Below are positions 1 to 64,000 of a DNA stretch of 64,000 nucleotides, one piece after another. The notes below the pieces were generated by a model, which made no database searches, was not told where the DNA came from, and was given only the letters and a program-made list of their open reading frames with translations. The DNA comes from Flavobacteriales bacterium. GTDB lineage: Bacteria > Bacteroidota > Bacteroidia > Flavobacteriales_F > PHOS-HE28. The first letter of the stretch is position 1, and each line of letters starts with the position of its first letter. The stretch covers positions 1 to 64,000 of the forward strand of contig JAIOIH010000086.1 of NCBI GenBank assembly GCA_019912395.1, written 5' to 3'. A program made the translations under genes and the position numbers.

Positions 1-308
1 TCTCGTGGATAAACCCCCTGTATCCGCAGTGCGCGCTTTCCACCGGCATCGACGAGACCGAAAGTACCGAGTGGATGACGATCACGCCGACGATCCTTGA
101 ACGGGGAGGCTCAGCGCGCATCACATTGGACCGGTCCATGCCCGGTAACAGCGCCTTGGAAATGCGCGATGTGACCGGGCGACTTCTCGCAACGAACCCG
201 GTGACCGGCACGTCCATGACCGTGACGGTAATGCATCCGGGGCTGACCCTGATCGCCTTGCGCACGGATGGCACCTTGCGGGCGGTGCAGCGGGTGGTGG
301 TGCGGTAA
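1..308 (+). CDS. C-terminal fragment of a T9SS-secreted protein (type A sorting domain)
   Basis: The reading frame is open from the left edge (frame beginning at base 3) to a TAA at 306-308, so only the last ~100 residues are present. The visible part has the usual layout of a Por/T9SS C-terminal sorting domain: a short linker, then a beta-rich domain of about 75 residues with ITPTILERGG, an LEMRDVTGRLL strand and a PGLTLIALR...RVVV ending. In this family the domain directs export of folded cargo across the outer membrane and is then cleaved. The function of the cargo domain cannot be told because it lies outside the window. The sorting-domain call rests on pattern recognition and is fairly secure. 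Confidence 0.75.
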   Translation, partial: SWINPLYPQCALSTGIDETESTEWMTITPTILERGGSARITLDRSMPGNSALEMRDVTGRLLATNPVTGTSMTVTVMHPGLTLIALRTDGTLRAVQRVVVR

Positions 309-380
309 GGGCAACACGCACCGCTTCAGCGTTCCAAGCAATTTCAGGAACCCCGCACATCTTTCCGGCGTAGCACTTCG

Positions 381-410
381 TTGTGCCGCCCACCAAGCGC
401 GGTACTTTCG
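381..410 (+). promoter_or_regulatory. Candidate promoter of the LOG-family gene
   Basis: TTG at 381-383 and TACTTTCG at 403-410 are separated by 19 nt, matching the Bacteroidota -33/-7 layout (TTG, 17-23 nt, TAnnTTTG) with one change in the -7 box. The -7 box ends only 4 nt before the ATG at 415, so the transcript would have almost no leader. Confidence 0.5.
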
Positions 411-414
411 CGCC

Positions 415-1206
415 ATGCCCCCTACCCCGACGAATCGCAGCCATATCGACCTTAGTTTCCTCAGTGGTCCCCGATCACGATGGAAGGAGTTCAAGACGCT
501 TTTCAAGATCGCGCAACAGTTCTTTTACGGCTTTCGGAGGCTCCATTTCGTGGGCCCTTGCGTGACGTTCTTCGGGAGTGCCCGCTTCCATGAGGACCAC
601 CCCTACTACGAGGCGACACGCTCATTGGCGCGCCGGGTGGGGCGCGTGGGCTTTACCGTAATGACCGGTGGCGGACCCGGCGTGATGGAAGCTGCCAACC
701 GCGGGGCTCGCGATGTGGGCGCCACCAGCGTTGGCTGCAACATCGTGCTGCCGATGGAACAGTACGCGAACCCCTACTTGGACGTGGACCTCACTTTCGA
801 CCACTTCTTCGTGCGCAAGGTGCTGCTGCTGAAGTACAGCATCTGCTTCGTGGTGATGCCCGGTGGCGCTGGGACGATGGACGAGCTTTTCGAGACCGTG
901 ACCTTGATCCAGACCGGCAAGGTGAAGGGCTTCCCGATCATCCTTTACGGAAAGACCTACTGGGCGCCCGTGCTGGAGCAGCTGGACCAGATGATCGCCG
1001 CCGGGACCATCAGCGCGATGGAACTGAGCTTCGTGCATGTGGTGGATAGTGTAGAGGAAGCAACGGAAGTATTGCAGGACCAATTGGTGAACATGTGGCA
1101 ACAACAAGGGGGCAAGGGGGCCCACCTGCCGGAATGGTGGTTCCTGAACCAGCCGATCAAGGGGAAAACCTTCAAGGACCGCAAGCTGGGGACGCCCTCG
1201 ATATAA
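415..1206 (+). CDS. LOG family protein (TIGR00730-type Rossmann-fold nucleotide phosphoribohydrolase)
   Basis: A 263-residue cytosolic protein with the two signature motifs of the LOG/lysine-decarboxylase-like family: GGGPGVMEAA at about residues 85-94 and PGGAGTMDE at 149-157. Characterised members hydrolyse nucleoside 5'-monophosphates (cytokinin riboside monophosphates or AMP) to base plus ribose 5-phosphate; the glycine loops and Glu line the nucleotide site. The start at 415 is chosen because upstream codons in the frame read through the promoter and non-conserved sequence. Its TAA stop lies inside the first repeat of the putative PhoB operator of the next gene. The family call is strong; the physiological substrate is unknown, and the gene shows no obvious link to the phosphate genes downstream. 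Confidence 0.85.
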   Translation: MPPTPTNRSHIDLSFLSGPRSRWKEFKTLFKIAQQFFYGFRRLHFVGPCVTFFGSARFHEDHPYYEATRSLARRVGRVGFTVMTGGGPGVMEAANRGARDVGATSVGCNIVLPMEQYANPYLDVDLTFDHFFVRKVLLLKYSICFVVMPGGAGTMDELFETVTLIQTGKVKGFPIILYGKTYWAPVLEQLDQMIAAGTISAMELSFVHVVDSVEEATEVLQDQLVNMWQQQGGKGAHLPEWWFLNQPIKGKTFKDRKLGTPSI

Positions 1207-1258
1207 CGGTACCTTAATACCGGGGCAAGCCAGGAGTAACCGGGGAAAGGGACTTTTG
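1203..1258 (+). promoter_or_regulatory. Putative PhoB operator (four 11-bp-phased repeats) and promoter of the TonB receptor
   Basis: Four related hexamers stand exactly 11 bp apart: ATAACG at 1203, TTAATA at 1214, GCAAGC at 1225 and GTAACC at 1236. After a 9-nt gap comes GACTTTTG (1251-1258), one base off the TAnnTTTG -7 element. PhoB-family regulators bind direct repeats of 11-bp period just upstream of the promoter core, and similar arrays precede three other genes of this island. That PhoB binds here is inferred. Confidence 0.6.
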
Positions 1259-1298
1259 CGTCCACGTTCAGCACACCCAAGAGCTGGGCGTCAACGCA

Positions 1299-4112
1299 AT
1301 GATCCGCACCCTCCTCTTGACCTGCTTCGTTCTCACCGTATTCCCATCACTGGCACAGAATGGCACCATCACCGGGACGGTGACGGCCATGGAGGGCGGC
1401 ACCGCCCAGCCCCAGCCCTTCGCCAATGTGCTCATACAGGGCACGACCACCGGCGTCAGCACGGACCTCGACGGCCACTTCAGCCTGCCGGCAGAACCGG
1501 GCGCGTACACCGTGGTGGTGAGCATGGTGGGCCATGCCAACGTGGAGCGGGAGGTGACCGTGATCGCGGGCCGAACCGTGCAGCTCGATGTTCCATTGGA
1601 CGACGGCGCCCAAGAGATGAAGACCGTCCAAGTGGTACGAGAACGGCGGGTGGATTCCGAGATCGCCGTGATGCAAGCGGTGCGCAACAGCGACCAGCTC
1701 GCCAATGGGGTCGGGCAACAACAGATCGCGAAGGGCCAGGACCGCACTGCCGCCGATGTGGTGAAGCGCATTCCGGGCGTCACCATCACTGAAGGCCGCT
1801 TCGTGATGGTCCGCGGGCTGGCCGACCGGTACAACACGGTGTTGTTGAACGGCGTGATCGCACCGAGCATGGAATCCGACCGCAAGGCCTTCAGCTTCGA
1901 TCTGCTTCCCAGTGGCTCATTGGACCGCATGATGGTTTACAAGACCGGGGCGCCGGAACTTCCGGGGGAATTCGCTGGTGGCGTGATCGAACTGTCCACG
2001 CTGGGCATACCGAGGAAGAATGAGGTGAAGGTGAGCTATGGCGTTGGCATCTTGAACGGCACCACCTTCCTCGACCTGAAACAGGACCAGACCGCGAAGA
2101 CCGACTTCCTTGGTTTCGACGACGGCTCCCGCCAGCTTCCATCGAGCTTCCCCGCGCACCTGAACACGGTATCCGATCCGGGCCAGCTTGCAAACTACGG
2201 TCGGGAACTACCCAATACTTGGACGGCTTCAGTACAACGGGCCGCACCGGACCAGCGCTTCGGCCTCTTGATGGCTCGCCGTTTCGGCAAGGATGCCGGG
2301 AAGAACCAGTACGGTACGGTCACGTCGATCGACCTATCGAACACCAGCGCATCCTACACGTCGCAGAACTACAACTACAATTCGTTCGATGCGGCAGCGC
2401 AACAAAGTGATACGATCTACCACTACAGCGACAACGAGAACTTCCGGACAGCACGTTTGGGCGTGATGCACAACTGGAGCGCGCTCATCGGCACGAGCAC
2501 CAAGTTGGAGTTCCGCAACCTGTTCAACCAAGTGGGCGAGAACCGGACCACCGCGCGGACCGGCCAAAACCTGGAAGAGGGCTTCGATGTCCGGAACTTC
2601 GCGTACAGGTATTCCCAACGCACCATTTACAGTGGACAACTGCACGGCACCCATGACCTGAACCAGGACCGCAGCCATGTGGATTGGACCATAGGATACG
2701 GGCGAGCCCTGGGCAAGGAGCCGGACTATCGCCGCGTACGTACCGTCCGGAACATCGGGGATAGTGATGCACCCTATCAAGTGGTGATCGCTCCAACGGC
2801 CTCTACACTTGATGCAGGACGGTTCTACAGCGACTTGGACGAAAGTAGCTGGACGGGGAAGTTGGGACTATCACAGGACTTGAACAATGCGGATTCGAAG
2901 CTCAAGGCCGTTGTACGGGCCGGAGCACTTGCCGATCGCAAAGACCGTGACTTCAGCGCGCGTTGGATGAGTTTCCGAAAAGCCAACACCGGCCAATTCG
3001 ACAATTCATTGAGCGCACTTCCCTTGGGGGATATTTTTTCGGGTGCCAACATCAACGGCACTTCAGGGTACAAGTTGGAAGAGGGGACGAATCCCAGTGA
3101 CAGCTATACCGCATCGAACACATTGATCGCGGGCTATGCCGGCACCACCTTGAAATGGGCGAAGCTGTTCGTATTGAGCGGTGGCGTGCGCGTGGAGCAT
3201 AACCGACAAGAGTTGGACGGTGCGACATACGGCGGCATAAAGGTCCGGGTGGACAACCCCATGACAAGCGTGCTCCCCTCCGTGAACGCTTCTTGGAACA
3301 TCACGGAAAGATCATTGGTGCGCGTGGCTTGGAGCAACACCGTGAACCGTCCTGAGTTCCGTGAACTGGCCCCGTTCTCATTCTACGATTTCAGCACCAA
3401 CAACGTACTGTACGGTAACCCGGATCTCACGACCGCCACGATCGGCAACCTCGATGCGCGCTGGGAAATGTACCCGAGCCTGGGAGAGGTGATCAGTGTG
3501 GGCGTGTTCCGGAAATCGTTCACCGATCCGATCGAAATGTTCTTCGTACCCGGCGCCGGGTCGGGCGGTACGCGCAACTTCACCTTCAAGAACGCGGAAA
3601 GCGCCGAAAGCATCGGTGCCGAATTCGAACTGCGCCGCTCGCTGAACGGGATCTTCAAGTCCGGCATACTGAGCCGCTTGGGTGTGTTGCTCAATGGCAC
3701 CTTGATCAAAAGCACCGTAACGCTCGGGCCACAAGCCGTGGGCCAGGACAACAAGCGCCCCATGATGGGGCAAAGCCCATACGTGATGAACGCAGGACTG
3801 TTCTATGCGGACAGCGCCTCGAAGTTTCAATGCAACGTGGTATTCAACACCTTCGGGAAACGGCTCTACGCCGTGGGTAGTTTCGGCACACCGGATATTT
3901 ATGAAATGCCGTCAGGCGCGTTGGATGTGACACTGGGCAAGGACCTTGGCAAGCACTTCAACCTGAAAGGAGGAGTGCAGAACGTCCTTAATTCCATTAC
4001 GCTTCTGCAACAAGACAGCAACGCGGATGGTAAGGTGAGCGGAGCCGATGAAGAGATCATGAGCTTCCGCCGCGGGGTCTACTTCAGTGCCGGGCTGAGC
4101 TACACATTCTGA
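1299..4112 (+). CDS. TonB-dependent outer-membrane receptor, probably for a phosphorus source
   Basis: A 937-residue outer-membrane transporter. Residues 1-20 form a signal peptide ending in SLAQ. Residues ~22-105 are a carboxypeptidase-regulatory-like (CarboxypepD_reg) domain. A plug domain follows, containing DVVKRIPGVTITEGR and VRGLADRYNTVLLNG, then a long beta-barrel ending in SYTF with a terminal Phe. A calcium-loop-like DxNxDGxVxxxD lies at ~906-917. Such receptors import large or scarce ligands using TonB energy. The putative Pho operator upstream, the lipoprotein gene downstream and the nearby phoR/phoB/Na-Pi genes suggest it takes up phosphate or an organophosphorus ligand; this is inferred from context. 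No SusD homologue follows, so it is not a standard SusCD pair. A strong hairpin ends the transcript. Confidence 0.85.
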   Translation: MIRTLLLTCFVLTVFPSLAQNGTITGTVTAMEGGTAQPQPFANVLIQGTTTGVSTDLDGHFSLPAEPGAYTVVVSMVGHANVEREVTVIAGRTVQLDVPLDDGAQEMKTVQVVRERRVDSEIAVMQAVRNSDQLANGVGQQQIAKGQDRTAADVVKRIPGVTITEGRFVMVRGLADRYNTVLLNGVIAPSMESDRKAFSFDLLPSGSLDRMMVYKTGAPELPGEFAGGVIELSTLGIPRKNEVKVSYGVGILNGTTFLDLKQDQTAKTDFLGFDDGSRQLPSSFPAHLNTVSDPGQLANYGRELPNTWTASVQRAAPDQRFGLLMARRFGKDAGKNQYGTVTSIDLSNTSASYTSQNYNYNSFDAAAQQSDTIYHYSDNENFRTARLGVMHNWSALIGTSTKLEFRNLFNQVGENRTTARTGQNLEEGFDVRNFAYRYSQRTIYSGQLHGTHDLNQDRSHVDWTIGYGRALGKEPDYRRVRTVRNIGDSDAPYQVVIAPTASTLDAGRFYSDLDESSWTGKLGLSQDLNNADSKLKAVVRAGALADRKDRDFSARWMSFRKANTGQFDNSLSALPLGDIFSGANINGTSGYKLEEGTNPSDSYTASNTLIAGYAGTTLKWAKLFVLSGGVRVEHNRQELDGATYGGIKVRVDNPMTSVLPSVNASWNITERSLVRVAWSNTVNRPEFRELAPFSFYDFSTNNVLYGNPDLTTATIGNLDARWEMYPSLGEVISVGVFRKSFTDPIEMFFVPGAGSGGTRNFTFKNAESAESIGAEFELRRSLNGIFKSGILSRLGVLLNGTLIKSTVTLGPQAVGQDNKRPMMGQSPYVMNAGLFYADSASKFQCNVVFNTFGKRLYAVGSFGTPDIYEMPSGALDVTLGKDLGKHFNLKGGVQNVLNSITLLQQDSNADGKVSGADEEIMSFRRGVYFSAGLSYTF

Positions 4113-4124
4113 CCACCGCAGGTC

Positions 4125-4165
4125 AGTGGGAAGGACGCGTCGATCGGCGCGTCCTTCCCACTTTC
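4125..4165 (+). terminator. Rho-independent-type terminator after the TonB receptor
   Basis: A perfect 15-bp stem (AGTGGGAAGGACGCG at 4125-4139 pairing with 4148-4162) with an 8-nt loop lies 13 bp after the receptor stop codon. The T-run is short (TTT). Confidence 0.75.
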
Positions 4166-4189
4166 ATATGCCAGGGTCCGGCAAACGGC

Positions 4190-4266
4190 TTAACGGAACC
4201 ATGACGTTCCGCAACGATCCGATAAGATCCAACTGACGTGGGGGCAATGTGTGATGGATCTCTTTG
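4190..4266 (+). promoter_or_regulatory. Putative PhoB operator (six phased repeats) and promoter of the beta-helix lipoprotein
   Basis: Six related hexamers occur at 4190 (TTAACG), 4201 (ATGACG), 4211 (GCAACG), 4222 (ATAAGA), 4233 (CTGACG) and 4244 (GCAATG), with steps of 11, 10, 11, 11 and 11 bp. A 9-nt gap leads to TCTCTTTG (4259-4266), one base off the -7 consensus. The gap equals that at the TonB receptor and nptA-like promoters. Regulator identity is inferred from the neighbouring phoB-like gene. Confidence 0.6.
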
Positions 4267-4298
4267 TGGCGTAAAACAAAACACACGGAAAAAGACAC

Positions 4299-5690
4299 AT
4301 GGAACTCCTGAATAACAAATCGAACTGGGCCCTGCTCATCGGCTGCACGCTCCTCTCCGTTACCGCTTGCAAAAAGGACAGCGGAGACATCGCAACTCCA
4401 TCAACCCCTTCCACCTTCGCAATAACCGACATCGGTAACAACACCAACAAGGTGGAAGGCTCACAGGCGAGCGACTACACGTTCACCAGCGACAAGCAAT
4501 GGTTGCTCCAAGGTTTTGTCTACGTTGAGGATGGCGCAACACTGACCATCGAACCCGGCACCATCATCAAAGGTGACAAGAACAGCAAGGGCACGCTCAT
4601 CATAAAACGCGGCGCGAAGATCCAAGCCATGGGCACCAGCGCGCAACCCATCGTGTTCACCAGCAACCAACCTGCGGGCAGCCGTGATTACGGAGATTGG
4701 GGAGGTGTGATCCTCTGCGGGATGGCGAACAACAACCAACCCGGCGGCGAAGCCATCGTGGAAGGCGGGCCGGAAGCTTACTATGGTGGAGGTAACAGCC
4801 CCAACGACGCGGACAACAGCGGTACCATGCAGTATGTGCGCATCGAATTTCCCGGAATCGCCCTGCAACCCAACCAAGAGATCAACGGCCTTACACTGGG
4901 TGCGGTAGGCAGCGGCACCACGATCGACCACATACAAGTGAGCTACAGCGGCGACGACAGCTATGAGTGGTTCGGTGGAGCTGTGAACCTGAAGAACATC
5001 GTTGCCTTCCGGGGCTGGGATGATGGATTTGATACCGATAACGGGTTCCGTGGCAAGATCCAATTCGCCTTGTCCGTCAGCGACCCTGCCATCGCAGACC
5101 AAAGCGGCAGCAACGGTTTTGAGAGCGACAACGACGCCAGCGGTTCCACCGCTTCGCCATACACGATGCCGATCTTCAGCAACGTGACATTCTTCGGACC
5201 CTATGCCGTGAGCGGAGGCACTCCCGATACACAGTTCAAACGAGCGGCGCACATCAGGCGCAACAGCCGCTTGAACGCCTACAACACCGTGTTCGCGGGC
5301 TACCCCACCGGCATACTGCTGGACGGCACGCTTACGGAGACCGATGCGCTCAACAATGACCTGCAGATCCATGGCAGCATCGTTGCCGGTTGCCCCAGCG
5401 CTTTGGAGACGGTCGCTGGAAGCACCTTCGACATCAACGCCTGGTTCAACACCAGCGGTTGGGGCAATAGCGTGGTGACCAATATCAGCGACCTGGGTCT
5501 TTCAACCCCACTGATCATGACAGCTCCTTCCTTGGTCCCCTACGATGGATCGCCCTTGCTGAACGGCGCGGACTTCACGGGCCATGCAAGCGACCCGTTC
5601 TTCCAGCAGGTGGCCTTCCGCGGCGCGTTCGGCACGGAGAATTGGACCAGCGGCTGGTGCAACTGGGATCCGCAGAACACGGCTTACTGA
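4299..5690 (+). CDS. Surface lipoprotein with parallel beta-helix fold, partner of the TonB receptor
   Basis: A 463-residue protein. The N-terminus has a hydrophobic segment and a lipobox-like V-T-A-C at residues 21-24, followed by KKD, so it should be lipid-anchored. The remainder is beta-rich, with short repeated strands such as LTIEPGTIIKGD, GTLIIKRGAKIQAMGT and PIVFTSN, the pattern of right-handed beta-helix proteins. Many Gly, Asn and Asp residues mark turns. No T9SS sorting domain or catalytic motif was recognised. It follows the TonB receptor but has its own terminator-separated promoter with a Pho-box-like array, so the two are probably co-regulated rather than co-transcribed. It may capture ligand for the receptor in place of a SusD; this is an inference from position and regulation. 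Confidence 0.7.
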   Translation: MELLNNKSNWALLIGCTLLSVTACKKDSGDIATPSTPSTFAITDIGNNTNKVEGSQASDYTFTSDKQWLLQGFVYVEDGATLTIEPGTIIKGDKNSKGTLIIKRGAKIQAMGTSAQPIVFTSNQPAGSRDYGDWGGVILCGMANNNQPGGEAIVEGGPEAYYGGGNSPNDADNSGTMQYVRIEFPGIALQPNQEINGLTLGAVGSGTTIDHIQVSYSGDDSYEWFGGAVNLKNIVAFRGWDDGFDTDNGFRGKIQFALSVSDPAIADQSGSNGFESDNDASGSTASPYTMPIFSNVTFFGPYAVSGGTPDTQFKRAAHIRRNSRLNAYNTVFAGYPTGILLDGTLTETDALNNDLQIHGSIVAGCPSALETVAGSTFDINAWFNTSGWGNSVVTNISDLGLSTPLIMTAPSLVPYDGSPLLNGADFTGHASDPFFQQVAFRGAFGTENWTSGWCNWDPQNTAY

Positions 5691-5719
5691 TCCAGGCCCT
5701 TCCCTTGGTCATCGGATCA

Positions 5720-5750
5720 GGGGCTGTCTCAAAACGAGGCAGCCCCTTTT
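5720..5750 (+). terminator. Rho-independent terminator after the lipoprotein gene
   Basis: GGGGCTGTCTC (5720-5730) pairs with GAGGCAGCCCC (5736-5746) through one G-T wobble around an AAAAC loop, followed by TTTT. The rest of the stretch up to the phoR-like stop (5751-5864) holds no recognisable gene. Confidence 0.8.
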
Positions 5751-5864
5751 CCCTTGGTTGTTGGTCCTTGGTCCAAGCAACCGGCTTCCTCAGTTGGCAG
5801 CACATGATACGGGCCGGTCAATAAATAGGACCTCCATCCTGAGCGGCGAGGGAGTTCTGTCCGT

Positions 5865-6893
5865 TCAGCGTGCTTTGGGAAGCGTGAAGGAGAACGTGGC
5901 GCCTTGTCCCTCCTCGCTTTTTACGGTAATGGTACCTCCGTGCGTCTCCACGATATGCTTCACGATGGCGAGGCCCAAGCCGGTGCCTCCTTCGTTCCGG
6001 GCCCTGCTTTTGCCCACCCGGTAAAAGCGCTCGAATAGGCGCGGAAGATGTTCCGCTGCGATCCCTGGCCCGTCATCGGAAACTTCCACGAGCACCATTT
6101 CGCCGATGTCGAAGGCGTGTACCGAACAATTCCCGCCTTCGCGTCCATAGTGGATCGCGTTGTTGAGGAGATTGGAGAATACTTGGGCCAGGCGGTCCCG
6201 GTCCGCATAGGCCCAGATCTCATCATCCATGCCGTTTACAAGGGTGATCTGCCGCGTTTGCGCTGTGACCCTCAGGTCATCCATGATCTCGTTCACCAAT
6301 TTCCTCAGGTCCATCCGCTTGGCCGCGATCTCGATCACACCGCTTTCCAAATGCGTGATCAGATCAAGGTCTTCCACGATGCGGATCAAGCGCTCCGTGC
6401 CATTGCTCGCACGTTGAAGGAACGCCCGGTTCACTTTGGGGTCCTCAAGGCCACCTTCAAGCAGGGTCAGGATGTAGCCTTGAATGCTGAATATCGGCGT
6501 ACGCAGCTCATGCGCAAGGTTGCCGATGAATTCCCTGCGGAAGCGCTCGCGCTCGCGCAGTTCCACGATTTCCGCCCGTTTTTCACCGGCCCATGCGGAA
6601 ACACCCGCATCCACCTCCAAGAGGTCCGCATTGTGCCTTTCGGCATTCGGGTCACGACCGCCTCGCGCGCCATGCATCGTGCGATGGATCAAGTCCACCT
6701 GCTCCTGCACGAAACGTTTCACGAGAAGGAACGAAGAACCGCCGGCGACGAGGAAAACGCAAACGGCCATGATGGCGGCTTCATGTGGCCTGACCGACAC
6801 CTGCCCACCGGTCCCGAACAAGACCGCCACGGCCACCAACGCCGCCAATGTGGCGACGACCAATGCGATGCGTAGAGGTGAACGTGGCGCCAT
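5865..6893 (-). CDS. phoR: PhoR-like sensor histidine kinase
   Basis: A 342-residue inner-membrane kinase. Two transmembrane helices (~8-27 and ~38-58) flank a very short loop, so there is no real extracytoplasmic sensor domain, as in PhoR proteins that sense phosphate through the transporter/PhoU. The H-box HELRTP has the phospho-acceptor His at ~128. The ATPase domain shows an N-box NLLNNA (~241-246), DDGPGI (273-278), LFERFYR and GTGLGL (303-308). No PAS domain is evident. The start at 6893 is chosen because a TACCTTTG -7 element lies 6 nt upstream; a longer start at 6950 is possible but would place that promoter inside the gene. It lies head-to-head with the Na+/Pi transporter gene, and the phoB-like gene is 1.8 kb away. 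The pairing with that regulator is inferred. Confidence 0.8.
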   Translation of the reverse strand: MAPRSPLRIALVVATLAALVAVAVLFGTGGQVSVRPHEAAIMAVCVFLVAGGSSFLLVKRFVQEQVDLIHRTMHGARGGRDPNAERHNADLLEVDAGVSAWAGEKRAEIVELRERERFRREFIGNLAHELRTPIFSIQGYILTLLEGGLEDPKVNRAFLQRASNGTERLIRIVEDLDLITHLESGVIEIAAKRMDLRKLVNEIMDDLRVTAQTRQITLVNGMDDEIWAYADRDRLAQVFSNLLNNAIHYGREGGNCSVHAFDIGEMVLVEVSDDGPGIAAEHLPRLFERFYRVGKSRARNEGGTGLGLAIVKHIVETHGGTITVKSEEGQGATFSFTLPKAR

Positions 6894-6899
6894 GCTCTG

Positions 6900-6907
6900 C
6901 AAAGGTA
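6900..6907 (-). promoter_or_regulatory. -7 promoter element of the phoR-like gene
   Basis: On the minus strand this reads TACCTTTG, a full match to TAnnTTTG, 6 nt before the chosen ATG at 6893. It supports that start and suggests a near-leaderless mRNA. No clear Pho-box array was seen upstream of it on this strand. Confidence 0.5.
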
Positions 6908-6962
6908 GCCGCGTGATGCCGCGAAGAGAAGTGCCACCGCAGGCGATCATGTTGGTCCTGCC

Positions 6963-6996
6963 TTAACGTTTAGGCAACATCGGCCAGGTACTTTCG
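6963..6996 (+). promoter_or_regulatory. Putative PhoB operator (two repeats) and promoter of the Na+/Pi cotransporter gene
   Basis: TTAACG (6963) and GCAACA (6974) are 11 bp apart. After a 9-nt gap comes TACTTTCG (6989-6996), a -7 element like those at the LOG and menI genes. Repeat period and gap match the TonB receptor and lipoprotein promoters. Confidence 0.6.
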
Positions 6997-7014
6997 CAGT
7001 CATTTTTCCACGGA

Positions 7015-8703
7015 ATGGACTTCGGCGTAGTGCAATTCCTGATGTTGGCCGGTTCGCTGGGCCTGCTCGTCTTCGGCATGAAGCTGATGAGCGAGGGGCT
7101 CCAACAAGTGGCCGGTTCGCGCATGCGGCGCGTATTGAACGCCATGACGGCGGACCGTTTGCGAGGGGTGTTCACAGGCATCACCACCACTATCGTCGTT
7201 CAGTATTCCTCGGTGGTCTCCGTGATGGTGGTCAGCTTCGTCAATTCCGGTCTGTTGACCTTGCGTAAAGCAGTACCGGTGCTGATCGGGGCCAACATCG
7301 GCACCACGTTGAAATTGCTGTTGTTTGCCGCAGTGGGCTTTTCGGCCCTTGAATTACCGTCCATTGCACTGCCCCTGCTCGGATTGGCGCTTCCATTGCT
7401 GCTGATGCGCGACCCGAAGGTGAAGGCGGTAAGCAACATGCTCGTGGGCACTGCATTGTTATTTCTGGCGTTGGGGCTATTGAAGGACAACATACCGCCG
7501 CCTTCCGCGGAGGCCTTGGGTTTTTTGGGGTCGCTTCAAGGTATGGGCATTGCCTCGGACTTGGTATTCGTGGGCATCGGCGCATTGCTGGCTTTCACCA
7601 TTCAATCATCGAGCGTTGCACTGATGCTCACCTTGGCGCTGTGCGAGGCGGGCACGATAGGCTATGTTACGGGAGCGGCACTGGTCCTTGGCGAGAACAT
7701 TGGGACCACCTTCACGGCGAACATCGCCGCACTTGCCGGGAACGCTTGGGCGAAGCGCGCGGCTCGTGCCCATTTGCTGATCAAAGTGTTCGGCGTGGCC
7801 TGGGCGTTGGTCTTGTTCAGGCCCTTCCTTGCAGGGATTGCAGGGGTCACCGAACGGTTGAATGGCGGCGACCCGTACAACGATGCCTCCGTCCTGAAAT
7901 GGGCGCTCACCTATCTGCACTTCGCGTTCAACGTGATCAATGGGGCCATTTTATTGCAGTTCATTCCCTGGGTGGAAAAAGCGGCGACCCGCATGGTTCC
8001 TGCGCGCAACGCCCCGGACGAGGAATTCCGATTGGAATACATTGAGGACCCCATGATGTCCGTTGCCCCGGAGCTTTCGTTGATGGAGGCCCGGATGGAG
8101 ATATTCAAACTGGGCAAGCTCTGCCAGCGGATGCTAGGCATGGTGCGCGATCTGTTGTTGGAAACCGATACAAATCGCCGTGCCGTGCTACTTCAGCGAA
8201 TCGCGAAATACGAGACCATTACGGACCGGTTGGAACTGGAGGTGGGCCGATTCCTCACACGCACCGGCACGGACGTGCGCGATCGTGACAACAGCGCCCG
8301 CATCCGCGCCCTTTTGTCCGTTGCCAAGGACTTGGAGAACGTGGGGGATGTCCTCTTCCAGATGAGCAAGACCTTGGAGCGCAAGACGGATGAACGGCTG
8401 TGGTTCGCGCCGGAACAACGCCAAGACCTGCTCGACATGATCGCTTTGCTGGATACTGCCTTTGAGGTAATGGGCCGCAACCTGCAGGCGGACGAGGAGC
8501 TTATCGCACGCGATGAGGCCATCTTGGCGGAGCATAACATCAATCGACAGCGCAACATGTTGCGGCGCGTGCAATTAAAGAACATAGAGAGCGGCGACCA
8601 CAACATCCGGACAGGGATGGTCTACACCGACCTGTTCAACAGTTGTGAAAAGGTGGGCGACCACCTGATGAATGTCACCGAGGCGCTCTCGGGAAGGAGT
8701 TAA
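7015..8703 (+). CDS. Na+/phosphate cotransporter (NptA/PhoU-fusion family)
   Basis: A 562-residue inner-membrane transporter that would take up inorganic phosphate with sodium. The N-terminal ~340 residues carry two inverted halves, each with the family signature. The first repeat has QYSS at residues 63-66 where QSSS is usual; the second has canonical QSSS at 197-200. GANIGTT and GENIGTTFTANI mark the paired loops. The C-terminal ~200 residues are helical and PhoU-like (for example DRLELEVGRFL, VAKDLENVGDVLFQM), as in many bacterial members. The gene is divergent from phoR, convergent with phoB (19 bp between stops), and preceded by two Pho-box-like repeats. The family call is firm; phosphate as substrate is supported by context. 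Confidence 0.9.
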   Translation: MDFGVVQFLMLAGSLGLLVFGMKLMSEGLQQVAGSRMRRVLNAMTADRLRGVFTGITTTIVVQYSSVVSVMVVSFVNSGLLTLRKAVPVLIGANIGTTLKLLLFAAVGFSALELPSIALPLLGLALPLLLMRDPKVKAVSNMLVGTALLFLALGLLKDNIPPPSAEALGFLGSLQGMGIASDLVFVGIGALLAFTIQSSSVALMLTLALCEAGTIGYVTGAALVLGENIGTTFTANIAALAGNAWAKRAARAHLLIKVFGVAWALVLFRPFLAGIAGVTERLNGGDPYNDASVLKWALTYLHFAFNVINGAILLQFIPWVEKAATRMVPARNAPDEEFRLEYIEDPMMSVAPELSLMEARMEIFKLGKLCQRMLGMVRDLLLETDTNRRAVLLQRIAKYETITDRLELEVGRFLTRTGTDVRDRDNSARIRALLSVAKDLENVGDVLFQMSKTLERKTDERLWFAPEQRQDLLDMIALLDTAFEVMGRNLQADEELIARDEAILAEHNINRQRNMLRRVQLKNIESGDHNIRTGMVYTDLFNSCEKVGDHLMNVTEALSGRS

Positions 8704-8722
8704 CCGGTTGAGAACCGCGAGT

Positions 8723-9409
8723 TCAGGCCTCGAACCTGTAGCCCATGCCTTTTACCGTACCGATGCGGTCGTCACCGATCTTCTCCCTCAGTTTGCGGAT
8801 GTGGACATCGATGGTGCGGTCGCCCACGAAGATGTCCGTGCCCCAGATCCGCGAATAGATCTCGTCCCGCAGGAAAACCTTTCCGGGCTTGCTCATGAGC
8901 AACGCCAGCAATTCGAATTCCTTCTTCGGCAACTGAAGCGTCTCCGTGCCCTTGGTCACGGAGATCCGTTCCAGGTCTATGCGGATGCCGTTCGCTTCGA
9001 TGATCCGATCGTACTGTGCGCTTTGGCCGGATCGCTTCAGGAGCGCTTGCACCTTGGAGACGAAAACCTTGGGCCGGACCGGTTTGTTAATGTAGTCGTC
9101 AGCACCGGCATCGTACCCGGCGATGTGGGAATAATCCTCCGTGCGCGCGGTGAGGAAAACGATCAACGTACGCTCCATGCCTGCGGTCTTTCGCAATTGG
9201 TCGCAGACCTCCACGCCGTCCATGCCGGGCATCATGATGTCCAACACCACGAGATCAGGTCTTTCGGATCCGGCCAACTTCAAGGCCTCGCGTCCATCCT
9301 TGGCGGTGAACACGCGTATGCCTTCGCGTTCAAGGTTGTAGCGCAGAAGGTCCAGGATATCCTCCTCGTCGTCCACCAACAACACCTTCTTGGCCATAGC
9401 GTTTGTCAT
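8723..9409 (-). CDS. phoB: PhoB-like OmpR-family response regulator
   Basis: A 228-residue cytoplasmic transcription factor. The receiver domain has the acidic pair at 13-14, phospho-acceptor Asp57 in DIMMPGMDG, Thr87 and Lys109 (INKP). The C-terminal winged helix spans ~135-228 with LPKKEFELLALL, the recognition segment DRTIDVHIRKLREKIG and GTVKGMGYRF. It would activate phosphate-starvation genes when phosphorylated by the PhoR-like kinase encoded nearby. The start at 9409 (MTNAMAKK) avoids a non-conserved extension to 9445 that would begin inside the promoter; Met at 9397 is also possible. An array of 11-bp-spaced hexamers upstream suggests autoregulation. PhoB rather than another OmpR regulator is favoured by the surrounding phosphate genes. 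Confidence 0.82.
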   Translation of the reverse strand: MTNAMAKKVLLVDDEEDILDLLRYNLEREGIRVFTAKDGREALKLAGSERPDLVVLDIMMPGMDGVEVCDQLRKTAGMERTLIVFLTARTEDYSHIAGYDAGADDYINKPVRPKVFVSKVQALLKRSGQSAQYDRIIEANGIRIDLERISVTKGTETLQLPKKEFELLALLMSKPGKVFLRDEIYSRIWGTDIFVGDRTIDVHIRKLREKIGDDRIGTVKGMGYRFEA

Positions 9410-9432
9410 TTTCGTTCCACTGAACGGCACTG

Positions 9433-9487
9433 CAAATTGAAGCAACGCTTTGAGGTCGAAGTTAAGCGGGTGCGAACAAATTGTTAG
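9433..9487 (-). promoter_or_regulatory. Putative PhoB autoregulatory operator and promoter
   Basis: Read on the minus strand, hexamers CTAACA (9487-9482), TTCGCA (9476-9471), TTAACT (9465-9460) and CTCAAA (9454-9449) lie 11 bp apart. They are followed after 8 nt by TCAATTTG (9440-9433), one base off the -7 consensus. The second and fourth repeats are weak, but TAAC recurs exactly 22 bp apart. Confidence 0.5.
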
Positions 9488-9534
9488 CGATGTTGCCCAC
9501 TTGGGCCGACCTCAGCACTGAAAGGGACCCGAGG

Positions 9535-9987
9535 TCAGGTCCACCATCCCCGCACGGCAGCGACCAGCACCGCATACCGCGCCGCCTTGCCCATGAACAT
9601 CAACATGGTCACCGGCCAGAGCCGTGCGCGGAACAGGCCCAGCGCGATGGCGATCGGATCTCCGATCACCGGCAACCAGCACAGTAGGGCGGACCAGTAA
9701 CCGAAGCGCTGGACGAGCGCTCGCCAACGCTGCACCTTGGAAGGGTCCACCCGCAGCCAACGCATCAACTTGCCCTCAGGCAACCAGCGACCGATGCCAT
9801 AATTCGTCATCCCTCCCAGCGTATTCCCGATGCTCGCCGTAAGCAGCAGCGGCAAACTGCCCCACGGCCCCAAGGCCATGGCCAGGAGCAGGGCTTCGGA
9901 GCTGAACGGCAGGATCGTCGCCGCGAGAAAACAGGCCAGGAAAAGTGCTGGCAATCCGGCATCGGCCCAGCCCGTGAAAAGCTCCAT
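9535..9987 (-). CDS. YqaA-family (DedA/SNARE-associated-like) membrane protein
   Basis: A 150-residue inner-membrane protein with about four hydrophobic segments. It carries the family features F..E.LL near residues 28-34, a glycine-rich loop GNTLGGMTNYGIGRW, and W..LLCWLPVIGDPIAIALGLFR in the second half, as in E. coli YqaA and the small DedA relatives. DedA-superfamily proteins act in lipid-carrier or lipid translocation and membrane homeostasis; the role of YqaA members is not settled. It stands alone, divergent from the outer-membrane barrel gene at 10047. A CATCTTCG element 5 nt before the ATG resembles the near-leaderless promoters seen elsewhere in the window. Confidence 0.75.
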   Translation of the reverse strand: MELFTGWADAGLPALFLACFLAATILPFSSEALLLAMALGPWGSLPLLLTASIGNTLGGMTNYGIGRWLPEGKLMRWLRVDPSKVQRWRALVQRFGYWSALLCWLPVIGDPIAIALGLFRARLWPVTMLMFMGKAARYAVLVAAVRGWWT

Positions 9988-10046
9988 GGGCGCGAAGATG
10001 GGAAGATCGGCACGGGATCGGCAAAGTCCTGTGCAAATCCACCACC

Positions 10047-10727
10047 ATGCGCACCCCCATCCTTCTTCTCATACTGGCCGCAACGTCCTTTGCGGCCCCG
10101 GCCCAACCGAAGGGCTATGATGGCCAGATCGGCGGCACCGTCGGCATGAGCATTCCCACGGGTGAATTCGCGGACACCTGGGGCAAGGAGATGTTCACCT
10201 TCGGTGGTCAGTTGGCCATCCCTTCGCGGCGGCTCCCGCTCCAGCTCGGTTTAGCCTTCGGATATGGCATCATGGGCAAGGATGTGAGCACGGTGACCGT
10301 TTCGGATCCCTCGCTCCTCGCGACCGAAGGCCAACTGACGGTGAAGGCCAAGGTGCTCAGCTATCATCCCTTCCTGCGCTTCAGCCCTTCCAAGGGAAAG
10401 GTACGCCCTTACGTGGACGGCCTGGTCGGAATGCGCCAGTTCACCACCCAAAGCCGCGTGACCGTGGAAGGTCTGGACAAGCCGCTCAGCAAGGAACGGA
10501 ACGCGAACGACTTCGCCCTGAGCTCCGGCTGGGCTGCGGGGCTGATGATCGGCGTTGGGGAAATCGGTTACATCGAAGCACGCGTGGAGCGCTTCCACAG
10601 CGGAAAAACCACCTATGTGGACCCCTCGTCGATCACGACCGACAGCGATGGCAACGTCACCTTCAACACGCTCAACAGCGCTACCGGCGCGGTGAACGTA
10701 CTGCTCGGGCTGGGGATCCGATTCTGA
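10047..10727 (+). CDS. Outer-membrane beta-barrel protein
   Basis: A 226-residue exported protein. Residues 1-19 form a signal peptide (MRTPILLLILAATSFAAPAQ-like, cut after AQ). The mature part consists of alternating amphipathic strands with Gly turns: IGGTVGMSIPTGEF, LQLGLAFGYGIMG, VRPYVDGLVGMRQF. It ends in NVLLGLGIRF with a C-terminal Phe, the usual signal for outer-membrane insertion. This resembles the porin-family/outer-membrane beta-barrel domain proteins common in Bacteroidota. No ligand or enzymatic role can be deduced. It lies between yqaA (divergent) and purH (158 bp downstream). The intervening stretch has only a weak hairpin at 10746-10762 without a T-run. Confidence 0.7.
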   Translation: MRTPILLLILAATSFAAPAQPKGYDGQIGGTVGMSIPTGEFADTWGKEMFTFGGQLAIPSRRLPLQLGLAFGYGIMGKDVSTVTVSDPSLLATEGQLTVKAKVLSYHPFLRFSPSKGKVRPYVDGLVGMRQFTTQSRVTVEGLDKPLSKERNANDFALSSGWAAGLMIGVGEIGYIEARVERFHSGKTTYVDPSSITTDSDGNVTFNTLNSATGAVNVLLGLGIRF

Positions 10728-10884
10728 GATCTCCCCGTGGGGGTCGGTCCGTGAAGCGGACCTGGAACGGCTCCGTTTGCGCTGAATGCGTGCGCAAACT
10801 GTTTGTAACCGGGCTGAAAAGCCGTGAGGGAGCACCGGTTTTCTTTCGTCGGGGACTGGTAAACTTGCGCAACCCAAGCCCGGC

Positions 10885-12429
10885 ATGGCGGAAACTACCA
10901 AGCGCATTGAGCGTGCACTGATCTCCGTATTCGACAAGGATGGCCTTGAGCCCATCGTGCGAGAACTGCACCGGTCGGATGTGGTCCTGTACAGCACTGG
11001 CGGGACGCGCTCCTTTATCGAAGGGCTTGATCTGCCGGTGATCCCCGTGGAGGACCTCACCACGTTCCCGAGCATTTTGGGCGGAAGGGTGAAGACGCTC
11101 CATCCAAAGGTCTTCGGCGGGATCTTGGCGCGCAGAGGGATGAGCGCGGACGTGGCCCAGATGGAGGAGCATGCCATTCCGCCCATCGACCTGGTGATCG
11201 TGGACCTGTACCCGTTCGAGGCCACGGTGGCTGCAGGAGCATCCGAGAAGGAGGTAATCGAGAAGATCGACATCGGGGGGATCTCCCTGATCCGCGCAGC
11301 GGCGAAGAACTACGCCGATGTGTTGATCATTCCCGCACAGCGGTACTACGCCGAGGCCCTGCGGTTGCTCTCCACGCAGAGCGGCGCCACCTCCCTGGCC
11401 CAGCGCAAGGCCTTCGCCACCCATGCCTTCGCGGAGAGCGCGCACTACGACAGGGCCATACATGCCTGGTTCACCGGTGCTGACAGTGGAGCGACCGAGG
11501 TTCCGGCAACCGAAGGCCAGCCCGTGCATGCGCTGCGCTATGGCGAGAACCCCCACCAGCAGGCCAGCTTCATCGGCGACCTCGATGGCATTTTCCAGCG
11601 GCTCAATGGCAAGGAGCTCAGCTACAACAATCTGCTCGATCTGGATGCAGGCGTGGAATTGATCACGGACTTGGAATTGCTCCAAGGCGTTCCCTTTGCC
11701 ATTCTCAAGCACAATAACGCGTGTGGCGCTGCCGTGAGGCCCACCCTGACGGAAGCTTGGGAGGCCGCCTTGGCCGGTGACCCGGTCAGTGCGTTCGGTG
11801 GCGTGCTGATCACCACGGCCACCATCGATGCCGGCACGGCCGCCATGATCGATGGTCTTTTCTTCGAGATCATCTGCGCGCCCGGCTATGATGCAGAGGC
11901 CCTGGAGGTGCTGCGCAGGAAGAAGAACCGCATCATCCTGGAACGGAAGCGAACGACCGGCGGTCCGCGCAAATACCGCACGGCACTCAACGGCATCCTC
12001 TCCCAGGCACCGGACCACGTCGTGGACCGCGTGGAAGGCATGCGCACCGTGAGCGAAAAGGCACCCTCGGCCACTGAGCTGAAGGACCTTGAATTTGCCA
12101 ACATCCTGGTGAAGCACACCAAGAGCAACGCCATCGTCCTCGCCAAGGACCTGCAATTGTTGGGGAGCGGCACGGGCCAAACCAGCCGCGTGGATGCCTT
12201 GGAGCAGGCCATCGCCAAGGCGGGCAAGTTCAACTTCGGCCTTCACGGGGCGGTGATGGCGAGCGACGCGTTCTTTCCGTTCCCGGACTGCGTGGAGATC
12301 GCGGCGAACGCGGGCATCACCGCCATCGTACAACCCGGAGGCAGCATTCGGGACCAAGAAAGCATCGATGCCTGCAATACGCACGGCATCGCCATGTGCA
12401 TCACAGGTAACAGACACTTCAAACACTGA
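10885..12429 (+). CDS. purH: Bifunctional AICAR transformylase / IMP cyclohydrolase
   Basis: A 514-residue cytosolic enzyme catalysing the last two steps of IMP synthesis: formylation of AICAR with 10-formyl-THF, then ring closure. The N-terminal cyclohydrolase domain (MGS-like fold, ~1-190) shows LISVFDKDGLEPIVRELH, STGGTRSFIE and GGRVKTLHPKVFGGIL. The transformylase domain carries LRYGENPHQQASF and KHNNACG (Lys275-His276-Asn277), which binds substrate, and ends with QPGGSIRDQESIDACN and GNRHFKH. Length and motifs are normal for the family. It is followed by mreB after only 8 bp, so purH may be the first gene of the rod-shape operon. Confidence 0.96.
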   Translation: MAETTKRIERALISVFDKDGLEPIVRELHRSDVVLYSTGGTRSFIEGLDLPVIPVEDLTTFPSILGGRVKTLHPKVFGGILARRGMSADVAQMEEHAIPPIDLVIVDLYPFEATVAAGASEKEVIEKIDIGGISLIRAAAKNYADVLIIPAQRYYAEALRLLSTQSGATSLAQRKAFATHAFAESAHYDRAIHAWFTGADSGATEVPATEGQPVHALRYGENPHQQASFIGDLDGIFQRLNGKELSYNNLLDLDAGVELITDLELLQGVPFAILKHNNACGAAVRPTLTEAWEAALAGDPVSAFGGVLITTATIDAGTAAMIDGLFFEIICAPGYDAEALEVLRRKKNRIILERKRTTGGPRKYRTALNGILSQAPDHVVDRVEGMRTVSEKAPSATELKDLEFANILVKHTKSNAIVLAKDLQLLGSGTGQTSRVDALEQAIAKAGKFNFGLHGAVMASDAFFPFPDCVEIAANAGITAIVQPGGSIRDQESIDACNTHGIAMCITGNRHFKH

Positions 12430-12437
12430 CTCCCCCC

Positions 12438-13466
12438 ATGGGCTGGTTCAATAATTTTTTCACCCAGGAGATCGCGATAGACCTTGGCACGGCGAACACC
12501 TTGATCATCCACAACGACAAAGTGGTGGTGGACGAGCCCAGCATCGTGGCGAAGGACCGCTCCACGGGCAAGGTCATCGCCATTGGCCGGCAGGCCCAAC
12601 AAATGCACGGGAAGACCCACGAGAACATCAAGACGGTGCGCCCCTTGAAGGACGGAGTGATCGCGGACTTCCAAGCGGCGGAGGACATGATCAAGGGCAT
12701 GATCAAGATGATCAATCCCGGTCGTCAGCTCTTCACGCCCAATATCCGCATGGTGATCTGCATTCCCAGCGGCATCACCGAAGTGGAAAAGCGCGCGGTG
12801 AAGGACAGCGCGGAGCATGCGGGCGCGAAAGAGGTCTACCTGATCCATGAGCCCATGGCCGCCGCGATCGGCATCGGCATCGACGTGGAGGAACCCATGG
12901 GCAACATGATCATCGATATCGGCGGGGGCACCTCGGAGATCGCGGTGATCGCGCTGGGCGGCATCGTGTGCGACAAGAACATCCGCGTGGCGGGCGACGA
13001 GTTCACCAACGACATCGAGGAGTACATGCGCCGCCAGCACAACATCCTGGTGGGCGAGCGCACGGCCGAGCAGATCAAGATCGAGGTGGGCAGCGCGCTG
13101 GTAGAGCTGGAAGACCCCCCGCCCGACTATGCCGTGCGCGGCCGTGACCTGATGACGGGCATACCCAAGGAGATCACCGTGACCTACTCAGAGATCGCCC
13201 AGGCGCTGGACAAATCGATCAGTAAGATCGAGGAGGCCATCCTCAGCGCACTGGAAAGCACCCCGCCGGAACTCAGTGCGGACATCTACCGTACGGGCAT
13301 CTACCTCGCCGGGGGCGGCGCCCTCCTGCGCGGCCTGGACAAGCGCATCAGCATCAAGACGAAGCTGCCCGTGCATGTAAGCGAAGACCCGTTGCGGGCC
13401 GTGGCCCGGGGCACCGGCATCGCTTTGCGCAACATCGACCGGTTCCAGTTCCTCATGCGGGAGTAG
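12438..13466 (+). CDS. mreB: Rod shape-determining actin homologue MreB
   Basis: A 342-residue bacterial actin that forms membrane-bound filaments guiding lateral wall synthesis. The N-terminus has an amphipathic MGWFNNFF segment. The phosphate-1 motif DLGTANTLI (~15-23), IDIGGGTSEIAVI (~158-170) for phosphate 2 and the adenosine motif LAGGGALLRGLD near the end are all present. Length is typical. It leads the mreBCD-mrdA-rodA block, which acts together: MreC/MreD bridge the filament to the PBP2-RodA synthase. The 146-bp gap to mreC carries an unusual repeat tract, whereas all later genes of the operon overlap. Confidence 0.96.
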   Translation: MGWFNNFFTQEIAIDLGTANTLIIHNDKVVVDEPSIVAKDRSTGKVIAIGRQAQQMHGKTHENIKTVRPLKDGVIADFQAAEDMIKGMIKMINPGRQLFTPNIRMVICIPSGITEVEKRAVKDSAEHAGAKEVYLIHEPMAAAIGIGIDVEEPMGNMIIDIGGGTSEIAVIALGGIVCDKNIRVAGDEFTNDIEEYMRRQHNILVGERTAEQIKIEVGSALVELEDPPPDYAVRGRDLMTGIPKEITVTYSEIAQALDKSISKIEEAILSALESTPPELSADIYRTGIYLAGGGALLRGLDKRISIKTKLPVHVSEDPLRAVARGTGIALRNIDRFQFLMRE

Positions 13467-13537
13467 GGACGATGCATGCATCGTCCATGCTCCCGCTCCC
13501 TGCATCGTCCATGCTCCCAGCATCGTCCAATATGCCC
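13467..13537. repeat. Palindrome plus short tandem repeats in the mreB-mreC spacer
   Basis: A perfect 20-bp palindrome (GGACGATGCATGCATCGTCC, 13467-13486) begins at the mreB stop codon. An 18-bp unit TGCATCGTCCATGCTCCC occurs at 13477-13494 and 13501-13518 (24-bp period), with a degenerate third copy at 13519-13537. No open frame is needed to explain it. It could be a hairpin that tunes mreC expression or a replication-slippage tract. Confidence 0.85.
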
Positions 13538-13612
13538 ACAGCGTCCATCGATCGAACGGCACGCATGATCAATCCCACGGGCGGATGATGCAGACCGACT
13601 GAGAGCACTACC

Positions 13613-14440
13613 ATGCGCGACCTCTTCCGCTTCCTCTTCCGCCAGCGCAACAACCTGCTGTTCCTGGCCCTTATGGTGGTGTCCATCTCCTTGCTGGTCA
13701 ATGGAAATATGCACCAGCGTGCCCAGGCCATCAGCAGCAGCAATGCCGTGGTGGGGCAGATCTATAAATGGCGCCACGAGGTCACCGAATTCACCGACCT
13801 GCGCGCGGTGAACCGCCAGTTGGCCCTGGCGTTGGCTGCGGAGCGGAACAGATGGCACAACATGCCAGGCCGCTCTGACAGTTCCCATGTCGGGAACGAT
13901 AGTGCGCAAGCCCAGCATTACACCTTCATCACGGCCCAAGTGATCAACAGCACAACCCACAAGGAGCGCAACTACATCACCCTCGGCAGCGGATCATTGG
14001 AGGGGATCGAACCGGACATGGGCGTGATCGGCATGAACGGGCTGGTGGGCATCGTTCGGGACGTGAGCCCGCACTTTGCCTTGGTCACCGGCATCCTGGG
14101 CAATGAATACCGCACGAGCGTCCAGTTGAAGCGGACGGGGCATTTCGGATTGCTGAGCTGGGACACCGACGACCCCTATACGGCCTCCCTGGTCGATGTG
14201 GCCAACCACGTACCCGTTTCCATTGGCGATACCGTGGTGACGCGGGGCAACGACGGCATCTTCCCGCCGGGCGTTCCCGTGGGCACCGTGATCGCCGTGA
14301 ACGATGATCCCGGAAGCAATTTCCACGACATCCGGCTCCACCTCACCGAGGACCTCACGCGCACGGCCTATGTGCATGTGGTCACGGACCTGTTGAAAGG
14401 CGAACGGGACACGCTCGAAGCCAAGGTTGCGCTACCATGA
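13613..14440 (+). CDS. mreC: Rod shape-determining protein MreC
   Basis: A 275-residue bitopic membrane protein. An N-terminal cytoplasmic stretch (MRDLFRFLFRQR) is followed by one transmembrane helix (~14-32), a coiled-coil-like region (~60-85, LRAVNRQLALALAAERN) and a periplasmic beta-domain containing NYITLGSGSLEGIEPDMGVIGMNGLVGIV and DTVVTRGNDGIFPPGVPVGTV, both typical of MreC. It links MreB filaments to PBP2 and activates the elongasome. Its stop overlaps the mreD start by 4 bp. The start at 13613 follows a 76-bp AT-neutral stretch after the spacer repeats. Confidence 0.93.
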   Translation: MRDLFRFLFRQRNNLLFLALMVVSISLLVNGNMHQRAQAISSSNAVVGQIYKWRHEVTEFTDLRAVNRQLALALAAERNRWHNMPGRSDSSHVGNDSAQAQHYTFITAQVINSTTHKERNYITLGSGSLEGIEPDMGVIGMNGLVGIVRDVSPHFALVTGILGNEYRTSVQLKRTGHFGLLSWDTDDPYTASLVDVANHVPVSIGDTVVTRGNDGIFPPGVPVGTVIAVNDDPGSNFHDIRLHLTEDLTRTAYVHVVTDLLKGERDTLEAKVALP

Positions 14441-14958
14441 TCACCACTGTCAGGAACCATATCCTCGCCTTCCTCCTGCTGGTCCTCCTGCAGGCCTTGG
14501 TACTGGACCATCTGGACCTGGCCCATGGCTGGGTGGTGCCGTACCTGTACGTGCTCTTCATCATCTCCCTCCCGTTCGACACACCGCCATGGGGCACCTT
14601 GGTGCTGGGCTTTGTGCTGGGCATTGCGATGGACTTCTTCAGCAGTACCCCGGGGATGCACGCCAGTGCCTGCGTCATCATGGCGTATGCCCGCATCTGG
14701 ATGCTCAGGATCCTGGCCCCGCGGGACGGTTACGACCATGCCCAAAGACCCATCGTGCAGCACATGGGCATTTCGTGGTACATGACCTTTGCCGGGGTTT
14801 TGGTCCTCTTGCACCATCTCTGGCTTTTCTTCGTTGAAGTGTATCGGTTCGATGACTTCTTCACCACCTTCCTCCGTGCCGTCATGAGCGCTGCCGCCAC
14901 CCTTGTGCTTTGTTTGCTGGCCCAAGCGCTCACTTCGCGCGAGATCCGGTCCCGATGA
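14437..14958 (+). CDS. mreD: Rod shape-determining membrane protein MreD
   Basis: A 173-residue polytopic inner-membrane protein with about five hydrophobic helices, matching MreD in size and topology (for example HILAFLLLVLLQALVL, VPYLYVLFIISLPFD, GTLVLGFVLGIAMDFFS). MreD proteins are poorly conserved in sequence, so the assignment relies on topology, the D-x-F-s...PGMHA pattern and location between mreC (4-bp overlap) and mrdA (4-bp overlap). It is thought to help hold the MreB-MreC-PBP2 elongasome together. Confidence 0.9.
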   Translation: MITTVRNHILAFLLLVLLQALVLDHLDLAHGWVVPYLYVLFIISLPFDTPPWGTLVLGFVLGIAMDFFSSTPGMHASACVIMAYARIWMLRILAPRDGYDHAQRPIVQHMGISWYMTFAGVLVLLHHLWLFFVEVYRFDDFFTTFLRAVMSAAATLVLCLLAQALTSREIRSR

Positions 14959-16802
14959 ATTTCGACGAGCGCAAGTATGTCCTGATCACGGCGGTTGTCT
15001 TCATCTGCATCGTCTTCATCCTCAGGCTCTTTTGGATCCAGGTAGTGGACACCAGTTGGACCGCACGCGCCGCCGACATCAGTGAGCGCAAGATCACCGT
15101 CTTCCCCTCACGCGGACTCATCTACGACCGCGATGGCGAACTGCTCGTGGCCAATACGCCGGTGTACGACATCATGGTGGTGCCACGGGAGGTGAAGGAC
15201 CTGGACACGCTCGGGCTGTCCCGGCTGCTGAACGTTCCCCTGGACCAGGTGCGCGAACGGCTGCGCAAGGCCCGCGAATACTCGATCTGGAAACCCAGTG
15301 AATTCGAACGGCAGATCACCTCCGGACAGTACGCGGCCATTTCCGTACACCTCTACAAGTATCCCGGCTTCTACGGGCAAAGCCGAACCCTCCGTACCTA
15401 CCCCCCGCACTTGGGCGCCCACATGCTCGGCTATCTCAGCGAGGTGAACGCCAGCAAAGTGGAACAGGATCCCTACTACAAGCCCGGCGACGTGATCGGC
15501 GTGGGCGGCCTGGAGAGCTTCTACGAGAAGGACCTGCGCGGTAAGCGCGGCGTGAAATACGTGGTGGTCGATGTCCACAACAATGTGCAAGGCCCGTTCA
15601 AGAACGGGCAGTTCGATACGCTGGCATACGCCGGGAAAAACCTCTACACCAGCATCGACATACGCATGCAGGCCCTGGGCGAGCAGCTGATGCGGAACAA
15701 GAAGGGAAGCATCGTGGCCCTTGATCCAAGAACCGGGGAAGTGCTGGCCTTGGTCAGTTCGCCAACCTATGATCCCGAACTCCTGGTGGGACGGGTGCGC
15801 AATACAAACTACCGGAAACTCCAGCAGGACTCGCTCACTCCCCTCTTCGACCGGGCCCTGCAGGCGCAATATCCCCCAGGCTCGATCTTCAAACTACCCC
15901 AGGCCGCCATTGCGCTGCAGGAAGGGGTGATCAACCTGAACACCGGCTTCGCCTGCAACACGGCCCTCGTGGGCTGCCACAGCCACCCCAATGCACGCAC
16001 CGTGGAGGAAGCCGTGCAGATGTCCTGCAACCCCTACTTCTACCATGTCTTCAAACGGGTGATCGAGCAGGGAAAGACGAACGATCGCTTCACGGATGCC
16101 GCACTGGGCATGGCGGAGTGGAAGACCTACATGGAAAGCTTCGGCTTCGGCCATCCCTTGGCCTTGGACCTTCCCGCGGTAAAGGGTGGCAGCATTCCCG
16201 GTACAGCATACTACAACAAGGTGTATGGGGATCGGGCGTGGGCGTTCAGCAACATCTATTCGCTGAGCATCGGCCAGGGTGAGGTGTTGGTGGTGCCCAT
16301 GCAAATGGCCAATCTCGCGGCCATCTTCGCCAACAGGGGGTACTATTACGATCCGCACGTGGTGCGGGCGATCGGCAACCCGGACAGCTTGAACACGCAT
16401 GTTGCGCGCCACGAGACCTTGGTGGACGACAAATGGTTCCCCCCGATCGTGGAGGGCATGCGCCGGGTGGTGAACGAGCCGGGCGGAACGGCACGGCGGG
16501 CCCGGATCCCGGGCATTACCGTATGCGGCAAAACGGGGACGGCCCAGAACCCCCATGGCAAGGACCATGCGGTGTTCATCGCCTTCGCCCCCCTGGACGA
16601 CCCCAGGATCGCCATAGCCGTTTACGTGGAGAACTCCGGCTTCGGTGGTACTTGGGCCGCGCCCATCGCCAGCCTTTGCATGGAGCAGTACCTTACCGAC
16701 AGCATCTCGCGGCCCGAACTGCTGCAACAGATGCTGGATGCCGACCTGATCGCCACCGAGGGCAACTATAAGAAGTTCGTGAGCAAACGGCGTAGGCAAT
16801 GA
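14955..16802 (+). CDS. mrdA: Penicillin-binding protein 2 (elongation-specific transpeptidase)
   Basis: A 615-residue class B PBP that cross-links peptidoglycan during rod elongation. The start at 14955 overlaps the mreD stop (ATGA) and gives MNFDERKYV followed by one transmembrane helix (~8-28). A pedestal domain (~60-230) precedes the transpeptidase domain, which has the active-site SxxK (Ser310-Ile-Phe-Lys313), SxN (Ser357-Cys-Asn359) and KTG (526-528). All catalytic motifs are intact and the length is usual. It would act in the periplasm with RodA, encoded immediately downstream with a 4-bp overlap. Confidence 0.95.
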   Translation: MNFDERKYVLITAVVFICIVFILRLFWIQVVDTSWTARAADISERKITVFPSRGLIYDRDGELLVANTPVYDIMVVPREVKDLDTLGLSRLLNVPLDQVRERLRKAREYSIWKPSEFERQITSGQYAAISVHLYKYPGFYGQSRTLRTYPPHLGAHMLGYLSEVNASKVEQDPYYKPGDVIGVGGLESFYEKDLRGKRGVKYVVVDVHNNVQGPFKNGQFDTLAYAGKNLYTSIDIRMQALGEQLMRNKKGSIVALDPRTGEVLALVSSPTYDPELLVGRVRNTNYRKLQQDSLTPLFDRALQAQYPPGSIFKLPQAAIALQEGVINLNTGFACNTALVGCHSHPNARTVEEAVQMSCNPYFYHVFKRVIEQGKTNDRFTDAALGMAEWKTYMESFGFGHPLALDLPAVKGGSIPGTAYYNKVYGDRAWAFSNIYSLSIGQGEVLVVPMQMANLAAIFANRGYYYDPHVVRAIGNPDSLNTHVARHETLVDDKWFPPIVEGMRRVVNEPGGTARRARIPGITVCGKTGTAQNPHGKDHAVFIAFAPLDDPRIAIAVYVENSGFGGTWAAPIASLCMEQYLTDSISRPELLQQMLDADLIATEGNYKKFVSKRRRQ

Positions 16803-18118
16803 ACCGGCGGGAGAACATCGCACACAATATCGACAAGCCGCTGGTGATCATGTACCTGCTGCTGATGGCGATGGGCTGGGCCAACATCTACAGCGCCGCC
16901 TACGATCCCGAGCACGCGAACCTCTTTGATCGCGGACGTGAGTACGGGGCGCAAAGCGTTTGGATCTGTGTTTCGTTGTTGATCGGTGCCGGCATGCTCC
17001 TGGTGCGCGGGGAGTTCATCCGCGACCTGGCCTATCCCGTCTATGGTTTCGTGTTGGTGCTGCTGATACTGGTGCTCCTGGTGGGCCGCGAAGTGAACGG
17101 GGCAAAGGCGTGGTTCGGCGTTGGCGGCTTCGGGATCCAACCCGCCGAGTTCAGCAAGTTCGCCACCGCCTTGGCCCTTTCCAAATACTTGAGCGGGCTG
17201 AAAACCCTGAAGGAAGTACGCTCAAGGGTGATCTCCGCAATGCTCATCCTGGCTCCGGTGGCCCTCATCATGCTCCAGCCGGACACGGGTACGGCCCTGG
17301 TCAGCGGTGCCTTCGTGCTGGTACTTTACCGCGAGGGGCTCTCGGGCAACATCCTCTTGATCGCGATCATGGCCGCTATCCTCGTGGTGCTCTCCCTGAT
17401 CATGAAGGAGACCGTCTACCAAATACCCTTCACCGACCACAGGCTTCACGGACAGTACTTCCTCGTTTTCCTGATCGCCGTGTTCAGCTTTCTGGCCTTC
17501 CTCTTCGTGCGCAAGTTCATCCTTAAGCACCAGCGGAAAAGGATCTATGCCTATCTCCTCATTGGTTTCTTCGGTTCAGCAGCCTTCATCGGCAGTGTGG
17601 ACCAGCTGATCGACCACATGCCTGCCCACCAGCAAACACGCATTCGCGTATTGCTGGGCCTGGAATATGACCCGCGCGGATATGGCTACAACGTGGAGCA
17701 GTCCAAGACCGCCATCGGTAGCGGAGGCCTGCTGGGCAAGGGTTACTTGCAAGGCACCTTCACCAAGTACAAGTACGTGCCCATGCAAAGCACCGACTTC
17801 ATCTTCTGTACCGTGGGCGAGGAATGGGGCTTTTTGGGCACCACGGCGGTCGTGCTTCTTTTTGGCGCGCTCATCCTGCGATGCATCCAGATCAGTGACC
17901 GGCAGCGATCGCGCTTCACACGGATCTATGCGTACTGCGTGGCCAGCATCTTCTTCCTGCACCTGATGATCAATGTGGGGATGGCCATAGGCCTGGCACC
18001 GGTGATCGGTATTCCCCTACCCTTCTTCAGTTACGGCGGCAGTTCGCTCATCGGTTTCACCGTGCTGCTTGCGATCCTCGTGCGCTTGGACGCGGAGCGC
18101 CTGGTGCAGCTCCGCTGA
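16799..18118 (+). CDS. rodA: Rod shape-determining SEDS glycosyltransferase RodA
   Basis: A 439-residue polytopic SEDS protein, which polymerises lipid II into glycan strands together with PBP2. About ten hydrophobic helices are visible. Family landmarks include QPAEFSKFATALALSKYLS, QPDTGTALVSGAF, the extracellular segment with GLLGKGYLQGTFTKYKYVPMQSTDFIF.VGEEWGF (the Asp of STDF is the conserved functional acidic residue) and PVIGIPLPFFSYGGSSLI near the end. The start overlaps the mrdA stop. It is somewhat longer than E. coli RodA because of a middle insertion around residues 200-260, common in Bacteroidota. It is the last gene of the operon. Confidence 0.95.
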   Translation: MNRRENIAHNIDKPLVIMYLLLMAMGWANIYSAAYDPEHANLFDRGREYGAQSVWICVSLLIGAGMLLVRGEFIRDLAYPVYGFVLVLLILVLLVGREVNGAKAWFGVGGFGIQPAEFSKFATALALSKYLSGLKTLKEVRSRVISAMLILAPVALIMLQPDTGTALVSGAFVLVLYREGLSGNILLIAIMAAILVVLSLIMKETVYQIPFTDHRLHGQYFLVFLIAVFSFLAFLFVRKFILKHQRKRIYAYLLIGFFGSAAFIGSVDQLIDHMPAHQQTRIRVLLGLEYDPRGYGYNVEQSKTAIGSGGLLGKGYLQGTFTKYKYVPMQSTDFIFCTVGEEWGFLGTTAVVLLFGALILRCIQISDRQRSRFTRIYAYCVASIFFLHLMINVGMAIGLAPVIGIPLPFFSYGGSSLIGFTVLLAILVRLDAERLVQLR

Positions 18119-18340
18119 TCGCGCCGTTTGCCGATCTCCGCCCTCATGCACCTGTTCGCGAGTGGATCAAGCAGTGGATAAAGGCGGAAGGTGCTGTTCG
18201 GGCCTTGTTTTTCCGGAACCGTACCCCGAGTTCTGGCCAGGCCCTCCCCCAGGAATGCATGCCGCTCGGAGTGAGCGATGTCCCTGGACGTCCTTCGGCG
18301 TGGCCTTGATCGATCTCCCGTACAGGCCTGAACCACGAAA

Positions 18341-18356
18341 GGAGGCTTCCGCCTCC
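18341..18356 (-). terminator. Hairpin terminator after ppiD
   Basis: GGAGGC, TTCC loop, GCCTCC; on the minus strand it is followed by TTTC. It lies 28 bp beyond the ppiD stop. The rest of the 265-bp convergent gap (18119-18340) shows no gene. Confidence 0.5.
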
Positions 18357-18383
18357 CTTCGCTCGTTCGGCGCAAGGCCGATA

Positions 18384-20480
18384 TCAGTAGAACTTCGAGC
18401 GGTCGTCCGTCACATTGGCCGCTTCCCTCAAGGCATTGAAGACCTGGCCGTTCGCGCGGTTGCGGACCCGGTCGGTGAGGGCCTTGCGGTCCTCCGCACC
18501 CTCGGGCATTTCACCCGCTGGTGTCAGGGCGTTCATGCGGGCCACGTACACTGCCATGTCCCCTTTCAAGGGAGGGCTGGTGGCACCGCTGTCCATGGCG
18601 AAGATGGTGCCGATAACCTTGATGTCGCTGTACCCCCCCGGAAGCGTGTTCGCATTGAAGGCCATGTTGCCTGAATTCTGGACGGTGGCACCCAGTTCCT
18701 GGGCCAGCGCCTGCAGATCGGACTTGTCCTTCATCTTGGCGGCAAGGGCATCGGCCTTCTTCTCGTTGCGCACCTCCTTGGTGAACTTCTCCCTCACATC
18801 ATTCAACTTGGGCTCTCCCGGCTCGCGGATACCGATCAACGAGCACACCACATAGCTGTCCCCGCTGGTCAAGGGTTCACTGCTCTTGGCATCGGCCTCC
18901 GCATGGTTCACCCAGCGCACCACCTCGTCCGCCTCTTGCAGGCCGGGTACAAAGCGCTGTTCCGGACGAAGCTCCTCCACGGGGGTATAGGCGAGTCCTT
19001 CCTCTTCGGCCGCCTTGCGGAACGATGCCGTGTCCGGAGCGTTCAGCGAGAATTCGTTCGCGGTCTTCCACGCCGCCTTCATCGCTTGGACCGGAGCGAT
19101 CTTCCGGTCCAGGGTGAGCACCCGGCGCTCCTTGCGCGTGCGTTGCTCCAGCACCTCCACGATGTGGTAGCCGTAATCGGTCTTCACCAAAGTGATGGCA
19201 CCTGGCTTCTCCTCAAAGCTCGCCTTGGTGAACTCCGGTACCATGCGCTTCTCGTCGAACCATTCATAGACCCCGCCGGTGCTCTTGCTGCCGGGATCGT
19301 CGGAGAACTTCGTCACCAAAGACTCGAACTTGCTTCGGTCACGCTTCACCACGGCCAACAGGCTATCCGCACGGACCTTGATGGCACGCTCCTCTTCGGG
19401 GCTCTTGCCCTGCGTGCTCAGCAGGATGTGGCGCACACGGGCCTCCTTTACCTCCGCCAATTCCGCCACTTTCACCAGCTTCCACGCGTTCCCGTCGCGG
19501 AAAGGTCCCACCACCATGCCGGTATCGGCATGAATGATCAAGGAATCGTTCACCTGGTCCGCCGTGCCCTCCGCATAGGGGGTCGGCTCCGCCGACTTCG
19601 TGTCCGCATAGGCCATCACCAATGCGCTATCGGCACTGGCCGTGCCGGCCGCCTCAAAGTCGGCCTTCAGTCCCATCATGTCCGCGCGGGCGTTCTCCAC
19701 ATCCTCTTGCGTAGGGATGGCCTTGAACTGCACATAGGCAAAGCTGCGGGAAGCCGTTTGGCGGTGCTTGCGCTCCCCTTTGTGGGAGTCGTAGTACCGG
19801 CGCAGCTCGGTATCGCTCACTGCGTAAAGGCTATCGGGCTCGCTATCCAAGCGCTGGGCAACGAACTGGAAATCGGCCCGTGTGTTCTTGGCAGCCCATT
19901 CATCCTGCACTTGCGCACTGTTCACGAAGCAGCTCTTCTTCACGAGGTCGTTGTACTTGGCCTGGATGCGTTGGGGCACGAAGGTGCGCTTCTGCATCTC
20001 GAAAAGGGCAAAGTTGTTCTCCTGCACATATTTGAAGTACTTGCGCAGTTGCTCCTTGCTCACCTGCCCCGTTTGGGGGTCCATGAAGTTCTGGTTGTTG
20101 CGGAAATCGGGCAGGATGTTGTTGCCGAAACGAATGTCGTCATATTCCTGAAGGCTGATGGTGTTGCCGAACCCGGCCTCCTCGGCCTCCACGCTCAACG
20201 TGTGCTGGCGGAGCAGATCGTTCCAAACCCCGTTGCGTACCTGCTCCTGCAGCTGATTGTCCACCGTGGTGCCGTTCTGCCGATAGAGGTCCAACTGCTG
20301 GTCCACCCGCATGGAGAACTCCTGAATACTGATCTCGTTGCCGGCAATGGAACCAACGTTCCGCTCCTGCCCTCCGGAGCGGTTGCCAATGAAATCACCC
20401 ACCACGAACAACACGAGCGCACCGCCAACGATAATGCCCAACAGGGTCCCTCGTTCGCGGATCTTTCCGATTACAGCCAT
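18384..20480 (-). CDS. ppiD: PpiD/SurA-like periplasmic peptidyl-prolyl isomerase
   Basis: A 698-residue membrane-anchored periplasmic foldase. A short cytosolic N-terminus is followed by one transmembrane helix (~12-30, GIIVGGALVLFVVGDFIG). Next comes a SurA-N-like chaperone domain with ISIQEFSMRVDQQLDLYR, then a parvulin-type PPIase domain recognisable by RVRHILLSTQGKSPEEE, AKxRADSLLAVVKRDRSKFESLV, FSDDPGSKSTGGVYEWF and PGAITLVKTDYGYHIVEVLE (~345-455). A long C-terminal region has weaker resemblance to a second such domain. It helps outer-membrane proteins fold and fits the neighbouring envelope genes. A TATATTTG promoter element precedes it, so it can be transcribed separately from the corC-like gene. 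Confidence 0.88.
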   Translation of the reverse strand: MAVIGKIRERGTLLGIIVGGALVLFVVGDFIGNRSGGQERNVGSIAGNEISIQEFSMRVDQQLDLYRQNGTTVDNQLQEQVRNGVWNDLLRQHTLSVEAEEAGFGNTISLQEYDDIRFGNNILPDFRNNQNFMDPQTGQVSKEQLRKYFKYVQENNFALFEMQKRTFVPQRIQAKYNDLVKKSCFVNSAQVQDEWAAKNTRADFQFVAQRLDSEPDSLYAVSDTELRRYYDSHKGERKHRQTASRSFAYVQFKAIPTQEDVENARADMMGLKADFEAAGTASADSALVMAYADTKSAEPTPYAEGTADQVNDSLIIHADTGMVVGPFRDGNAWKLVKVAELAEVKEARVRHILLSTQGKSPEEERAIKVRADSLLAVVKRDRSKFESLVTKFSDDPGSKSTGGVYEWFDEKRMVPEFTKASFEEKPGAITLVKTDYGYHIVEVLEQRTRKERRVLTLDRKIAPVQAMKAAWKTANEFSLNAPDTASFRKAAEEEGLAYTPVEELRPEQRFVPGLQEADEVVRWVNHAEADAKSSEPLTSGDSYVVCSLIGIREPGEPKLNDVREKFTKEVRNEKKADALAAKMKDKSDLQALAQELGATVQNSGNMAFNANTLPGGYSDIKVIGTIFAMDSGATSPPLKGDMAVYVARMNALTPAGEMPEGAEDRKALTDRVRNRANGQVFNALREAANVTDDRSKFY

Positions 20481-20502
20481 TTACTTGATCTTAAAAGGGT
20501 GG

Positions 20503-20510
20503 CAAATATA
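20503..20510 (-). promoter_or_regulatory. -7 promoter element of ppiD
   Basis: On the minus strand this reads TATATTTG, a perfect TAnnTTTG, 22 nt before the ppiD ATG. A TTTG occurs 15 nt further upstream, slightly closer than the usual -33 spacing. The remaining ~150 bp up to the corC-like stop show no gene. Confidence 0.5.
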
Positions 20511-20657
20511 GGCGGGTGGGCGGTTCAAAGGCCGTATGCAAGGGGAAAGCTCCTCCAATTGGACAGTAGGCCGGTCGGATCGGGCACTTTCCACGGGGAG
20601 GTCCCGACGACTCGTATCCTGCCCGCATTCAATTGGGATGGATCAGTGATGAGCACC

Positions 20658-21962
20658 TCAACTTCCCTGCTTGGGCGGGGAGCCTCCGACAAAACCGCCC
20701 TCCACATCCTTCACCAATACGTTCACCAGGTCGATCCGGCCGTGCGATACATTGGTCACGGTGAAGCGGAAGGGGCCGTCATCAACGATCTCACCCGGTT
20801 CCGGCACGGTGCCGGTACAGTGCATGATGTAGCCTGCTAGGGTGTCGTATTCCTCGCTTTCCTTCATGTTCAGGCCGTATTCCTCCACTAAGTGTTCCAC
20901 CTCCAGCCGGGCGCTGAACACAAACTCGGTGGGACCGATCTGCTCCTCCACGGAGTCCTCATCGTCGTGCTCGTCCTCGATATCCCCAACGATGGTTTCC
21001 ACCACATCCTCGATGGTGAGCATGCCGGCGGTTCCACCGAACTCATCCACCACCACCGCGATGTGGGTGCGCTCCTTGGTGAAAAGCCGCAGGACCTCAT
21101 CGGCCGGCATGGTACCGGGTATGAAGTTCACGGGACGCAGGATGGCGCGGATGCTGCGCGGCCGCTTGAACATTTCATAGCTATGGACATAGCCGATGAT
21201 GTTATCAATGCCCTCCTTGTGGATCAGCAGTTTGGTGAGGCCCGTGCCCAGGAACCGCTTGCTGAGCTCCGCGATGGGTTCTTCCACGTCCAGTGCCTCG
21301 ATGTCCGCCCGGGGTACCATGAGGTCGCGCACCTTGGTATTGCTCAGTTCCAATGTGTTCCGGAAATACTCCACCTCGGCCTCCACTTCCCGGTCCGGGG
21401 ATGTCGCTTCGCTGACCTCTTGCAGAAAAGCATCCAGATCGATGCGTCCAAAACCGGCCTTGCCCATGTTCGGCTTCACCCCGAAGAGCCGCAGTATGCC
21501 CTCGCTGATGGAGGTGAGCAGTACGGTGGGCAGCCAGAGCACGGCATAGATCACCCCCAGCGGAAGTGCGAACACGCCGAGCGCACCATTGGGGTCCAAC
21601 CGGAACAGGGCCTTGGGCAGAAATTCGCTCACCACCAGTATCAGCATCGTGCTCAACACCGTTTGCATCACCAGAATGAAGCCCTCGTTCGGGTACAGCA
21701 TGCGCAATCCGGGCTCCAACAGCTGGGCCATCAAGATGCCATAGGCCACCAACGCAATGGTGTTGCCCACGAGCAAGGCGCTGATCACACGGGCCGGTTT
21801 TTTCAACAGCGAAGCAACGATCTTGGCCCAGATGGCTCCCTGCTTTCGTTGCAGCTCGATGTACAGCTTATTGCTGCTCACCAAGGCGATCTCCAGACCG
21901 GAGCAGAGTGCCGATGTGAGCACGGCAACGAGAAGGATGATGAGGTCCGCGGTGCTCAACAT
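20658..21962 (-). CDS. CNNM/CorC-family (HlyC-like) membrane protein with CBS pair
   Basis: A 434-residue inner-membrane protein. The N-terminal DUF21/CNNM domain has four hydrophobic segments with [16 protein letters not shown] and [13 protein letters not shown] (~1-190). A CBS-domain pair follows ([19 protein letters not shown] near 235, [34 protein letters not shown] near 330). A CorC_HlyC C-terminal domain holds [29 protein letters not shown]. Characterised relatives export magnesium or other divalent cations or resist their stress; the old hemolysin name is misleading. In Bacteroidota the type also includes GldE, but no gliding genes flank this copy. It lies between the small membrane gene and ppiD in the coaX-lptC cluster. 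Confidence 0.88.
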
Positions 21963-22010
21963 GGGGAGAACCGATGATCGGGATTGTCAACGTTGGCGTT
22001 AAGTGCCGGG

Positions 22011-22238
22011 TCACCGTCCATGCTCTTCGTCTTCGGTCCTTTCACGTTGCGCCCACTGTGCCATTCGGCCGCGCATGAACCGGCGATAGCCCCACATAGC
22101 CGTACACACCGCCGGAAAGAGGAGCCACACCTTGCCGTCTTCCCAGCCATAAACGACCAGCACATAGGCCGCCCAGCAAGCTGTGAGCACGGCCAAGCCC
22201 AGCCAGAACATCTCCATGAAACGTGCGATCTTCTCCAT
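22011..22238 (-). CDS. Small conserved-position membrane protein
   Basis: A 75-residue protein predicted to have two hydrophobic helices (WLGLAVLTACWAAYVLVVYGW and VWLLFPAVCTAMWGYRRF) and a charged C-terminal tail rich in Arg and Glu. Its start overlaps the lptC stop by 4 bp, so it is almost certainly translated and belongs to the same operon. The function is not recognised. Its place directly after lptC and before a corC-like gene suggests an envelope role, but this is only context. Confidence 0.65.
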   Translation of the reverse strand: MEKIARFMEMFWLGLAVLTACWAAYVLVVYGWEDGKVWLLFPAVCTAMWGYRRFMRGRMAQWAQRERTEDEEHGR

Positions 22239-22810
22239 CAGCGGTCCGGGTTCCCTGGTGCCAAGGTATCGCTCCTATCGATGAAAAGCGTTCCCGTGAT
22301 GCGGCGGATGGTGTAGCGGCCGAAGTCCTGGGACGCATCCAAGCCCTGGCCATAGATAATGTCCCGGGCGCGTGTGATCTTCACGGGGCGGTCCGTGTAC
22401 ACCCGGTTGCTGTCCCGGCTCCAGGTCAACTGTTCGGTCTCGAGCTTCTCCCCCCGGGCGTTCACGAAAACCACCTGCTCCTCCACGGTCATCTTGTTTT
22501 GTTCCGGATCGATCTCTCCATGCCGCGCCGTCAGTTGGCTGGCCGCATGACCATCGGGGTTGAAGAAGGTGAGTTCCACGCCGTCGCCCAATTCCGTGCG
22601 GGGCTGTATTCCGCTGAATTCCGATATGATCCCTGCGCGGATCCGTTTCCGGACCAGGCCACTGTCCGAATACAGGTATTCGGCTTGGGTGGTAATGCGG
22701 TCCGGCGAGTTGGCCGGCACATCGATGGCGGCCACACGGTCCAGATCGTTCTTACAGGACGGAAAAACGAGCACGATCGCATAAAACAGGACTCCCCACC
22801 GATCGGTCAT
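22238..22810 (-). CDS. lptC: LPS export ABC transporter periplasmic protein LptC
   Basis: A 190-residue periplasmic, membrane-anchored protein that passes lipopolysaccharide from LptBFG to the LptA bridge. An N-terminal hydrophobic segment ends in a Cys (VFPSCKND), suggesting a lipoprotein form. The body shows the beta-jellyroll pattern of LptC/OstA-like proteins: EYLYSDSGLVRKRIRAG, GVELTFFNPDGHAASQLTARHGEID, NKMTVEEQVVFVNARGEKLETEQLTW and KITRARDIIYGQGLDASQDFGRY. The start at 22810 overlaps the upstream stop (ATGA). Bacteroidota LptC is divergent, but the repeated strand pattern and gene order support the call. Confidence 0.85.
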   Translation of the reverse strand: MTDRWGVLFYAIVLVFPSCKNDLDRVAAIDVPANSPDRITTQAEYLYSDSGLVRKRIRAGIISEFSGIQPRTELGDGVELTFFNPDGHAASQLTARHGEIDPEQNKMTVEEQVVFVNARGEKLETEQLTWSRDSNRVYTDRPVKITRARDIIYGQGLDASQDFGRYTIRRITGTLFIDRSDTLAPGNPDR

Positions 22811-24144
22811 TGGATCTTCGGGGGCGTAAACCACCGTTCACCCCGCCACGGTGTGAACGCCACACCCACCCACAGCGTGGCATAACGCTCCTGAATCAGG
22901 CCGTTCTCCGTGGAGCCACGCTGGCCGAACTCCCCGCCCAGGTGCAACCAGCTGTTGGTCTGCACGGCGTTCAGGGGGAAGGAAATGCCCACGGTGGCAG
23001 CGGCGCTTTCCAACCCCGATCCACGGACTTCCTGTGGAGCTTGCGCATACTTCAGCCCCATGCGATAGACCACCCGGTGGAAAACACCTCCATCCGTACC
23101 GGGCTGGAAGCGTGCGGCCGCACCATAGAAAATGGCGTTGCGGAGCGGGGCGGGCAAGGAATAACCGGGCACCTCAATGGTAGCTGCGCTCCAGTCCTGT
23201 TGCTTCACCTCGGCGGTGAAGCCCCAGCGAGCGTTCTGTATGCCCAATCCGAAACCGAGGGAAACGGGGACCTCCACCTGTCCTTTCAGGCCTTGATCGT
23301 TCGCTATGGTATCGCGCACGGCCTCAATGCCGAATCGGCTGGTGTAGGAGGTGACCAGGTTGGAGTACTTCGCCCTCAAACTGGCCGGAAAACTGATCGA
23401 AGCTCCTGCGGTCCAGCGCCAATTCACATCATCCCTGTGCTTTTTCCGGGTGAGGTCACCTTGCCACATCACACTTGCATCGGCCGTGGGCGCGCGCAGC
23501 ACAAGCGCCGAGAACACTTTGATGTTGTTGTACCCGGCATCCTGGGAATAGAGGGCCTCCCGGGTCTGTTCGATGCTGCCGAAAATGAAATTGAAGTCGG
23601 CGCCGAGGGTGACACGGGTACCCGCGTTGCCCACCGAATCGGCCCGTTGGGCGTAGAGGGTATGCCCCAGACCGAAGTAGGCGCGGTCCAGTCCTCCATT
23701 CCCGCTGTAGAGGTACTTCACCGTACCCTCATCCAGTCCCGAGCTTTGCGAAGTGGAATAACCCACCTCGCTGAACGGGGTAAGCCCAAGCGCCAGTCCC
23801 CATTTGCCTTTGGCGAACGGCACTCCCAGGCTGAACCCCATGAACTCCGCATCCTTCCGGGTACTGCTGGCCTGGGAGGAAGTGGTCCGGGTATGGCGGA
23901 ACGCGGCACCTGCCTCGAACACCGGCCGCGCCAAGGCAGCGTAACTGGCAGGATTCCCCAAGATCACGCCGTAAGGTTCGGTCAGGGCCAAACCGGTGCC
24001 CGCCATCAAGGTTTGGGAAACCTGGCCGGAGGGCACAAGATCTCCGAAACCATAGGCGCTGTACGGAGAATCCCCCCCGCCTTGGGCGAAAGCGGCGACC
24101 ATGCCGAGGTCAATGATCAACAGCAGAGCTGCGGTCCGGGTCAT
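22807..24144 (-). CDS. Outer-membrane beta-barrel protein (FadL/OmpP1-like)
   Basis: A 445-residue exported protein with a signal peptide (MTRTAALLLIIDLGMVAAFAQ, ~1-21). The mature N-terminus GGDSPYSAYGFGDLVPSGQVSQTLMAGTGLALTEPYGVILGNPASYA resembles the hatch/first strands of FadL/OmpP1-type transporters (early NPA-like ILGNPASYA). Alternating strands follow, and the protein ends ...WVGVAFTPWRG with a short tail. It overlaps coaX by 35 bp upstream and lptC by 4 bp downstream, so it is co-expressed with envelope genes. An alternative start at 24159 adds five residues. The ligand is unknown; small hydrophobic molecules are a family-based guess. Confidence 0.7.
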   Translation of the reverse strand: MTRTAALLLIIDLGMVAAFAQGGGDSPYSAYGFGDLVPSGQVSQTLMAGTGLALTEPYGVILGNPASYAALARPVFEAGAAFRHTRTTSSQASSTRKDAEFMGFSLGVPFAKGKWGLALGLTPFSEVGYSTSQSSGLDEGTVKYLYSGNGGLDRAYFGLGHTLYAQRADSVGNAGTRVTLGADFNFIFGSIEQTREALYSQDAGYNNIKVFSALVLRAPTADASVMWQGDLTRKKHRDDVNWRWTAGASISFPASLRAKYSNLVTSYTSRFGIEAVRDTIANDQGLKGQVEVPVSLGFGLGIQNARWGFTAEVKQQDWSAATIEVPGYSLPAPLRNAIFYGAAARFQPGTDGGVFHRVVYRMGLKYAQAPQEVRGSGLESAAATVGISFPLNAVQTNSWLHLGGEFGQRGSTENGLIQERYATLWVGVAFTPWRGERWFTPPKIQ

Positions 24145-24871
24145 AGTACAAGAGTGCATGGAGACCGATAAGTGTCAGCGTGGGGTGCGCAAAGATGCCG
24201 CTTTTCAGCGCCCTGACCGCACGGGGGGCATCGCCACCGGTGAGCACAACGGCCATGCCCCGGTGTTGTTGCCTGAAGGCGGTGATGTAGCCCATCAATT
24301 CCAACATGGCACCGTGGTGGATGCCGGAGGCCAAGCTCGTTACCGTATCGGTTCCCAGGACCGCCGTGTTCTCCGGTGGCGCCACCTCGGGTAGTCGGGC
24401 ACTGTACCGGTGCATGGCCTGGGCACGCATCCGCAAGCCCGGTGAAATGACGCCTCCGCGATGGATGGCCAGTTCATCCACCAGGTCATAGGTGATGCAC
24501 GTACCGAGGTCAATGGCCAGTACCGCCCGCCGAGGGAAGGTCACCGCAGCACCGACCACATTGGCCAGGCGGTCCACCCCCAAGGTGTTCAGGGTGGTGT
24601 AAAGACTCCTCACGGGAGAAGGGGAATCACCCGTGATCACGTTCACCGGCGCCCTATGGCCCATGGCCTCCACGAACCTTCCATCGGGCTTGGCCACCGA
24701 ACCAATCGCTATACGTGCGGGCTGGCGCCCGGCGAGAAATCGGTCCACCGCTGCGTGATCCCCCAGCGGTACTATTCCACGCGCTACGATCCGCCCACGG
24801 GAAAATAACCCGAGCTTCATGGAGGAATTCCCCACATCGATCACCAGCTCAGTCGGTGTGTGCCCTACCAT
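24110..24871 (-). CDS. coaX: Type III pantothenate kinase
   Basis: A 253-residue cytosolic enzyme that phosphorylates pantothenate in the first step of CoA synthesis. It has the ASKHA-fold motifs of CoaX: an N-terminal phosphate loop LVIDVGNSSMKLGLF (~10-24), the pantothenate/phosphate motif GVDRLANVVGAA (~98-109), DLGTCITYDLVD (~120-131) with the catalytic acidic residue, GGVISPGLRMRAQAMHRYSARLP and a late VVLTGGDA. Length is normal. It leads the minus-strand envelope cluster and is divergent from tRNA-Phe; the tRNA -7 element lies 13 bp upstream of its start codon. Confidence 0.93.
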   Translation of the reverse strand: MVGHTPTELVIDVGNSSMKLGLFSRGRIVARGIVPLGDHAAVDRFLAGRQPARIAIGSVAKPDGRFVEAMGHRAPVNVITGDSPSPVRSLYTTLNTLGVDRLANVVGAAVTFPRRAVLAIDLGTCITYDLVDELAIHRGGVISPGLRMRAQAMHRYSARLPEVAPPENTAVLGTDTVTSLASGIHHGAMLELMGYITAFRQQHRGMAVVLTGGDAPRAVRALKSGIFAHPTLTLIGLHALLYYDPDRSSAVDH

Positions 24872-24884
24872 TCGACGATCCAGC

Positions 24885-24892
24885 TATATTTG
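24885..24892 (+). promoter_or_regulatory. -7 promoter element of tRNA-Phe
   Basis: TATATTTG, a perfect match to the Bacteroidota TAnnTTTG element, lies 48 nt before the mature tRNA 5' end. No clear TTG -33 element was found at the usual spacing. Confidence 0.45.
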
Positions 24893-24940
24893 CCGCCCCA
24901 TAGCGCGGACCAGCCGCGCAAAGATGGTGATGAACGTATT

Positions 24941-25013
24941 GGTGCCTTAGCTCAGCTGGTAGAGCAATGGATTGAAAATCCATGTGTCCCCAGTTCGATT
25001 CTGGGAGGCACCA
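24941..25013 (+). tRNA. tRNA-Phe (GAA)
   Basis: A full cloverleaf is visible: acceptor GGTGCCT/AGGCACC, D-arm GCTC...GAGC, anticodon stem ATGGA/TCCAT with loop TTGAAAA (anticodon GAA at 24974-24976), T-arm CCCAG-TTCGATT-CTGGG and discriminator A. It is 73 nt long and CCA is not encoded. It stands between coaX (divergent) and an HD-domain gene, with its own promoter element and a downstream hairpin. Confidence 0.97.
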
Positions 25014-25019
25014 CGATCG

Positions 25020-25053
25020 CGAAGCCTCCGGCCACCCGGGGGCTTCGTTCGTT
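25020..25053 (+). terminator. Terminator hairpin after tRNA-Phe
   Basis: CGAAGCCTCCGG (25020-25031) pairs with CCGGGGGCTTCG (25036-25047) through one T-G wobble around a CCAC loop, followed by TTCGTTC. It is a strong stem with a weak T-run. Confidence 0.7.
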
Positions 25054-25071
25054 CAGGACCTATCGAACGCA

Positions 25072-25659
25072 TCAGGGATTGTCCCGCAACCATTGGCGGA
25101 CCCATTCCAGATGCTCCTGTTTCTTCGGTTCACGAAGTGCACGCGAGGTTTCCGTAAAGAAGGAATGCTTGGAAATGAACTCCTCCTGCAGCAGGTTCCA
25201 TTCACGCCTGTTGGATAAGCCACCATGGGCCTTCATTTCCTGATAAAGCCGCTCTCCGACAAGGAAAAAATCCTCGCGACCGAGATAGTCCAGGTCCGCA
25301 TCGCAGAGGACCTCGCTCAACCGGTCATGGGCTTGTTGGGGGATCTTGGTGGCCATGATCATCGCACAGATCCTTTCCACCTGCACCTCGTCATACCCGA
25401 AACGCGGCAGATGTTCGCGGGCCATGCGGCATCCCCCCGCTTCATGGTTCTCGGGATCCACCAAAAAGCCTGAATCATGATACAGGGCCGCCGTTTTCAG
25501 GAGTTCCAAGTCTTCCCCGGCGATGCCCTCCTCCTCCGCGATGGTTATCACCGAAGCATAGACGTCCAGCGTGTGCTCGAGGGAATGGTACGTGCAAAGC
25601 CTGGGAAGGCCAGCATGCATTTCCGCGAGGATGAAGACCTTTGCCGCTTGTTGATCCAT
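25072..25659 (-). CDS. HD-domain phosphohydrolase-like protein
   Basis: A 195-residue predicted cytosolic protein starting MDQQAAKVF. It contains the metal-binding pattern of HD proteins: YHSLEHTLDV (His pair), TAALYHDSGFL (the HD dyad) and a later LCDADLDYLGRED supplying the final Asp. Members hydrolyse phosphate esters of nucleotides or other metabolites; this resembles the small HD proteins related to YfbR/predicted metal-dependent phosphohydrolases, with unknown substrate. The start at 25659 is preferred over 25743 because the motif region begins soon after it and a TACATTG promoter-like element lies 15-22 nt upstream (25674-25681). It is divergent from the sensor kinase gene. Confidence 0.8.
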   Translation of the reverse strand: MDQQAAKVFILAEMHAGLPRLCTYHSLEHTLDVYASVITIAEEEGIAGEDLELLKTAALYHDSGFLVDPENHEAGGCRMAREHLPRFGYDEVQVERICAMIMATKIPQQAHDRLSEVLCDADLDYLGREDFFLVGERLYQEMKAHGGLSNRREWNLLQEEFISKHSFFTETSRALREPKKQEHLEWVRQWLRDNP

Positions 25660-25862
25660 GAATAGAGCCGTGTGCAATGTAAGGTGATGAAATGGAAACG
25701 AAGTACCCACCACTGGGTATTGTCCATAATATGATCGCTCCATATCTCATCGCCCCAGACCGGGTCCTTCCGCCCGGACGGCACCTTGCCGCCAGGTGCC
25801 TGCGGACTTCCTTTCCTCAGCTCCCGGGGCAGGAAAGGACGGATCGCCGGGTCGCCACCGTC

Positions 25863-25870
25863 TACTTTTG
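25863..25870 (+). promoter_or_regulatory. -7 element of the sensor kinase/gpmI transcript
   Basis: TACTTTTG, a full match to TAnnTTTG, lies 4 nt before the ATG at 25875. This is the same short spacing as at the LOG and menI genes and predicts a near-leaderless mRNA. No -33 TTG is evident. Confidence 0.45.
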
Positions 25871-25874
25871 TGGC

Positions 25875-26834
25875 ATGGCGCGTCCTGCACCCCGCACCCC
25901 GGTGTTGCTCTTCGGCTTTCTGGTGCTGTACATCCTGTTGCAGTCGGCCTGGTGGATGTGGCTCTTGCTGAGCAAGGACCGGGACATATTATCGCTGCAG
26001 CAGCAATTGGTGCTCGAGGGCATCGTTCCCCACCTGCCGATCCGATCACCGAAGCACATGCTGATGATGGTGGTGGGTGAAGGTGTGGTATTCCTGGTGC
26101 TCCTGCTGCTGGCCCTGTGGATCACCTTCCGCACTTTGCGGCACGAACTCTCCCTGGCGCGCCAGCAACGGGATTTCCTGATGGCCACCAGCCATGAGCT
26201 GCGCACACCCATAGCCGCGCTCAAGCTGCACCTTCAAACGCTTCAACGCCCGAACCTCGATCCCGAGCTCCGGGACACCCTTTCGCGCAGCGCACGGTCC
26301 GATGTTGACCGCCTGCACGGCCTCGCCGAACAGATCCTCCTTGCCAGCCGGCTGGAGGAGCATGCCGCGCCACCACAGTTGGCCCCGACGGATGTTGCCA
26401 AGGAGAGCCGCAACCTGATCGATCAGGCCCGTTCCTCCTATGGCAGGGACCATCGGATCGAGGCGAAACTGCCCGAGGAACTGAACCTGATCACGGATGC
26501 CAGTTCGTACCGATCGATCCTGGGGAACTTGTTGGAGAATGCCTGCAAGTATGCACCGCAGGGTACCACCGTTCAAGTGGAGTTGGCAGTGGTTGGCCAT
26601 GCCGTGCATCTCCGGGTCCGGGACAGCGGGCCGGGGATACCGGATGAGGACCGACAGCGGATGTTCGGGAAATTCTATCGCGGCGGCAGTGAGGAAACCC
26701 GCAATGCCAAGGGTACGGGGCTGGGCTTGTTCATTGTTCGCCGGTTGCTGGAGGACCTGGGCGGCCGCGTGGAATACCGACCGGTCCACCCCCATGGTTC
26801 TACCTTCACCGCCATATTTCCCCATCGCTCATGA
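25875..26834 (+). CDS. Sensor histidine kinase
   Basis: A 319-residue membrane kinase. Two transmembrane helices (~9-31 and ~62-86) enclose a small periplasmic loop of about 30 residues. The dimerisation/H-box SHELRTPIAALKLHL has the acceptor His at ~107. The catalytic domain has GNLLENACKYAP (N-box), RDSGPGIPDEDRQRMFGKFYRGG and GTGLGLFIVRRLLE. No HAMP or PAS domain is obvious. The start MARPAPRT is preferred because the upstream codons of the frame run through the promoter. No response regulator is adjacent; the orphan OmpR-type regulator at 52.8 kb is one possible partner, but there is no direct evidence. The stop overlaps the gpmI start by 4 bp. Confidence 0.85.
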   Translation: MARPAPRTPVLLFGFLVLYILLQSAWWMWLLLSKDRDILSLQQQLVLEGIVPHLPIRSPKHMLMMVVGEGVVFLVLLLLALWITFRTLRHELSLARQQRDFLMATSHELRTPIAALKLHLQTLQRPNLDPELRDTLSRSARSDVDRLHGLAEQILLASRLEEHAAPPQLAPTDVAKESRNLIDQARSSYGRDHRIEAKLPEELNLITDASSYRSILGNLLENACKYAPQGTTVQVELAVVGHAVHLRVRDSGPGIPDEDRQRMFGKFYRGGSEETRNAKGTGLGLFIVRRLLEDLGGRVEYRPVHPHGSTFTAIFPHRS

Positions 26835-28369
26835 TCGATAAAAAGGTGGCCTTGATCATCCTGGACGGATGGGGGATCGGTGCCGGTGACGATACCGATG
26901 CGATCGCCCAGGCCCAAACCCCGTTCATGGACAGCCTCCTGCGCAACGCCCCCCACGCGCGCCTGCGCACGGACGGGGAGAACGTGGGGCTTCCCCCGGG
27001 ACAAATGGGGAACAGTGAAGTGGGACACCTCAACATCGGTGCGGGCCGTGTTGTGTACCAGGACCTGGTGCGGATCGACCGGGCCATTGCCGATGGATCA
27101 TTGAGGCGCAATGCCGTACTGCAAGAAGCCTTCCGCGTTGCGCTTACCCCCGGCAAACGACTTCACCTGATGGGCTTGGTGGGCGATGGCGGGGTGCATG
27201 CCTCCAGTGTGCACTTGGTGGCCCTCTGCAAGCTCGCCGATGAGGCCGGCCTCAAGGAGGTTTTCATCCATGCGTTCACCGACGGGAGGGACACGGACCC
27301 CAAGAGCGGCCTGGGCTTCATCGAACGGTTGGAAAAGGATATCATCGGCACCTCGGCACGGGTAGCCTCCATCTGTGGCCGCTACTATGCCATGGACCGC
27401 GACAAGCGCTGGGACCGGATCAAGAAGGCGTATGACCTGATGGTGCATGGACGGGGTGATCAAGCACAGAGCGCGAGCTGGGCCATCGGATCCAGCTATG
27501 CGAAAGGCATCACCGATGAATTCATTGAACCCTGCGCCATCATTGGCACGGACAAGCGCCCACTGGCGCATATCCGTCCCGGCGACGTGGTGATCTGCTT
27601 CAACTTCCGCACGGACCGGTGCCGCGAGATCACCGAAGCGCTCACCCAGCGTGCTTTCCCCGAACAGGACATGAAGCCCCTCCCGCTTCATTATGTCACG
27701 ATGACCCTGTACGACCACAACTTCAAGGACGTGAACGTACTGTTCAGCAAGGAAGACCTGCTGATGACCTTGGGGGAAGTGGTCTCGCGGGAAGGAGGCA
27801 GGCAGGTGCGATTGGCCGAGACCGAGAAATACCCGCACGTCACCTTTTTCTTCAGTGGTGGTCGCGAGGTTCCCTTCACTGGAGAGCAGCGCAACGTGGT
27901 GCCCTCACCCCAAGTGGCCACCTACGACCTGCAGCCGGAGATGAGCGCTGCAGCCGTTACCGATGCCGCATTGAAGGTGATCGCCGAGGACGGGACGCAC
28001 CTCATGATCTTGAACTTCGCCAATCCCGACATGGTGGGCCATACCGGTGTGTTCCCGGCGATCATAAAGGCGGTGGAGACCACTGACAGCTGTACCCGGC
28101 GCGTGGTGGAGGCGGGCCGTGCCAAGGGCTGGTCCTTCGTGATCATCGCGGACCATGGCAATGCGGACAAGGCGGTGAACCCGGACGGCTCGCCCCATAC
28201 GGCGCACACGCTCAATCCCGTGCCGGTGATCGTACTGACCGACCGGGAGGTCCTTGTGGACAATGGTATTTTGGCCGATGTGGCCCCCACCATCCTGGAC
28301 TTGCTTGGGCTGCCCCAACCCGTGGAAATGACCGGTCGCTCGTTGATCCGATCCGCTGATCGCAGGTAG
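26831..28369 (+). CDS. gpmI: 2,3-bisphosphoglycerate-independent phosphoglycerate mutase
   Basis: A 512-residue cytosolic glycolytic enzyme interconverting 3- and 2-phosphoglycerate through a phosphoserine intermediate with two Mn ions. The N-terminus KKVALIILDGWGIG gives metal ligand Asp12. The catalytic Ser is residue 62 in MGNSEVGHLNIGAGR, matching the family numbering. HAFTDGRDTDP, VCFNFRTDR-like ICFNFRTDRCRE, LNFANPDMVGHTG and IIADHGNAD supply the remaining ligands. Length is standard. It is translationally coupled to the upstream kinase (ATGA), an unusual pairing that may only reflect shared transcription. Confidence 0.97.
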   Translation: MIDKKVALIILDGWGIGAGDDTDAIAQAQTPFMDSLLRNAPHARLRTDGENVGLPPGQMGNSEVGHLNIGAGRVVYQDLVRIDRAIADGSLRRNAVLQEAFRVALTPGKRLHLMGLVGDGGVHASSVHLVALCKLADEAGLKEVFIHAFTDGRDTDPKSGLGFIERLEKDIIGTSARVASICGRYYAMDRDKRWDRIKKAYDLMVHGRGDQAQSASWAIGSSYAKGITDEFIEPCAIIGTDKRPLAHIRPGDVVICFNFRTDRCREITEALTQRAFPEQDMKPLPLHYVTMTLYDHNFKDVNVLFSKEDLLMTLGEVVSREGGRQVRLAETEKYPHVTFFFSGGREVPFTGEQRNVVPSPQVATYDLQPEMSAAAVTDAALKVIAEDGTHLMILNFANPDMVGHTGVFPAIIKAVETTDSCTRRVVEAGRAKGWSFVIIADHGNADKAVNPDGSPHTAHTLNPVPVIVLTDREVLVDNGILADVAPTILDLLGLPQPVEMTGRSLIRSADRR

Positions 28370-28370
28370 A

Positions 28371-30014
28371 CTACTTGCTTCCCAAGACCTGCAAATGGCC
28401 GGTATAGTCCTGTTGGAGCACCCGGATCACATAGAAGTAGACGCCGTCGTGCAGGTCTTTCGCCGAAAAGTTGTTCTGGTAGTTGGTCGTGTTGAGCACT
28501 TCCTTGCCCCAACGGTCCCAGATCTGCACATGGTTATCCCGCCCCTTGATCCCTTCCACCACGAACTTGTCGTTGTACCCATCCCCGTTCGGCGTGATCA
28601 CATTGGGAATGATGACCTCGCAACCGGCATCCACCTCAACGGTCAGGCTGACGGTCTTGGGGCATTGGTCGGTGACGGACACGGTATAGGTTCCGTTCTC
28701 CATGCCGGGAACAAATTGGTGATCGGAGAACAACGAATCGCTCCATACCATGGTGGTGGCTCCGAAGCCACCGCTGACGCTGGCGTACAGCGGCACTGAA
28801 TCCTGGTCGCACTGCAGCAATACGGGGGAGGGACTCGTGATCTCCATTTCAGGGTAGTCCAGAAGGGCGAGCACCACGGCATTGGAGAGCGTATCCCCGC
28901 AGGCGTTCACCAGGAACACGTTCATGATCGCGGTTTCGATACCCTCGGAAATGCCATCCTCAAAGGCCTCGAACGGGAGCACCACCGAATCCTGGCCCGC
29001 CGGAATGACGGCCGGGCTTGGGATATGGGTGAAGTCCACGCCCGGAGTTGCCGTACCGGTGAAGAAAAACTCTACAGTATAGGTGCTATCGATGCCCGGC
29101 GGACGGTAAATGGTGAAGTTGCCTCCCAGGCATCCTTCGGCGGCGGTTCCGTCACCGTGAAGCGTACTGGCGGTCAAGGTGGGAAGCACATTGGATTGAA
29201 AACTGCCGGCTTGCAGGAACACGGCGGAATTGTACGCGTCATCCCCGGCATCACCGATCGCCAATTTGATGTGATAGGTCTCCCCGCAGGTCACCGAGGC
29301 CTCCGCACGGAGCACAGTGGTGAAGCCATTGAGGGAGATCGTGGTGCCATTGGCATTGCTGATGTAATAGGCATCGTTTGCCGGGGGACAGCTCGAATTT
29401 TCAGACCCGTGGATGTTGGCGATGCTCACGGGCAGGTTGGTACCGGGCACCAAGGCGATGTTGATGGCGTTGTTGGTATAGGGACCGGATATGCCCGGCC
29501 CGCTCAGGAAGAATCCAAAAACATCGTTGTAATTGGAACTGCAGTTGAAGGATGGATATTCCTCCGAGCCGAACACGTAGTTGAACTTCAGGGAATCCCC
29601 ATTCGGGACAAAATCAAATTCCAGGATGGCCTTGTCCTCGATGGTATTGCCCGGGGTAGTAATGGCCAACAGGTCCGGGTCGGAACCCGTGTTGAGCGGA
29701 TCGCTTCCAAAATCCGAAGCCGGACCGGGTATTGAAGTGGCAAGGCCGGAGGAAAGGATCAATCCCGCATTCAGGCCCAGATTCGTTCCATTGCCGTTGG
29801 TAAAGGAGCCGGACCCATCCTGCGGCGTGTTCACCGCCACACCATTGTACGTCACGTTCGATATGGCCACGCCCCCACCGACGAGGACGTTCTGAACGAG
29901 TTGTGCCGGCGTCAAGGCCGTGTTCACGTTCAATTGCGCCATCGCCGGCAGCACGAGGACCCCTGCGAGAATGGATAGTGAATTACGGATCATGTGAGGG
30001 CTAGGATTAGTCAT
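28371..30014 (-). CDS. Choice-of-anchor L, gliding-motility C-terminal domain protein (short paralogue)
   Basis: A 547-residue secreted surface protein. A signal peptide (~8-27, ending in PAMAQ) precedes LNVNTALTPAQLVQNVLVGGGV. A ~220-residue choice-of-anchor L domain follows (LNAGLILSSGLA, LEFDFVPNGDSLKFNYVFGSEEYPSFNCS, YNDVFGFFLSGPG). Next is an Ig/Calx-like region, then a gliding-motility-associated C-terminal (CHU_C) domain: VIIPNVITPNGDGYNDKFVVEG...VQIWDRWGKEVL...DGVYFYVI. Such proteins leave by the T9SS and stay on the cell surface. The start overlaps the upstream paralogue's stop by 4 bp, so the pair is coupled. Its N-terminal ~260 residues closely match the neighbour, pointing to tandem duplication. 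The surface function is unknown; adhesion is a family-level guess. Confidence 0.85.
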   Translation of the reverse strand: MTNPSPHMIRNSLSILAGVLVLPAMAQLNVNTALTPAQLVQNVLVGGGVAISNVTYNGVAVNTPQDGSGSFTNGNGTNLGLNAGLILSSGLATSIPGPASDFGSDPLNTGSDPDLLAITTPGNTIEDKAILEFDFVPNGDSLKFNYVFGSEEYPSFNCSSNYNDVFGFFLSGPGISGPYTNNAINIALVPGTNLPVSIANIHGSENSSCPPANDAYYISNANGTTISLNGFTTVLRAEASVTCGETYHIKLAIGDAGDDAYNSAVFLQAGSFQSNVLPTLTASTLHGDGTAAEGCLGGNFTIYRPPGIDSTYTVEFFFTGTATPGVDFTHIPSPAVIPAGQDSVVLPFEAFEDGISEGIETAIMNVFLVNACGDTLSNAVVLALLDYPEMEITSPSPVLLQCDQDSVPLYASVSGGFGATTMVWSDSLFSDHQFVPGMENGTYTVSVTDQCPKTVSLTVEVDAGCEVIIPNVITPNGDGYNDKFVVEGIKGRDNHVQIWDRWGKEVLNTTNYQNNFSAKDLHDGVYFYVIRVLQQDYTGHLQVLGSK

Positions 30015-32659
30015 CTGCCGTTGCTGCCGCGGACCAAGGTAACATGCCCGTACTTCTCATTGGCTTCGTAATAGTGCCCTTTCGCACGGTACTTGTACAC
30101 GTACACGCCCGTGGCGGCATCCGTTCCTCCCTTCACCTTGCCGTCCCAAGGGGTATTGATGTCATCGGATTCAAACACCACATGTCCCCATCGGTCGAAG
30201 ATCGTTATATGGAATTCCGTGACGGATGAACTGACGGCATGAAAGACATCGTTCACTCCATCGCCGTCCGGGGTGAAGGCATTGGGGAAGAAGAGCGTTC
30301 CCGGAGGCTTCACCAACAGGCTGTCCACCGCCCTGCATCCTTGCTCGCTCACCGTATGCAAGGTCACCCAGTGGTCCTCCAGGTCCACGTAACTGTGCGT
30401 GGTGGAGGTGGCCTTTACGCGGGTGCCGTCCCCCAGGTCCCATATCATCACTGGCACGGAGTAGGGAATGGTGGCCGCCTGGAACAACCAATCATCCTGG
30501 CCTTGGTTGTAGATCAGGATCTGTGCTTCGGGATGTTCCACGCTGACGTTCGTCTCGGCGCTGATCCATTCACCGCAGTGGTCCATGACGTTCACGATGA
30601 AGCGGACATCGGATTCCCCGCCGTAGATCATTTTCGGGTCGCTCCAGCCCCAGCCTTCCCAATCGATGGTGTGAACGCCGGAACCTCCGGTGACCTTGGC
30701 CCACAGCGTGATGGAGTCGCCGAGGCAAATGATGCTGTCCGGTGTCAGGTCGATCCGGAATGGCTGATAGCGGGGATAGCGGGTGGTGAAGATGCTGTCC
30801 GCGACATACCCGCACTGGTCGTGTACGCTCAGGGTATAGTTCGCGTCCTCGGGCACTCCGACCAGCAAGGTATCGGCAGTGCTCAACACCGCACCCGCGC
30901 CGTTGGTCCAGCTGTAACTGTACACTCCATTGCCACCCGTGACATCCAACGGGAACAGCAGCACCGAATCACCGGTACAGAATACAGTGGTGTCCCATGA
31001 GAGAATTTGGATCTCCGGCAGCGCCGCAGTGCTCACCAGCACGGAATCAGAGGCAGTGTGCATGCACCCGTCGAACGCGGTCACCACATACCAGAGCGGA
31101 TCCCCGGCAGGCACGTTCAGTGCGGCATTGGTGCCGACCACGGTACCGTTCTGCGTCCACTCATAGGTGTAGACACCATTTCCACCCACGGTGCTGATCG
31201 CGCTGATGTTGGCATTGCCCAGACAAGGTATGGCCGTGTCCGGACTGGCAGTGACGCCCATGGGTGCATAGGCCGGTACAAATATGGTGATGCTGTCCAG
31301 CACGGCGGGAACGCTGCACGTATCGGAGACCGTCACATGGAAGGTGGTGGTGGTGTCCACGGAGACATTGATGGTCGGCGTGGTCTCGCCGGTGCTCCAG
31401 AGGTAGTGGTAATTCCCGGCCCCGTCGCTCACTTGGGGACCGATGTCATAGTCCTGCCCGCAAGCACCGTTCACATCATCGGTCACCACGTTCAAGAGCG
31501 GATATTGATCGATGTAGAACAAGTAGTCGTTGATCACCTGCGAGCCGCTGCACACGATGTTCTGTGTGATGTTGATCGTGATGGTCTCCAAGCCGTCCGC
31601 ATCGTAGGGCACGGTAAGCGGGAACGTGATCACCGTATCACCCGGTTGATAGATGATCTGCGTGGGCAACGGAGGAAAATAATCCACTCCCGGGGTGGCG
31701 GTGCCGCCGATGACTAGGTTGATCGTGTCCACATTGGTGGTGTCCCCCATCCGGAAGAAATTGAACGGAATGGTCCCGCAACCCTCGAACATGGTGCTAT
31801 CGTTCACGCCCACCACGGCATTCCCGGTGGTCAATACGGGAATGACCTGGCCGGTGCTGGCAAAACTGCCCGCTTCCAGGAAAACGCCGGAGTCGTAGCT
31901 GGTATCACCGGCATCACCGATGGCCAGTTTGATGTGGTAGGTAACGCCGCACTCCACCAGGGCACGCGCCTGCAACACCGTGGTGAACCCGTTATAGACC
32001 ACCGTGGTCCCGCCGGCATTGTCCACATAGTATTGGCTGTTCGCGGGAGGGCAGGTCGTATTCTGGTCGCCATGGATGTTGGCGATCGATACCGGCAGGT
32101 TCGTCCCGGGAACCAGCGCGATGTTGATGGCATTGTTCGTGTACGGCCCGGTTATCCCCGGTCCGCTCAAAAAGAACCCGAACACATCGTTGTAGTTCGC
32201 GCTGCAATTGAACGTGGGGTATTCCTCGGAGCCGAAGACATAGTTGAACTTCAGGGAATCGCCCGTGGGGATGAAATCGAACTCCAGAACTGCCTTGTTA
32301 TTGATGGTATTCCCTGCAGTGGTGATCGCCAGCAAGTCCGGGTCGGATCCCCATCCATTGTCGTCACTGGAGAATTCCGTGGCTGCCTGGCCGATGCTGG
32401 AAGCGAGCCCGGAGGTCAGGATGATGCCCGCATCCAGCCCCAGGTTCGAGCTCACCGTAGTGAACGCCCCCGTACCGTCCTGCGGCGTCGCTGGCATTGG
32501 CACGCCATTGAAGGTGATATTGCTAACCGACACGCCGCCGCCCAAAAGAACGTTCTGAACCAGTTGGGCCGGTGTCAAATTGGTGGTCACGTTCAATTGC
32601 GCCTGCAGTAGGCCGAAGGAGAGCATGGCGATGCAGGAAAAGGTAGTACGTGCGTTCAT
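30011..32659 (-). CDS. Choice-of-anchor L, gliding-motility C-terminal domain protein (long paralogue)
   Basis: An 882-residue secreted surface protein starting MNARTTFSCIAM with a signal peptide ending in LLQAQ. The N-terminal choice-of-anchor L domain (NLTPAQLVQNVLLGGGV, FIPTGDSLKFNYVFGSEEYPTF, NIALVPGTNLPVSIANIHG) is strongly similar to the downstream paralogue. The centre has several beta-sandwich (Ig/PKD/SprB-like) repeats of about 80-90 residues with paired Cys, recognisable by repeated GGNGVY-Y-W and CxGD phrases. The C-terminus is a CHU_C domain, LFFPNAFTPDGDGVNDVF...IFDRWGHVVFE...GVYVYKY. The start at 32659 is chosen over an upstream Met at 32812 because the signal peptide begins there. 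It is divergent from the dipeptidase gene. Confidence 0.85.
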   Translation of the reverse strand: MNARTTFSCIAMLSFGLLQAQLNVTTNLTPAQLVQNVLLGGGVSVSNITFNGVPMPATPQDGTGAFTTVSSNLGLDAGIILTSGLASSIGQAATEFSSDDNGWGSDPDLLAITTAGNTINNKAVLEFDFIPTGDSLKFNYVFGSEEYPTFNCSANYNDVFGFFLSGPGITGPYTNNAINIALVPGTNLPVSIANIHGDQNTTCPPANSQYYVDNAGGTTVVYNGFTTVLQARALVECGVTYHIKLAIGDAGDTSYDSGVFLEAGSFASTGQVIPVLTTGNAVVGVNDSTMFEGCGTIPFNFFRMGDTTNVDTINLVIGGTATPGVDYFPPLPTQIIYQPGDTVITFPLTVPYDADGLETITINITQNIVCSGSQVINDYLFYIDQYPLLNVVTDDVNGACGQDYDIGPQVSDGAGNYHYLWSTGETTPTINVSVDTTTTFHVTVSDTCSVPAVLDSITIFVPAYAPMGVTASPDTAIPCLGNANISAISTVGGNGVYTYEWTQNGTVVGTNAALNVPAGDPLWYVVTAFDGCMHTASDSVLVSTAALPEIQILSWDTTVFCTGDSVLLFPLDVTGGNGVYSYSWTNGAGAVLSTADTLLVGVPEDANYTLSVHDQCGYVADSIFTTRYPRYQPFRIDLTPDSIICLGDSITLWAKVTGGSGVHTIDWEGWGWSDPKMIYGGESDVRFIVNVMDHCGEWISAETNVSVEHPEAQILIYNQGQDDWLFQAATIPYSVPVMIWDLGDGTRVKATSTTHSYVDLEDHWVTLHTVSEQGCRAVDSLLVKPPGTLFFPNAFTPDGDGVNDVFHAVSSSVTEFHITIFDRWGHVVFESDDINTPWDGKVKGGTDAATGVYVYKYRAKGHYYEANEKYGHVTLVRGSNGR

Positions 32660-32769
32660 GTGGGCGGGTAACGTTGGACAAGATAAGGGGACCGATGCAA
32701 TGACCCGGAACCGGGCCCAGTGGTTGCCTGAACAACATTTCTTCACGCAACCCCGCAGATCACCGGGAC

Positions 32770-32777
32770 TATCTTTG
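32770..32777 (+). promoter_or_regulatory. -7 promoter element of the M20 dipeptidase
   Basis: TATCTTTG, a full match to TAnnTTTG, 28 nt upstream of the ATG at 32806. No convincing -33 TTG at normal spacing. Confidence 0.45.
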
Positions 32778-32805
32778 AGCGCTCCACCCAATCCCCCTAC
32801 GCAGC

Positions 32806-34182
32806 ATGGCATCCGTGAATGAGCACATCGAGACCAACAAGGACCGCTTCCTCAATGAACTCCTCGACCTGCTCCGGATCCCCAGCGTGAGCGCCGACCC
32901 CAAGTACAAGGCCGACGTGGCCCGCTGCGCCGAAGTTGTGAAGACACGCATGGAACAGGCTGGCCTGGAAAAGGTGGAAGTGTGCCCCACCAAGGGCCAC
33001 CCCATCGTCTATGGCGAAAAGATCATCGATCCGGCCAAGCCCACCGTGCTCGTGTACGGCCACTACGATGTGCAGCCTGCGGACCCGTTGGAATTGTGGG
33101 ACAGTCCACCGTTCGAACCCGTGGTGAAGGACGGCGTGATCTACGCCCGTGGCAGCGCCGACGACAAGGGCCAGTTCTACATGCACGTGAAGGCGGTGGA
33201 GGCCATGGTAAGGACCGGCAACCTGCCCTGCAATGTGAAGATGATGATCGAGGGCGAAGAGGAAGTGGGATCGGAGAACCTCGGCACCTTCGTGAAGGAG
33301 AACAAAAAGCGCCTCGCGGCGGACGTGGTGCTGATCAGTGACACCTCGATGATCGCCAATGACGTGCCGAGCATCAACACGGGCCTGCGCGGCTTGAGCT
33401 ATTTGGAAGTGGAAGTGGTCGGGCCCAACCGCGACCTGCACAGTGGTGTGTACGGGGGTGCCGTGGCCAATCCGATCAATGTGCTGTGCGACTTGATCTC
33501 CAGCCTGCACGACAAGGACCGGCGGATCGCCATTCCCGGTTTCTACGATGCCGTCCGGGAACTCAGTGATGCCGAACGGAAAGAGCTTGCCAAAGCGCCC
33601 TTCAATGAACAGGAGTGGATGGACGAACTGGGCGTGAAGGCCGTGCAGGGCGAGAAAGGCTACACCTCCTCCGAGCGGTGCACCATCCGGCCCACGCTGG
33701 ACGTGAACGGCATTTGGGGGGGCTATATCGGTGAAGGCGCCAAGACCGTGCTGCCTTCCAAGGCCCACGCCAAGATCAGCATGCGCTTGGTACCGGACCA
33801 GAAGAGCGAAGCCATCACAACCCTCTTCAGCGACCACTTCAAGAAGATCGCTCCACCGTATGTCACCGTGCTTGTGAAACCGCACCACGGCGGTGAAGCA
33901 GCGGTGACCCCCACCGACAGCATAGCCTATCGCGCGGCCAGCCAGGCCATGGAGGACACTTTTGGCAAAAAGCCCATCCCCACCCGCGGCGGTGGCAGCA
34001 TCCCCATCGTAGCGCTCTTCGAGAAGGAGTTGGGGCTGAAGACGATCCTCTTCGGCTTCGGGCTGGACAGTGACAACATCCACAGCCCCAACGAGCACTA
34101 TGGTGTGTTCAATTACATGGCCGGCATCAACTCCATCCCGAAGTTCTACAAGCACTTTACGGAGATGAGTGCAACAAGGTGA
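32806..34182 (+). CDS. M20-family metallodipeptidase
   Basis: A 458-residue zinc peptidase of the ArgE/DapE/CPG2/carnosinase group annotated as dipeptidase. The catalytic domain shows VYGHYDVQPAD (metal His86 and the following Asp), ARGSADDKGQFYMHVKA (bridging Asp), MIEGEEEVGSEN (general-base and metal Glu, ~149-155) and a late FGLDSDNIHSPNEHYG with the last His. A lid/dimerisation domain lies between (~205-360). No signal peptide is seen, so it is probably cytosolic and hydrolyses di- or small peptides. All ligands are intact and length is usual. It has its own promoter element and is followed by a dispersed intergenic repeat. Confidence 0.9.
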   Translation: MASVNEHIETNKDRFLNELLDLLRIPSVSADPKYKADVARCAEVVKTRMEQAGLEKVEVCPTKGHPIVYGEKIIDPAKPTVLVYGHYDVQPADPLELWDSPPFEPVVKDGVIYARGSADDKGQFYMHVKAVEAMVRTGNLPCNVKMMIEGEEEVGSENLGTFVKENKKRLAADVVLISDTSMIANDVPSINTGLRGLSYLEVEVVGPNRDLHSGVYGGAVANPINVLCDLISSLHDKDRRIAIPGFYDAVRELSDAERKELAKAPFNEQEWMDELGVKAVQGEKGYTSSERCTIRPTLDVNGIWGGYIGEGAKTVLPSKAHAKISMRLVPDQKSEAITTLFSDHFKKIAPPYVTVLVKPHHGGEAAVTPTDSIAYRAASQAMEDTFGKKPIPTRGGGSIPIVALFEKELGLKTILFGFGLDSDNIHSPNEHYGVFNYMAGINSIPKFYKHFTEMSATR

Positions 34183-35377
34183 GAACTTGGTGAGGGCCGC
34201 GGAGACGCAGAGGCGCAGAGAAATGCAATAGCGGGAAGGCGATGCGTGAAGGTCCGGGTCTCGATCTAATTCTCTCTTCTCCGCGTCTCTGCGACCAGAA
34301 ACCTCCATCCCAATGCTGAAGCCCGGCCAACTTGCCACGCTCCTCCCCATCATCCTGATCTCCGGATGCATGAGCTACAGCGAGGTGGAGCTGGTCAGCG
34401 TGCGGAACGCGGAACTCACCCGGTTCGATGCCCGGGGCCTTTCCGCGACCATCACTGCGGAGGTGTACAATCCGAACAATTTTCGCATCAACGTGATGGA
34501 CCCCGACATGGACCTGTACATCAACGATGTCGCCATGGGGAAAGCCACCTTGGACAGCACGATCGTGCTGACCCCCAATTGCTCCTGCACGTACACCGTC
34601 CCCTTGCATGCCACCTTCACCAATGGGCAAGCCGGTCTGCTTCCCCTCCTGTTGACCTCTGCCCTCAACGGCACCATCAAGCTCGGCGTAAAGGGAACGG
34701 TGCTCGGCAAAGCGCGTTCGTTGCGAAAACGATTCCCGTTTGAAGTGGAGCAGCAGATCGACCTCGGCAGGTAATTGTCCGTGCTCTGGCAGGAGCTCCC
34801 ACACCCCTTCCTCCCTTGTGATCACCAGATAACCGAACAGGCCTTCCGCCAAGCCGTAGACCTTGTCGTCCACGCTTGCCGTTGAGAGAGCGATCCGGTC
34901 CTTATCGGGGTTCGTGCCAAAATCATTGGGCCAGGGCAAATGCGGAGGCAGCTCACCATGCTCCCGCCAATACGCGGGCAGGTCGAAGCCTTGTCCCACC
35001 CGGACCAGCATCCGCTGCTCAGGCCCGTGTACGAAGAAGTTCAGGAGCAGGCAGCAACTGAGCAGCAAGGGTCCCACCGCCAGAAGGTTGAACCAGAACC
35101 ACTCCATGCGGTCCATCCCGAACCGCTTGGCATACCAGCGCTGCGGAAGCAGATTTCCGGCAAAGGCAAAGAGCGCCAACCAGCGGAAAAGTTCCATGAA
35201 AGTGATCAGGGTAAGTTGTCCGATGGTCCAGAACAGCACGATGAACAGCAGTATACCCACGGCCATCATGGTGGTGGGCCACTGCGGCTCCGGAGGACCG
35301 GCATCAACGGCGCGTTGTTGACGAGCATACGCCCCCGGTGGCTTGATCCGCCATCCTGCCTCTTTACCTTTATCCAT
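34157..35377 (-). CDS. Membrane protein of unknown function with anomalous antisense C-terminal extension
   Basis: The first ~200 residues (35377 down to about 34775) look genuine. They comprise a polar N-terminus, three to four hydrophobic helices ([61 protein letters not shown]) and a soluble part with [23 protein letters not shown] and [27 protein letters not shown]. After that no stop occurs in frame, and the reading continues to 34157 straight through the antisense of the LEA-like lipoprotein gene and the dispersed repeat, giving low-complexity sequence (406 residues total). A lost stop or frameshift near 34775 is likely. No family was recognised. The start lies 2 bp from the divergent thioredoxin-fold gene. 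Confidence 0.5.
34198..34296. repeat. Dispersed intergenic repeat, two copies in opposite orientation
   Basis: CGCGGAGACGCAGAGGCGCA and flanks (34198-34223) face an inverted related copy CTCCGCGTCTCTGCG (34280-34294, within 34271-34296). Degenerate relatives sit between other genes at about 47608-47633, 48608-48631, 49475-49499 and 59153-59190. Short ~25-bp units of this composition recur only in intergenic gaps here. Confidence 0.55.
34313..34774 (+). CDS. LEA type 2-like lipoprotein
   Basis: A 153-residue protein. The signal peptide ends in a lipobox L-I-S-G-C (Cys19), so it is lipid-anchored. The body has the LEA14/WHy-domain pattern of alternating strands with a conserved Asn-Pro: [44 protein letters not shown], then [11 protein letters not shown] and a final strand. 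Such domains are stress- or desiccation-associated in plants; bacterial lipoprotein versions are uncharacterised. Its whole length is covered on the opposite strand by an open frame extending from a membrane protein gene; this plus-strand reading is preferred here because of the lipobox and domain pattern. Confidence 0.75.
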   Translation: MLKPGQLATLLPIILISGCMSYSEVELVSVRNAELTRFDARGLSATITAEVYNPNNFRINVMDPDMDLYINDVAMGKATLDSTIVLTPNCSCTYTVPLHATFTNGQAGLLPLLLTSALNGTIKLGVKGTVLGKARSLRKRFPFEVEQQIDLGR

Positions 35378-35379
35378 TC

Positions 35380-37488
35380 ATGCGCATCCTCTGCCGGGCA
35401 TCGCGCGCCCTACCGTTCCTGCTTTACCTGCTTCCGGGCTGCGGCACCGGACAGTCACCCGTGAAAGATACCATGCACGTCCACACCAACCGCCTGATCC
35501 ATGAAAGCAGCCCCTACCTGCTGCAGCACGCGCACAACCCGGTGGACTGGTTCCCATGGGGCGACGAGGCGTTCGACAAGGCCAAGGCGGAGAACAAACT
35601 GGTGCTGGTGAGCATCGGCTACAGCAGTTGCCATTGGTGCCATGTGATGGAGCATGAGAGCTTCGAGGACGACAGCGTGGCCAAGGTGATGAACGATCTC
35701 TTCGTCTGCATCAAGGTGGATCGCGAGGAGCGGCCCGACGTGGACCAGGTGTACATGTCCGCCGTACAGCTGATGACCGGCCGCGGCGGCTGGCCCCTGA
35801 ATTGTTTTACCCTGCCGGACGGGAGGCCCGTGTACGGGGGCACCTACTTCCCCAAGGACCAGTGGACACAGGTGCTGGAGCAGCTCGCCGCCACGTGGGC
35901 CAAGGAGCCGATGAAGATGCGGGAATACGCGGAAAAGCTGCATGCCGGCGTGCAGCAAAGCGAGCTGGTGGCCTTGAACACCACGCCGCCCGATCTCACC
36001 CGAAAGGATGCCGAACGGCTGGCCGATGGATTCGCGAAGAACTTCGATACCACGTGGGGCGGACCTGACCATGCACCCAAATTCCCCTTGCCCAATAACT
36101 ACGAGTTCCTGTTGCGCTACGCGAAGACCACCGGTGACAAGGTCATCACGAAACAGGTGCGGCTCACGTTGAACAAGATGTACCAAGGCGGGCTGTTCGA
36201 CCAGGTGGGCGGTGGCTTCGCGCGGTACAGCACCGATATCCGCTGGAAGGTGCCGCACTTCGAGAAGATGCTCTATGACAATGCCCAGCTCATCTCGCTC
36301 TACAGCCATGCGTACCAAGCCTTCCAGGACGAGGCGTACCGCGATGTGGTCATGCGGACGATCGCCTGGGCGGAGCGTGAAATGCGCTCACCCGAAGGCG
36401 CCTTCTACAGTGCGCTGGACGCGGACTCCGAGGGGGAGGAAGGCCGTTTCTACGTGTGGACCGCCGATGAACTGACCGCTGCACTGGGTGACGATGCCCC
36501 CTTCGCCAAGGAATACTACAATGTGGGCGGCGACGGGCTGTGGGAACAGGGCCGGAACATCCTGCTTCGGAATGAAAGCGATGCGGACTTCGCGAAGCGG
36601 AAGGGCATGACGGAGGAGGACCTGCGCAGCACGGTGGCCCGGGTGGATGCGAAGCTGCTGGCCGCACGGGAGGAACGGCCCCACCCCGGACTGGACGACA
36701 AATCGCTCACCTCGTGGAACGCCATGATGGTGACCGGCCTCTGCGATGCGTACGATGCCCTCGGGGACAGCGCATATCTGAAACAGGCCGAACAGACCAT
36801 GCACCTGTTGCTCACCAAGTGCCGGCGTGATGATGGCGGGCTTTGGCACAGTTACAAGAACGGAAAGGCCGCCATTAACGGCTATTTGGAGGACTACAGC
36901 TTTGCCATCGAGGCGTTGGCCGCGCTTTATCAAGTGACGTTCGACGAGTTTTGGCTGAAGGAGGCGCATGCCTTGGCGGAATATGCCATCACCCATTTCC
37001 ACGATGAAAAGAGCGGCATGTTCTGGTTCACCAGCGACCTTGACCCGCCATTGATCGCCCGGCGCATGGAGGTGAACGACAACGTGACCCCCGCCTCCAA
37101 CTCCAGCATGGCCAAGGGGTTGTTCACCTTGGGGCACTTGTACGACGACCAGCGCATGCTCGACATCAGCAAGCAACAGATGAACAATGTCCACGACAGG
37201 ATGCTGGACTACCCCAGCGGCTACTCCAATTGGGCGCTCCTGCTGATGGACCACGTGTATCCGTGGTACGAGATCGCCATCACCGGACCGAAGGCACTGG
37301 GTATAAGGCGGGAGTTCGCGCCGCGCTACATCCCGGGCAGGATCTTTCTCGGCAGCAGCGGGAAAAGCGGATTGCCCTTGTTGGAGGATAAGCTGCTGGA
37401 CCATGCCACCACGATCTTCGTTTGCGAGAACAAGGTGTGCCAACTTCCCGTCACCACCGTGGAAACGGCCATGGAGCAGATGCGATGA
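35380..37488 (+). CDS. Thioredoxin-fold YyaL/SPATA20-like protein (DUF255), lipoprotein form
   Basis: A 702-residue protein. The N-terminus has a hydrophobic stretch ending in LLPGC, so it is probably exported and lipid-anchored. A thioredoxin-like DUF255 domain follows, with [20 protein letters not shown] and the CxxC active-site-like [14 protein letters not shown] (Cys84/Cys87), then [15 protein letters not shown] and [16 protein letters not shown]. The C-terminal ~450 residues form an alpha/alpha-toroid resembling N-acylglucosamine 2-epimerase/mannosidase-like folds ([38 protein letters not shown]). The biochemical activity of the family is not established. The stop overlaps the next gene by 4 bp. 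Confidence 0.88.
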
Positions 37489-38384
37489 GGAGATTCCTTG
37501 TGTTGATCGGCGTGCTCACGGCCTGCACGTTCTCCTCGGCCCAAATGCTACTGGTTGAACCCGGACCGGAGGATCCCTCGCTGCTGCGTTTCAATCCGGA
37601 GTTCATCGCGCGCAATGGCGTGAAGAGCGTGAACGGGCAAGCTTGGGTGAAGCGTGATGGCAGGCCCATGGTGGCGCTGGACCGGCACTTCCTCTACCGC
37701 TTCGGGGAAAGCGGCCGCCTGGGCTATTCCAACAACTCCTTCGGCAAGCCGGGCTCCGGCATCGATACGGCTTCGGTGATGTACAGCTATACGGACAGCG
37801 GTCGTCTTTTGCAGGAACTGCACAACGACATCAATGGCTACTATGCCCTGCGAAAGGAATACGATGCGGACGGTAGGTCCGTACACATGCAGAACGTAAG
37901 GTTGGAAAACCTCAGTTCGGACCGGTACCGGTTCGTGGAGGGCAGCAGCACCATCATCAGCGATGAGCGCTATGAATACCGGACGCTGAACGATACGATG
38001 TGGAGGAAGACCTTTCTCAACGACCGCGGCAGGCCCTACCAGGAAGAAACCTTCACGAGGGACCGGCTCGGATACCTGCGCAGCATTGACCGGCTCAACC
38101 TGATCACCCAGCGGCGCGGGCGCACCACCTTCACCTACGATGCCACCGGAAGGCTCGCCGAGCGCAGCGAACAGACCGATCTGGGGAAGCACCATTGGAC
38201 CACCTGGCGCTGGACCTACGATAGTGCGGGCAATCCCTTGACCAGGGACCTTCTCCGGGACAGTGTGCTGGTGCGCCACAGTGAATACCTCTATGCCGAA
38301 GGGACGCTCTTCCTGAAGGCCATCATCACCAAGAACAACGAGACCGGCCTCATTGACATCGTGCGCTACGCAACCACGCGCTGA
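37485..38384 (+). CDS. Secreted protein with YD/RHS-like repeats
   Basis: A 299-residue exported protein. The start at 37485 overlaps the upstream stop (ATGA) and gives a signal peptide ([20 protein letters not shown]). The mature part contains repeated short strands typical of YD/RHS-like sequences: [51 protein letters not shown] and [13 protein letters not shown], roughly every 20-60 residues. It lacks the large RHS core and toxin tip, and no T9SS sorting domain is seen. The function is unknown; the coupling suggests it is expressed with the YyaL-like lipoprotein. Confidence 0.65.
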
Positions 38385-38424
38385 ACAGGCCCGGCATCCA
38401 ACCTCACGATCCCGAACGACCAAC

Positions 38425-38976
38425 ATGGAGACCAGGAAATTCAATCCGTGGCACGATGTGGAACTGGGACCCGATGCCCCCGATGTCGTTCAGGCCATCA
38501 TCGAGATCTCCAAGGGAAGCAAGGCGAAATATGAACTGGACAAGGCCAGCGGCATGTTGCGCTTGGACCGCGTGCTGTATTCCTCGGTCCACTATCCGGC
38601 CAACTACGGCTTCATGCCGCGTACGTTGGGCGACGACCATGACCCGTTGGACATTCTGGTATTGTCACAGATCGATATACAACCGATGTGCATTGCACGC
38701 GCGAAAGTGATCGGCGTAATGCGGATGTTGGACAACGGGGAAGGTGACGACAAGTTGATCGCCGTTGCCGCCGATGACATCAGCATGGCGCACGTCAAGG
38801 GCATTGAGGACCTGCCGGAACACGTGGGTTCGGAGATCATCCAATTCTTCCGCGAATACAAGCGGTTGGAGAACAAGACCGTGGAAGTGGAGGAATTGCA
38901 GGATGAAGTCGTCGCGAAGGAGATCCTGCGGAAGGCGATCACCGACTACAACGCAGCCTATCCCGCGAATTCGTGA
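38425..38976 (+). CDS. ppa: Inorganic pyrophosphatase (family I)
   Basis: A 183-residue cytosolic enzyme hydrolysing pyrophosphate to two phosphates. The start [15 protein letters not shown] fits the family N-terminus. The substrate and metal sites are present: [37 protein letters not shown] (the DxDPxD signature), and a later [11 protein letters not shown] and [20 protein letters not shown]. Length is normal. Translation probably begins at 38425; the in-frame extension to 38353 would run into the previous gene. It is followed after 19 bp by an MFS gene, likely in the same transcript. Confidence 0.95.
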
Positions 38977-38995
38977 CCGATAATGGGACGGAACG

Positions 38996-40204
38996 ATGAA
39001 GCACATCCTCACACGCACCGTATGGGCACTCGGCCTGATCAGTCTGTTCACGGACATGGCGAGCGAGATGCTCTACCCCGTGATGCCGCTCTACCTGAGC
39101 AGCATCGGCTTTTCCGTAGTGTTGATCGGCGTGCTGGAAGGCGTGGCCGAGGCAACGGCGGGGCTTAGCAAGGGCTGGTTCGGCCAGCGCTCGGACCTAC
39201 TGGGGAAGCGTGCACCCTTTGTGCAATGGGGCTATGCATTGAGCGCGGTGAGCAAGCCGATGATGGCCCTGTTCGTCGCACCGCTCTGGGTCTTCTTCGC
39301 TCGCACGGTGGACCGGCTCGGAAAGGGCATCCGTACCGCGGCGCGCGATGCCATGCTGAGCGATGCCTCCACTCCTGCCTCCAAGGGCACAGTGTTCGGT
39401 TTCCACCGGGGCATGGACACCTTGGGTGCCGCCATCGGGCCAGCACTGGCACTGGTCTTCCTTTATTTCCATCCGGACGACTACGTGCCGCTGTTCTTCA
39501 TCGCGTTCATCCCCGGTGCGATCGCCATCGCACTTTCCCTCACCCTGCGCGACCGGTCCGCAAGCCCCACGGCAAGCGTGCGGGAGGCGGGTTTCCTCTC
39601 CTTCCTCGGGTACTGGAAGGTCGCACCCGTTCCATACCGCAAGCTGGTGATCGGCCTCCTACTGTTCGCCCTCTTCAACAGCTCCGACATGTTCCTGCTG
39701 CTGGGCGCGAAAAGCGCGGGAATGAGTGACAGTGCCACCATCGGCGCGTACATTTTCTACAACCTGGTGTTCGCGCTGGCCGCCTTTCCATTGGGCCTGC
39801 TCGCGGACCGGATCGGCCTCAAGAAGATCTTCCTATTGGGATTGGTGCTCTTCGCCATCGTGTACTTCGGCATGGCGCAGCTATCTGCCGCTTTCGGCGA
39901 GGTCGGAATGATCGGGTACGGTGCGCTCTTCCTGCTGTACGGCCTCTACGCAGCGGCCACGGACGGCATCTCCAAGGCATGGGTGGTGAACGTGGCGCGT
40001 CGAGAGGACAGCGCCACGGCGATCGGCTTCCTTGCGGGCCTCCAGAGCCTGTGCGCATTGGTGGCCAGCTCGCTCACCGGCCTGCTCTGGTATGCGTTCG
40101 GCGCGCGGTATGCCTTCCTGGCCACGGCGATCGTCACGGTAATGGTGGTAGCCTATGTGGCAGTGGTTGTACCCGCACCAGCACACGGAAAAGCAGCCCG
40201 ATAG
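38996..40204 (+). CDS. MFS transporter
   Basis: A 402-residue inner-membrane protein with about 12 hydrophobic helices and typical major-facilitator loops: SLFTDMASEMLYPVMPLYL in helix 1, GWFGQRSDLLGKRAPF as the first cytoplasmic loop (motif A-like), VDRLGKGIRTAARDAMLSDAS, and GLLADRIGLKKIFLLGL at the symmetrical loop of the second half. The GxGIRTAARDA stretch resembles a subgroup of uncharacterised MFS proteins common in Proteobacteria and Bacteroidota. The substrate cannot be told. The 170 bp after it up to the kbl stop show no further gene or convincing terminator. Confidence 0.9.
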   Translation: MKHILTRTVWALGLISLFTDMASEMLYPVMPLYLSSIGFSVVLIGVLEGVAEATAGLSKGWFGQRSDLLGKRAPFVQWGYALSAVSKPMMALFVAPLWVFFARTVDRLGKGIRTAARDAMLSDASTPASKGTVFGFHRGMDTLGAAIGPALALVFLYFHPDDYVPLFFIAFIPGAIAIALSLTLRDRSASPTASVREAGFLSFLGYWKVAPVPYRKLVIGLLLFALFNSSDMFLLLGAKSAGMSDSATIGAYIFYNLVFALAAFPLGLLADRIGLKKIFLLGLVLFAIVYFGMAQLSAAFGEVGMIGYGALFLLYGLYAAATDGISKAWVVNVARREDSATAIGFLAGLQSLCALVASSLTGLLWYAFGARYAFLATAIVTVMVVAYVAVVVPAPAHGKAAR

Positions 40205-40374
40205 GAACCCCCAGGGCACCGGATCACCGAGCACCATCGTTCCGCCGAAATCCACTTTGGGCACTGGAGCCACGTTCCTACGGTACTCCTTGCAGCGCCT
40301 GTGAAGGGATCGATGTGTACCCGGTGGAAGAGCCGCAGCACGGAATAGCGGAGGACCGTTCGGGATCGCTTCCG

Positions 40375-41568
40375 TCAGCCGATCACCCCCAGCTCCTTGC
40401 CCACCTTTTCAAATGCCGCCAACGCCTTGTCGATCTGCGCATCTGAATGAGCTGCGCTCAGCTGCACGCGGATGCGAGCCGTGTCCTTGGGAACCACGGG
40501 GAAGAAGAAGCCGATGACGTAGATCCCTTCCTCAAGCAGCTTGTCGGCCATCACTTGGCTGAGCTTGGCATCACCGAGCATCACGGGCACGATCGCCGCT
40601 CCAGCCCCACGCGTCTCGAAGCCGAGCTTCTCGATGCCTGTTCGGAAACGGTCCACGTTCCTTTCCAAGCGGTCCCGCAGCTCGGTGGAGGAACTCAACA
40701 GGTCGATCACCTTGATGCTCGCTCCCACGATCACCGGTGTAAGGGAATTGCTGAAGAGATAGGGGCGTGAGCGCTGGCGGAGCATGTCAATGATCTCCTT
40801 CCGCCCCGTGGTATACCCGCCCATCGCACCACCCAGGGCCTTGCCCAACGTGCCGGTGATGATGTCCACCCGGCCCATCACGCCGCAATGTTCAATGCTG
40901 CCACGACCGGTCTTGCCGATGAAGCCCGTGGCATGGCAGTCGTCCACCATCACCAGCGCATCGTACTTGTCCGCGAGGTCGCACACGCCCTTGAGGTCCG
41001 CGATGATCCCGTCCATGCTGAAAACCCCGTCCGTGACGATGATGATGTTGTTGGCACCGTCCGCCCGTGCCATCTTCAGCTGGACTTCCAGGTCCGCCAT
41101 GTCGTTGTTCGCATAGCGGTAGCGCATGGCCTTGCACAGGCGCACCCCGTCGATGATGCTGGCGTGGTTGAGCGAATCGCTGATGATGGCATCCTCCTGC
41201 CCGAGCAGCGGCTCGAATACTCCTCCATTGGCATCGAAGCAGGCGGCATAGAGAATGGTATCCTCCGTTCCATGGAATTGGGCCAGCTTCCGTTCCAATT
41301 CCTTGTGGATGTCCTGCGTGCCGCAAATGAAGCGCACGCTGCTCATGCCGTAGCCGTGGGAGTCCAGCGCGGCATGGGCCGCCTTCACCACTTCGGGGTT
41401 CGAGCTTAGGCCGAGGTAGTTGTTGGCACAGAAATTCAGCACCTGCTCACCATTGACGGTGATCTCCGCACCCTGTTCACTGGTGATGATGCGCTCGCGT
41501 TTGTACAGGCCCGCCTCCTCGATCGCTGCGAGTTCCGTTGTCAGGTGGTCCTTGATCTTTCCGTACAT
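40375..41568 (-). CDS. kbl: Glycine C-acetyltransferase (2-amino-3-ketobutyrate CoA ligase)
   Basis: A 397-residue PLP enzyme of the alpha-oxoamine synthase family, nearly the size of E. coli Kbl. It cleaves 2-amino-3-oxobutyrate with CoA to glycine and acetyl-CoA in threonine breakdown. Motifs include [48 protein letters not shown] (Asp/His at ~209-212) and the PLP-lysine [10 protein letters not shown] (~Lys243). The start MYGKIKDHL at 41568 is preferred because a longer frame to 41772 would include the promoter element at 41603. No threonine dehydrogenase gene is adjacent. Related 8-amino-7-oxononanoate synthases are similar, but the N-terminus and HDIHK-type motifs favour Kbl. Confidence 0.9.
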
Positions 41569-41602
41569 GTGCTGGTTGTTTTTGCGGTTGCTCCGCCGCC
41601 CG

Positions 41603-41610
41603 CGAAGGTA
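41603..41610 (-). promoter_or_regulatory. -7 promoter element of kbl
   Basis: On the minus strand this reads TACCTTCG, matching the TAnnTTYG form seen in this window, 34 nt before the kbl ATG. A TTG lies 15 nt further upstream. Confidence 0.4.
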
Positions 41611-41771
41611 TTGACCGGAAATTTGCAACGGGCCACCCTCCAGAACAAGGTCCACACGGCAGAAATCCCAGGAAATCAAACGACCGTCGTGCCGAATCGG
41701 GACTTCAATCCCGGGAATCGGTTGTTCCGCGGTCTCGTTTTCCGCTATTATTGCCACCATCCCGTACGCCA

Positions 41772-42692
41772 ATGCGCAAGTTCGTCACCAAATTCCCCGT
41801 GCTCACCTTCACGGCCCTCACGCTGGGGTTCCAATTCCTGATGGTCGCGTTCCTGGCCTATCGTTTGGAGGAGGGGCAGCGCTTGCACGATGATCCCACG
41901 GCGCACATGGTGTTCCGGTTCCGGGTGTTCGGGCCGCTTGCCTTCTCCATGCTTGTTTCGTTCTACCTCGAAGGGAATCAGGGCCTGCGCAACTTGTTCG
42001 GCTCCTATTTCAAATGGAAGGCCCCCCCCGGTTTCTACGCCCTGGCCTTGTCGTGGAAGTTCCTCTATTTTTACGCTGGCATTCTGCTGTTGACCTTGTT
42101 CGGCATTATCGAATGGCCCGGCTGGGTGGTGGATAATTTCTTCACCGGTACCCATCAACAAGCCATTAACCTCCTGTTCAGTCTCGGATTCATCGTGGGC
42201 ATCGCCTTCGTGGAGGAGACGGCGTGGATGAAATTCTCCGTAACGCGGTTGCAGGGCCGCTATTCCGCGCTCGCTTCCTGCACCATCGTGGGCGTGGCTT
42301 GGGGCCTCTGGTACCTGCCCATGCTGCTGGTGGGCGAAGGCGTACCGGACGGCTTCATCGCGCCGGTGTTCATGGCCAGCATGCTTTCCTTGACGATCCT
42401 CCTGGGCTGGATGTTCAACATGACGCGTTCCGGACCGATCCTGTTGATCGCGCAGATCATCAGCAACTGTGCCTTCTTCATGGTGCCGGCATTCACTGGC
42501 GAGGAAGGCGTGGACCCCACGAACATCAATGCGTTCGTGGCGATGAACTGCTTGGGTTCACTGATCCTGGTCCTGATCTTCGGCTGGCGTGAACTGGGGA
42601 CCCGGAAACGAGCTGTTTGGGGCGAGGGCGCGCAGCCTGCCGCGGCTCCTGTGCTTCAGCCCTTGCCCACCACGCGGGGCACCTTGAAGTAA
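41772..42692 (+). CDS. CPBP-family (CAAX protease-like) membrane protein lacking canonical catalytic residues
   Basis: A 306-residue polytopic membrane protein with about eight hydrophobic helices and the overall pattern of the CPBP/Abi family. Motif 1 reads VEETAWMKF (Glu148-Glu149) where the usual form is EExxWRG, so the Arg is replaced by Met. Motif 2 reads WGLWYLP, with Tyr181 where the second-motif His is expected. It may be inactive as a protease or use a variant site. The start MRKFVTKF is favoured over 41751. The 3' end overlaps the convergent gatC gene by 37 bp. Its role is unknown. Confidence 0.72.
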
Positions 42693-42952
42693 TCGCTGTC
42701 CTTTACCGGGGAATTCCCCAACGCCTGTTCCTTGGTGATCTCCAGGGCCGGATCGTCCGCTCGGAGAACATTCATCTCGTCGGTCATGAAGATCAGGGGT
42801 TCCACCCCGGCGGTGTCCACTTGGTTGAGCACCTCCACGAAATCGATCACCCGCTGCATATCGCCCAGCATTGCGGCACGCACGGTCGGCTCCCGCATGT
42901 CCAAGCGGGCCAGTTCGGCGATGCGATCCAGGGTGGTTTCGTCGATCTTCAT
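42656..42952 (-). CDS. gatC: Asp-tRNA(Asn)/Glu-tRNA(Gln) amidotransferase subunit GatC
   Basis: A 98-residue small subunit of the GatCAB transamidosome, which converts misacylated Glu-tRNA(Gln) or Asp-tRNA(Asn). The family pattern is clear: the N-terminal helix MKIDETTLDRIAELARLDM, the middle DMQRVIDFVEVLNQVDTAGVEPL, and the C-terminal [33 protein letters not shown]. Length is standard. gatA and gatB are not in the window. It follows the acyltransferase start region: its ATG overlaps the plsC-like stop, so plsC and gatC are coupled on the minus strand. Confidence 0.95.
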   Translation of the reverse strand: MKIDETTLDRIAELARLDMREPTVRAAMLGDMQRVIDFVEVLNQVDTAGVEPLIFMTDEMNVLRADDPALEITKEQALGNSPVKDSDYFKVPRVVGKG

Positions 42953-43713
42953 TTCATGGGATATTCGTCCCGCAGTGGTTTCTCGATGGCCTCGAACACG
43001 CGGCGGCGCAAGGTATTGACATCCATGGATCCCATGCCCTTGGTTTCGATGGCAGGGTGGACCACGGTGCGCGCGATGCCGGGCCGCCCCCTGCTCATGA
43101 GCTGTTCGGGATCGCCGAAAAGCCTCCAGTTGTCCAGGAAAGTGATCGGTACGATGGGCACTTCCTTCTTGATCGCCAGCCTGAACGCTCCGTCCTTGAA
43201 CGGGTTCATGCGAGGGGCATCCCTCGGAATGGTGCCCTCGGGGAAGATACTCACGGAAATGCCGCGATCCAGGGCTTTGCCGGCCTTCATCAACGCCCTT
43301 GCGGCCTCCATGCCATTGTCACGGTTCACCGCTATGTGCATGTCCTGAAAGAAGATGTTGAACAGCGGCCAGCGGAGCAATTCCTGCTTGCCCATGAAAA
43401 GGAAAAGGTCCGGCAGGACATTGAACGTGTGGATGATGTCCAGATAGCTGCTGTGGTTCAAGCAAACGATATAGGGGGGTGGAGGCAACGGCGCCTCCCA
43501 TCGGATACGCAACGGCACCATGCAGGAGAAACCCAAAAACTTTCCCCAAGCACGCATCAATCGGAAGGCCGCCGGGTATCCTGCCGGGGTGCGAAGCATG
43601 ACCCGGAAAGGAATGTAAAGTAGCAGCAGCGACAGCGAGAAGACCAGGACAAACCACAGTTTAAAAAGTCCGCGTGGGAGAAGGAAGACCCATTTCAACG
43701 CACTGCTGCGCAT
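42949..43713 (-). CDS. 1-acyl-sn-glycerol-3-phosphate acyltransferase (PlsC family)
   Basis: A 254-residue membrane-associated acyltransferase that makes phosphatidic acid from lysophosphatidic acid. An N-terminal hydrophobic helix (~17-38) precedes the catalytic NHSSYLD (HxxxxD, His87-Asp92). Motif II lies near AVNRDN, and motif III FPEGTIPRDAP binds the acceptor phosphate; VPIVPITF is motif IV. The start MRSSALKWVF at 43713 is chosen over 43989, whose extra residues overlap the divergent trpS start region. Other lysophospholipid acyltransferases share these motifs, so the substrate is family-based. The stop overlaps the gatC start. Confidence 0.88.
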   Translation of the reverse strand: MRSSALKWVFLLPRGLFKLWFVLVFSLSLLLLYIPFRVMLRTPAGYPAAFRLMRAWGKFLGFSCMVPLRIRWEAPLPPPPYIVCLNHSSYLDIIHTFNVLPDLFLFMGKQELLRWPLFNIFFQDMHIAVNRDNGMEAARALMKAGKALDRGISVSIFPEGTIPRDAPRMNPFKDGAFRLAIKKEVPIVPITFLDNWRLFGDPEQLMSRGRPGIARTVVHPAIETKGMGSMDVNTLRRRVFEAIEKPLRDEYPMK

Positions 43714-43803
43714 GCTTTCGCCGTCGGCCACGGTGGACGTGGGCTGTGATTTTCGGTTGTATGGCACTGGCTGGTCGGACAAAAGAAGGGCGAAACTACC
43801 CTC

Positions 43804-43811
43804 TATATTCG
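43804..43811 (+). promoter_or_regulatory. -7 promoter element of trpS
   Basis: TATATTCG, one base from TAnnTTTG and matching the TTCG variant of other genes here, 46 nt upstream of the trpS ATG. Confidence 0.4.
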
Positions 43812-43857
43812 TCCCCCACAGTAATCTGATCTCGGCTTCGGCCCACGGCAGCCCTCC

Positions 43858-44838
43858 ATGCGCATCCTCACCGGTATCCAAAGCACCGGGATTCCTCATT
43901 TGGGGAATCTCCTGGGCGCCATCCTCCCCGCGATCTCCATGGGTCGCTCCGAAGGGAACGATGGCTTCCTGTTCATCGCGGACCTGCACTCATTCACCAC
44001 CGTGCGCGATCCCGTCCAACTGCGCGAGAACACCTATGCGGTGGCCGCTGCTTGGCTGGCCTGCGGATTGGATGTGGACAAGGTGACATTTTACCGGCAA
44101 AGCGATGTGGCCGAGGTTACGGAACTCGCTTGGCACTTGGGTTGTCTTACGCCATATCCGATGTTGGCGAATGCCCACTCCTTCAAGGATAAGAGCGAGA
44201 ACGTGAGCCAAGTGAACGCGGGCCTCTTCTATTACCCCGTGCTGATGGCCGCGGACATTCTGCTCTACGATACCAACCTGGTGCCGGTGGGCAAGGACCA
44301 GAAGCAACACCTGGAGATCACCCGCGACATTGCCAGTGCCTTCAATCGGGCCTATGGCGAGGACACCTTCGTGATGCCCGAGGCGAAGATCGACGGAGCC
44401 CTGATGACCATTCCCGGAACGGACGGGCGAAAAATGAGCAAGAGCTACGGCAACACCATCAACATCTTCCTGCCCGAAAAGGAGCTGAAAAAACAGGTGA
44501 TGGGGATCGTGACCGACAGCAAGACGCTGGAAGAACCGAAGGTTCCGGAGACGGACAACGTGTTCCAGCTTTTCAAGCTACTGGCACCGCCGCAGGCCGT
44601 GCAGGCGATGGAGGCGAAGTACCGGGCCGGAGGGTACGGCTATGGCCATGCAAAGAAGGAACTGCTGGATCTGTTGCTTTCGCGCTTCTCCAAGGAGCGG
44701 GAGATCTTTCATGAACTGATGGAGGACCGGGACAAGCTGGATGAACAGCTGCGCATCGGTGCCGTGAAAGCACGTGCCGTGGCGCGGAAAACACTGGACC
44801 GGGTACGACAGCGCACGGGATATGCTGCCCGGAATTGA
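43858..44838 (+). CDS. trpS: Tryptophanyl-tRNA synthetase
   Basis: A 326-residue class Ic synthetase charging tRNA-Trp. The HIGH-like motif is PHLGN (13-17) after RILTGIQSTG, and the KMSKS loop is intact at 192-196. FIADLHSFTT, YRQSDVAEVTELAW, VLMAADILLYDTNLVPVGKDQKQHLEITRDIA and IPGTDGRKMSKSYGN are family hallmarks. Length is typical for bacterial TrpRS. It has its own promoter element, is divergent from plsC, and is not preceded by a recognisable T-box or attenuator. Confidence 0.96.
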   Translation: MRILTGIQSTGIPHLGNLLGAILPAISMGRSEGNDGFLFIADLHSFTTVRDPVQLRENTYAVAAAWLACGLDVDKVTFYRQSDVAEVTELAWHLGCLTPYPMLANAHSFKDKSENVSQVNAGLFYYPVLMAADILLYDTNLVPVGKDQKQHLEITRDIASAFNRAYGEDTFVMPEAKIDGALMTIPGTDGRKMSKSYGNTINIFLPEKELKKQVMGIVTDSKTLEEPKVPETDNVFQLFKLLAPPQAVQAMEAKYRAGGYGYGHAKKELLDLLLSRFSKEREIFHELMEDRDKLDEQLRIGAVKARAVARKTLDRVRQRTGYAARN

Positions 44839-44918
44839 GCCGACTGACCGGTCCTTTCACGTGAGTTTTGTTGATAACCCCATACCGGCAACTTGCACTC
44901 CGGGGCATTTATGTCCAT

Positions 44919-44926
44919 TACATTGC
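44919..44926 (+). promoter_or_regulatory. -7-like element of the DUF5679 gene
   Basis: TACATTGC preceded by a TTG at 44893-44895 (23-nt spacing). TACATTG also occurs upstream of the HD-domain gene (25675-25681, minus) and the gliding adhesin gene (56990-56996). Confidence 0.4.
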
Positions 44927-44973
44927 CATGAACCTCTCCGGGCAACTTGGCTTGGAGCAAAAAACAGAAGGAA

Positions 44974-45129
44974 ATGGCAGCAGTAGTTGAAGCGTATTGC
45001 GTGAAGTGCAAGGCCAAGCGCAACATGAAGGATGCCGGTGAAGTGACGATGGCCAATGGCCGTAGGGCCATGAAGGGCAAGTGCCCTGAGTGCGGTACGG
45101 GCATGTTCAAGATCTTGGGCAAGGCTTGA
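44974..45129 (+). CDS. DUF5679 zinc-ribbon-like small protein
   Basis: A 51-residue protein starting MAAVVEAYCVKCKAKRNMKD. Two CxxC pairs (YCVKCK and KCPECG) suggest a structural zinc ribbon. The intervening AGEVTMANGRRAMKG and the ending GMFKILGKA match the DUF5679 pattern, found as single-domain proteins across bacteria. Its role is unknown; zinc or nucleic-acid binding is a guess from the fold. A non-ATG extension to 44947 is possible. A 20-codon frame (44928-44990) starts just after the promoter and overlaps this start, so it could act as a leader. A hairpin follows the stop. Confidence 0.75.
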   Translation: MAAVVEAYCVKCKAKRNMKDAGEVTMANGRRAMKGKCPECGTGMFKILGKA

Positions 45130-45134
45130 CCGAT

Positions 45135-45166
45135 CGGTGCCGTCCCTCCTTTTTGGGGCGGCACCG
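45135..45166 (+). terminator. Hairpin after the DUF5679 gene
   Basis: CGGTGCCG (45135-45142) pairs with CGGCACCG (45159-45166), extended by CCC/GGG inside. There is no T-run after it. The stretch from here to 45316 holds no recognisable gene; a 77-codon minus-strand frame there has no family resemblance. Confidence 0.55.
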
Positions 45167-45316
45167 GTCCGGTTCGTTCATGGGCAGGTGCCGTCATCAC
45201 CGCCAGCGTTCGATCCTTTATAGACAGCATTGATCCCGATTCGCGGAGGCAATGCGTCCTTGGCCCCGGTATTGGTCATGCTTCCAGTTGTCCGTGCGGG
45301 GCAGCGCATCGGCCTA

Positions 45317-45430
45317 AGAACCTGTTCAGGATCTCTTCGAACGCGGCCCCCGGCCTCTTTTACACCCATGCTTCGCCGGAACGAAAAATAGACTCGCCGT
45401 CCATCGCCCAAGAGATCCTGAACAGGTTCT
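45317..45430. mobile_element. MITE-like element with perfect 21-bp terminal inverted repeats
   Basis: AGAACCTGTTCAGGATCTCT and one more T at 45317-45337 is the exact reverse complement of 45410-45430, with 72 bp of non-coding sequence between them, giving a 114-bp unit. No transposase is encoded. The right end overlaps the stop codon of menE (CTA at 45429-45431 on the plus strand, TAG on the minus), so insertion may have created that stop. A target duplication is not obvious. It could alternatively be a large bidirectional terminator hairpin, but a perfect 21-bp repeat with a long spacer is more like a miniature transposable element. Confidence 0.6.
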
Positions 45431-46544
45431 ACGGCACCAGTCGGCGCACCACTTTACCGGAACCGGTCCGCAGAAAGGAGCGCAAGGCCGTGACCCTGCG
45501 GGGAAGTTCGTGTTCCGACAATACGCTGAACAAGGCCGTTAATACCTCGTCGAGAACTTCCTCCGAACCGCGATCCGTTTCCAACACCAAGGCCACGGCT
45601 TCACCCAGGCGGTCGTCCGGGAAGGCCATGAAGAAGTGCGGATAGGGGATCACCCCTGCGGTCTTCGCTTCCAATTGTTCGGGATGGATCTTCTTTCCGC
45701 CGCTGAGGATCACGTTGTCGATGCGGCCCAACCAGCGGAAGTGCGTGTCGTCCGCCAGTTCCACAAGGTCGTTGGTGATATGGGCCTTCGTGGTGAGGTG
45801 CGGCGTATGCACCACCAAACAACCGCGCTCATCGGTGCTGAAGCTCACCCTACCGATCGCGCTATAGTGGTCGCTCGGCGTGTCCCCGTTGATGCGGCGC
45901 ACCGCCACATGTGTTACCGTCTCCGTGCTTCCGTAGCCTTGGTATACCGCCGTGCGCAAGCCTTGCAGGTCCTCCTCCAACGCAGCGCTAACAGGTCCAC
46001 CGCCGAGAAGGATCGTGTCAAACTGTTCCTCCACACGGGTGCGGTCCTCCTGGATCGCGCGGTGCAGTTGCAGCGGCACCATCGCCGTGAACAGGAATCG
46101 GTCCGGGACATTCAGGTTGTCCAGGACACTTCCTCGCGGATCGATGATGTGCAGGTCCAGCCCGAGTGCCATGGCACGCACGAGCATCATTTTCCCGGCG
46201 ATAAAATCGCAGGGCAAACAGAGCAGGACACGATCGCCCTCCTCAAGGTTGAAGGTCGCCGCTGTGAGCCGTGCGCTGTTCACCAGGTCCCGGCGCGAGA
46301 CCCGGATCCTCTTGGGCGGCCCGGTGGTGCCGCTTGTGGTGGCGCTGATCGCCCTACCGCTCATCAATGAAAGTTCCAGGGCCAAATTGTAGAGGGACTC
46401 CTTCCACACCTCGGCTTTCTTACGCTTGTTCCTCAGCGCCTGAAAGTGAAGGAATGCGGCAATACCCTCCAGCTGCTTCCCGTCCAAGGTCAGGGAATCA
46501 AATGCCTGAGCGATCGTACGGGCATATTTCCTGCGTGCCGCCAT
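45429..46544 (-). CDS. menE: o-Succinylbenzoate-CoA ligase
   Basis: A 371-residue adenylate-forming enzyme that activates o-succinylbenzoate with ATP and CoA. Motifs of the AMP-binding family are present: ISATTSGTTGPPKRIRVS (P-loop-like A3), VYQGYGSTETVTHVA (A5), and FRWLGRIDNVILSGGKKIHPEQLE (A7-A8), with a C-terminal RTGSGKVVRRLVP carrying the catalytic Lys. It is shorter than E. coli MenE (about 450) because the N-terminal part is reduced, as in many Bacteroidota. The start at 46544 overlaps the menC stop by 4 bp. The stop codon lies in the terminal repeat of a MITE-like element. It is the last gene of the men operon. Confidence 0.88.
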   Translation of the reverse strand: MAARRKYARTIAQAFDSLTLDGKQLEGIAAFLHFQALRNKRKKAEVWKESLYNLALELSLMSGRAISATTSGTTGPPKRIRVSRRDLVNSARLTAATFNLEEGDRVLLCLPCDFIAGKMMLVRAMALGLDLHIIDPRGSVLDNLNVPDRFLFTAMVPLQLHRAIQEDRTRVEEQFDTILLGGGPVSAALEEDLQGLRTAVYQGYGSTETVTHVAVRRINGDTPSDHYSAIGRVSFSTDERGCLVVHTPHLTTKAHITNDLVELADDTHFRWLGRIDNVILSGGKKIHPEQLEAKTAGVIPYPHFFMAFPDDRLGEAVALVLETDRGSEEVLDEVLTALFSVLSEHELPRRVTALRSFLRTGSGKVVRRLVP

Positions 46545-47596
46545 CACATCAGTCGATCGAGCTCCCATGGCACCTCGGGGCGGTAGCGCAATTCGCCGGC
46601 TTGCACAGTGAGCGGGGATGGGATATTGTCCGTGTAGACACTGCCCGTGCCCAGCCCTTGGGGAATACCGGGCTTCAAGGTCGCTGTCCATTGGGCAATG
46701 GCATTCAAACCAATGCTGCTTTCCAGTGCCGAAGTGATCCACCAGCCGATGTTGCGCTCCTGCGCCAGATCGATCCATTCCTGCGCGGAGGCCCAGCCGC
46801 CGACCAAGCTGGGTTTGATCACGATGAGCTGGGGCCGCACATGTTCAAGCAGTTCCTTTTTGGCCAATCGGGTGTTCTGGCCGATCAGGTCCTCGTCCAA
46901 TGCGATCGGTAGTGGTGTTCCGGCACAGAGCTCGGCCATTATTTCATAGCGACCGGCCGCAACAGGCTGCTCAATGCTCTCCACTTCCAGCTCGGCCAAG
47001 CGCTCCAGCACGGGCATGGCGGTGCCGTGCGTGAAGGCTCCGTTGGCGTCCACGCGCAAGGTCAGTTCCGATGCATTGAACTCCTTTCGCACGTCAGCCA
47101 GTAGTTCCAGTTCATCCTCGATCCCGATGGCTCCGATCTTCATCTTCACGCAGCGGCTGCCACCATCGATCTGGGCTTTGATCCGCTGGCGCATGGTGAC
47201 CTTATCACCCATCCAGACCAGGCCGTTGATCGGGATGCCCGCACGACCCAAGGTGAACTCGGAAGGGAAAAGCACTTTGCTCCCGCTTGCAGCCAGGTCT
47301 TTCAAGCACTGCTCCACTGCGAACCGCACGCAGGGCACTTGGACCAGGTCACCCGTCAAGCGCTGTTCCCAGTTGGAGGTATCGCGGCACAGCTCGATCA
47401 GCTTGGTGCGCACATCGGCCGGGAACTCTGCACTGTGCCCGGGAAAGAGCGCAGCTTCCCCGATGCCACGGAGCCGTGGCCGGCTCGGGTCCCAGGCGAT
47501 CAGGTACCACACCGTGCGCTCCTGGATCACGCCCTTGCTGGTGCCCAGAGGGAAGCGCGGGTTGAGGGTAAGTTCCTTCCAAGTGGCGTGGATCAT
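46544..47596 (-). CDS. menC: o-Succinylbenzoate synthase
   Basis: A 350-residue enolase-superfamily enzyme that dehydrates SHCHC to o-succinylbenzoate. Visible active-site elements of the barrel domain are CVKMKIG (the KxK general acid/base pair), LRVDANGAF (first metal Asp), VESIEQPV (Glu), PIALDEDLIG (third ligand) and LIVIKPSLVGGW with the final Lys. The N-terminal capping domain includes WYLIAWDPSRPRLRGIGEAALFPG. Length fits the family; dipeptide epimerases share this fold, but men-operon context settles the call. Coupled to menE by ATGA; a 58-bp gap with a dispersed-repeat copy separates it from menA. Confidence 0.93.
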   Translation of the reverse strand: MIHATWKELTLNPRFPLGTSKGVIQERTVWYLIAWDPSRPRLRGIGEAALFPGHSAEFPADVRTKLIELCRDTSNWEQRLTGDLVQVPCVRFAVEQCLKDLAASGSKVLFPSEFTLGRAGIPINGLVWMGDKVTMRQRIKAQIDGGSRCVKMKIGAIGIEDELELLADVRKEFNASELTLRVDANGAFTHGTAMPVLERLAELEVESIEQPVAAGRYEIMAELCAGTPLPIALDEDLIGQNTRLAKKELLEHVRPQLIVIKPSLVGGWASAQEWIDLAQERNIGWWITSALESSIGLNAIAQWTATLKPGIPQGLGTGSVYTDNIPSPLTVQAGELRYRPEVPWELDRLM

Positions 47597-47654
47597 GGAT
47601 ATTGTGACCTCGGAAGCACAAAGGCACGGAGTTATGAAGCTCTCCGGGTTGCTC

Positions 47655-48548
47655 CTATGCTGCCAGGACCAACCCCAAAGAAAAGAGCAATGCGGTTACC
47701 AGCGTCGTTAAGGCCAGGAACTTCATGTGCGGATCCAATGCCCGAGGCTCCGTGTTCTTCATTACGAACCGCAGGTGACGGCCCATCGCGACAAAGGAGA
47801 GGATGAAGACATACTGCCACCACGTGCGGAAGTGCGTTGCGGAAAACAGGACCAAGGAGGCGAAACCGATAAGGACCAATGCGGCATGGTATCTCTTCGC
47901 ACGTGCCGTTCCCATGCGCACCACCAAGGTTCGTTTGCCATTGGCGGCGTCCCCATGGATGTCCCGCATGTTATTCAGGTTGAGCATGGCCGTGGAAAGC
48001 AAGCCGATGCCGATGGCGGGCAGGATGGTTGCAGGAACGAACGAACCGGTGTGCAGATAGAACGTGCCCATAACGCCCACGATACCGAAGAAAAGCAGCA
48101 CGCTGACATCTCCGAAACCAGCATAGCCGTAGGGGTTGCTGCCGAAGGTGTACTTCACCGCTGCTCCAATGGCGAGCAGACCGATCAACAGGAACACGAT
48201 CGTGGTCGCGGTCTCGCCCAAGGCGACAACGACCAATGCAACGCCGGATACAAAGGCCAATAGGCCACAGATCCACATGGCGCGCTTCATCGCCGCAGTG
48301 GAAATGGCCCCGCTTTGCACGGAGCGCTGCGGCCCTACACGCACCTCGTTGTCCGTGCCGTGCAGATGGTCACCCAGATCGTTCGCCAAGTTGCTCAGCA
48401 CCTGCAACAGGATCGCCGTGAGCAAGGCCAAGCCGAATACCGGCCAGCGGCATTCGGAATGGAACGCGGCCAACGCACTGCCCGTGATGATGCTGCTCAT
48501 CGCCAACGGCAACGTGCGCAAGCGGAAGGCGTGTATCCAGTGTTTCAT
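47655..48548 (-). CDS. menA: 1,4-Dihydroxy-2-naphthoate polyprenyltransferase
   Basis: A 297-residue inner-membrane UbiA-family prenyltransferase that attaches the polyprenyl tail to DHNA. About eight to nine hydrophobic helices are visible. The first Asp-rich motif appears as NLANDLGDHLHGTDNEVRVGPQR (NDxxDxxxGxD) and the second as NLNNMRDIHGDAANGKRTLVVRMG (DxxxD). The N-terminus HWIHAFRLRTLPLAMSSIITG is typical of MenA. Length is normal. It lies between menB (93-bp gap with a dispersed repeat) and menC. Confidence 0.95.
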   Translation of the reverse strand: MKHWIHAFRLRTLPLAMSSIITGSALAAFHSECRWPVFGLALLTAILLQVLSNLANDLGDHLHGTDNEVRVGPQRSVQSGAISTAAMKRAMWICGLLAFVSGVALVVVALGETATTIVFLLIGLLAIGAAVKYTFGSNPYGYAGFGDVSVLLFFGIVGVMGTFYLHTGSFVPATILPAIGIGLLSTAMLNLNNMRDIHGDAANGKRTLVVRMGTARAKRYHAALVLIGFASLVLFSATHFRTWWQYVFILSFVAMGRHLRFVMKNTEPRALDPHMKFLALTTLVTALLFSLGLVLAA

Positions 48549-48641
48549 CCTTCACGAAACGACCAATGATCGAACGCCGCGAGATGAACGACTTTCCAAC
48601 GTTTCATTCCTCTGCGCCTCAGCGTCTTCACATCCACTCAT

Positions 48642-49460
48642 CTACGGGAATTTCGGGAACTTCTTGAAATCAGGGTCCCGTTTTTCGATGAACGCATCGC
48701 GCCCCTCCTGCGCCTCGTCCATCATGTAGAACATCAGGGTGGCGTCGCCGGCGAATTCCATCATGCCGCGCTGGCCATCGAGCTCGGCGTTGAGGCCGCG
48801 CTTGATCATGCGCAGGGCCATCGGGCTGCGCTTCATCATGGTGCGGCACCAATCCACTGTTGTGTCTTCCAGTTCCGCCAGCGGCACCACCTTGTTCACC
48901 ATGCCCATGTCCTCGGCCTCCTTCGCGGTGTATTGGTTGCAGAGGAACCAGATCTCGCGCGCCTTTTTCTGGCCGACATGCCGGGCCAGATAGCTGCTGC
49001 CGAAGCCCGCATCGAAGCTGCCCACCTTGGGGCCTGTTTGGCCGAAGCGTGCGTTCTCCGAAGCGATGGTGAGGTCGCAGACCACGTGCAGCACGTGCCC
49101 GCCACCGATGGCGTATCCGTTCACCATGGCCACCACGGGCTTGGGAATCTCGCGGATGCGGCGATGCATGTCGAGGATGTTCAAGCGTGGCACGCCGTCG
49201 GCGCCGATGTATCCGCCGCGCCCCTTCACATTCTGGTCGCCACCGCTGCAGAAGGCTTTATCTCCTTCACCGGTGAGCACCACTACACCCACCTCGTTCA
49301 TCTCACGGCAGAGGTCCATCGCATCGAGCATTTCCATGGTGGTCTCCGGGCGGAAGGCGTTGTACACCTCGGGCCGGTCGATGGTGATCTTGGCGATGCC
49401 TTCGAAGAGCTCGAAGCGGATGTCGGTGTATTGTTTGATGGGGGTCCAGATGCGGGTCAT
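48642..49460 (-). CDS. menB: 1,4-Dihydroxy-2-naphthoyl-CoA synthase
   Basis: A 272-residue crotonase-fold enzyme that cyclises o-succinylbenzoyl-CoA to DHNA-CoA. Hallmarks are [36 protein letters not shown] (oxyanion hole), [43 protein letters not shown] (with the bicarbonate-site Gly pattern of type I MenB), and a C-terminal [28 protein letters not shown] tail typical of the family. Length is standard. A 52-bp gap with a repeat-like stretch separates it from menD upstream. Confidence 0.96.
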
Positions 49461-49512
49461 GGGAGGAAAGGTTTTACCGCAACGGCGCTAGGACGCAACG
49501 GGTTCGCAACGT

Positions 49513-51192
49513 TCAAGCGGAACGGAGTTTCGTGAAATATTCGCGCAGCACCTTCGGTGAGGTGAGCGCATCGGTCTTGATGTAGAGCACGGCGGGCGTG
49601 TCGTGCGGTTTGTAGAGATCCGCAAGTCCGAGCTTCAGCGAGGCTTCATCCTGCGCGGTATAGTACGGCATACCGAAGCTCTTCACCATCGCGGGGATAT
49701 CGCGCTTGTGCGGGGACTCGAACCAAGGCAGTAGTTCGGGATCCATGTCGGGACCATCGATGTAGCGGAAGATGTTTCCGCCGCCGTTGTCGATGACGAT
49801 GATCTTCAATTCCGGGGAAAGATGGTTGTTCCAGAATGCGTTGCTATCGTAGCAGAAAGCCACGTCACCGGTGATCAGTGTTGTGGGCCTATCGGTTGCA
49901 AAAGCTGCACCCACGGCAGTACTGGTGCAGCCATCGATGCCGCTTGTGCCCCGGTTGCTGAAGTAGCGATGCCCCCGTTCCCGGTCGAAGAGTTGCGCAT
50001 AGCGTGCTGCCGTACTGTTCGCCAAATGAATGTCATTTCCTTCCGGGATGTGTTCCAATAGCGCTTCGAAGACCGTGAGATCACAGAATGGTGTCGCCTT
50101 CAATATGGCCCGGTGTGCCTCACGCATCCGTGCATCCACCATGCGCCATGCTTCGCCATACAGGCTTTCGTTGCCCTTCACTTGGCCTTCCAGCTGCGCG
50201 AGGAAGATGTGCGGTGCTACGGCGAGATCGTGGGTGAGGCTTCGATAGGTGTCGTGGTAGCGCTGGTCTGCATCCACGTGCCAATGCTGTGCTGGCCTCC
50301 ATTTGCGCAACAGTCCCTTGATCCGTTTGCTCACGATGGCACCACCGAAGGTGATGAGCACATCGGGCTTCAGGTCATTCCCGTTGCTCGCATTCACTCC
50401 TTCCAGTGTCCGATCGATGCAGGTGATGAATGCCGCATCATCCAAGTTGGAGGTAGCCTCGGTGAACACCGTGAATTGCGGCAACGCAGCGAGTTGTTGC
50501 AGTTGCTTCTTCATGCCTTCGCTCCAAACGCCTTGGCCGACGAGTATCATCACCTTCAGGCTTTTCGAAAGCTGTTGCACACGCCAACCCGTATCCGGCA
50601 GCATGAAGGATTCCACCGGCACCGGGGCAATAAAACGGCTGCCTTCGGTGGCTTCCACGGTGCCATAGAGCGGCTCGTCGAAGGGCACGTTCACCTGCAC
50701 GGGGCCTGGTACCGGAAGCAGCGTGGCATCGATCGCGGCGTTGATCATGCGGCCGCAGTGCCAGCGCGATAGTTCATCCGTGGAACGGGGAAGTTGAATG
50801 CTTTTCCTCAGGTGCGGCACCAGCACATCGCGTTGGCGAATGGTCTGTCCCTCGCCTTGGTCGGTCCATTCCTCGGGCCGGTCCGCCGCGATCACGAGCA
50901 GGGGAATGCGCTGATAGAATGCCTCGGCAATGGCGGGTCCGTAATTGAGCACTGCGCTGCCACTGGTGCAGATCAACACCACCGGCTGGTGCAGCTGCTG
51001 CGCCATGCCCATGGCAAAGAAGGCGGCGCTGCGCTCATCGATCACTTGGAGGCACTGGATCTCCGGCTGTTTGCTGAAGGCGATCACCAGCGGCGCGTTC
51101 CGCGAGCCGGGGCTGATCACCGCGTGGCGTATGCCTTTCGCGGCGCAAAGCCGAGCGAGTTCAGCGGCGGAGAAATGGTCGGACGTCACCAT
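49513..51192 (-). CDS. menD: SEPHCHC synthase
   Basis: A 559-residue ThDP-dependent enzyme that adds 2-oxoglutarate-derived succinyl semialdehyde to isochorismate. The N-terminal Pyr domain shows CAAKGIRHAVISPGSRNAPLVIAFSK and CTSGSAVLNYGPAIAEAFYQRIPLLVIAADRP, including a catalytic Glu region. The PP domain has NRGTSGIDGCTSTAVGAAFA, TTLITGDVAFCYDSNAFWNNHL and the Mg-ThDP motif IVIDNGGGNIFRYIDG. Length and order are normal. The gene begins 1 bp after menF ends, so it is tightly coupled. Confidence 0.96.
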   Translation of the reverse strand: MVTSDHFSAAELARLCAAKGIRHAVISPGSRNAPLVIAFSKQPEIQCLQVIDERSAAFFAMGMAQQLHQPVVLICTSGSAVLNYGPAIAEAFYQRIPLLVIAADRPEEWTDQGEGQTIRQRDVLVPHLRKSIQLPRSTDELSRWHCGRMINAAIDATLLPVPGPVQVNVPFDEPLYGTVEATEGSRFIAPVPVESFMLPDTGWRVQQLSKSLKVMILVGQGVWSEGMKKQLQQLAALPQFTVFTEATSNLDDAAFITCIDRTLEGVNASNGNDLKPDVLITFGGAIVSKRIKGLLRKWRPAQHWHVDADQRYHDTYRSLTHDLAVAPHIFLAQLEGQVKGNESLYGEAWRMVDARMREAHRAILKATPFCDLTVFEALLEHIPEGNDIHLANSTAARYAQLFDRERGHRYFSNRGTSGIDGCTSTAVGAAFATDRPTTLITGDVAFCYDSNAFWNNHLSPELKIIVIDNGGGNIFRYIDGPDMDPELLPWFESPHKRDIPAMVKSFGMPYYTAQDEASLKLGLADLYKPHDTPAVLYIKTDALTSPKVLREYFTKLRSA

Positions 51193-51193
51193 A

Positions 51194-52309
51194 CTACCGG
51201 TCCTCGACGTTGACGGGCTCCATCAGCCGCAGCCAGGTTTGGGCCTTCCGTCCCGTCTCCTCCCACTCCATTTCCGGATCACTTCCAGCGGTGATGCCGG
51301 CACCCACGTACAGCTGTGCCCCATCGGAACGGCTGGCCCGCATGCACCGCAGATTCACGAAAAGCTCGGTAGGGCCATCGGCGTTCCACGGTCCCCAGAA
51401 ACCGGCATACAGCGATCGCGCATGCCGTTCCTGTGCTGCAATGAAGCGGAGCGCGGCATCCGTGGGCGCACCGCAGACGGCAGGCGTGGGATGCAGTTCC
51501 AGCACGAGGTCGCCCAGGAGCGTGTCCGCCAGATCGGCCTCCAGCACGGTACGCAGATGCGCCACCGGTCCGGCCTGCATCACTTCCGGTCCCCGCACCA
51601 CAATGTGCTGCAGGTCCATCCGCGCGAACGTGGAATGCACGTGGCACATCACCTGTTCCTGTTCATCCAGTTCCTTGGCCCCCCATCCCGACATGCGCTC
51701 CGGAATGGCATCACTCGGGCGTGTAGCCGCGATGGCATCCACACGTACATGGTCCAGGTCCTCATGTACCAAGCGTTCGGGGGAAGCGCCCATCCATAGC
51801 CCATGCCCGGGAGTGTGGGCCATGGCGACAAAGGTCTGTTGGTCCGCTGCCATCGCTTGCGTGAAGAGCACGGACCAATGGTCCGGGCCGAGCGGTGCGT
51901 CCATCACGCGGGAGAGGACCACCTTATCGAGGCGACGCTCGGCACAAGCTTGCTTGGCGGCATTCACCGCTGCCATGAAATCGGTGCGGAGGGTAGGCGC
52001 ATCGGCTTGTTCCGCTGTGGCGGTACTGCCCACACACTCATCCAAACCGGAAATGTCCGGGTCGATCTCGGGGAACATCAGCTCGATGTCGGACCGGATA
52101 AAGGGCACCTTCTCCCGGTCGAGGTTGAAGGGAGCGATCAAAAAGACCTGGTTCAGCCCCAACAGCAAGGTGCCATCCACGGTCTCCATCTGGGGGGTTC
52201 GCTGTGCCCAGATCTGCACCGGCTGGCCGGGCGTACGGAATGCCGCGAAGGTGAGGCGCTTCTTGATGCACTGGGCCAACGCTTTCTGCAATACGGAGGG
52301 TTCGCTCAT
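51194..52309 (-). CDS. menF: Isochorismate synthase
   Basis: A 371-residue chorismate-binding enzyme that converts chorismate to isochorismate, committing it to menaquinone. The C-terminal catalytic half shows KVVLSRVMDAPLG, HTPGHGLWMGASPERLVHED, RVDAIAATRPS, CHVHSTFARMDLQHIVVRGPEVMQAGPVAHLRTVLEADL and LHPTPAVCGAPTDAALRFI, then YAGFWGPWN and CMRASRSDGAQLYVGAGITAGSDPEMEWEETGRKAQT. The start MSEPSVLQK at 52309 overlaps the menI stop (ATGA). Anthranilate synthase-like and DHB-type isochorismate synthases share the fold; context favours MenF. Confidence 0.92.
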   Translation of the reverse strand: MSEPSVLQKALAQCIKKRLTFAAFRTPGQPVQIWAQRTPQMETVDGTLLLGLNQVFLIAPFNLDREKVPFIRSDIELMFPEIDPDISGLDECVGSTATAEQADAPTLRTDFMAAVNAAKQACAERRLDKVVLSRVMDAPLGPDHWSVLFTQAMAADQQTFVAMAHTPGHGLWMGASPERLVHEDLDHVRVDAIAATRPSDAIPERMSGWGAKELDEQEQVMCHVHSTFARMDLQHIVVRGPEVMQAGPVAHLRTVLEADLADTLLGDLVLELHPTPAVCGAPTDAALRFIAAQERHARSLYAGFWGPWNADGPTELFVNLRCMRASRSDGAQLYVGAGITAGSDPEMEWEETGRKAQTWLRLMEPVNVEDR

Positions 52310-52725
52310 GGCTTCTTCGTGATCACGACATTGGTGAGCCTGCAAACGGCAACGAGCTCTCCCTGCTCATTGTTCACCCGGATATCCCACACATGGGTGG
52401 TGCGGCCTTTATGGAGCACGGTACCCGTGGCCGTGACCAAGCCGGAGCGCACGCCTTTGAGGTGGTTTGCGTTGAGCTCGATGCCCATCACGGCGAACTT
52501 CTCCCGGTCCACCAACATGGTCGAGCCCACACTGCCCAGGGTTTCCGCGAGGGCGGCCGTGGCACCTCCATGCAACAGCCCCATGGCCTGTACGGTACGC
52601 TTGTCCACCGGCATGGTGGCCGCCAAGGTGCCGGAAGCACTGGGGATGAAGGTGATACCGAGACCTTCGACCATGGTATCCTTCCGCAAGGCGTTGGCAA
52701 AGGCGAGCTGTTCCGCGTTGAACAT
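52306..52725 (-). CDS. menI: Hotdog-fold thioesterase, probable DHNA-CoA thioesterase
   Basis: A 139-residue PaaI-type thioesterase, first gene of the men operon. The hotdog signature is MGLLHGGATAALAETLGS (His52-Gly-Gly and Glu61 as likely catalytic base), with GIELNANHLKGVRSGLVTATGTVLHKGRTTHVWDIRV forming the later strands. Being coupled to menF by a 4-bp overlap suggests it hydrolyses DHNA-CoA to DHNA, the step between MenB and MenA. The start at 52725 lies 4 nt after a TACTTTCG promoter element. It could be a general acyl-CoA thioesterase, but the operon makes MenI the better call. Confidence 0.85.
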   Translation of the reverse strand: MFNAEQLAFANALRKDTMVEGLGITFIPSASGTLAATMPVDKRTVQAMGLLHGGATAALAETLGSVGSTMLVDREKFAVMGIELNANHLKGVRSGLVTATGTVLHKGRTTHVWDIRVNNEQGELVAVCRLTNVVITKKP

Positions 52726-52729
52726 GCCG

Positions 52730-52737
52730 CGAAAGTA
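52730..52737 (-). promoter_or_regulatory. -7 promoter element of the men operon
   Basis: On the minus strand this reads TACTTTCG and is followed by CGGC and the menI ATG, the same arrangement as at the LOG gene (TACTTTCG, CGCC, ATG). It predicts a near-leaderless operon mRNA. Confidence 0.5.
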
Positions 52738-52821
52738 GCCTTGGGGCGATCTTTGACGATCGAAGATCGGAAAACCGGACGGCCCAAGGACCACTTGGCA
52801 CGTCGCACAAGCTGAGGATAG

Positions 52822-53523
52822 ATGGAGGAGAAGACCCCCAAACGCGTGTTACTGGTAGAGGACGAGGAATCGCTCCGGTCCACGTTGCGCATGAACTTCG
52901 AGCTGGAAGGCTATGATGTGACCACGGCCGTCCGTGGTGGTGAGGCCCTGGACCGTATCCGCGGTGCCCGCTTCGATGGCATCGTGCTGGACGTGATGTT
53001 GCCGGACGTGGACGGCTTCACCATCTGTGAGACCATTCGCCTGGAGGGCGACCGCACCCCGGTGCTCTTCCTTACAGCCCGCACCACGCCCGCCGACCGT
53101 GTGCGCGGGTTACGCGCCGGCGATGATTATCTGGGCAAGCCGTTCGATCTGCAGGAACTATTGCTGCGGGTGGAAAAGCTCGTGTCCCGCACGGATGACC
53201 GAACCCCTGCCTCAACCCCTTCCCAGCGTACGTTCGGAACCAACACGGTGGATTTTGAGACCTACGAGATCACCGGGCAGCGGGGCCTGAAAAAACGATT
53301 GACCCACCGTGAAATGCTGCTCTTGCGCTTGCTGACCGACCGCGCAGGCGAAGTGGTGTCCCGCGAGGAGATCCTGCAGAAAGTGTGGGGCTACGACGTC
53401 TTCCCCACAACCCGGACGATCGATAATTTCATCGTTTCCTTCCGGAAGTATTTCGAGGTTAACCCACACAAACCCAGTCACTTTCGATCCATTCGCGGGG
53501 TGGGGTACACCTTCACGCCCTGA
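52822..53523 (+). CDS. OmpR-family response regulator
   Basis: A 233-residue transcription factor. The receiver domain begins RVLLVEDEESLRSTLRMNFELEGYDV and has phospho-acceptor Asp57 in VLDVMLPDVDG, Thr in FLTARTTP and the conserved Lys in YLGKPFD. A short linker leads to a winged-helix domain: GLKKRLTHREMLLLRLLTDRAGEVVSREEILQKVWG, TRTIDNFIVSFRKYFE, FRSIRGVGYTFTP. The TRTIDNFI recognition segment resembles a Bacteroidota regulator subgroup. No kinase gene is adjacent; the orphan kinase at 25.9 kb is a possible but unproven partner. A rho-independent terminator follows. Confidence 0.9.
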   Translation: MEEKTPKRVLLVEDEESLRSTLRMNFELEGYDVTTAVRGGEALDRIRGARFDGIVLDVMLPDVDGFTICETIRLEGDRTPVLFLTARTTPADRVRGLRAGDDYLGKPFDLQELLLRVEKLVSRTDDRTPASTPSQRTFGTNTVDFETYEITGQRGLKKRLTHREMLLLRLLTDRAGEVVSREEILQKVWGYDVFPTTRTIDNFIVSFRKYFEVNPHKPSHFRSIRGVGYTFTP

Positions 53524-53626
53524 ATCTGCCCCAAGGAAGAGGCAACCTCTTGGCGCCGATAGCGTCTTACCCCCAGATCCAAGGTTCTTCCTTGATCTGG
53601 TTCCTAATCCTTGCAGGTTTGCCGCG

Positions 53627-53660
53627 CAGGGGTCCACTCCGGGCCCCTGTTCGGTTTTTT
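53627..53660 (+). terminator. Rho-independent terminator after the response regulator
   Basis: CAGGGGTCC (53627-53635) pairs with GGGCCCCTG (53641-53649) with one wobble, followed by TTCGGTTTTTT. An imperfect second hairpin (about 53574-53598) lies just before it. The 152-bp gap contains nothing else recognisable. Confidence 0.75.
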
Positions 53661-53675
53661 AAGGGGGGCCGCTCC

Positions 53676-56423
53676 TTATTCCTGCTTCAGACAGAAAACG
53701 CAGTACCGGCTCTTGGGGTCATGCTCGATCGGTAGATCGGGATCCAGCATCCGCACCACCACTTCGGTGAGCAGTTCCTCGATCGCGCGCAAAGCGCCGC
53801 GCGTAACGGTGGTCCCATCGGGCAATTGCATCAGCAACGGTTCGCTGCTGGCAGAGCGCTGGAGCGGAAGAATACCCGCTTGCACCGCGTCCACCTCCGG
53901 GCGTTCCTTCAAGTAGAGCCACGTGTAGACCAGCAGTTGTGCAGCGTAGCGCTTATTTCCCTGAAGTGCATCCACGGTTAGTTCCCTGAGCGAAAGATCA
54001 CTTGCCGAGACCTTGCCCGATTTGAGGTCGAGGATGCGCTGCATTCCATTGAGACGGTCCACGCGGTCCAAGCGCCCTTTCATCAAGACCGGTGTGCCGA
54101 TCGACCTGGCAGCCATTTCCAGTGGATGCGCAAGGTCCACCTCCAGGTCCAGAGGCATGATCACAGCACCTTGGTCCACAGCGGCGGCCTCGCTGCGCAG
54201 GAAGCGCTGGGCGGCATGCACCGCCATGCGCACTTGCAGCAATGGTTGACCTTGGCCCAGTTGATCCTCCGCCATGGCCTTGCCCAGTTCGGCCTTTATC
54301 ATTGCTTCGATGGTGTTCACCGCCTCCTTCAATGGGGCGGAGCTCAACGGTTTCCCGATCAAGGGGCGGTACACGGCCTCCATGGAACCGTGCAGCGCCT
54401 CGCCGAGCAGGTTCGGCGCGATGCGCACATCCACCTCCTCGCTTTCCTTCAACTTGAGCACACGCCTGAAATGAAAATCCAAGGGGCATTGCAGCCATTC
54501 GCCCAAGGCGGAGGGGGACAAGCCTTTTGCAAGTAGCTCGCGGATGGCCTTCAACGCAGCCTCATCCTTGGCCACGACCACCTTCGCGGCATGGACCGCA
54601 GGCACCGGAACATCCGCATCGAAGGCTTCCAGCCGCCCCTCCTTCCCCTTGAACAGTTCATGCTCCAGTTGCAGGATGAAGCGGCTCGGGCCGGTGGGTT
54701 CGGCACCCTCGGGCCAGATCAGCACCGCCTCCTTGGCACGTTGCAGCATCCGCAGGAAATTATAGGCCTGCACCGCATCATTCCCGTCGCGGAGGGGCAT
54801 GCCGTGCGCCCTTCTCAGCTCAAAGGGGATGAAGGAGCGTTCCGAGCCGTCGGTGGGCAGGGAACCCTCCTGCGCACCGAGCACGATCACGCGGTCGGGA
54901 TCCAGCGCGCGTGCCTCGAGCATCCCCATCACCTGCACACCGGCCAACGGCTCGCCGAACAATGCGATCCTGGCGGTGCCCAGCAAGCGGTGGAACAGGG
55001 CGGCGTATGCCTTCAGGTCCAGTTCATGTTCATAACGCGATAAGAGCAGATGGATCCGCCGCAGGATCAGGGAGGCCTGATAGACCTGCTCGGTGGCAAA
55101 CTCATCGCCCACCGTGGCCTGCATGGCCCACGACAGGGCATGCGCGGTCACCATCGGCATCCCGGCGCGTACATCCGTCACCTCCGTGAACACCTCCGCC
55201 GCATCAGGAAACAGTCCCGAACTCCGGAAGGCCTCCTGCAGGGATGCTGCGGGGATGAAGGTGCGGCTCGCTGAGCGGATCACCGTGGAGGCCTGCGCTA
55301 CCGCAGAGGCCAAGGGTCCTTGCCGCAGGAACGGATGCCCCAGAAACCGCTCTACGTCGGCATGGAAAAAGCCCGTTCCGGGCCGCATGCCCGCATGGAG
55401 ACGGTGCAAGGCATCGATGTAGGAGCCGATGGGCAACTGCGAAACGGATAGGCCCATGGTGATGTTGAGCGGCCCCAGATCGGCCGGAAGGGCTTCCAAC
55501 AGCGGTTGGAGCAGGCTTTCATCGGCCAATACCAGTGCGGTGTTGGCGCGTTCCTCCTCCGTGGCATGCTTCAGCAGCTCACCGGCGCACCAGGCCTGGG
55601 CCACATCGTTTGGGGCGCGAACGGTCCGCAGCTTGAGGGCACCGTCCGTCAAGTTGTTCCCCATGGGAATAAGCCCCGGCCCGAACGATCCGATCGCCTT
55701 GCGCAAATGGTGCCCGGCCTCCTGTTCCGGGCGGTCGAAGTAGTAGTGGTCCGCATCCCATGCCATGCGTGCCGATCCAACATGGCGGAAGTGGCGCACC
55801 ACGCTTTCCTGCGCGGGCGTAAGGGCGTTCAGCCCCACGAACCACACCGTGCTCCAGATCGGCTCCGCCCTGCCGGCACGCACTGCGGCCGTCCGTTCGA
55901 TCAGTCCCGTGGTGCCGCTGCCTTGCTCCGTCAAGCGGGCGTTCAACGCCGCGTGCAACTTGCCCACCATGGTCCAGAAATGCACCATGCGCTGCTGGCT
56001 CTCGCTGAGCGGATCATCATTGAATGTCCATTCAAGCTCCTCCCACGAACGCAGGTCCCGGTAGTAGCTCTCCAACGGCACCAGGTGCGCATCCGCCTCG
56101 CTGATATCCGCCAGGGTGGTGCCGGCCCACAGCATGTACTCGCCGAAGGGTGCGGCCCTGGCACCCTCCACGTTGCGATAGGCCTCATACCCTTCAAAAA
56201 GCAATTCCTCCGGAGGAAGCGAGCGCAACCCCGAAAGCTCTTCCATGAACGTGCCGATGGTGAAGACCTGCGGGCTCCACAAGGGCTTCCCGGCCTCCTC
56301 GGCGATCCACTTCCTTAGATAAAGCCCGGCGCGCTGGCTGGGCAACACCACCGCCACATCGCGCAGCGCGGGGCCATGTTCGGCCAGGATCGCCCTGGCC
56401 ACTTGTTGGAGGAATGCGGTCAT
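53676..56423 (-). CDS. AddB-like PD-(D/E)XK nuclease of recombinational repair
   Basis: A 915-residue protein starting MTAFLQQVARAILAEHG. The N-terminal half is an inactivated helicase-like region (VAVVLPSQRAGLYLRKWI; VWFVGLNALTPAQESVVRHF; NTALVLADESLLQPLLEALP). DPDRVIVLGAQEGSLPTDGSERSFIPFELRR is typical of AddB/RecC-like proteins. The C-terminal ~270 residues form a RecB-type nuclease: LSPSALGEWLQCPLDFHFRRVL, GEALHGSMEAVYRP, MKGRLDRVDRLNGMQRILDLKSGKV (catalytic Asp and DLKSGK Lys) and AQLLVYTWLYLKE, ending YCVFCLKQE. With the AddA-like helicase 3.3 kb away it should process double-strand breaks. An earlier Met at 56654 is considered outside the gene because it overlaps the divergent small gene. 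Confidence 0.82.
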   Translation of the reverse strand: MTAFLQQVARAILAEHGPALRDVAVVLPSQRAGLYLRKWIAEEAGKPLWSPQVFTIGTFMEELSGLRSLPPEELLFEGYEAYRNVEGARAAPFGEYMLWAGTTLADISEADAHLVPLESYYRDLRSWEELEWTFNDDPLSESQQRMVHFWTMVGKLHAALNARLTEQGSGTTGLIERTAAVRAGRAEPIWSTVWFVGLNALTPAQESVVRHFRHVGSARMAWDADHYYFDRPEQEAGHHLRKAIGSFGPGLIPMGNNLTDGALKLRTVRAPNDVAQAWCAGELLKHATEEERANTALVLADESLLQPLLEALPADLGPLNITMGLSVSQLPIGSYIDALHRLHAGMRPGTGFFHADVERFLGHPFLRQGPLASAVAQASTVIRSASRTFIPAASLQEAFRSSGLFPDAAEVFTEVTDVRAGMPMVTAHALSWAMQATVGDEFATEQVYQASLILRRIHLLLSRYEHELDLKAYAALFHRLLGTARIALFGEPLAGVQVMGMLEARALDPDRVIVLGAQEGSLPTDGSERSFIPFELRRAHGMPLRDGNDAVQAYNFLRMLQRAKEAVLIWPEGAEPTGPSRFILQLEHELFKGKEGRLEAFDADVPVPAVHAAKVVVAKDEAALKAIRELLAKGLSPSALGEWLQCPLDFHFRRVLKLKESEEVDVRIAPNLLGEALHGSMEAVYRPLIGKPLSSAPLKEAVNTIEAMIKAELGKAMAEDQLGQGQPLLQVRMAVHAAQRFLRSEAAAVDQGAVIMPLDLEVDLAHPLEMAARSIGTPVLMKGRLDRVDRLNGMQRILDLKSGKVSASDLSLRELTVDALQGNKRYAAQLLVYTWLYLKERPEVDAVQAGILPLQRSASSEPLLMQLPDGTTVTRGALRAIEELLTEVVVRMLDPDLPIEHDPKSRYCVFCLKQE

Positions 56424-56571
56424 TGATGGAACACGGGACAACGCTGATGGTTGGGATGAACACTGACAATTCCCATTTCGTGGCTGTTCCGGGACATTTC
56501 CTTTGCGCACTTTGCGGATGACAAGGTCCACACCAGCGACCTTCCCCGATCTTTGCGCAAAGTAGCCCGCC

Positions 56572-56853
56572 ATGTCCGAACCGCGATTCCCTCTGTACCG
56601 GCGAAGTGTGAACGGCCTCAACTGGTACCGGATCGAATCCGACACGGAAATCACTGAAGTGCAACGCGTGGGGAGCAGATACGTGGTCCACCGGATGAAG
56701 GCGTTGATCTATCCGGAGAAAATGCGGATCATGGAGCTGATCATGATGGAGGATGGGGGTGTGGAGGGTTGCGATGCGAATGAATTCGATGAGGTCCTAC
56801 GGGCCGCAGGGTCCCGAAGTGGCGGAGCTGCCGGTAGCGGAAACCCTGCATAA
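56572..56853 (+). CDS. Small hypothetical protein
   Basis: A 93-residue predicted cytosolic protein, MSEPRFPLYRRSVNGLNWYRIESDTEITEVQRVGSRYVVHRMKALIYPEKMRIMELI. It is charged, with a likely mixed alpha/beta fold and a Gly/Ser-rich tail, and has no signal peptide or recognised family. An identical-looking MRIMELI..ME segment is repeated just downstream in another frame, suggesting a partial duplication at this site. It is divergent from the addB-like gene, and a palindromic CTTTGCGCAAAG at 56553-56564 lies in its promoter region. Confidence 0.5.
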   Translation: MSEPRFPLYRRSVNGLNWYRIESDTEITEVQRVGSRYVVHRMKALIYPEKMRIMELIMMEDGGVEGCDANEFDEVLRAAGSRSGGAAGSGNPA

Positions 56854-56861
56854 GAGTAAAG

Positions 56862-56969
56862 GTGCGGATCATGGAGTTGATCGCCATGGAGGCGGGATCG
56901 CCGGATGAATGCGGTGCCGCTGTAGTGGGGGAATTGCTGGCCTTGGAATGGACAAGCCAGCCAAAGTGA
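56862..56969 (+). pseudogene. Partial duplicate of the preceding small gene
   Basis: From 56862 a short frame reads VRIMELIAMEAGSPDECGAA and ends at TGA 56967-56969. The DNA GCGGATCATGGAG followed by TTGATC matches the end of the upstream gene (around 56725), and the predicted peptide shares RIMELIxME. It lacks the N-terminal part and its frame is shifted relative to the intact gene, so it looks like a decayed tandem copy. Confidence 0.4.
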
Positions 56970-57011
56970 TACGAGGCAACCCAAATCCTTACATTGTGGT
57001 CTTCTCCACGG

Positions 57012-59138
57012 ATGCGCCTAGTTCTCATTGCACTCTTTCTGGCCTGCTCGTTGCACGGCTTTGCCACGCACATTCTGGGCGGGGAGATGTCCTATACGTA
57101 CTTGGGCAACGACAATTACCAGGTGACCCTGCGGCTTTATCGGGATTGCGGCCCCGCCAACACCAACAACACCGCATTGGACCCCCAAGCCGCCATCGGC
57201 ATTTTCAACAGCAATGGTGTCCTGGTGAACACGGTGCATTTCAACCTGCCTTCTGAATCCACCATGCCGGTGGTGGTGACGAACCCTTGCCTTACCGCGC
57301 CTCCGAGCATCTGTACCAAGCAGGGCATCTACACCGGCACGATCCACCTGCCCTCGGGCACCGGTGGCTACACCTTGGCCTATCAACGTTGCTGCCGTTC
57401 CCCGGCCGTGATCAACATCAACAATAACCCGAATCCACAGGGCATGACCTGCACCGTACAGGTGCCGGACCCTGCCGTGACCGGCCCCAACAGCTCGCCC
57501 AACTTCGCGGACGACCCGCCCATGGTGCTGTGCCTGGACCAGACCGCCACGATCGATCAATTGGCGGTGGACCCGGATGGCGATTCCCTTGCGTACGCGA
57601 TGTGCGCTCCGTTACAAGGCGGGGACAACGTCTCCAACATCATGCCTGACCCACCGTCGGCACCGCCCTATTCCCCCGTGATCTGGGCAGCCGGCTATTC
57701 CGTGAACAACCAACTGAACTCCAATCCGCCCGTGGTCTTCGGAACGAACAATGGCCAACTGACCCTGCACCCCTCCACCATCGGCAACTTTGCGGTGAGC
57801 CTGTGCGTGACCGAGTACCGGAACGGGGTGCAGCTAAGCCAAGTGATCCGCGACTTCCGGTTCCTGGTGGTGAACTGCACGCAAGCCATCACCTCATCGT
57901 TCCAGGACCAACAAGGCAATTGCGACGGCCTTGAAGTGCAAATGAGCAATCAGAGCACCGGTTCCAATTTCTACCACTGGGACTTCGGCGTTCCCGGCAC
58001 GGCATCCGACACCTCGGCCGAGATCCATCCTTCGTTCACCTACCCCGCGCCGGGCACATACACCATCAGCCTGATCGCCAATCCGGGATGGCCCTGTGCG
58101 GACACCTCTTACAGCACCTACAACGTGCACGATCCAGTGGAGGTGGCATTCATCCCGCCGCCCACATTGTGTACGGACCAACTGCCCGTGGCCATGACCG
58201 CGCTCGGGAATTTCACGGCCAGCGCAAGCGTGCAATGGGACTTCGGCACCGGTGTATCGCCCGACCCGAACAGCGCCAGCACCACCGCCAGCTGGTCCAC
58301 GCTGGGCAGCCATGCCGTGTCCGTTTTCGTGGACGATGGAGGATGTACCGCGAGCTTCGCCGATAGCATCCGCATTTTTCCCTTGCCCGAGCCGGTCTTC
58401 TCAGCGGACACCAATGGTTGCATACCCTTTGCGCCGGTGTTCACCAACAGCTCCACGGCCTGGACGCCCTTGTCCTTCCTCTGGCAGTTCGGCGATGGAG
58501 GCATCAGCACGGACAGCATTCCCGACCACGTTTATGAGGCACCTGGCACCTATGATGTCTCATTGACCGTCGCCACGGACTCGGGCTGCATCGCATCACG
58601 CACCCTCACCCTTCCCGGTCTGGTTTCCGTATGGCCGCAACCCGTTGCCATGGCCACCGCGATCCCGATGGTGACCACCGTGCTCGACCCCGAGGTGACC
58701 TTCCGCGACTATTCCCTCGATGCGGAAAAGTGGGACTTTCTGGTGGAGGGCATCCACTACGACACCACCGCGTTCACGCACACGTTCAGCGATGCGGGCT
58801 GGTATACCGCGTTCCTCACGGTGAGCAGTGGCGTGGGATGCACGGATACCACCTCATTGCGCATATTCATCGGCGACCATTTGTTCTTCGCACCCACGGC
58901 CTTCACCCCGAACGGCGACGGGGTCAATGAGGAGTGGAAGCCCAGCGTGAAGGGTGCGCGCGAATACCAGCTCGACATTTTCAACCGCTGGGGTGAAGTG
59001 GTGTTCAGCACCAATGACCCCACGAAAGGTTGGGACGGCAAGGGTGCCGCGCCGGGTGTGTATTCCTTCAAGGCTTGGCTAACGGAATACGGGCCGCTGG
59101 AGCGGGAATACAACGGGAGCTTCGTGTTGATCGAGTGA
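57012..59138 (+). CDS. PKD-domain surface protein with gliding-motility C-terminal domain
   Basis: A 708-residue secreted protein starting MRLVLIALFLACSLHGFATH with a signal peptide cut near residue 19. The N-terminal part (HILGGEMSYTYLGNDNYQVTLRLYRDCG...) resembles a beta-sandwich type common at the start of such Bacteroidota proteins. The middle has PKD-like repeats (FYHWDFGVPGTASDTSAEIHPSFTYPAPGTYTISLIA; FLWQFGDGGISTDSIPDHVYEAPGTYDVSLTV). The C-terminus is a CHU_C/TIGR04131 domain: FFAPTAFTPNGDGVNEEW, LDIFNRWGEVVFSTN, GVYSFKAW. Export by the T9SS and surface attachment are expected. The start at 57012 (ATG) is preferred over a TTG at 56994; a TACATTG element lies 15 nt upstream. Confidence 0.88.
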   Translation: MRLVLIALFLACSLHGFATHILGGEMSYTYLGNDNYQVTLRLYRDCGPANTNNTALDPQAAIGIFNSNGVLVNTVHFNLPSESTMPVVVTNPCLTAPPSICTKQGIYTGTIHLPSGTGGYTLAYQRCCRSPAVININNNPNPQGMTCTVQVPDPAVTGPNSSPNFADDPPMVLCLDQTATIDQLAVDPDGDSLAYAMCAPLQGGDNVSNIMPDPPSAPPYSPVIWAAGYSVNNQLNSNPPVVFGTNNGQLTLHPSTIGNFAVSLCVTEYRNGVQLSQVIRDFRFLVVNCTQAITSSFQDQQGNCDGLEVQMSNQSTGSNFYHWDFGVPGTASDTSAEIHPSFTYPAPGTYTISLIANPGWPCADTSYSTYNVHDPVEVAFIPPPTLCTDQLPVAMTALGNFTASASVQWDFGTGVSPDPNSASTTASWSTLGSHAVSVFVDDGGCTASFADSIRIFPLPEPVFSADTNGCIPFAPVFTNSSTAWTPLSFLWQFGDGGISTDSIPDHVYEAPGTYDVSLTVATDSGCIASRTLTLPGLVSVWPQPVAMATAIPMVTTVLDPEVTFRDYSLDAEKWDFLVEGIHYDTTAFTHTFSDAGWYTAFLTVSSGVGCTDTTSLRIFIGDHLFFAPTAFTPNGDGVNEEWKPSVKGAREYQLDIFNRWGEVVFSTNDPTKGWDGKGAAPGVYSFKAWLTEYGPLEREYNGSFVLIE

Positions 59139-59213
59139 GGCGGAGAGAGGGAAGACCACAGAAGCACGGGGCGACGGAGAAACAGAGAGGAATGGCGGAT
59201 TCCTTTTTCTGCC

Positions 59214-59684
59214 TCAGGGTTGTACGATCCGCAATTCCATATCCACGTGCGGAATGCCGTCGAGCAAGTACTCCGGTCCTGTGACGACGTAACCGAAATC
59301 GGCGTAGAACTTTTGCAGGTGTGCCTGTGCCGCGATCGCTGAACGTTCGCTACCAAAATTCAGCCGGAGCACTTGCAACGCTTCGTTCATCAATTCCTTG
59401 CCGAGGCCTTGTCCGCGATATTCGGTCGGCACCACTACACGGCCGATGTGCGGCAGACCGTCCTTCTGCGGCGGAAGGATCCGGCAGTAGGCGACCACGG
59501 TGTTGTCCGCGAGCTTACCCACGACGTGGATCGCCTCCAGATCAAGTCCATCCAGCTCGGGATACGGGCAGTTTTGCTCCACCACGAAGACGTCCACGCG
59601 GAGGCGCAGGATGTCGTGCAACTCGCGTGTACCCAGCCCTTCGAAGCCGCCCACGGACCAGCACCGTACGATCGGACCGCTCAT
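59214..59684 (-). CDS. ElaA-family GNAT acetyltransferase
   Basis: A 156-residue GNAT-fold protein of the ElaA type. Landmarks are LHDILRLRVDVFVVEQNCPYPELDGLDLEAIHVVG, AYCRILPP, IGRVVVPTEYRGQGLGKELMNEAL (acetyl-CoA-binding R/QxxGxG/A loop) and AAQAHLQKFYADFGYVVTGPEYLLDGIPHVDMEL. These match E. coli ElaA in order and length. It should use acetyl-CoA to acetylate an unknown amine. The start overlaps the AddA-like stop by 4 bp, so it is co-transcribed with that helicase gene although no functional link is apparent. Confidence 0.88.
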   Translation of the reverse strand: MSGPIVRCWSVGGFEGLGTRELHDILRLRVDVFVVEQNCPYPELDGLDLEAIHVVGKLADNTVVAYCRILPPQKDGLPHIGRVVVPTEYRGQGLGKELMNEALQVLRLNFGSERSAIAAQAHLQKFYADFGYVVTGPEYLLDGIPHVDMELRIVQP

Positions 59685-62600
59685 GTTTCCACGGGTATCA
59701 GTGATCCGTCGCCTACGTACAGCAGGTAGCCTTCCACTGGTTTTCCTTCCACGGCGCGAAGAAGTTCCGCATAGCCCTTTACTTGTGCTTTGTGGGTTTC
59801 GGAAGGTGCGCCGGTCTTGACGTCCAGTACGCGATACACGTCACCGTCACGCACCACGCGGTCCGGGCGAACGGCATGGCCATCGACATTGAGCAGGGTG
59901 GATTCGGTATGCACTTCCAATCCTTCCCTGAAGAATGCTGCCAGTGCAGGATTCTCCAGCAGCGCGGCCAATTGCACACCGATCGCGGCACTGGAAGCAG
60001 GTTTCAATCCCCAGTTCGCACTTTCCTTCTCCACTGCCTCGGGCAAGTCCTTGGGCGTGTTGACGCGGGCAAGTATGGCATGCACGGCACGGCCATGGCT
60101 GCGGTAGGGATCAGGGTCTGCGGGATCCCAGCCCTCCGGTGCCTCCATCCGTATGTTCAGGTTGCGTTCACGCTGCATGCTGCCAGCGGTCAGCTTGAAG
60201 GGGGCCGGGGGTTCGGGAGTACCGGCCCTTTCGTCCTTCACCGGTTTGGGCTCGCGCTGTCCCGCAGTCCAAGTGTCGCCGGGCGCCACGGATAAATGCT
60301 CCCGAAGTGCTTTGGGAAAAGCATCGTTGCCGGTGCCGACCACACTGATGTAGAGCCGCTGCTCCGGCCTTGTGAGCGCCACGTACAACACATCGAGCTC
60401 ATCCAATTTGGACAGGCGGGACTCCTCGTCCAGCTCAGCAATGCCCAGGTCGGTTAGCGGCTTGGCCATTTTCACCAGCGCACTGGGAGGGCCTTTCAGT
60501 GCGGGGTCCGTGGCGATCCACACGCGCTCACCCGCGCCGCCGCGGGAGGTCCTTCCCGCCTCGGGAATGATCACCACCGGGAATTGAAGGCCCTTCGCCT
60601 TGTGGACGGTCATCACCTGGATGGCATCCGAACCGGGTGTTCCACCGATGGACCGGCTGCTGGCGATCCGGTCCCAATGCTCTAAAAATCCGGGCAGGTC
60701 ATCACCTCCGACCTTGGAAAAGGCGTTTGCTTCGTTCACCAAGCCCATGATGAAGGCATCCGTGGCGGGATCATGCCCAAGGGCCTCGGCGATACGGCAG
60801 ATCAAGCTGACCAACGGCAACCGCGCACTGATGAGCGGATGGGACGAACGCCAACGCCGGAGCACTTCCTGTGGTTTGGTGCCCTTGCTGAAGGGATCCA
60901 CGGCATCGGCTTCGGCCAGCAGTGTTGCGATGGACTGCGCGGCACATGCGGCGTTCTCGTCGCTGGGCCGTTGCAACCAGGCGAGCACGCCCACCACGGC
61001 ACAAGCAGCGGGATTCCCGCCCAGGGTGAGCCCGTCCGGAGATACAACGCCCCAGCCGCGTTCGGCGAGATGACGACTGGCGGTACCACCCTGTTTCTTC
61101 GTGCGCACCAGCACCGCGATATCCCCCAAGTTGAATCCGTCCGCCAAGCATTCCTCCACGGCCTTCACCATCAAGGCCCATGGTGCGCCCACTTCCGCAT
61201 CGGCATCCTTTTCGTAACAGCTGACCTCCACGTAGCCTTCTTCCTCCCGCACCATGGTCTGCTCGTGGCGGTGGTACACTTTGCGCTCCTCCTCGTCCAG
61301 CTCCTGCTTCAAGCGTTCGGTCACCTCATTGTTGAACGCGATGATGCTCCGCGCGCTGCGGTGGTTCCGCGCGAGCGGTTCCACCGGCATATACGCACGC
61401 AGCAAAGCAGCCTCGAACCCGTCGCCATCCTTCAGTTGCTCCTTTCGGAAGATGCGGGGCAATTCGACGAACTGCCGCGCCTCGCCGTTGCGCCAGCGGT
61501 AGATGGCCTGTTTCGCATCGCCCACCAACAATACCGAGCCGCCCGTGGAGAGCGCGTTCACCACCAAGGGCAGCAGGGCATGCCACTGCATGAGGCTGGT
61601 ATCCTGGAACTCATCGATGAGGAAGTGGCCGTACTTCTCGCCGAGCCGCTCGTACAGGAAGGGTGCAGGTTCATCCTGCACCACCTGCATCACCTTGCGC
61701 GTCAGGTCGCTGAAGAACGAGACTGCTTCTTCCCGTTTCAACTCCTCCAACCGCTGATCGATGGAATTGAGCGAGGCCGTCGCCATCAGGTCCCGCATCA
61801 CCGCCACGGCAATGGCGTGCTCGCGCATTTCCGTTCCGCGGAGCGCGTCCACTTCCTCCAGGGTATTGCGCAACATGGGGGCAAGGCCTTCAATGGCGTC
61901 CTTGGTGGAGAGTGTGGCGGAGCCGGAGTACCACTTGTCGCTGCTCAAGGTCTTCGCCACGTTCCCGCTTGGGTCCAGCCACGCATCGAATTCACTCAAC
62001 TTCCGCAAGTAGCCAATGAAGCCGTTCTTCTTGTAGGCAAGATCTTCCTCCGTGAGGCCAGCTCGTTGGATCGCGACGCATGCGTCCCTGCCGAGCTTTT
62101 GCATGCGGTCCCGAAAGGATCTGATGCGCTCGCGGAGGTGCTTGTGCATCGCGATGAATTGCGCGCTGTCCATTTCGCGCAGCGTGGCCAGGTGCTCCAG
62201 TGCGTTCTCCTTGGTGAGCTGCGCGGAGAGCTCGAGCAATGGCCTGTCGGGCCGCCAGGATCGTTCCTCCTCGAGCAGCTGCTCACAGGTGGTCGCGAGC
62301 ACTTGGGTGAGCGCGGGTTCGCGACCGGCCTCCTCCAGCAGCAGGTCCACGGCCTTGGCTCGGTAGTAGGCTTCCTCGGTGGTCATCCGCAGCTCGTGGT
62401 CCAGCCGCAGGTCGCGGGCGAAGGGCTTCACCACGCGGCGCGTGAAGGCATCGATGGTGCTGATGGCCACTTGCGACCAGTGGTGGAGCATGTGGCTGAG
62501 CATGGCCCCGGCGCGGTGTTGCAACTCCTCCGCAGTGATCCCCGCTTCGCGGATCACCGAATCGCGCACATCGGCTTTTGCACCTTCCAACGTTGCTTCG

Positions 62601-62788
62601 GAAGCAAGCGCTTCGAGGTACACCAGCACCCGTTCGCGCATTTCGGCAGCGGCCTTGTTGGTGAAGGTGAGCGCGAGGATGTGGGCATAAGCCGAGGGGT
62701 CCGGGCCGCGCAGGGCGAGCAGCAAGTAGTGCTTCACCAAGGCATGGGTCTTGCCCGCACCTGCGGAGCTGTGGAGGACCGTGAACAT
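59681..62788 (-). CDS. AddA-like UvrD-family helicase-nuclease
   Basis: A 1035-residue protein starting MFTVLHSSAGAGKTHALVKHYL with the Walker A GAGKT at 10-14. SF1 motifs follow: LALTFTNKAAAEMRERV (Ia), FLIDEFQDTSLMQWHAL (II, DEFQD), VLLVGDAKQAIYRWRNG (III), LARNHRSARSIIAFNN (IV), VMTVHKAKGLQFPVVIIPEAG (V) and LYVALTRPEQRLYI (VI). The C-terminal region (~840-1035) looks like a RecB-type nuclease, with YRSHGRAVHAILARV, RPDRVVRDGDVYRVLDVKTGAPSETHKAQVKGYAEL (Asp...DxKTG). It would form a break-resecting complex with the AddB-like protein. A longer start at 62872 is less likely. Confidence 0.85.
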   Translation of the reverse strand: MFTVLHSSAGAGKTHALVKHYLLLALRGPDPSAYAHILALTFTNKAAAEMRERVLVYLEALASEATLEGAKADVRDSVIREAGITAEELQHRAGAMLSHMLHHWSQVAISTIDAFTRRVVKPFARDLRLDHELRMTTEEAYYRAKAVDLLLEEAGREPALTQVLATTCEQLLEEERSWRPDRPLLELSAQLTKENALEHLATLREMDSAQFIAMHKHLRERIRSFRDRMQKLGRDACVAIQRAGLTEEDLAYKKNGFIGYLRKLSEFDAWLDPSGNVAKTLSSDKWYSGSATLSTKDAIEGLAPMLRNTLEEVDALRGTEMREHAIAVAVMRDLMATASLNSIDQRLEELKREEAVSFFSDLTRKVMQVVQDEPAPFLYERLGEKYGHFLIDEFQDTSLMQWHALLPLVVNALSTGGSVLLVGDAKQAIYRWRNGEARQFVELPRIFRKEQLKDGDGFEAALLRAYMPVEPLARNHRSARSIIAFNNEVTERLKQELDEEERKVYHRHEQTMVREEEGYVEVSCYEKDADAEVGAPWALMVKAVEECLADGFNLGDIAVLVRTKKQGGTASRHLAERGWGVVSPDGLTLGGNPAACAVVGVLAWLQRPSDENAACAAQSIATLLAEADAVDPFSKGTKPQEVLRRWRSSHPLISARLPLVSLICRIAEALGHDPATDAFIMGLVNEANAFSKVGGDDLPGFLEHWDRIASSRSIGGTPGSDAIQVMTVHKAKGLQFPVVIIPEAGRTSRGGAGERVWIATDPALKGPPSALVKMAKPLTDLGIAELDEESRLSKLDELDVLYVALTRPEQRLYISVVGTGNDAFPKALREHLSVAPGDTWTAGQREPKPVKDERAGTPEPPAPFKLTAGSMQRERNLNIRMEAPEGWDPADPDPYRSHGRAVHAILARVNTPKDLPEAVEKESANWGLKPASSAAIGVQLAALLENPALAAFFREGLEVHTESTLLNVDGHAVRPDRVVRDGDVYRVLDVKTGAPSETHKAQVKGYAELLRAVEGKPVEGYLLYVGDGSLIPVET

Positions 62789-62887
62789 GTGCCGCCGAAG
62801 GTATCGAACCGGCTGCATGGCGATCTCGTAATTTCGTACTGGAATGTGAGAGCGACCTCGGACCTCCATCATTCGTCTTCACACAGC

Positions 62888-63658
62888 ATGTGCATGCATA
62901 ACCCCCTTTTGGCCGGCCTTGCGCTCGCCTTCGTTCTGTTGCTCGGATCCTGCAGGACGGACCCCGCTGTACCCCCCACGAACAACTCCGGACCGGAGCA
63001 GGTCCTGAAGATCACTGTGCGACCAACTTGGAACGGTGCTCCGTTCGACAAGACCACGATCCATGCAGCAGCCGGTGATCAACGCATCAAGGTGACCGAG
63101 CTCAAATTCTACCTCGCACCGCTGGAACTCACCAGTGGGGATGAGACACGGCAGCTTTTCGACGCGGACCTTTTCAACGTGACGGACGGTCCATTGTACC
63201 GGACCATTTCCGTTCCGGTGGGCACTTACCAGGGCGTGAAGCTCGGCTTGGGCCTTCCCTACGAGCTCAATCATCGCGACCTGGCCACGATCCCGCCGAA
63301 CGCACCCACGGGCAACAACAGCGGAATGTATTGGGAATGGGCCACGATGTACAAATTCGTGATCTTCTCGGGCCGGTTCGACAGCGACCCCGGCGGAACC
63401 GGAGAACCGCCGTACACCTTCGACATCCACACCGGCCTTGACACCTGCTACCGCACCCGGGAGATCCCGTTCGACCTGCACGTTACCACCACCGATACGG
63501 CACGGCTCACCATCAATGTGGATATTGCACGGTTCTTCACCGACGGGAACCAGGTGCTGGACCTTTCGCAAGGTGCCATCTGGCACGGAATGGAGGACAT
63601 TAACATCGCGTTGAAGGTGGCAGACCTGCAGGTGGCGGCGCTGTCCATTGAACCGTAA
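62888..63658 (+). CDS. MbnP-family lipoprotein (putative copper-binding)
   Basis: A 256-residue protein. The signal peptide ends in a lipobox L-L-G-S-C (Cys22). The body matches the MbnP family: ITVRPTWNGAPFDKTT, IKVTELKFYLAPLELTSGDE, LFDADLFNV, VGTYQGVKLGLGLPYELNH, GMYWEWATMYKFVIFSGRFD, PYTFDIHTGLDTCYRTREIPF and a late QGAIWHGMED. MbnP proteins studied in methanotrophs are modified on a Trp by the di-heme partner MbnH and bind copper. Several Trp and His are present here, but the site residue cannot be fixed by eye. The next gene overlaps by one base and encodes a di-heme peroxidase-like protein, matching the MbnP-MbnH arrangement. The start at 62888 or 62894. Confidence 0.78.
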   Translation: MCMHNPLLAGLALAFVLLLGSCRTDPAVPPTNNSGPEQVLKITVRPTWNGAPFDKTTIHAAAGDQRIKVTELKFYLAPLELTSGDETRQLFDADLFNVTDGPLYRTISVPVGTYQGVKLGLGLPYELNHRDLATIPPNAPTGNNSGMYWEWATMYKFVIFSGRFDSDPGGTGEPPYTFDIHTGLDTCYRTREIPFDLHVTTTDTARLTINVDIARFFTDGNQVLDLSQGAIWHGMEDINIALKVADLQVAALSIEP

Positions 63659-64000
63659 TGGTGAGGAGAAGCCATCCGTTGGTCGGATTCTTCCTGCTCG
63701 CAGCCCTGCTGGCCGCTTGCGCAAAAGATGAGGGCGATACCCTGGATGCTGATCGCTCGCTCTTCCCGTTGCATGTCCCCCCGGGATGGCCGGAACCTCC
63801 GCTCCGTGAGGATAATCCACTTACCGTGGCCTCGGTGAAATTGGGCAAGGCCCTATTCTTCGATGAACGACTTTCACTGGGTCGTGGTATTTCCTGCGCT
63901 TCCTGCCACCATCCGGACAGGGCCTTTAGCGACACCGTGGCGCTGAGCTTCGGGGTACATGGCGACGTTGGCATGCGAAATAGTCCGTCCCTGGCGAACG
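63658..64000 (+). CDS. Cytochrome c peroxidase/MauG-like protein, probable MbnH (partial, 3' end outside)
   Basis: The first 114 residues are visible. A signal peptide ends in L-A-A-C (Cys21), indicating a lipoprotein. The sequence SVKLGKALFFDERLSLGRGISCASCHHPDRAFSDTVALSFGVHG contains the first heme motif CASCH (Cys80, Cys83, His84) in the exact context of di-heme cytochrome c peroxidases/MauG. Its ATG overlaps the TAA of the MbnP gene (TAATG), so translation is coupled. In MbnP-MbnH systems this enzyme oxidises a Trp of MbnP to kynurenine. Whether it is MbnH or a general bacterial peroxidase depends on the missing part. Confidence 0.8.
   Translation, partial: MVRRSHPLVGFFLLAALLAACAKDEGDTLDADRSLFPLHVPPGWPEPPLREDNPLTVASVKLGKALFFDERLSLGRGISCASCHHPDRAFSDTVALSFGVHGDVGMRNSPSLAN

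Follow-up and report, generated by a model that had tools for sequence, protein, structure and literature searches.

ISLrh belongs to the IS1031 subgroup of the IS5 family and, in the accessible part of its description, has 17-bp ends (GAACCTGTCTAGTATCT), a preference for TNA targets and a 3-bp repeat (PMC12016507). Among the short mobile repeats of other bacteria, QMITE2 of Coxiella (PMC5896051) and RU-1 of enterobacteria (PMC2759123) are presented, in the portions of these reports that we draw on, with copies that lengthen the C-terminus of a protein or remove its normal stop. For the eukaryotic NuwaII transposons, the available text gives a target of the form C(TNA)G (the bracketed triplet being the one duplicated), most likely with a 3-bp TNA duplication (PMC4482050).

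Here we analyse a window of 64,000 nucleotides (the whole stretch of DNA under study, from contig JAIOIH010000086.1 of a Flavobacteriales bacterium) and, within it, a short palindromic element at the 3′ end of a gene for a menE-like AMP-binding ligase. We conclude, with a probability of about 0.93, that the feature is a decayed MITE of an IS1031-type IS of the IS5 family, inserted by a trans-acting transposase at C(TAA)G over the menE stop. The MITE family is a new one, ordinary in kind and gene-sparing in its landing.

As far as the accessible description of ISLrh goes, the element resembles it in its ends (GAACCTGTTCAGGATCT here vs. GAACCTGTCTAGTATCT in ISLrh), in its TNA target and in its 3-bp duplication, but measures only 112 bp and carries no transposase gene (PMC12016507); an IS5-type transposase in an IS of a sister genome is a further likeness to the IS1031 subgroup. 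Like QMITE2 and RU-1, the family consists of short mobile repeats that sometimes lie at gene 3′ ends; in contrast to the copies presented in the parts of those reports noted above, the 3-bp duplication here leaves both the stop and the protein ending unchanged (PMC5896051, PMC2759123). The likeness to NuwaII, whose families are eukaryotic, is drawn from the target preference alone, again as given in the available text (PMC4482050).

The element and its repeat family

A repeat search recovered the perfect 21-nt inverted repeats with which the sequence-only reading began (45317-45337 and 45410-45430, around a spacer of 72 nt) and stretches the arms to 26 nt at 92%. Comparison with the family sets the boundaries of the element proper (Table 1): the outermost A/T pair of the 21-bp repeat is part of the flanking triplets, which lie outside, and the element itself has the ends GARCCTGTTYRGGATCTC. 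The fold of the window strand far exceeds that of shuffled sequences (z = −6.35; none of 200 shuffles was equal). The only frame of at least 60 aa inside the element is a portion of one 77-aa frame, and there is no transposase gene. This minus-strand frame (45178-45411) enters the element from the adjoining stretch 45130-45316, in which the start of a 173-aa minus-strand frame, overlapping the DUF5679 and trpS-side genes, is also listed; we see no convincing gene among the open frames listed for that stretch, the greater part of which (45167-45316) had been described as gene-free. Just 3′ of the DUF5679 gene, at 45136-45165, a GC-rich hairpin with a T-rich loop (GGTGCCG...CGGCACC) can be read by eye; it is possibly the terminator of that gene, and the promoter/terminator scan called no terminator there.

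Table 1. Positions in the window of the element, its flanking triplets and the two convergent genes
Feature	Position	Strand	Remarks
Small DUF5679 protein, convergent neighbour	44947..45129	+	PF18930, E 7e-16
Left copy of 3-bp target duplication, TAA	45315..45317	+	Identical TNA triplets at 34/68 well-bounded members
MITE proper	45318..45429	.	112 bp, internally deleted vs. ~161 bp full length; family alignment, middle block of ~50 bp absent
Left terminal inverted repeat, GAACCTGTTCAGGATCTCTT	45318..45337	+	Sequence, repeat search and arm matches
Right terminal inverted repeat	45410..45429	-	Same 20 bp, read on the minus strand
menE-like AMP-binding ligase gene	45429..46631	-	PF00501, E 8.6e-21; start chosen by us
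menE stop codon, TAG	45429..45431	-	TA belongs to the flanking triplet, G to the element (its first base); identical G after the target in the rebuilt empty site
Right flanking triplet, TAC	45430..45432	+	One substitution from TAA; presumably decayed

The MITE-like character first proposed from the window is borne out: the family has multiple copies, TNA target duplications and a nested copy, and its termini recur in an IS5-family IS of a sister genome. A search for further copies of the ends gave 18 matches to the arm of the window element in its own genome at up to three mismatches, vs. none to the reversed control pattern in the same genome at the same threshold, and a 151-bp query found 21 pieces there. 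At up to two mismatches the arm is present in 13 of 58 genomes, namely in 13 of the 35 of the same genus (its own genome included) and in none of the 23 of other genera; with a 163-base copy as the query (E ≤ 1e-5), 23 of 45 genus genomes have a match. Viral contigs, scanned for exact occurrences of the arm, had none. Within the genomes searched, the family appears to be restricted to the genus.

From the matches to the arm and to the 163-base query, some short or contig-end matches of the latter being left out, we fetched 100 places and kept the 68 in which both arms reach at least 15 of 18; the other 32 were dropped as decayed, truncated or single-armed. Most members measure 161 or 162 bp between the flanking triplets, and two other copies in the genome of the window are reduced through internal deletion to 59 bp, the window copy having 112 bp. 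A full-length copy is palindromic from end to end (fold z = −8.54; 72% self-match in reverse). Two elements with family ends, of 337 bp (L286, G015:C15) and 307 bp (L287, G064:C377), are possibly composites or copies with another insert.

Identical triplets flank 34 of the 68 well-bounded copies, all of them TNA (15 TAA, 7 TTA, 7 TCA and 5 TGA); at the other 34 the triplets are not identical. The end finder slightly rewarded identical triplets, and ends set by arm score alone were unchanged in 68 of 68 copies, as was the count. For the target-site counts, the four copies without any TNA flank were removed; the remaining 64 insertions show a preference for C(TNA)G, with C at −1 in 49 and G at +3 in 50. 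Genome G005 has a copy nested in another, with TGA duplicated: once the nested copy and one TGA are excised in silico, what remains aligns collinearly with an uninterrupted copy (identical in 144 of 167 columns). Because collinearity is restored with a single TGA, the nested copy shows both movement and 3-bp duplication. The flanks of the window copy itself, TAA and TAC, differ by one mismatch, and TAC is probably a decayed copy of the TAA duplication; it is at the level of the family that target duplication is seen. With its 3-bp TNA duplication and its GA.CCTGT-type ends, the family shares these two features with the IS1031 subgroup.

Insertions at stop codons and single arms

With genes called by codon usage, the 64 insertions divide into 32 that coincide or overlap with a stop codon (24 of them exactly at it), 24 between genes and 8 within called genes. 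Greedy longest-ORF calls, which are poor in GC-rich DNA and placed 26 of 64 insertions inside genes, were dropped in favour of this caller. A first test on open frames of at least 80 codons found a stop exactly at the flanking triplet in 31 of 68 insertions vs. 12.8% of 4826 TNA sites.

Such a bias could mean that the family actively prefers stop codons, the transposase or its target complex being attracted to the ends of genes more than the C(TNA)G motif would account for. A control taken from the same flanks points in this direction: outside coding sequence, stops are found at 32 of 56 insertions vs. 110 of 943 TNA sites and, with the C(TNA)G motif matched, at 24 of 37 insertions vs. 14 of 53 sites (p = 0.0005); of the 13 arm sites in the genome of the window that have no clear partner, moreover, 9 coincide with a stop that closes an open frame of at least 60 codons. 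However, the effect weakened on moving to separate control DNA, which comprises 181,307 bases from the window and 29 menE loci and consists in part of orthologous loci: 32 of 56 vs. 163 of 634 for all TNA sites (p = 3e-6), 24 of 37 vs. 12 of 34 for sites matched to C(TNA)G (p = 0.018) and, where such sites are restricted to gene 3′ ends, 24 of 27 vs. 12 of 20 (p = 0.035). All of these counts depend on home-made gene calls, and two of the insertions (L068 and L088) have common flanks. Selection against insertions in promoters and genes can yield an excess of this kind. Related ISs elsewhere are listed with clear ends at 21 loci (L162-L189), and at 4 of these the junction carries the stop of an open frame (at least 80 codons); at least three further Spiroplasma loci, out of a number not given, are labelled as lying at a stop.

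We consider an active preference unlikely. The stop-codon bias comes largely from C(TNA)G targets surviving at stops, with a modest excess left, and it would be explained by selection for harmless sites more than by an active search for stop codons. Insertions that target stop codons are not reported in the literature that we consulted, a published case still being possible.

Three of the 13 partnerless arm sites consist of a single 16-bp palindrome flanked by identical TNA triplets. Each arm of the element contains short stretches that are repeated directly in the other (CAGG, TCT), and slippage across the hairpin could therefore leave one arm behind. Solitary 16-bp palindromes are present at open-frame stops in genome G000 on contigs C11, C62, C73, C75 (two), C68, C79, C87 and C31; the solitary palindromes of this genome are likely to be collapsed copies. 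A broader proposal, in which a genus-wide MITE finds harmless landings at stops through C(TNA)G and its 3-bp duplication, is possibly drawn to gene ends in addition, and collapses by slippage to 16-bp stop-codon scars, is tentative and, taken as a whole, doubtful.

The end of menE

We take the ligase gene that meets the element to be menE, following the sequence-only reading and the menaquinone-pathway look of the neighbouring frames. That reading had placed two bases of the menE stop inside the right repeat, correctly, as the 21-nt arm ends at 45430 and the stop occupies plus-strand 45429-45431. Its suggestion that the element supplies the stop holds for the third base, G, only, and an identical G was already present in the rebuilt site. 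On the minus strand, the site rebuilt without the element and one triplet reads GTG CCT TAG GCC and the present one GTG CCG TAG; both end in Val-Pro-stop with the same stop codon. The element begins with G, the same base as the one that follows the target, and for this reason neither the TAG stop nor the final residues of menE would have changed.

Relatives of menE are found in 44 of the 45 genus genomes, and the closest comparison for the empty site, itself a reconstruction, is with relatives ~69% identical in the menE protein. We examined 29 menE loci of the 43 relatives with a match, of which 28 were readable (L121 was not). In all 28, menE ends 0-4 codons short of the end in the window, each with its own TGA, TAA or TAG. 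The gene thus keeps a similar end in relatives that have no element, which, together with the TAG of the rebuilt site, speaks against the idea that the insertion sets the C-terminus of the enzyme. In one relative (G020, L122) the convergent DUF5679 gene directly follows menE with no insert.

The same loci bear on a reading without any mobile element, in which a transcription terminator or a regulatory RNA is conserved at the menE end. The element does contain a strong hairpin, and its position between convergent genes would allow it to end transcription from either side. A terminator was expected, when the MITE was first suggested, to be single-copy and conserved in place among relatives; instead, the sequence is multi-copy at many loci, and paired arms are absent within 330 bp of menE in 28 of 28 readable relatives, two of which (L105 and L109) have one weak single-arm match each, with 4 of 18 mismatches, that may be due to chance. 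The target duplications and the nested copy also argue against a terminator. The promoter/terminator scan called nothing inside the element, and so no hairpin followed by a T tract, its single terminator-like site falling in menE, and Rfam (E ≤ 1) gave no family near its cut-off, only two matches far below it, of which mir-3193 (21 bits vs. 55) lies on the hairpin of the element. A terminator or RNA without a mobile element is highly improbable; a secondary terminator role of the inserted MITE is possible.

Candidate parent insertion sequences and mobilisation

The sister genome G009 holds an IS of ~0.92 kb (L159) with the ends GGGCCTGTTTGGGATCTTTT / TAGCCTGTTCAGGATCTTTT; it has no clear target repeat of its own, and its transposase is broken by frameshifts. 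A 100% match to contig CAUJFM010000072.1 ('Bacteroidota bacterium isolate KLAP54') is most likely the same place. In G065, a 90%-identical relative, itself a relic, adjoins a right end of the same kind. Its 111-aa open piece matches NF033580 IS5_3 with E 3.4e-26 and 92 bits, the whole-protein cut-off being 110 bits, and PF01609 with E 1e-12, above the cut-off; it is through this piece that an IS5-type DDE transposase is recognized, for the sister IS only. Matching termini are seen in the G009 IS and at the G065 relic, but the transposase is frameshifted in one and a relic in the other, and IS and MITE are alike over only ~20 bp at each end. Relatives of the 111-aa piece are found in only 3 of 45 genus genomes, with no match in the genome of the window, and neither that search nor the PF01609 and PF13340 matches in 14 genus genomes gave an intact transposase with matching ends.

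The other IS types from the PF01609/PF13340 search were set aside since their ends (e.g. TGTCCGGTTAA, GCATCTCAAAA and ATCGCGTCTTAA) do not match, the G065 relic excepted. The sequence GAACCTGTTGA near the G004 transposases is internal to an element with different ends, and the same layout is found on contig C49 of the genome of the window. At L160 (G015:C38, ~1426-1441), TAA followed by GAACCTGTTTGCA marks another IS end of this type. It coincides exactly with the stop of a gene, presumably for a fatty-acid desaturase, and has a truncated IS5-type transposase piece behind it.

Related ISs in named genomes, for which we used the best 80 of 489 stretches, have GA.CCTGT-type ends and TNA repeats. 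Among these 80, identical TNA triplets were found by script at 39 of 49 chromosomal loci of Spiroplasma ixodetis, the remaining 10 comprising 4 pairs that combine TAA with TTA and 6 loci at which no sensible ends were found; of 30 other loci with a result, 23 have an end score of at least 18, and identical TNA triplets flank 17 of these 23. In these counts the end finder leaned towards identical triplets, and one IS type (L181) has different ends. In the single 2.1-Mb genome of Spiroplasma ixodetis SHM (L189-L240), IS1031-type copies of 862-864 bp occur by the dozen, flanked by TAA or TTA repeats.

A REP/BIME-like repeat mobilised by a RAYT transposase would likewise be short, multi-copy and palindromic throughout, as would a repeat of the ERIC or Correia type. 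Any of these is scarcely credible in view of the 3-bp TNA duplications and the IS5-type ends, in which the REP, ERIC and Correia groups would differ from the family, and in view of the presence in the genus of an IS5-family IS with the same ends.

For the MITE reading we propose the following course of events. A transposase acting in trans would recognize the 20-bp ends and place the element at a C(TAA)G site that overlaps the stop of menE, with duplication of TAA; owing to the initial G of the element, menE would keep TAG and its C-terminal residues. Later, ~50 bp of the interior would have been lost and one flanking triplet mutated, in an order that we presume. Mobilisation in trans by the transposase of such an IS is something that we only infer, since no intact transposase with these ends was found in the genus genomes searched and the genome of the window itself has no match to the 111-aa piece.

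In conclusion, short palindromes at gene ends in one Bacteroidota genus, otherwise mistakable for terminators or binding sites, are explained as transposon insertions and their likely scars, and the idea that an insertion set the end of MenE is corrected. The combination of a TNA target, a 3-bp duplication and a preserved stop may hold for other IS1031-type elements in compact GC-rich genomes.
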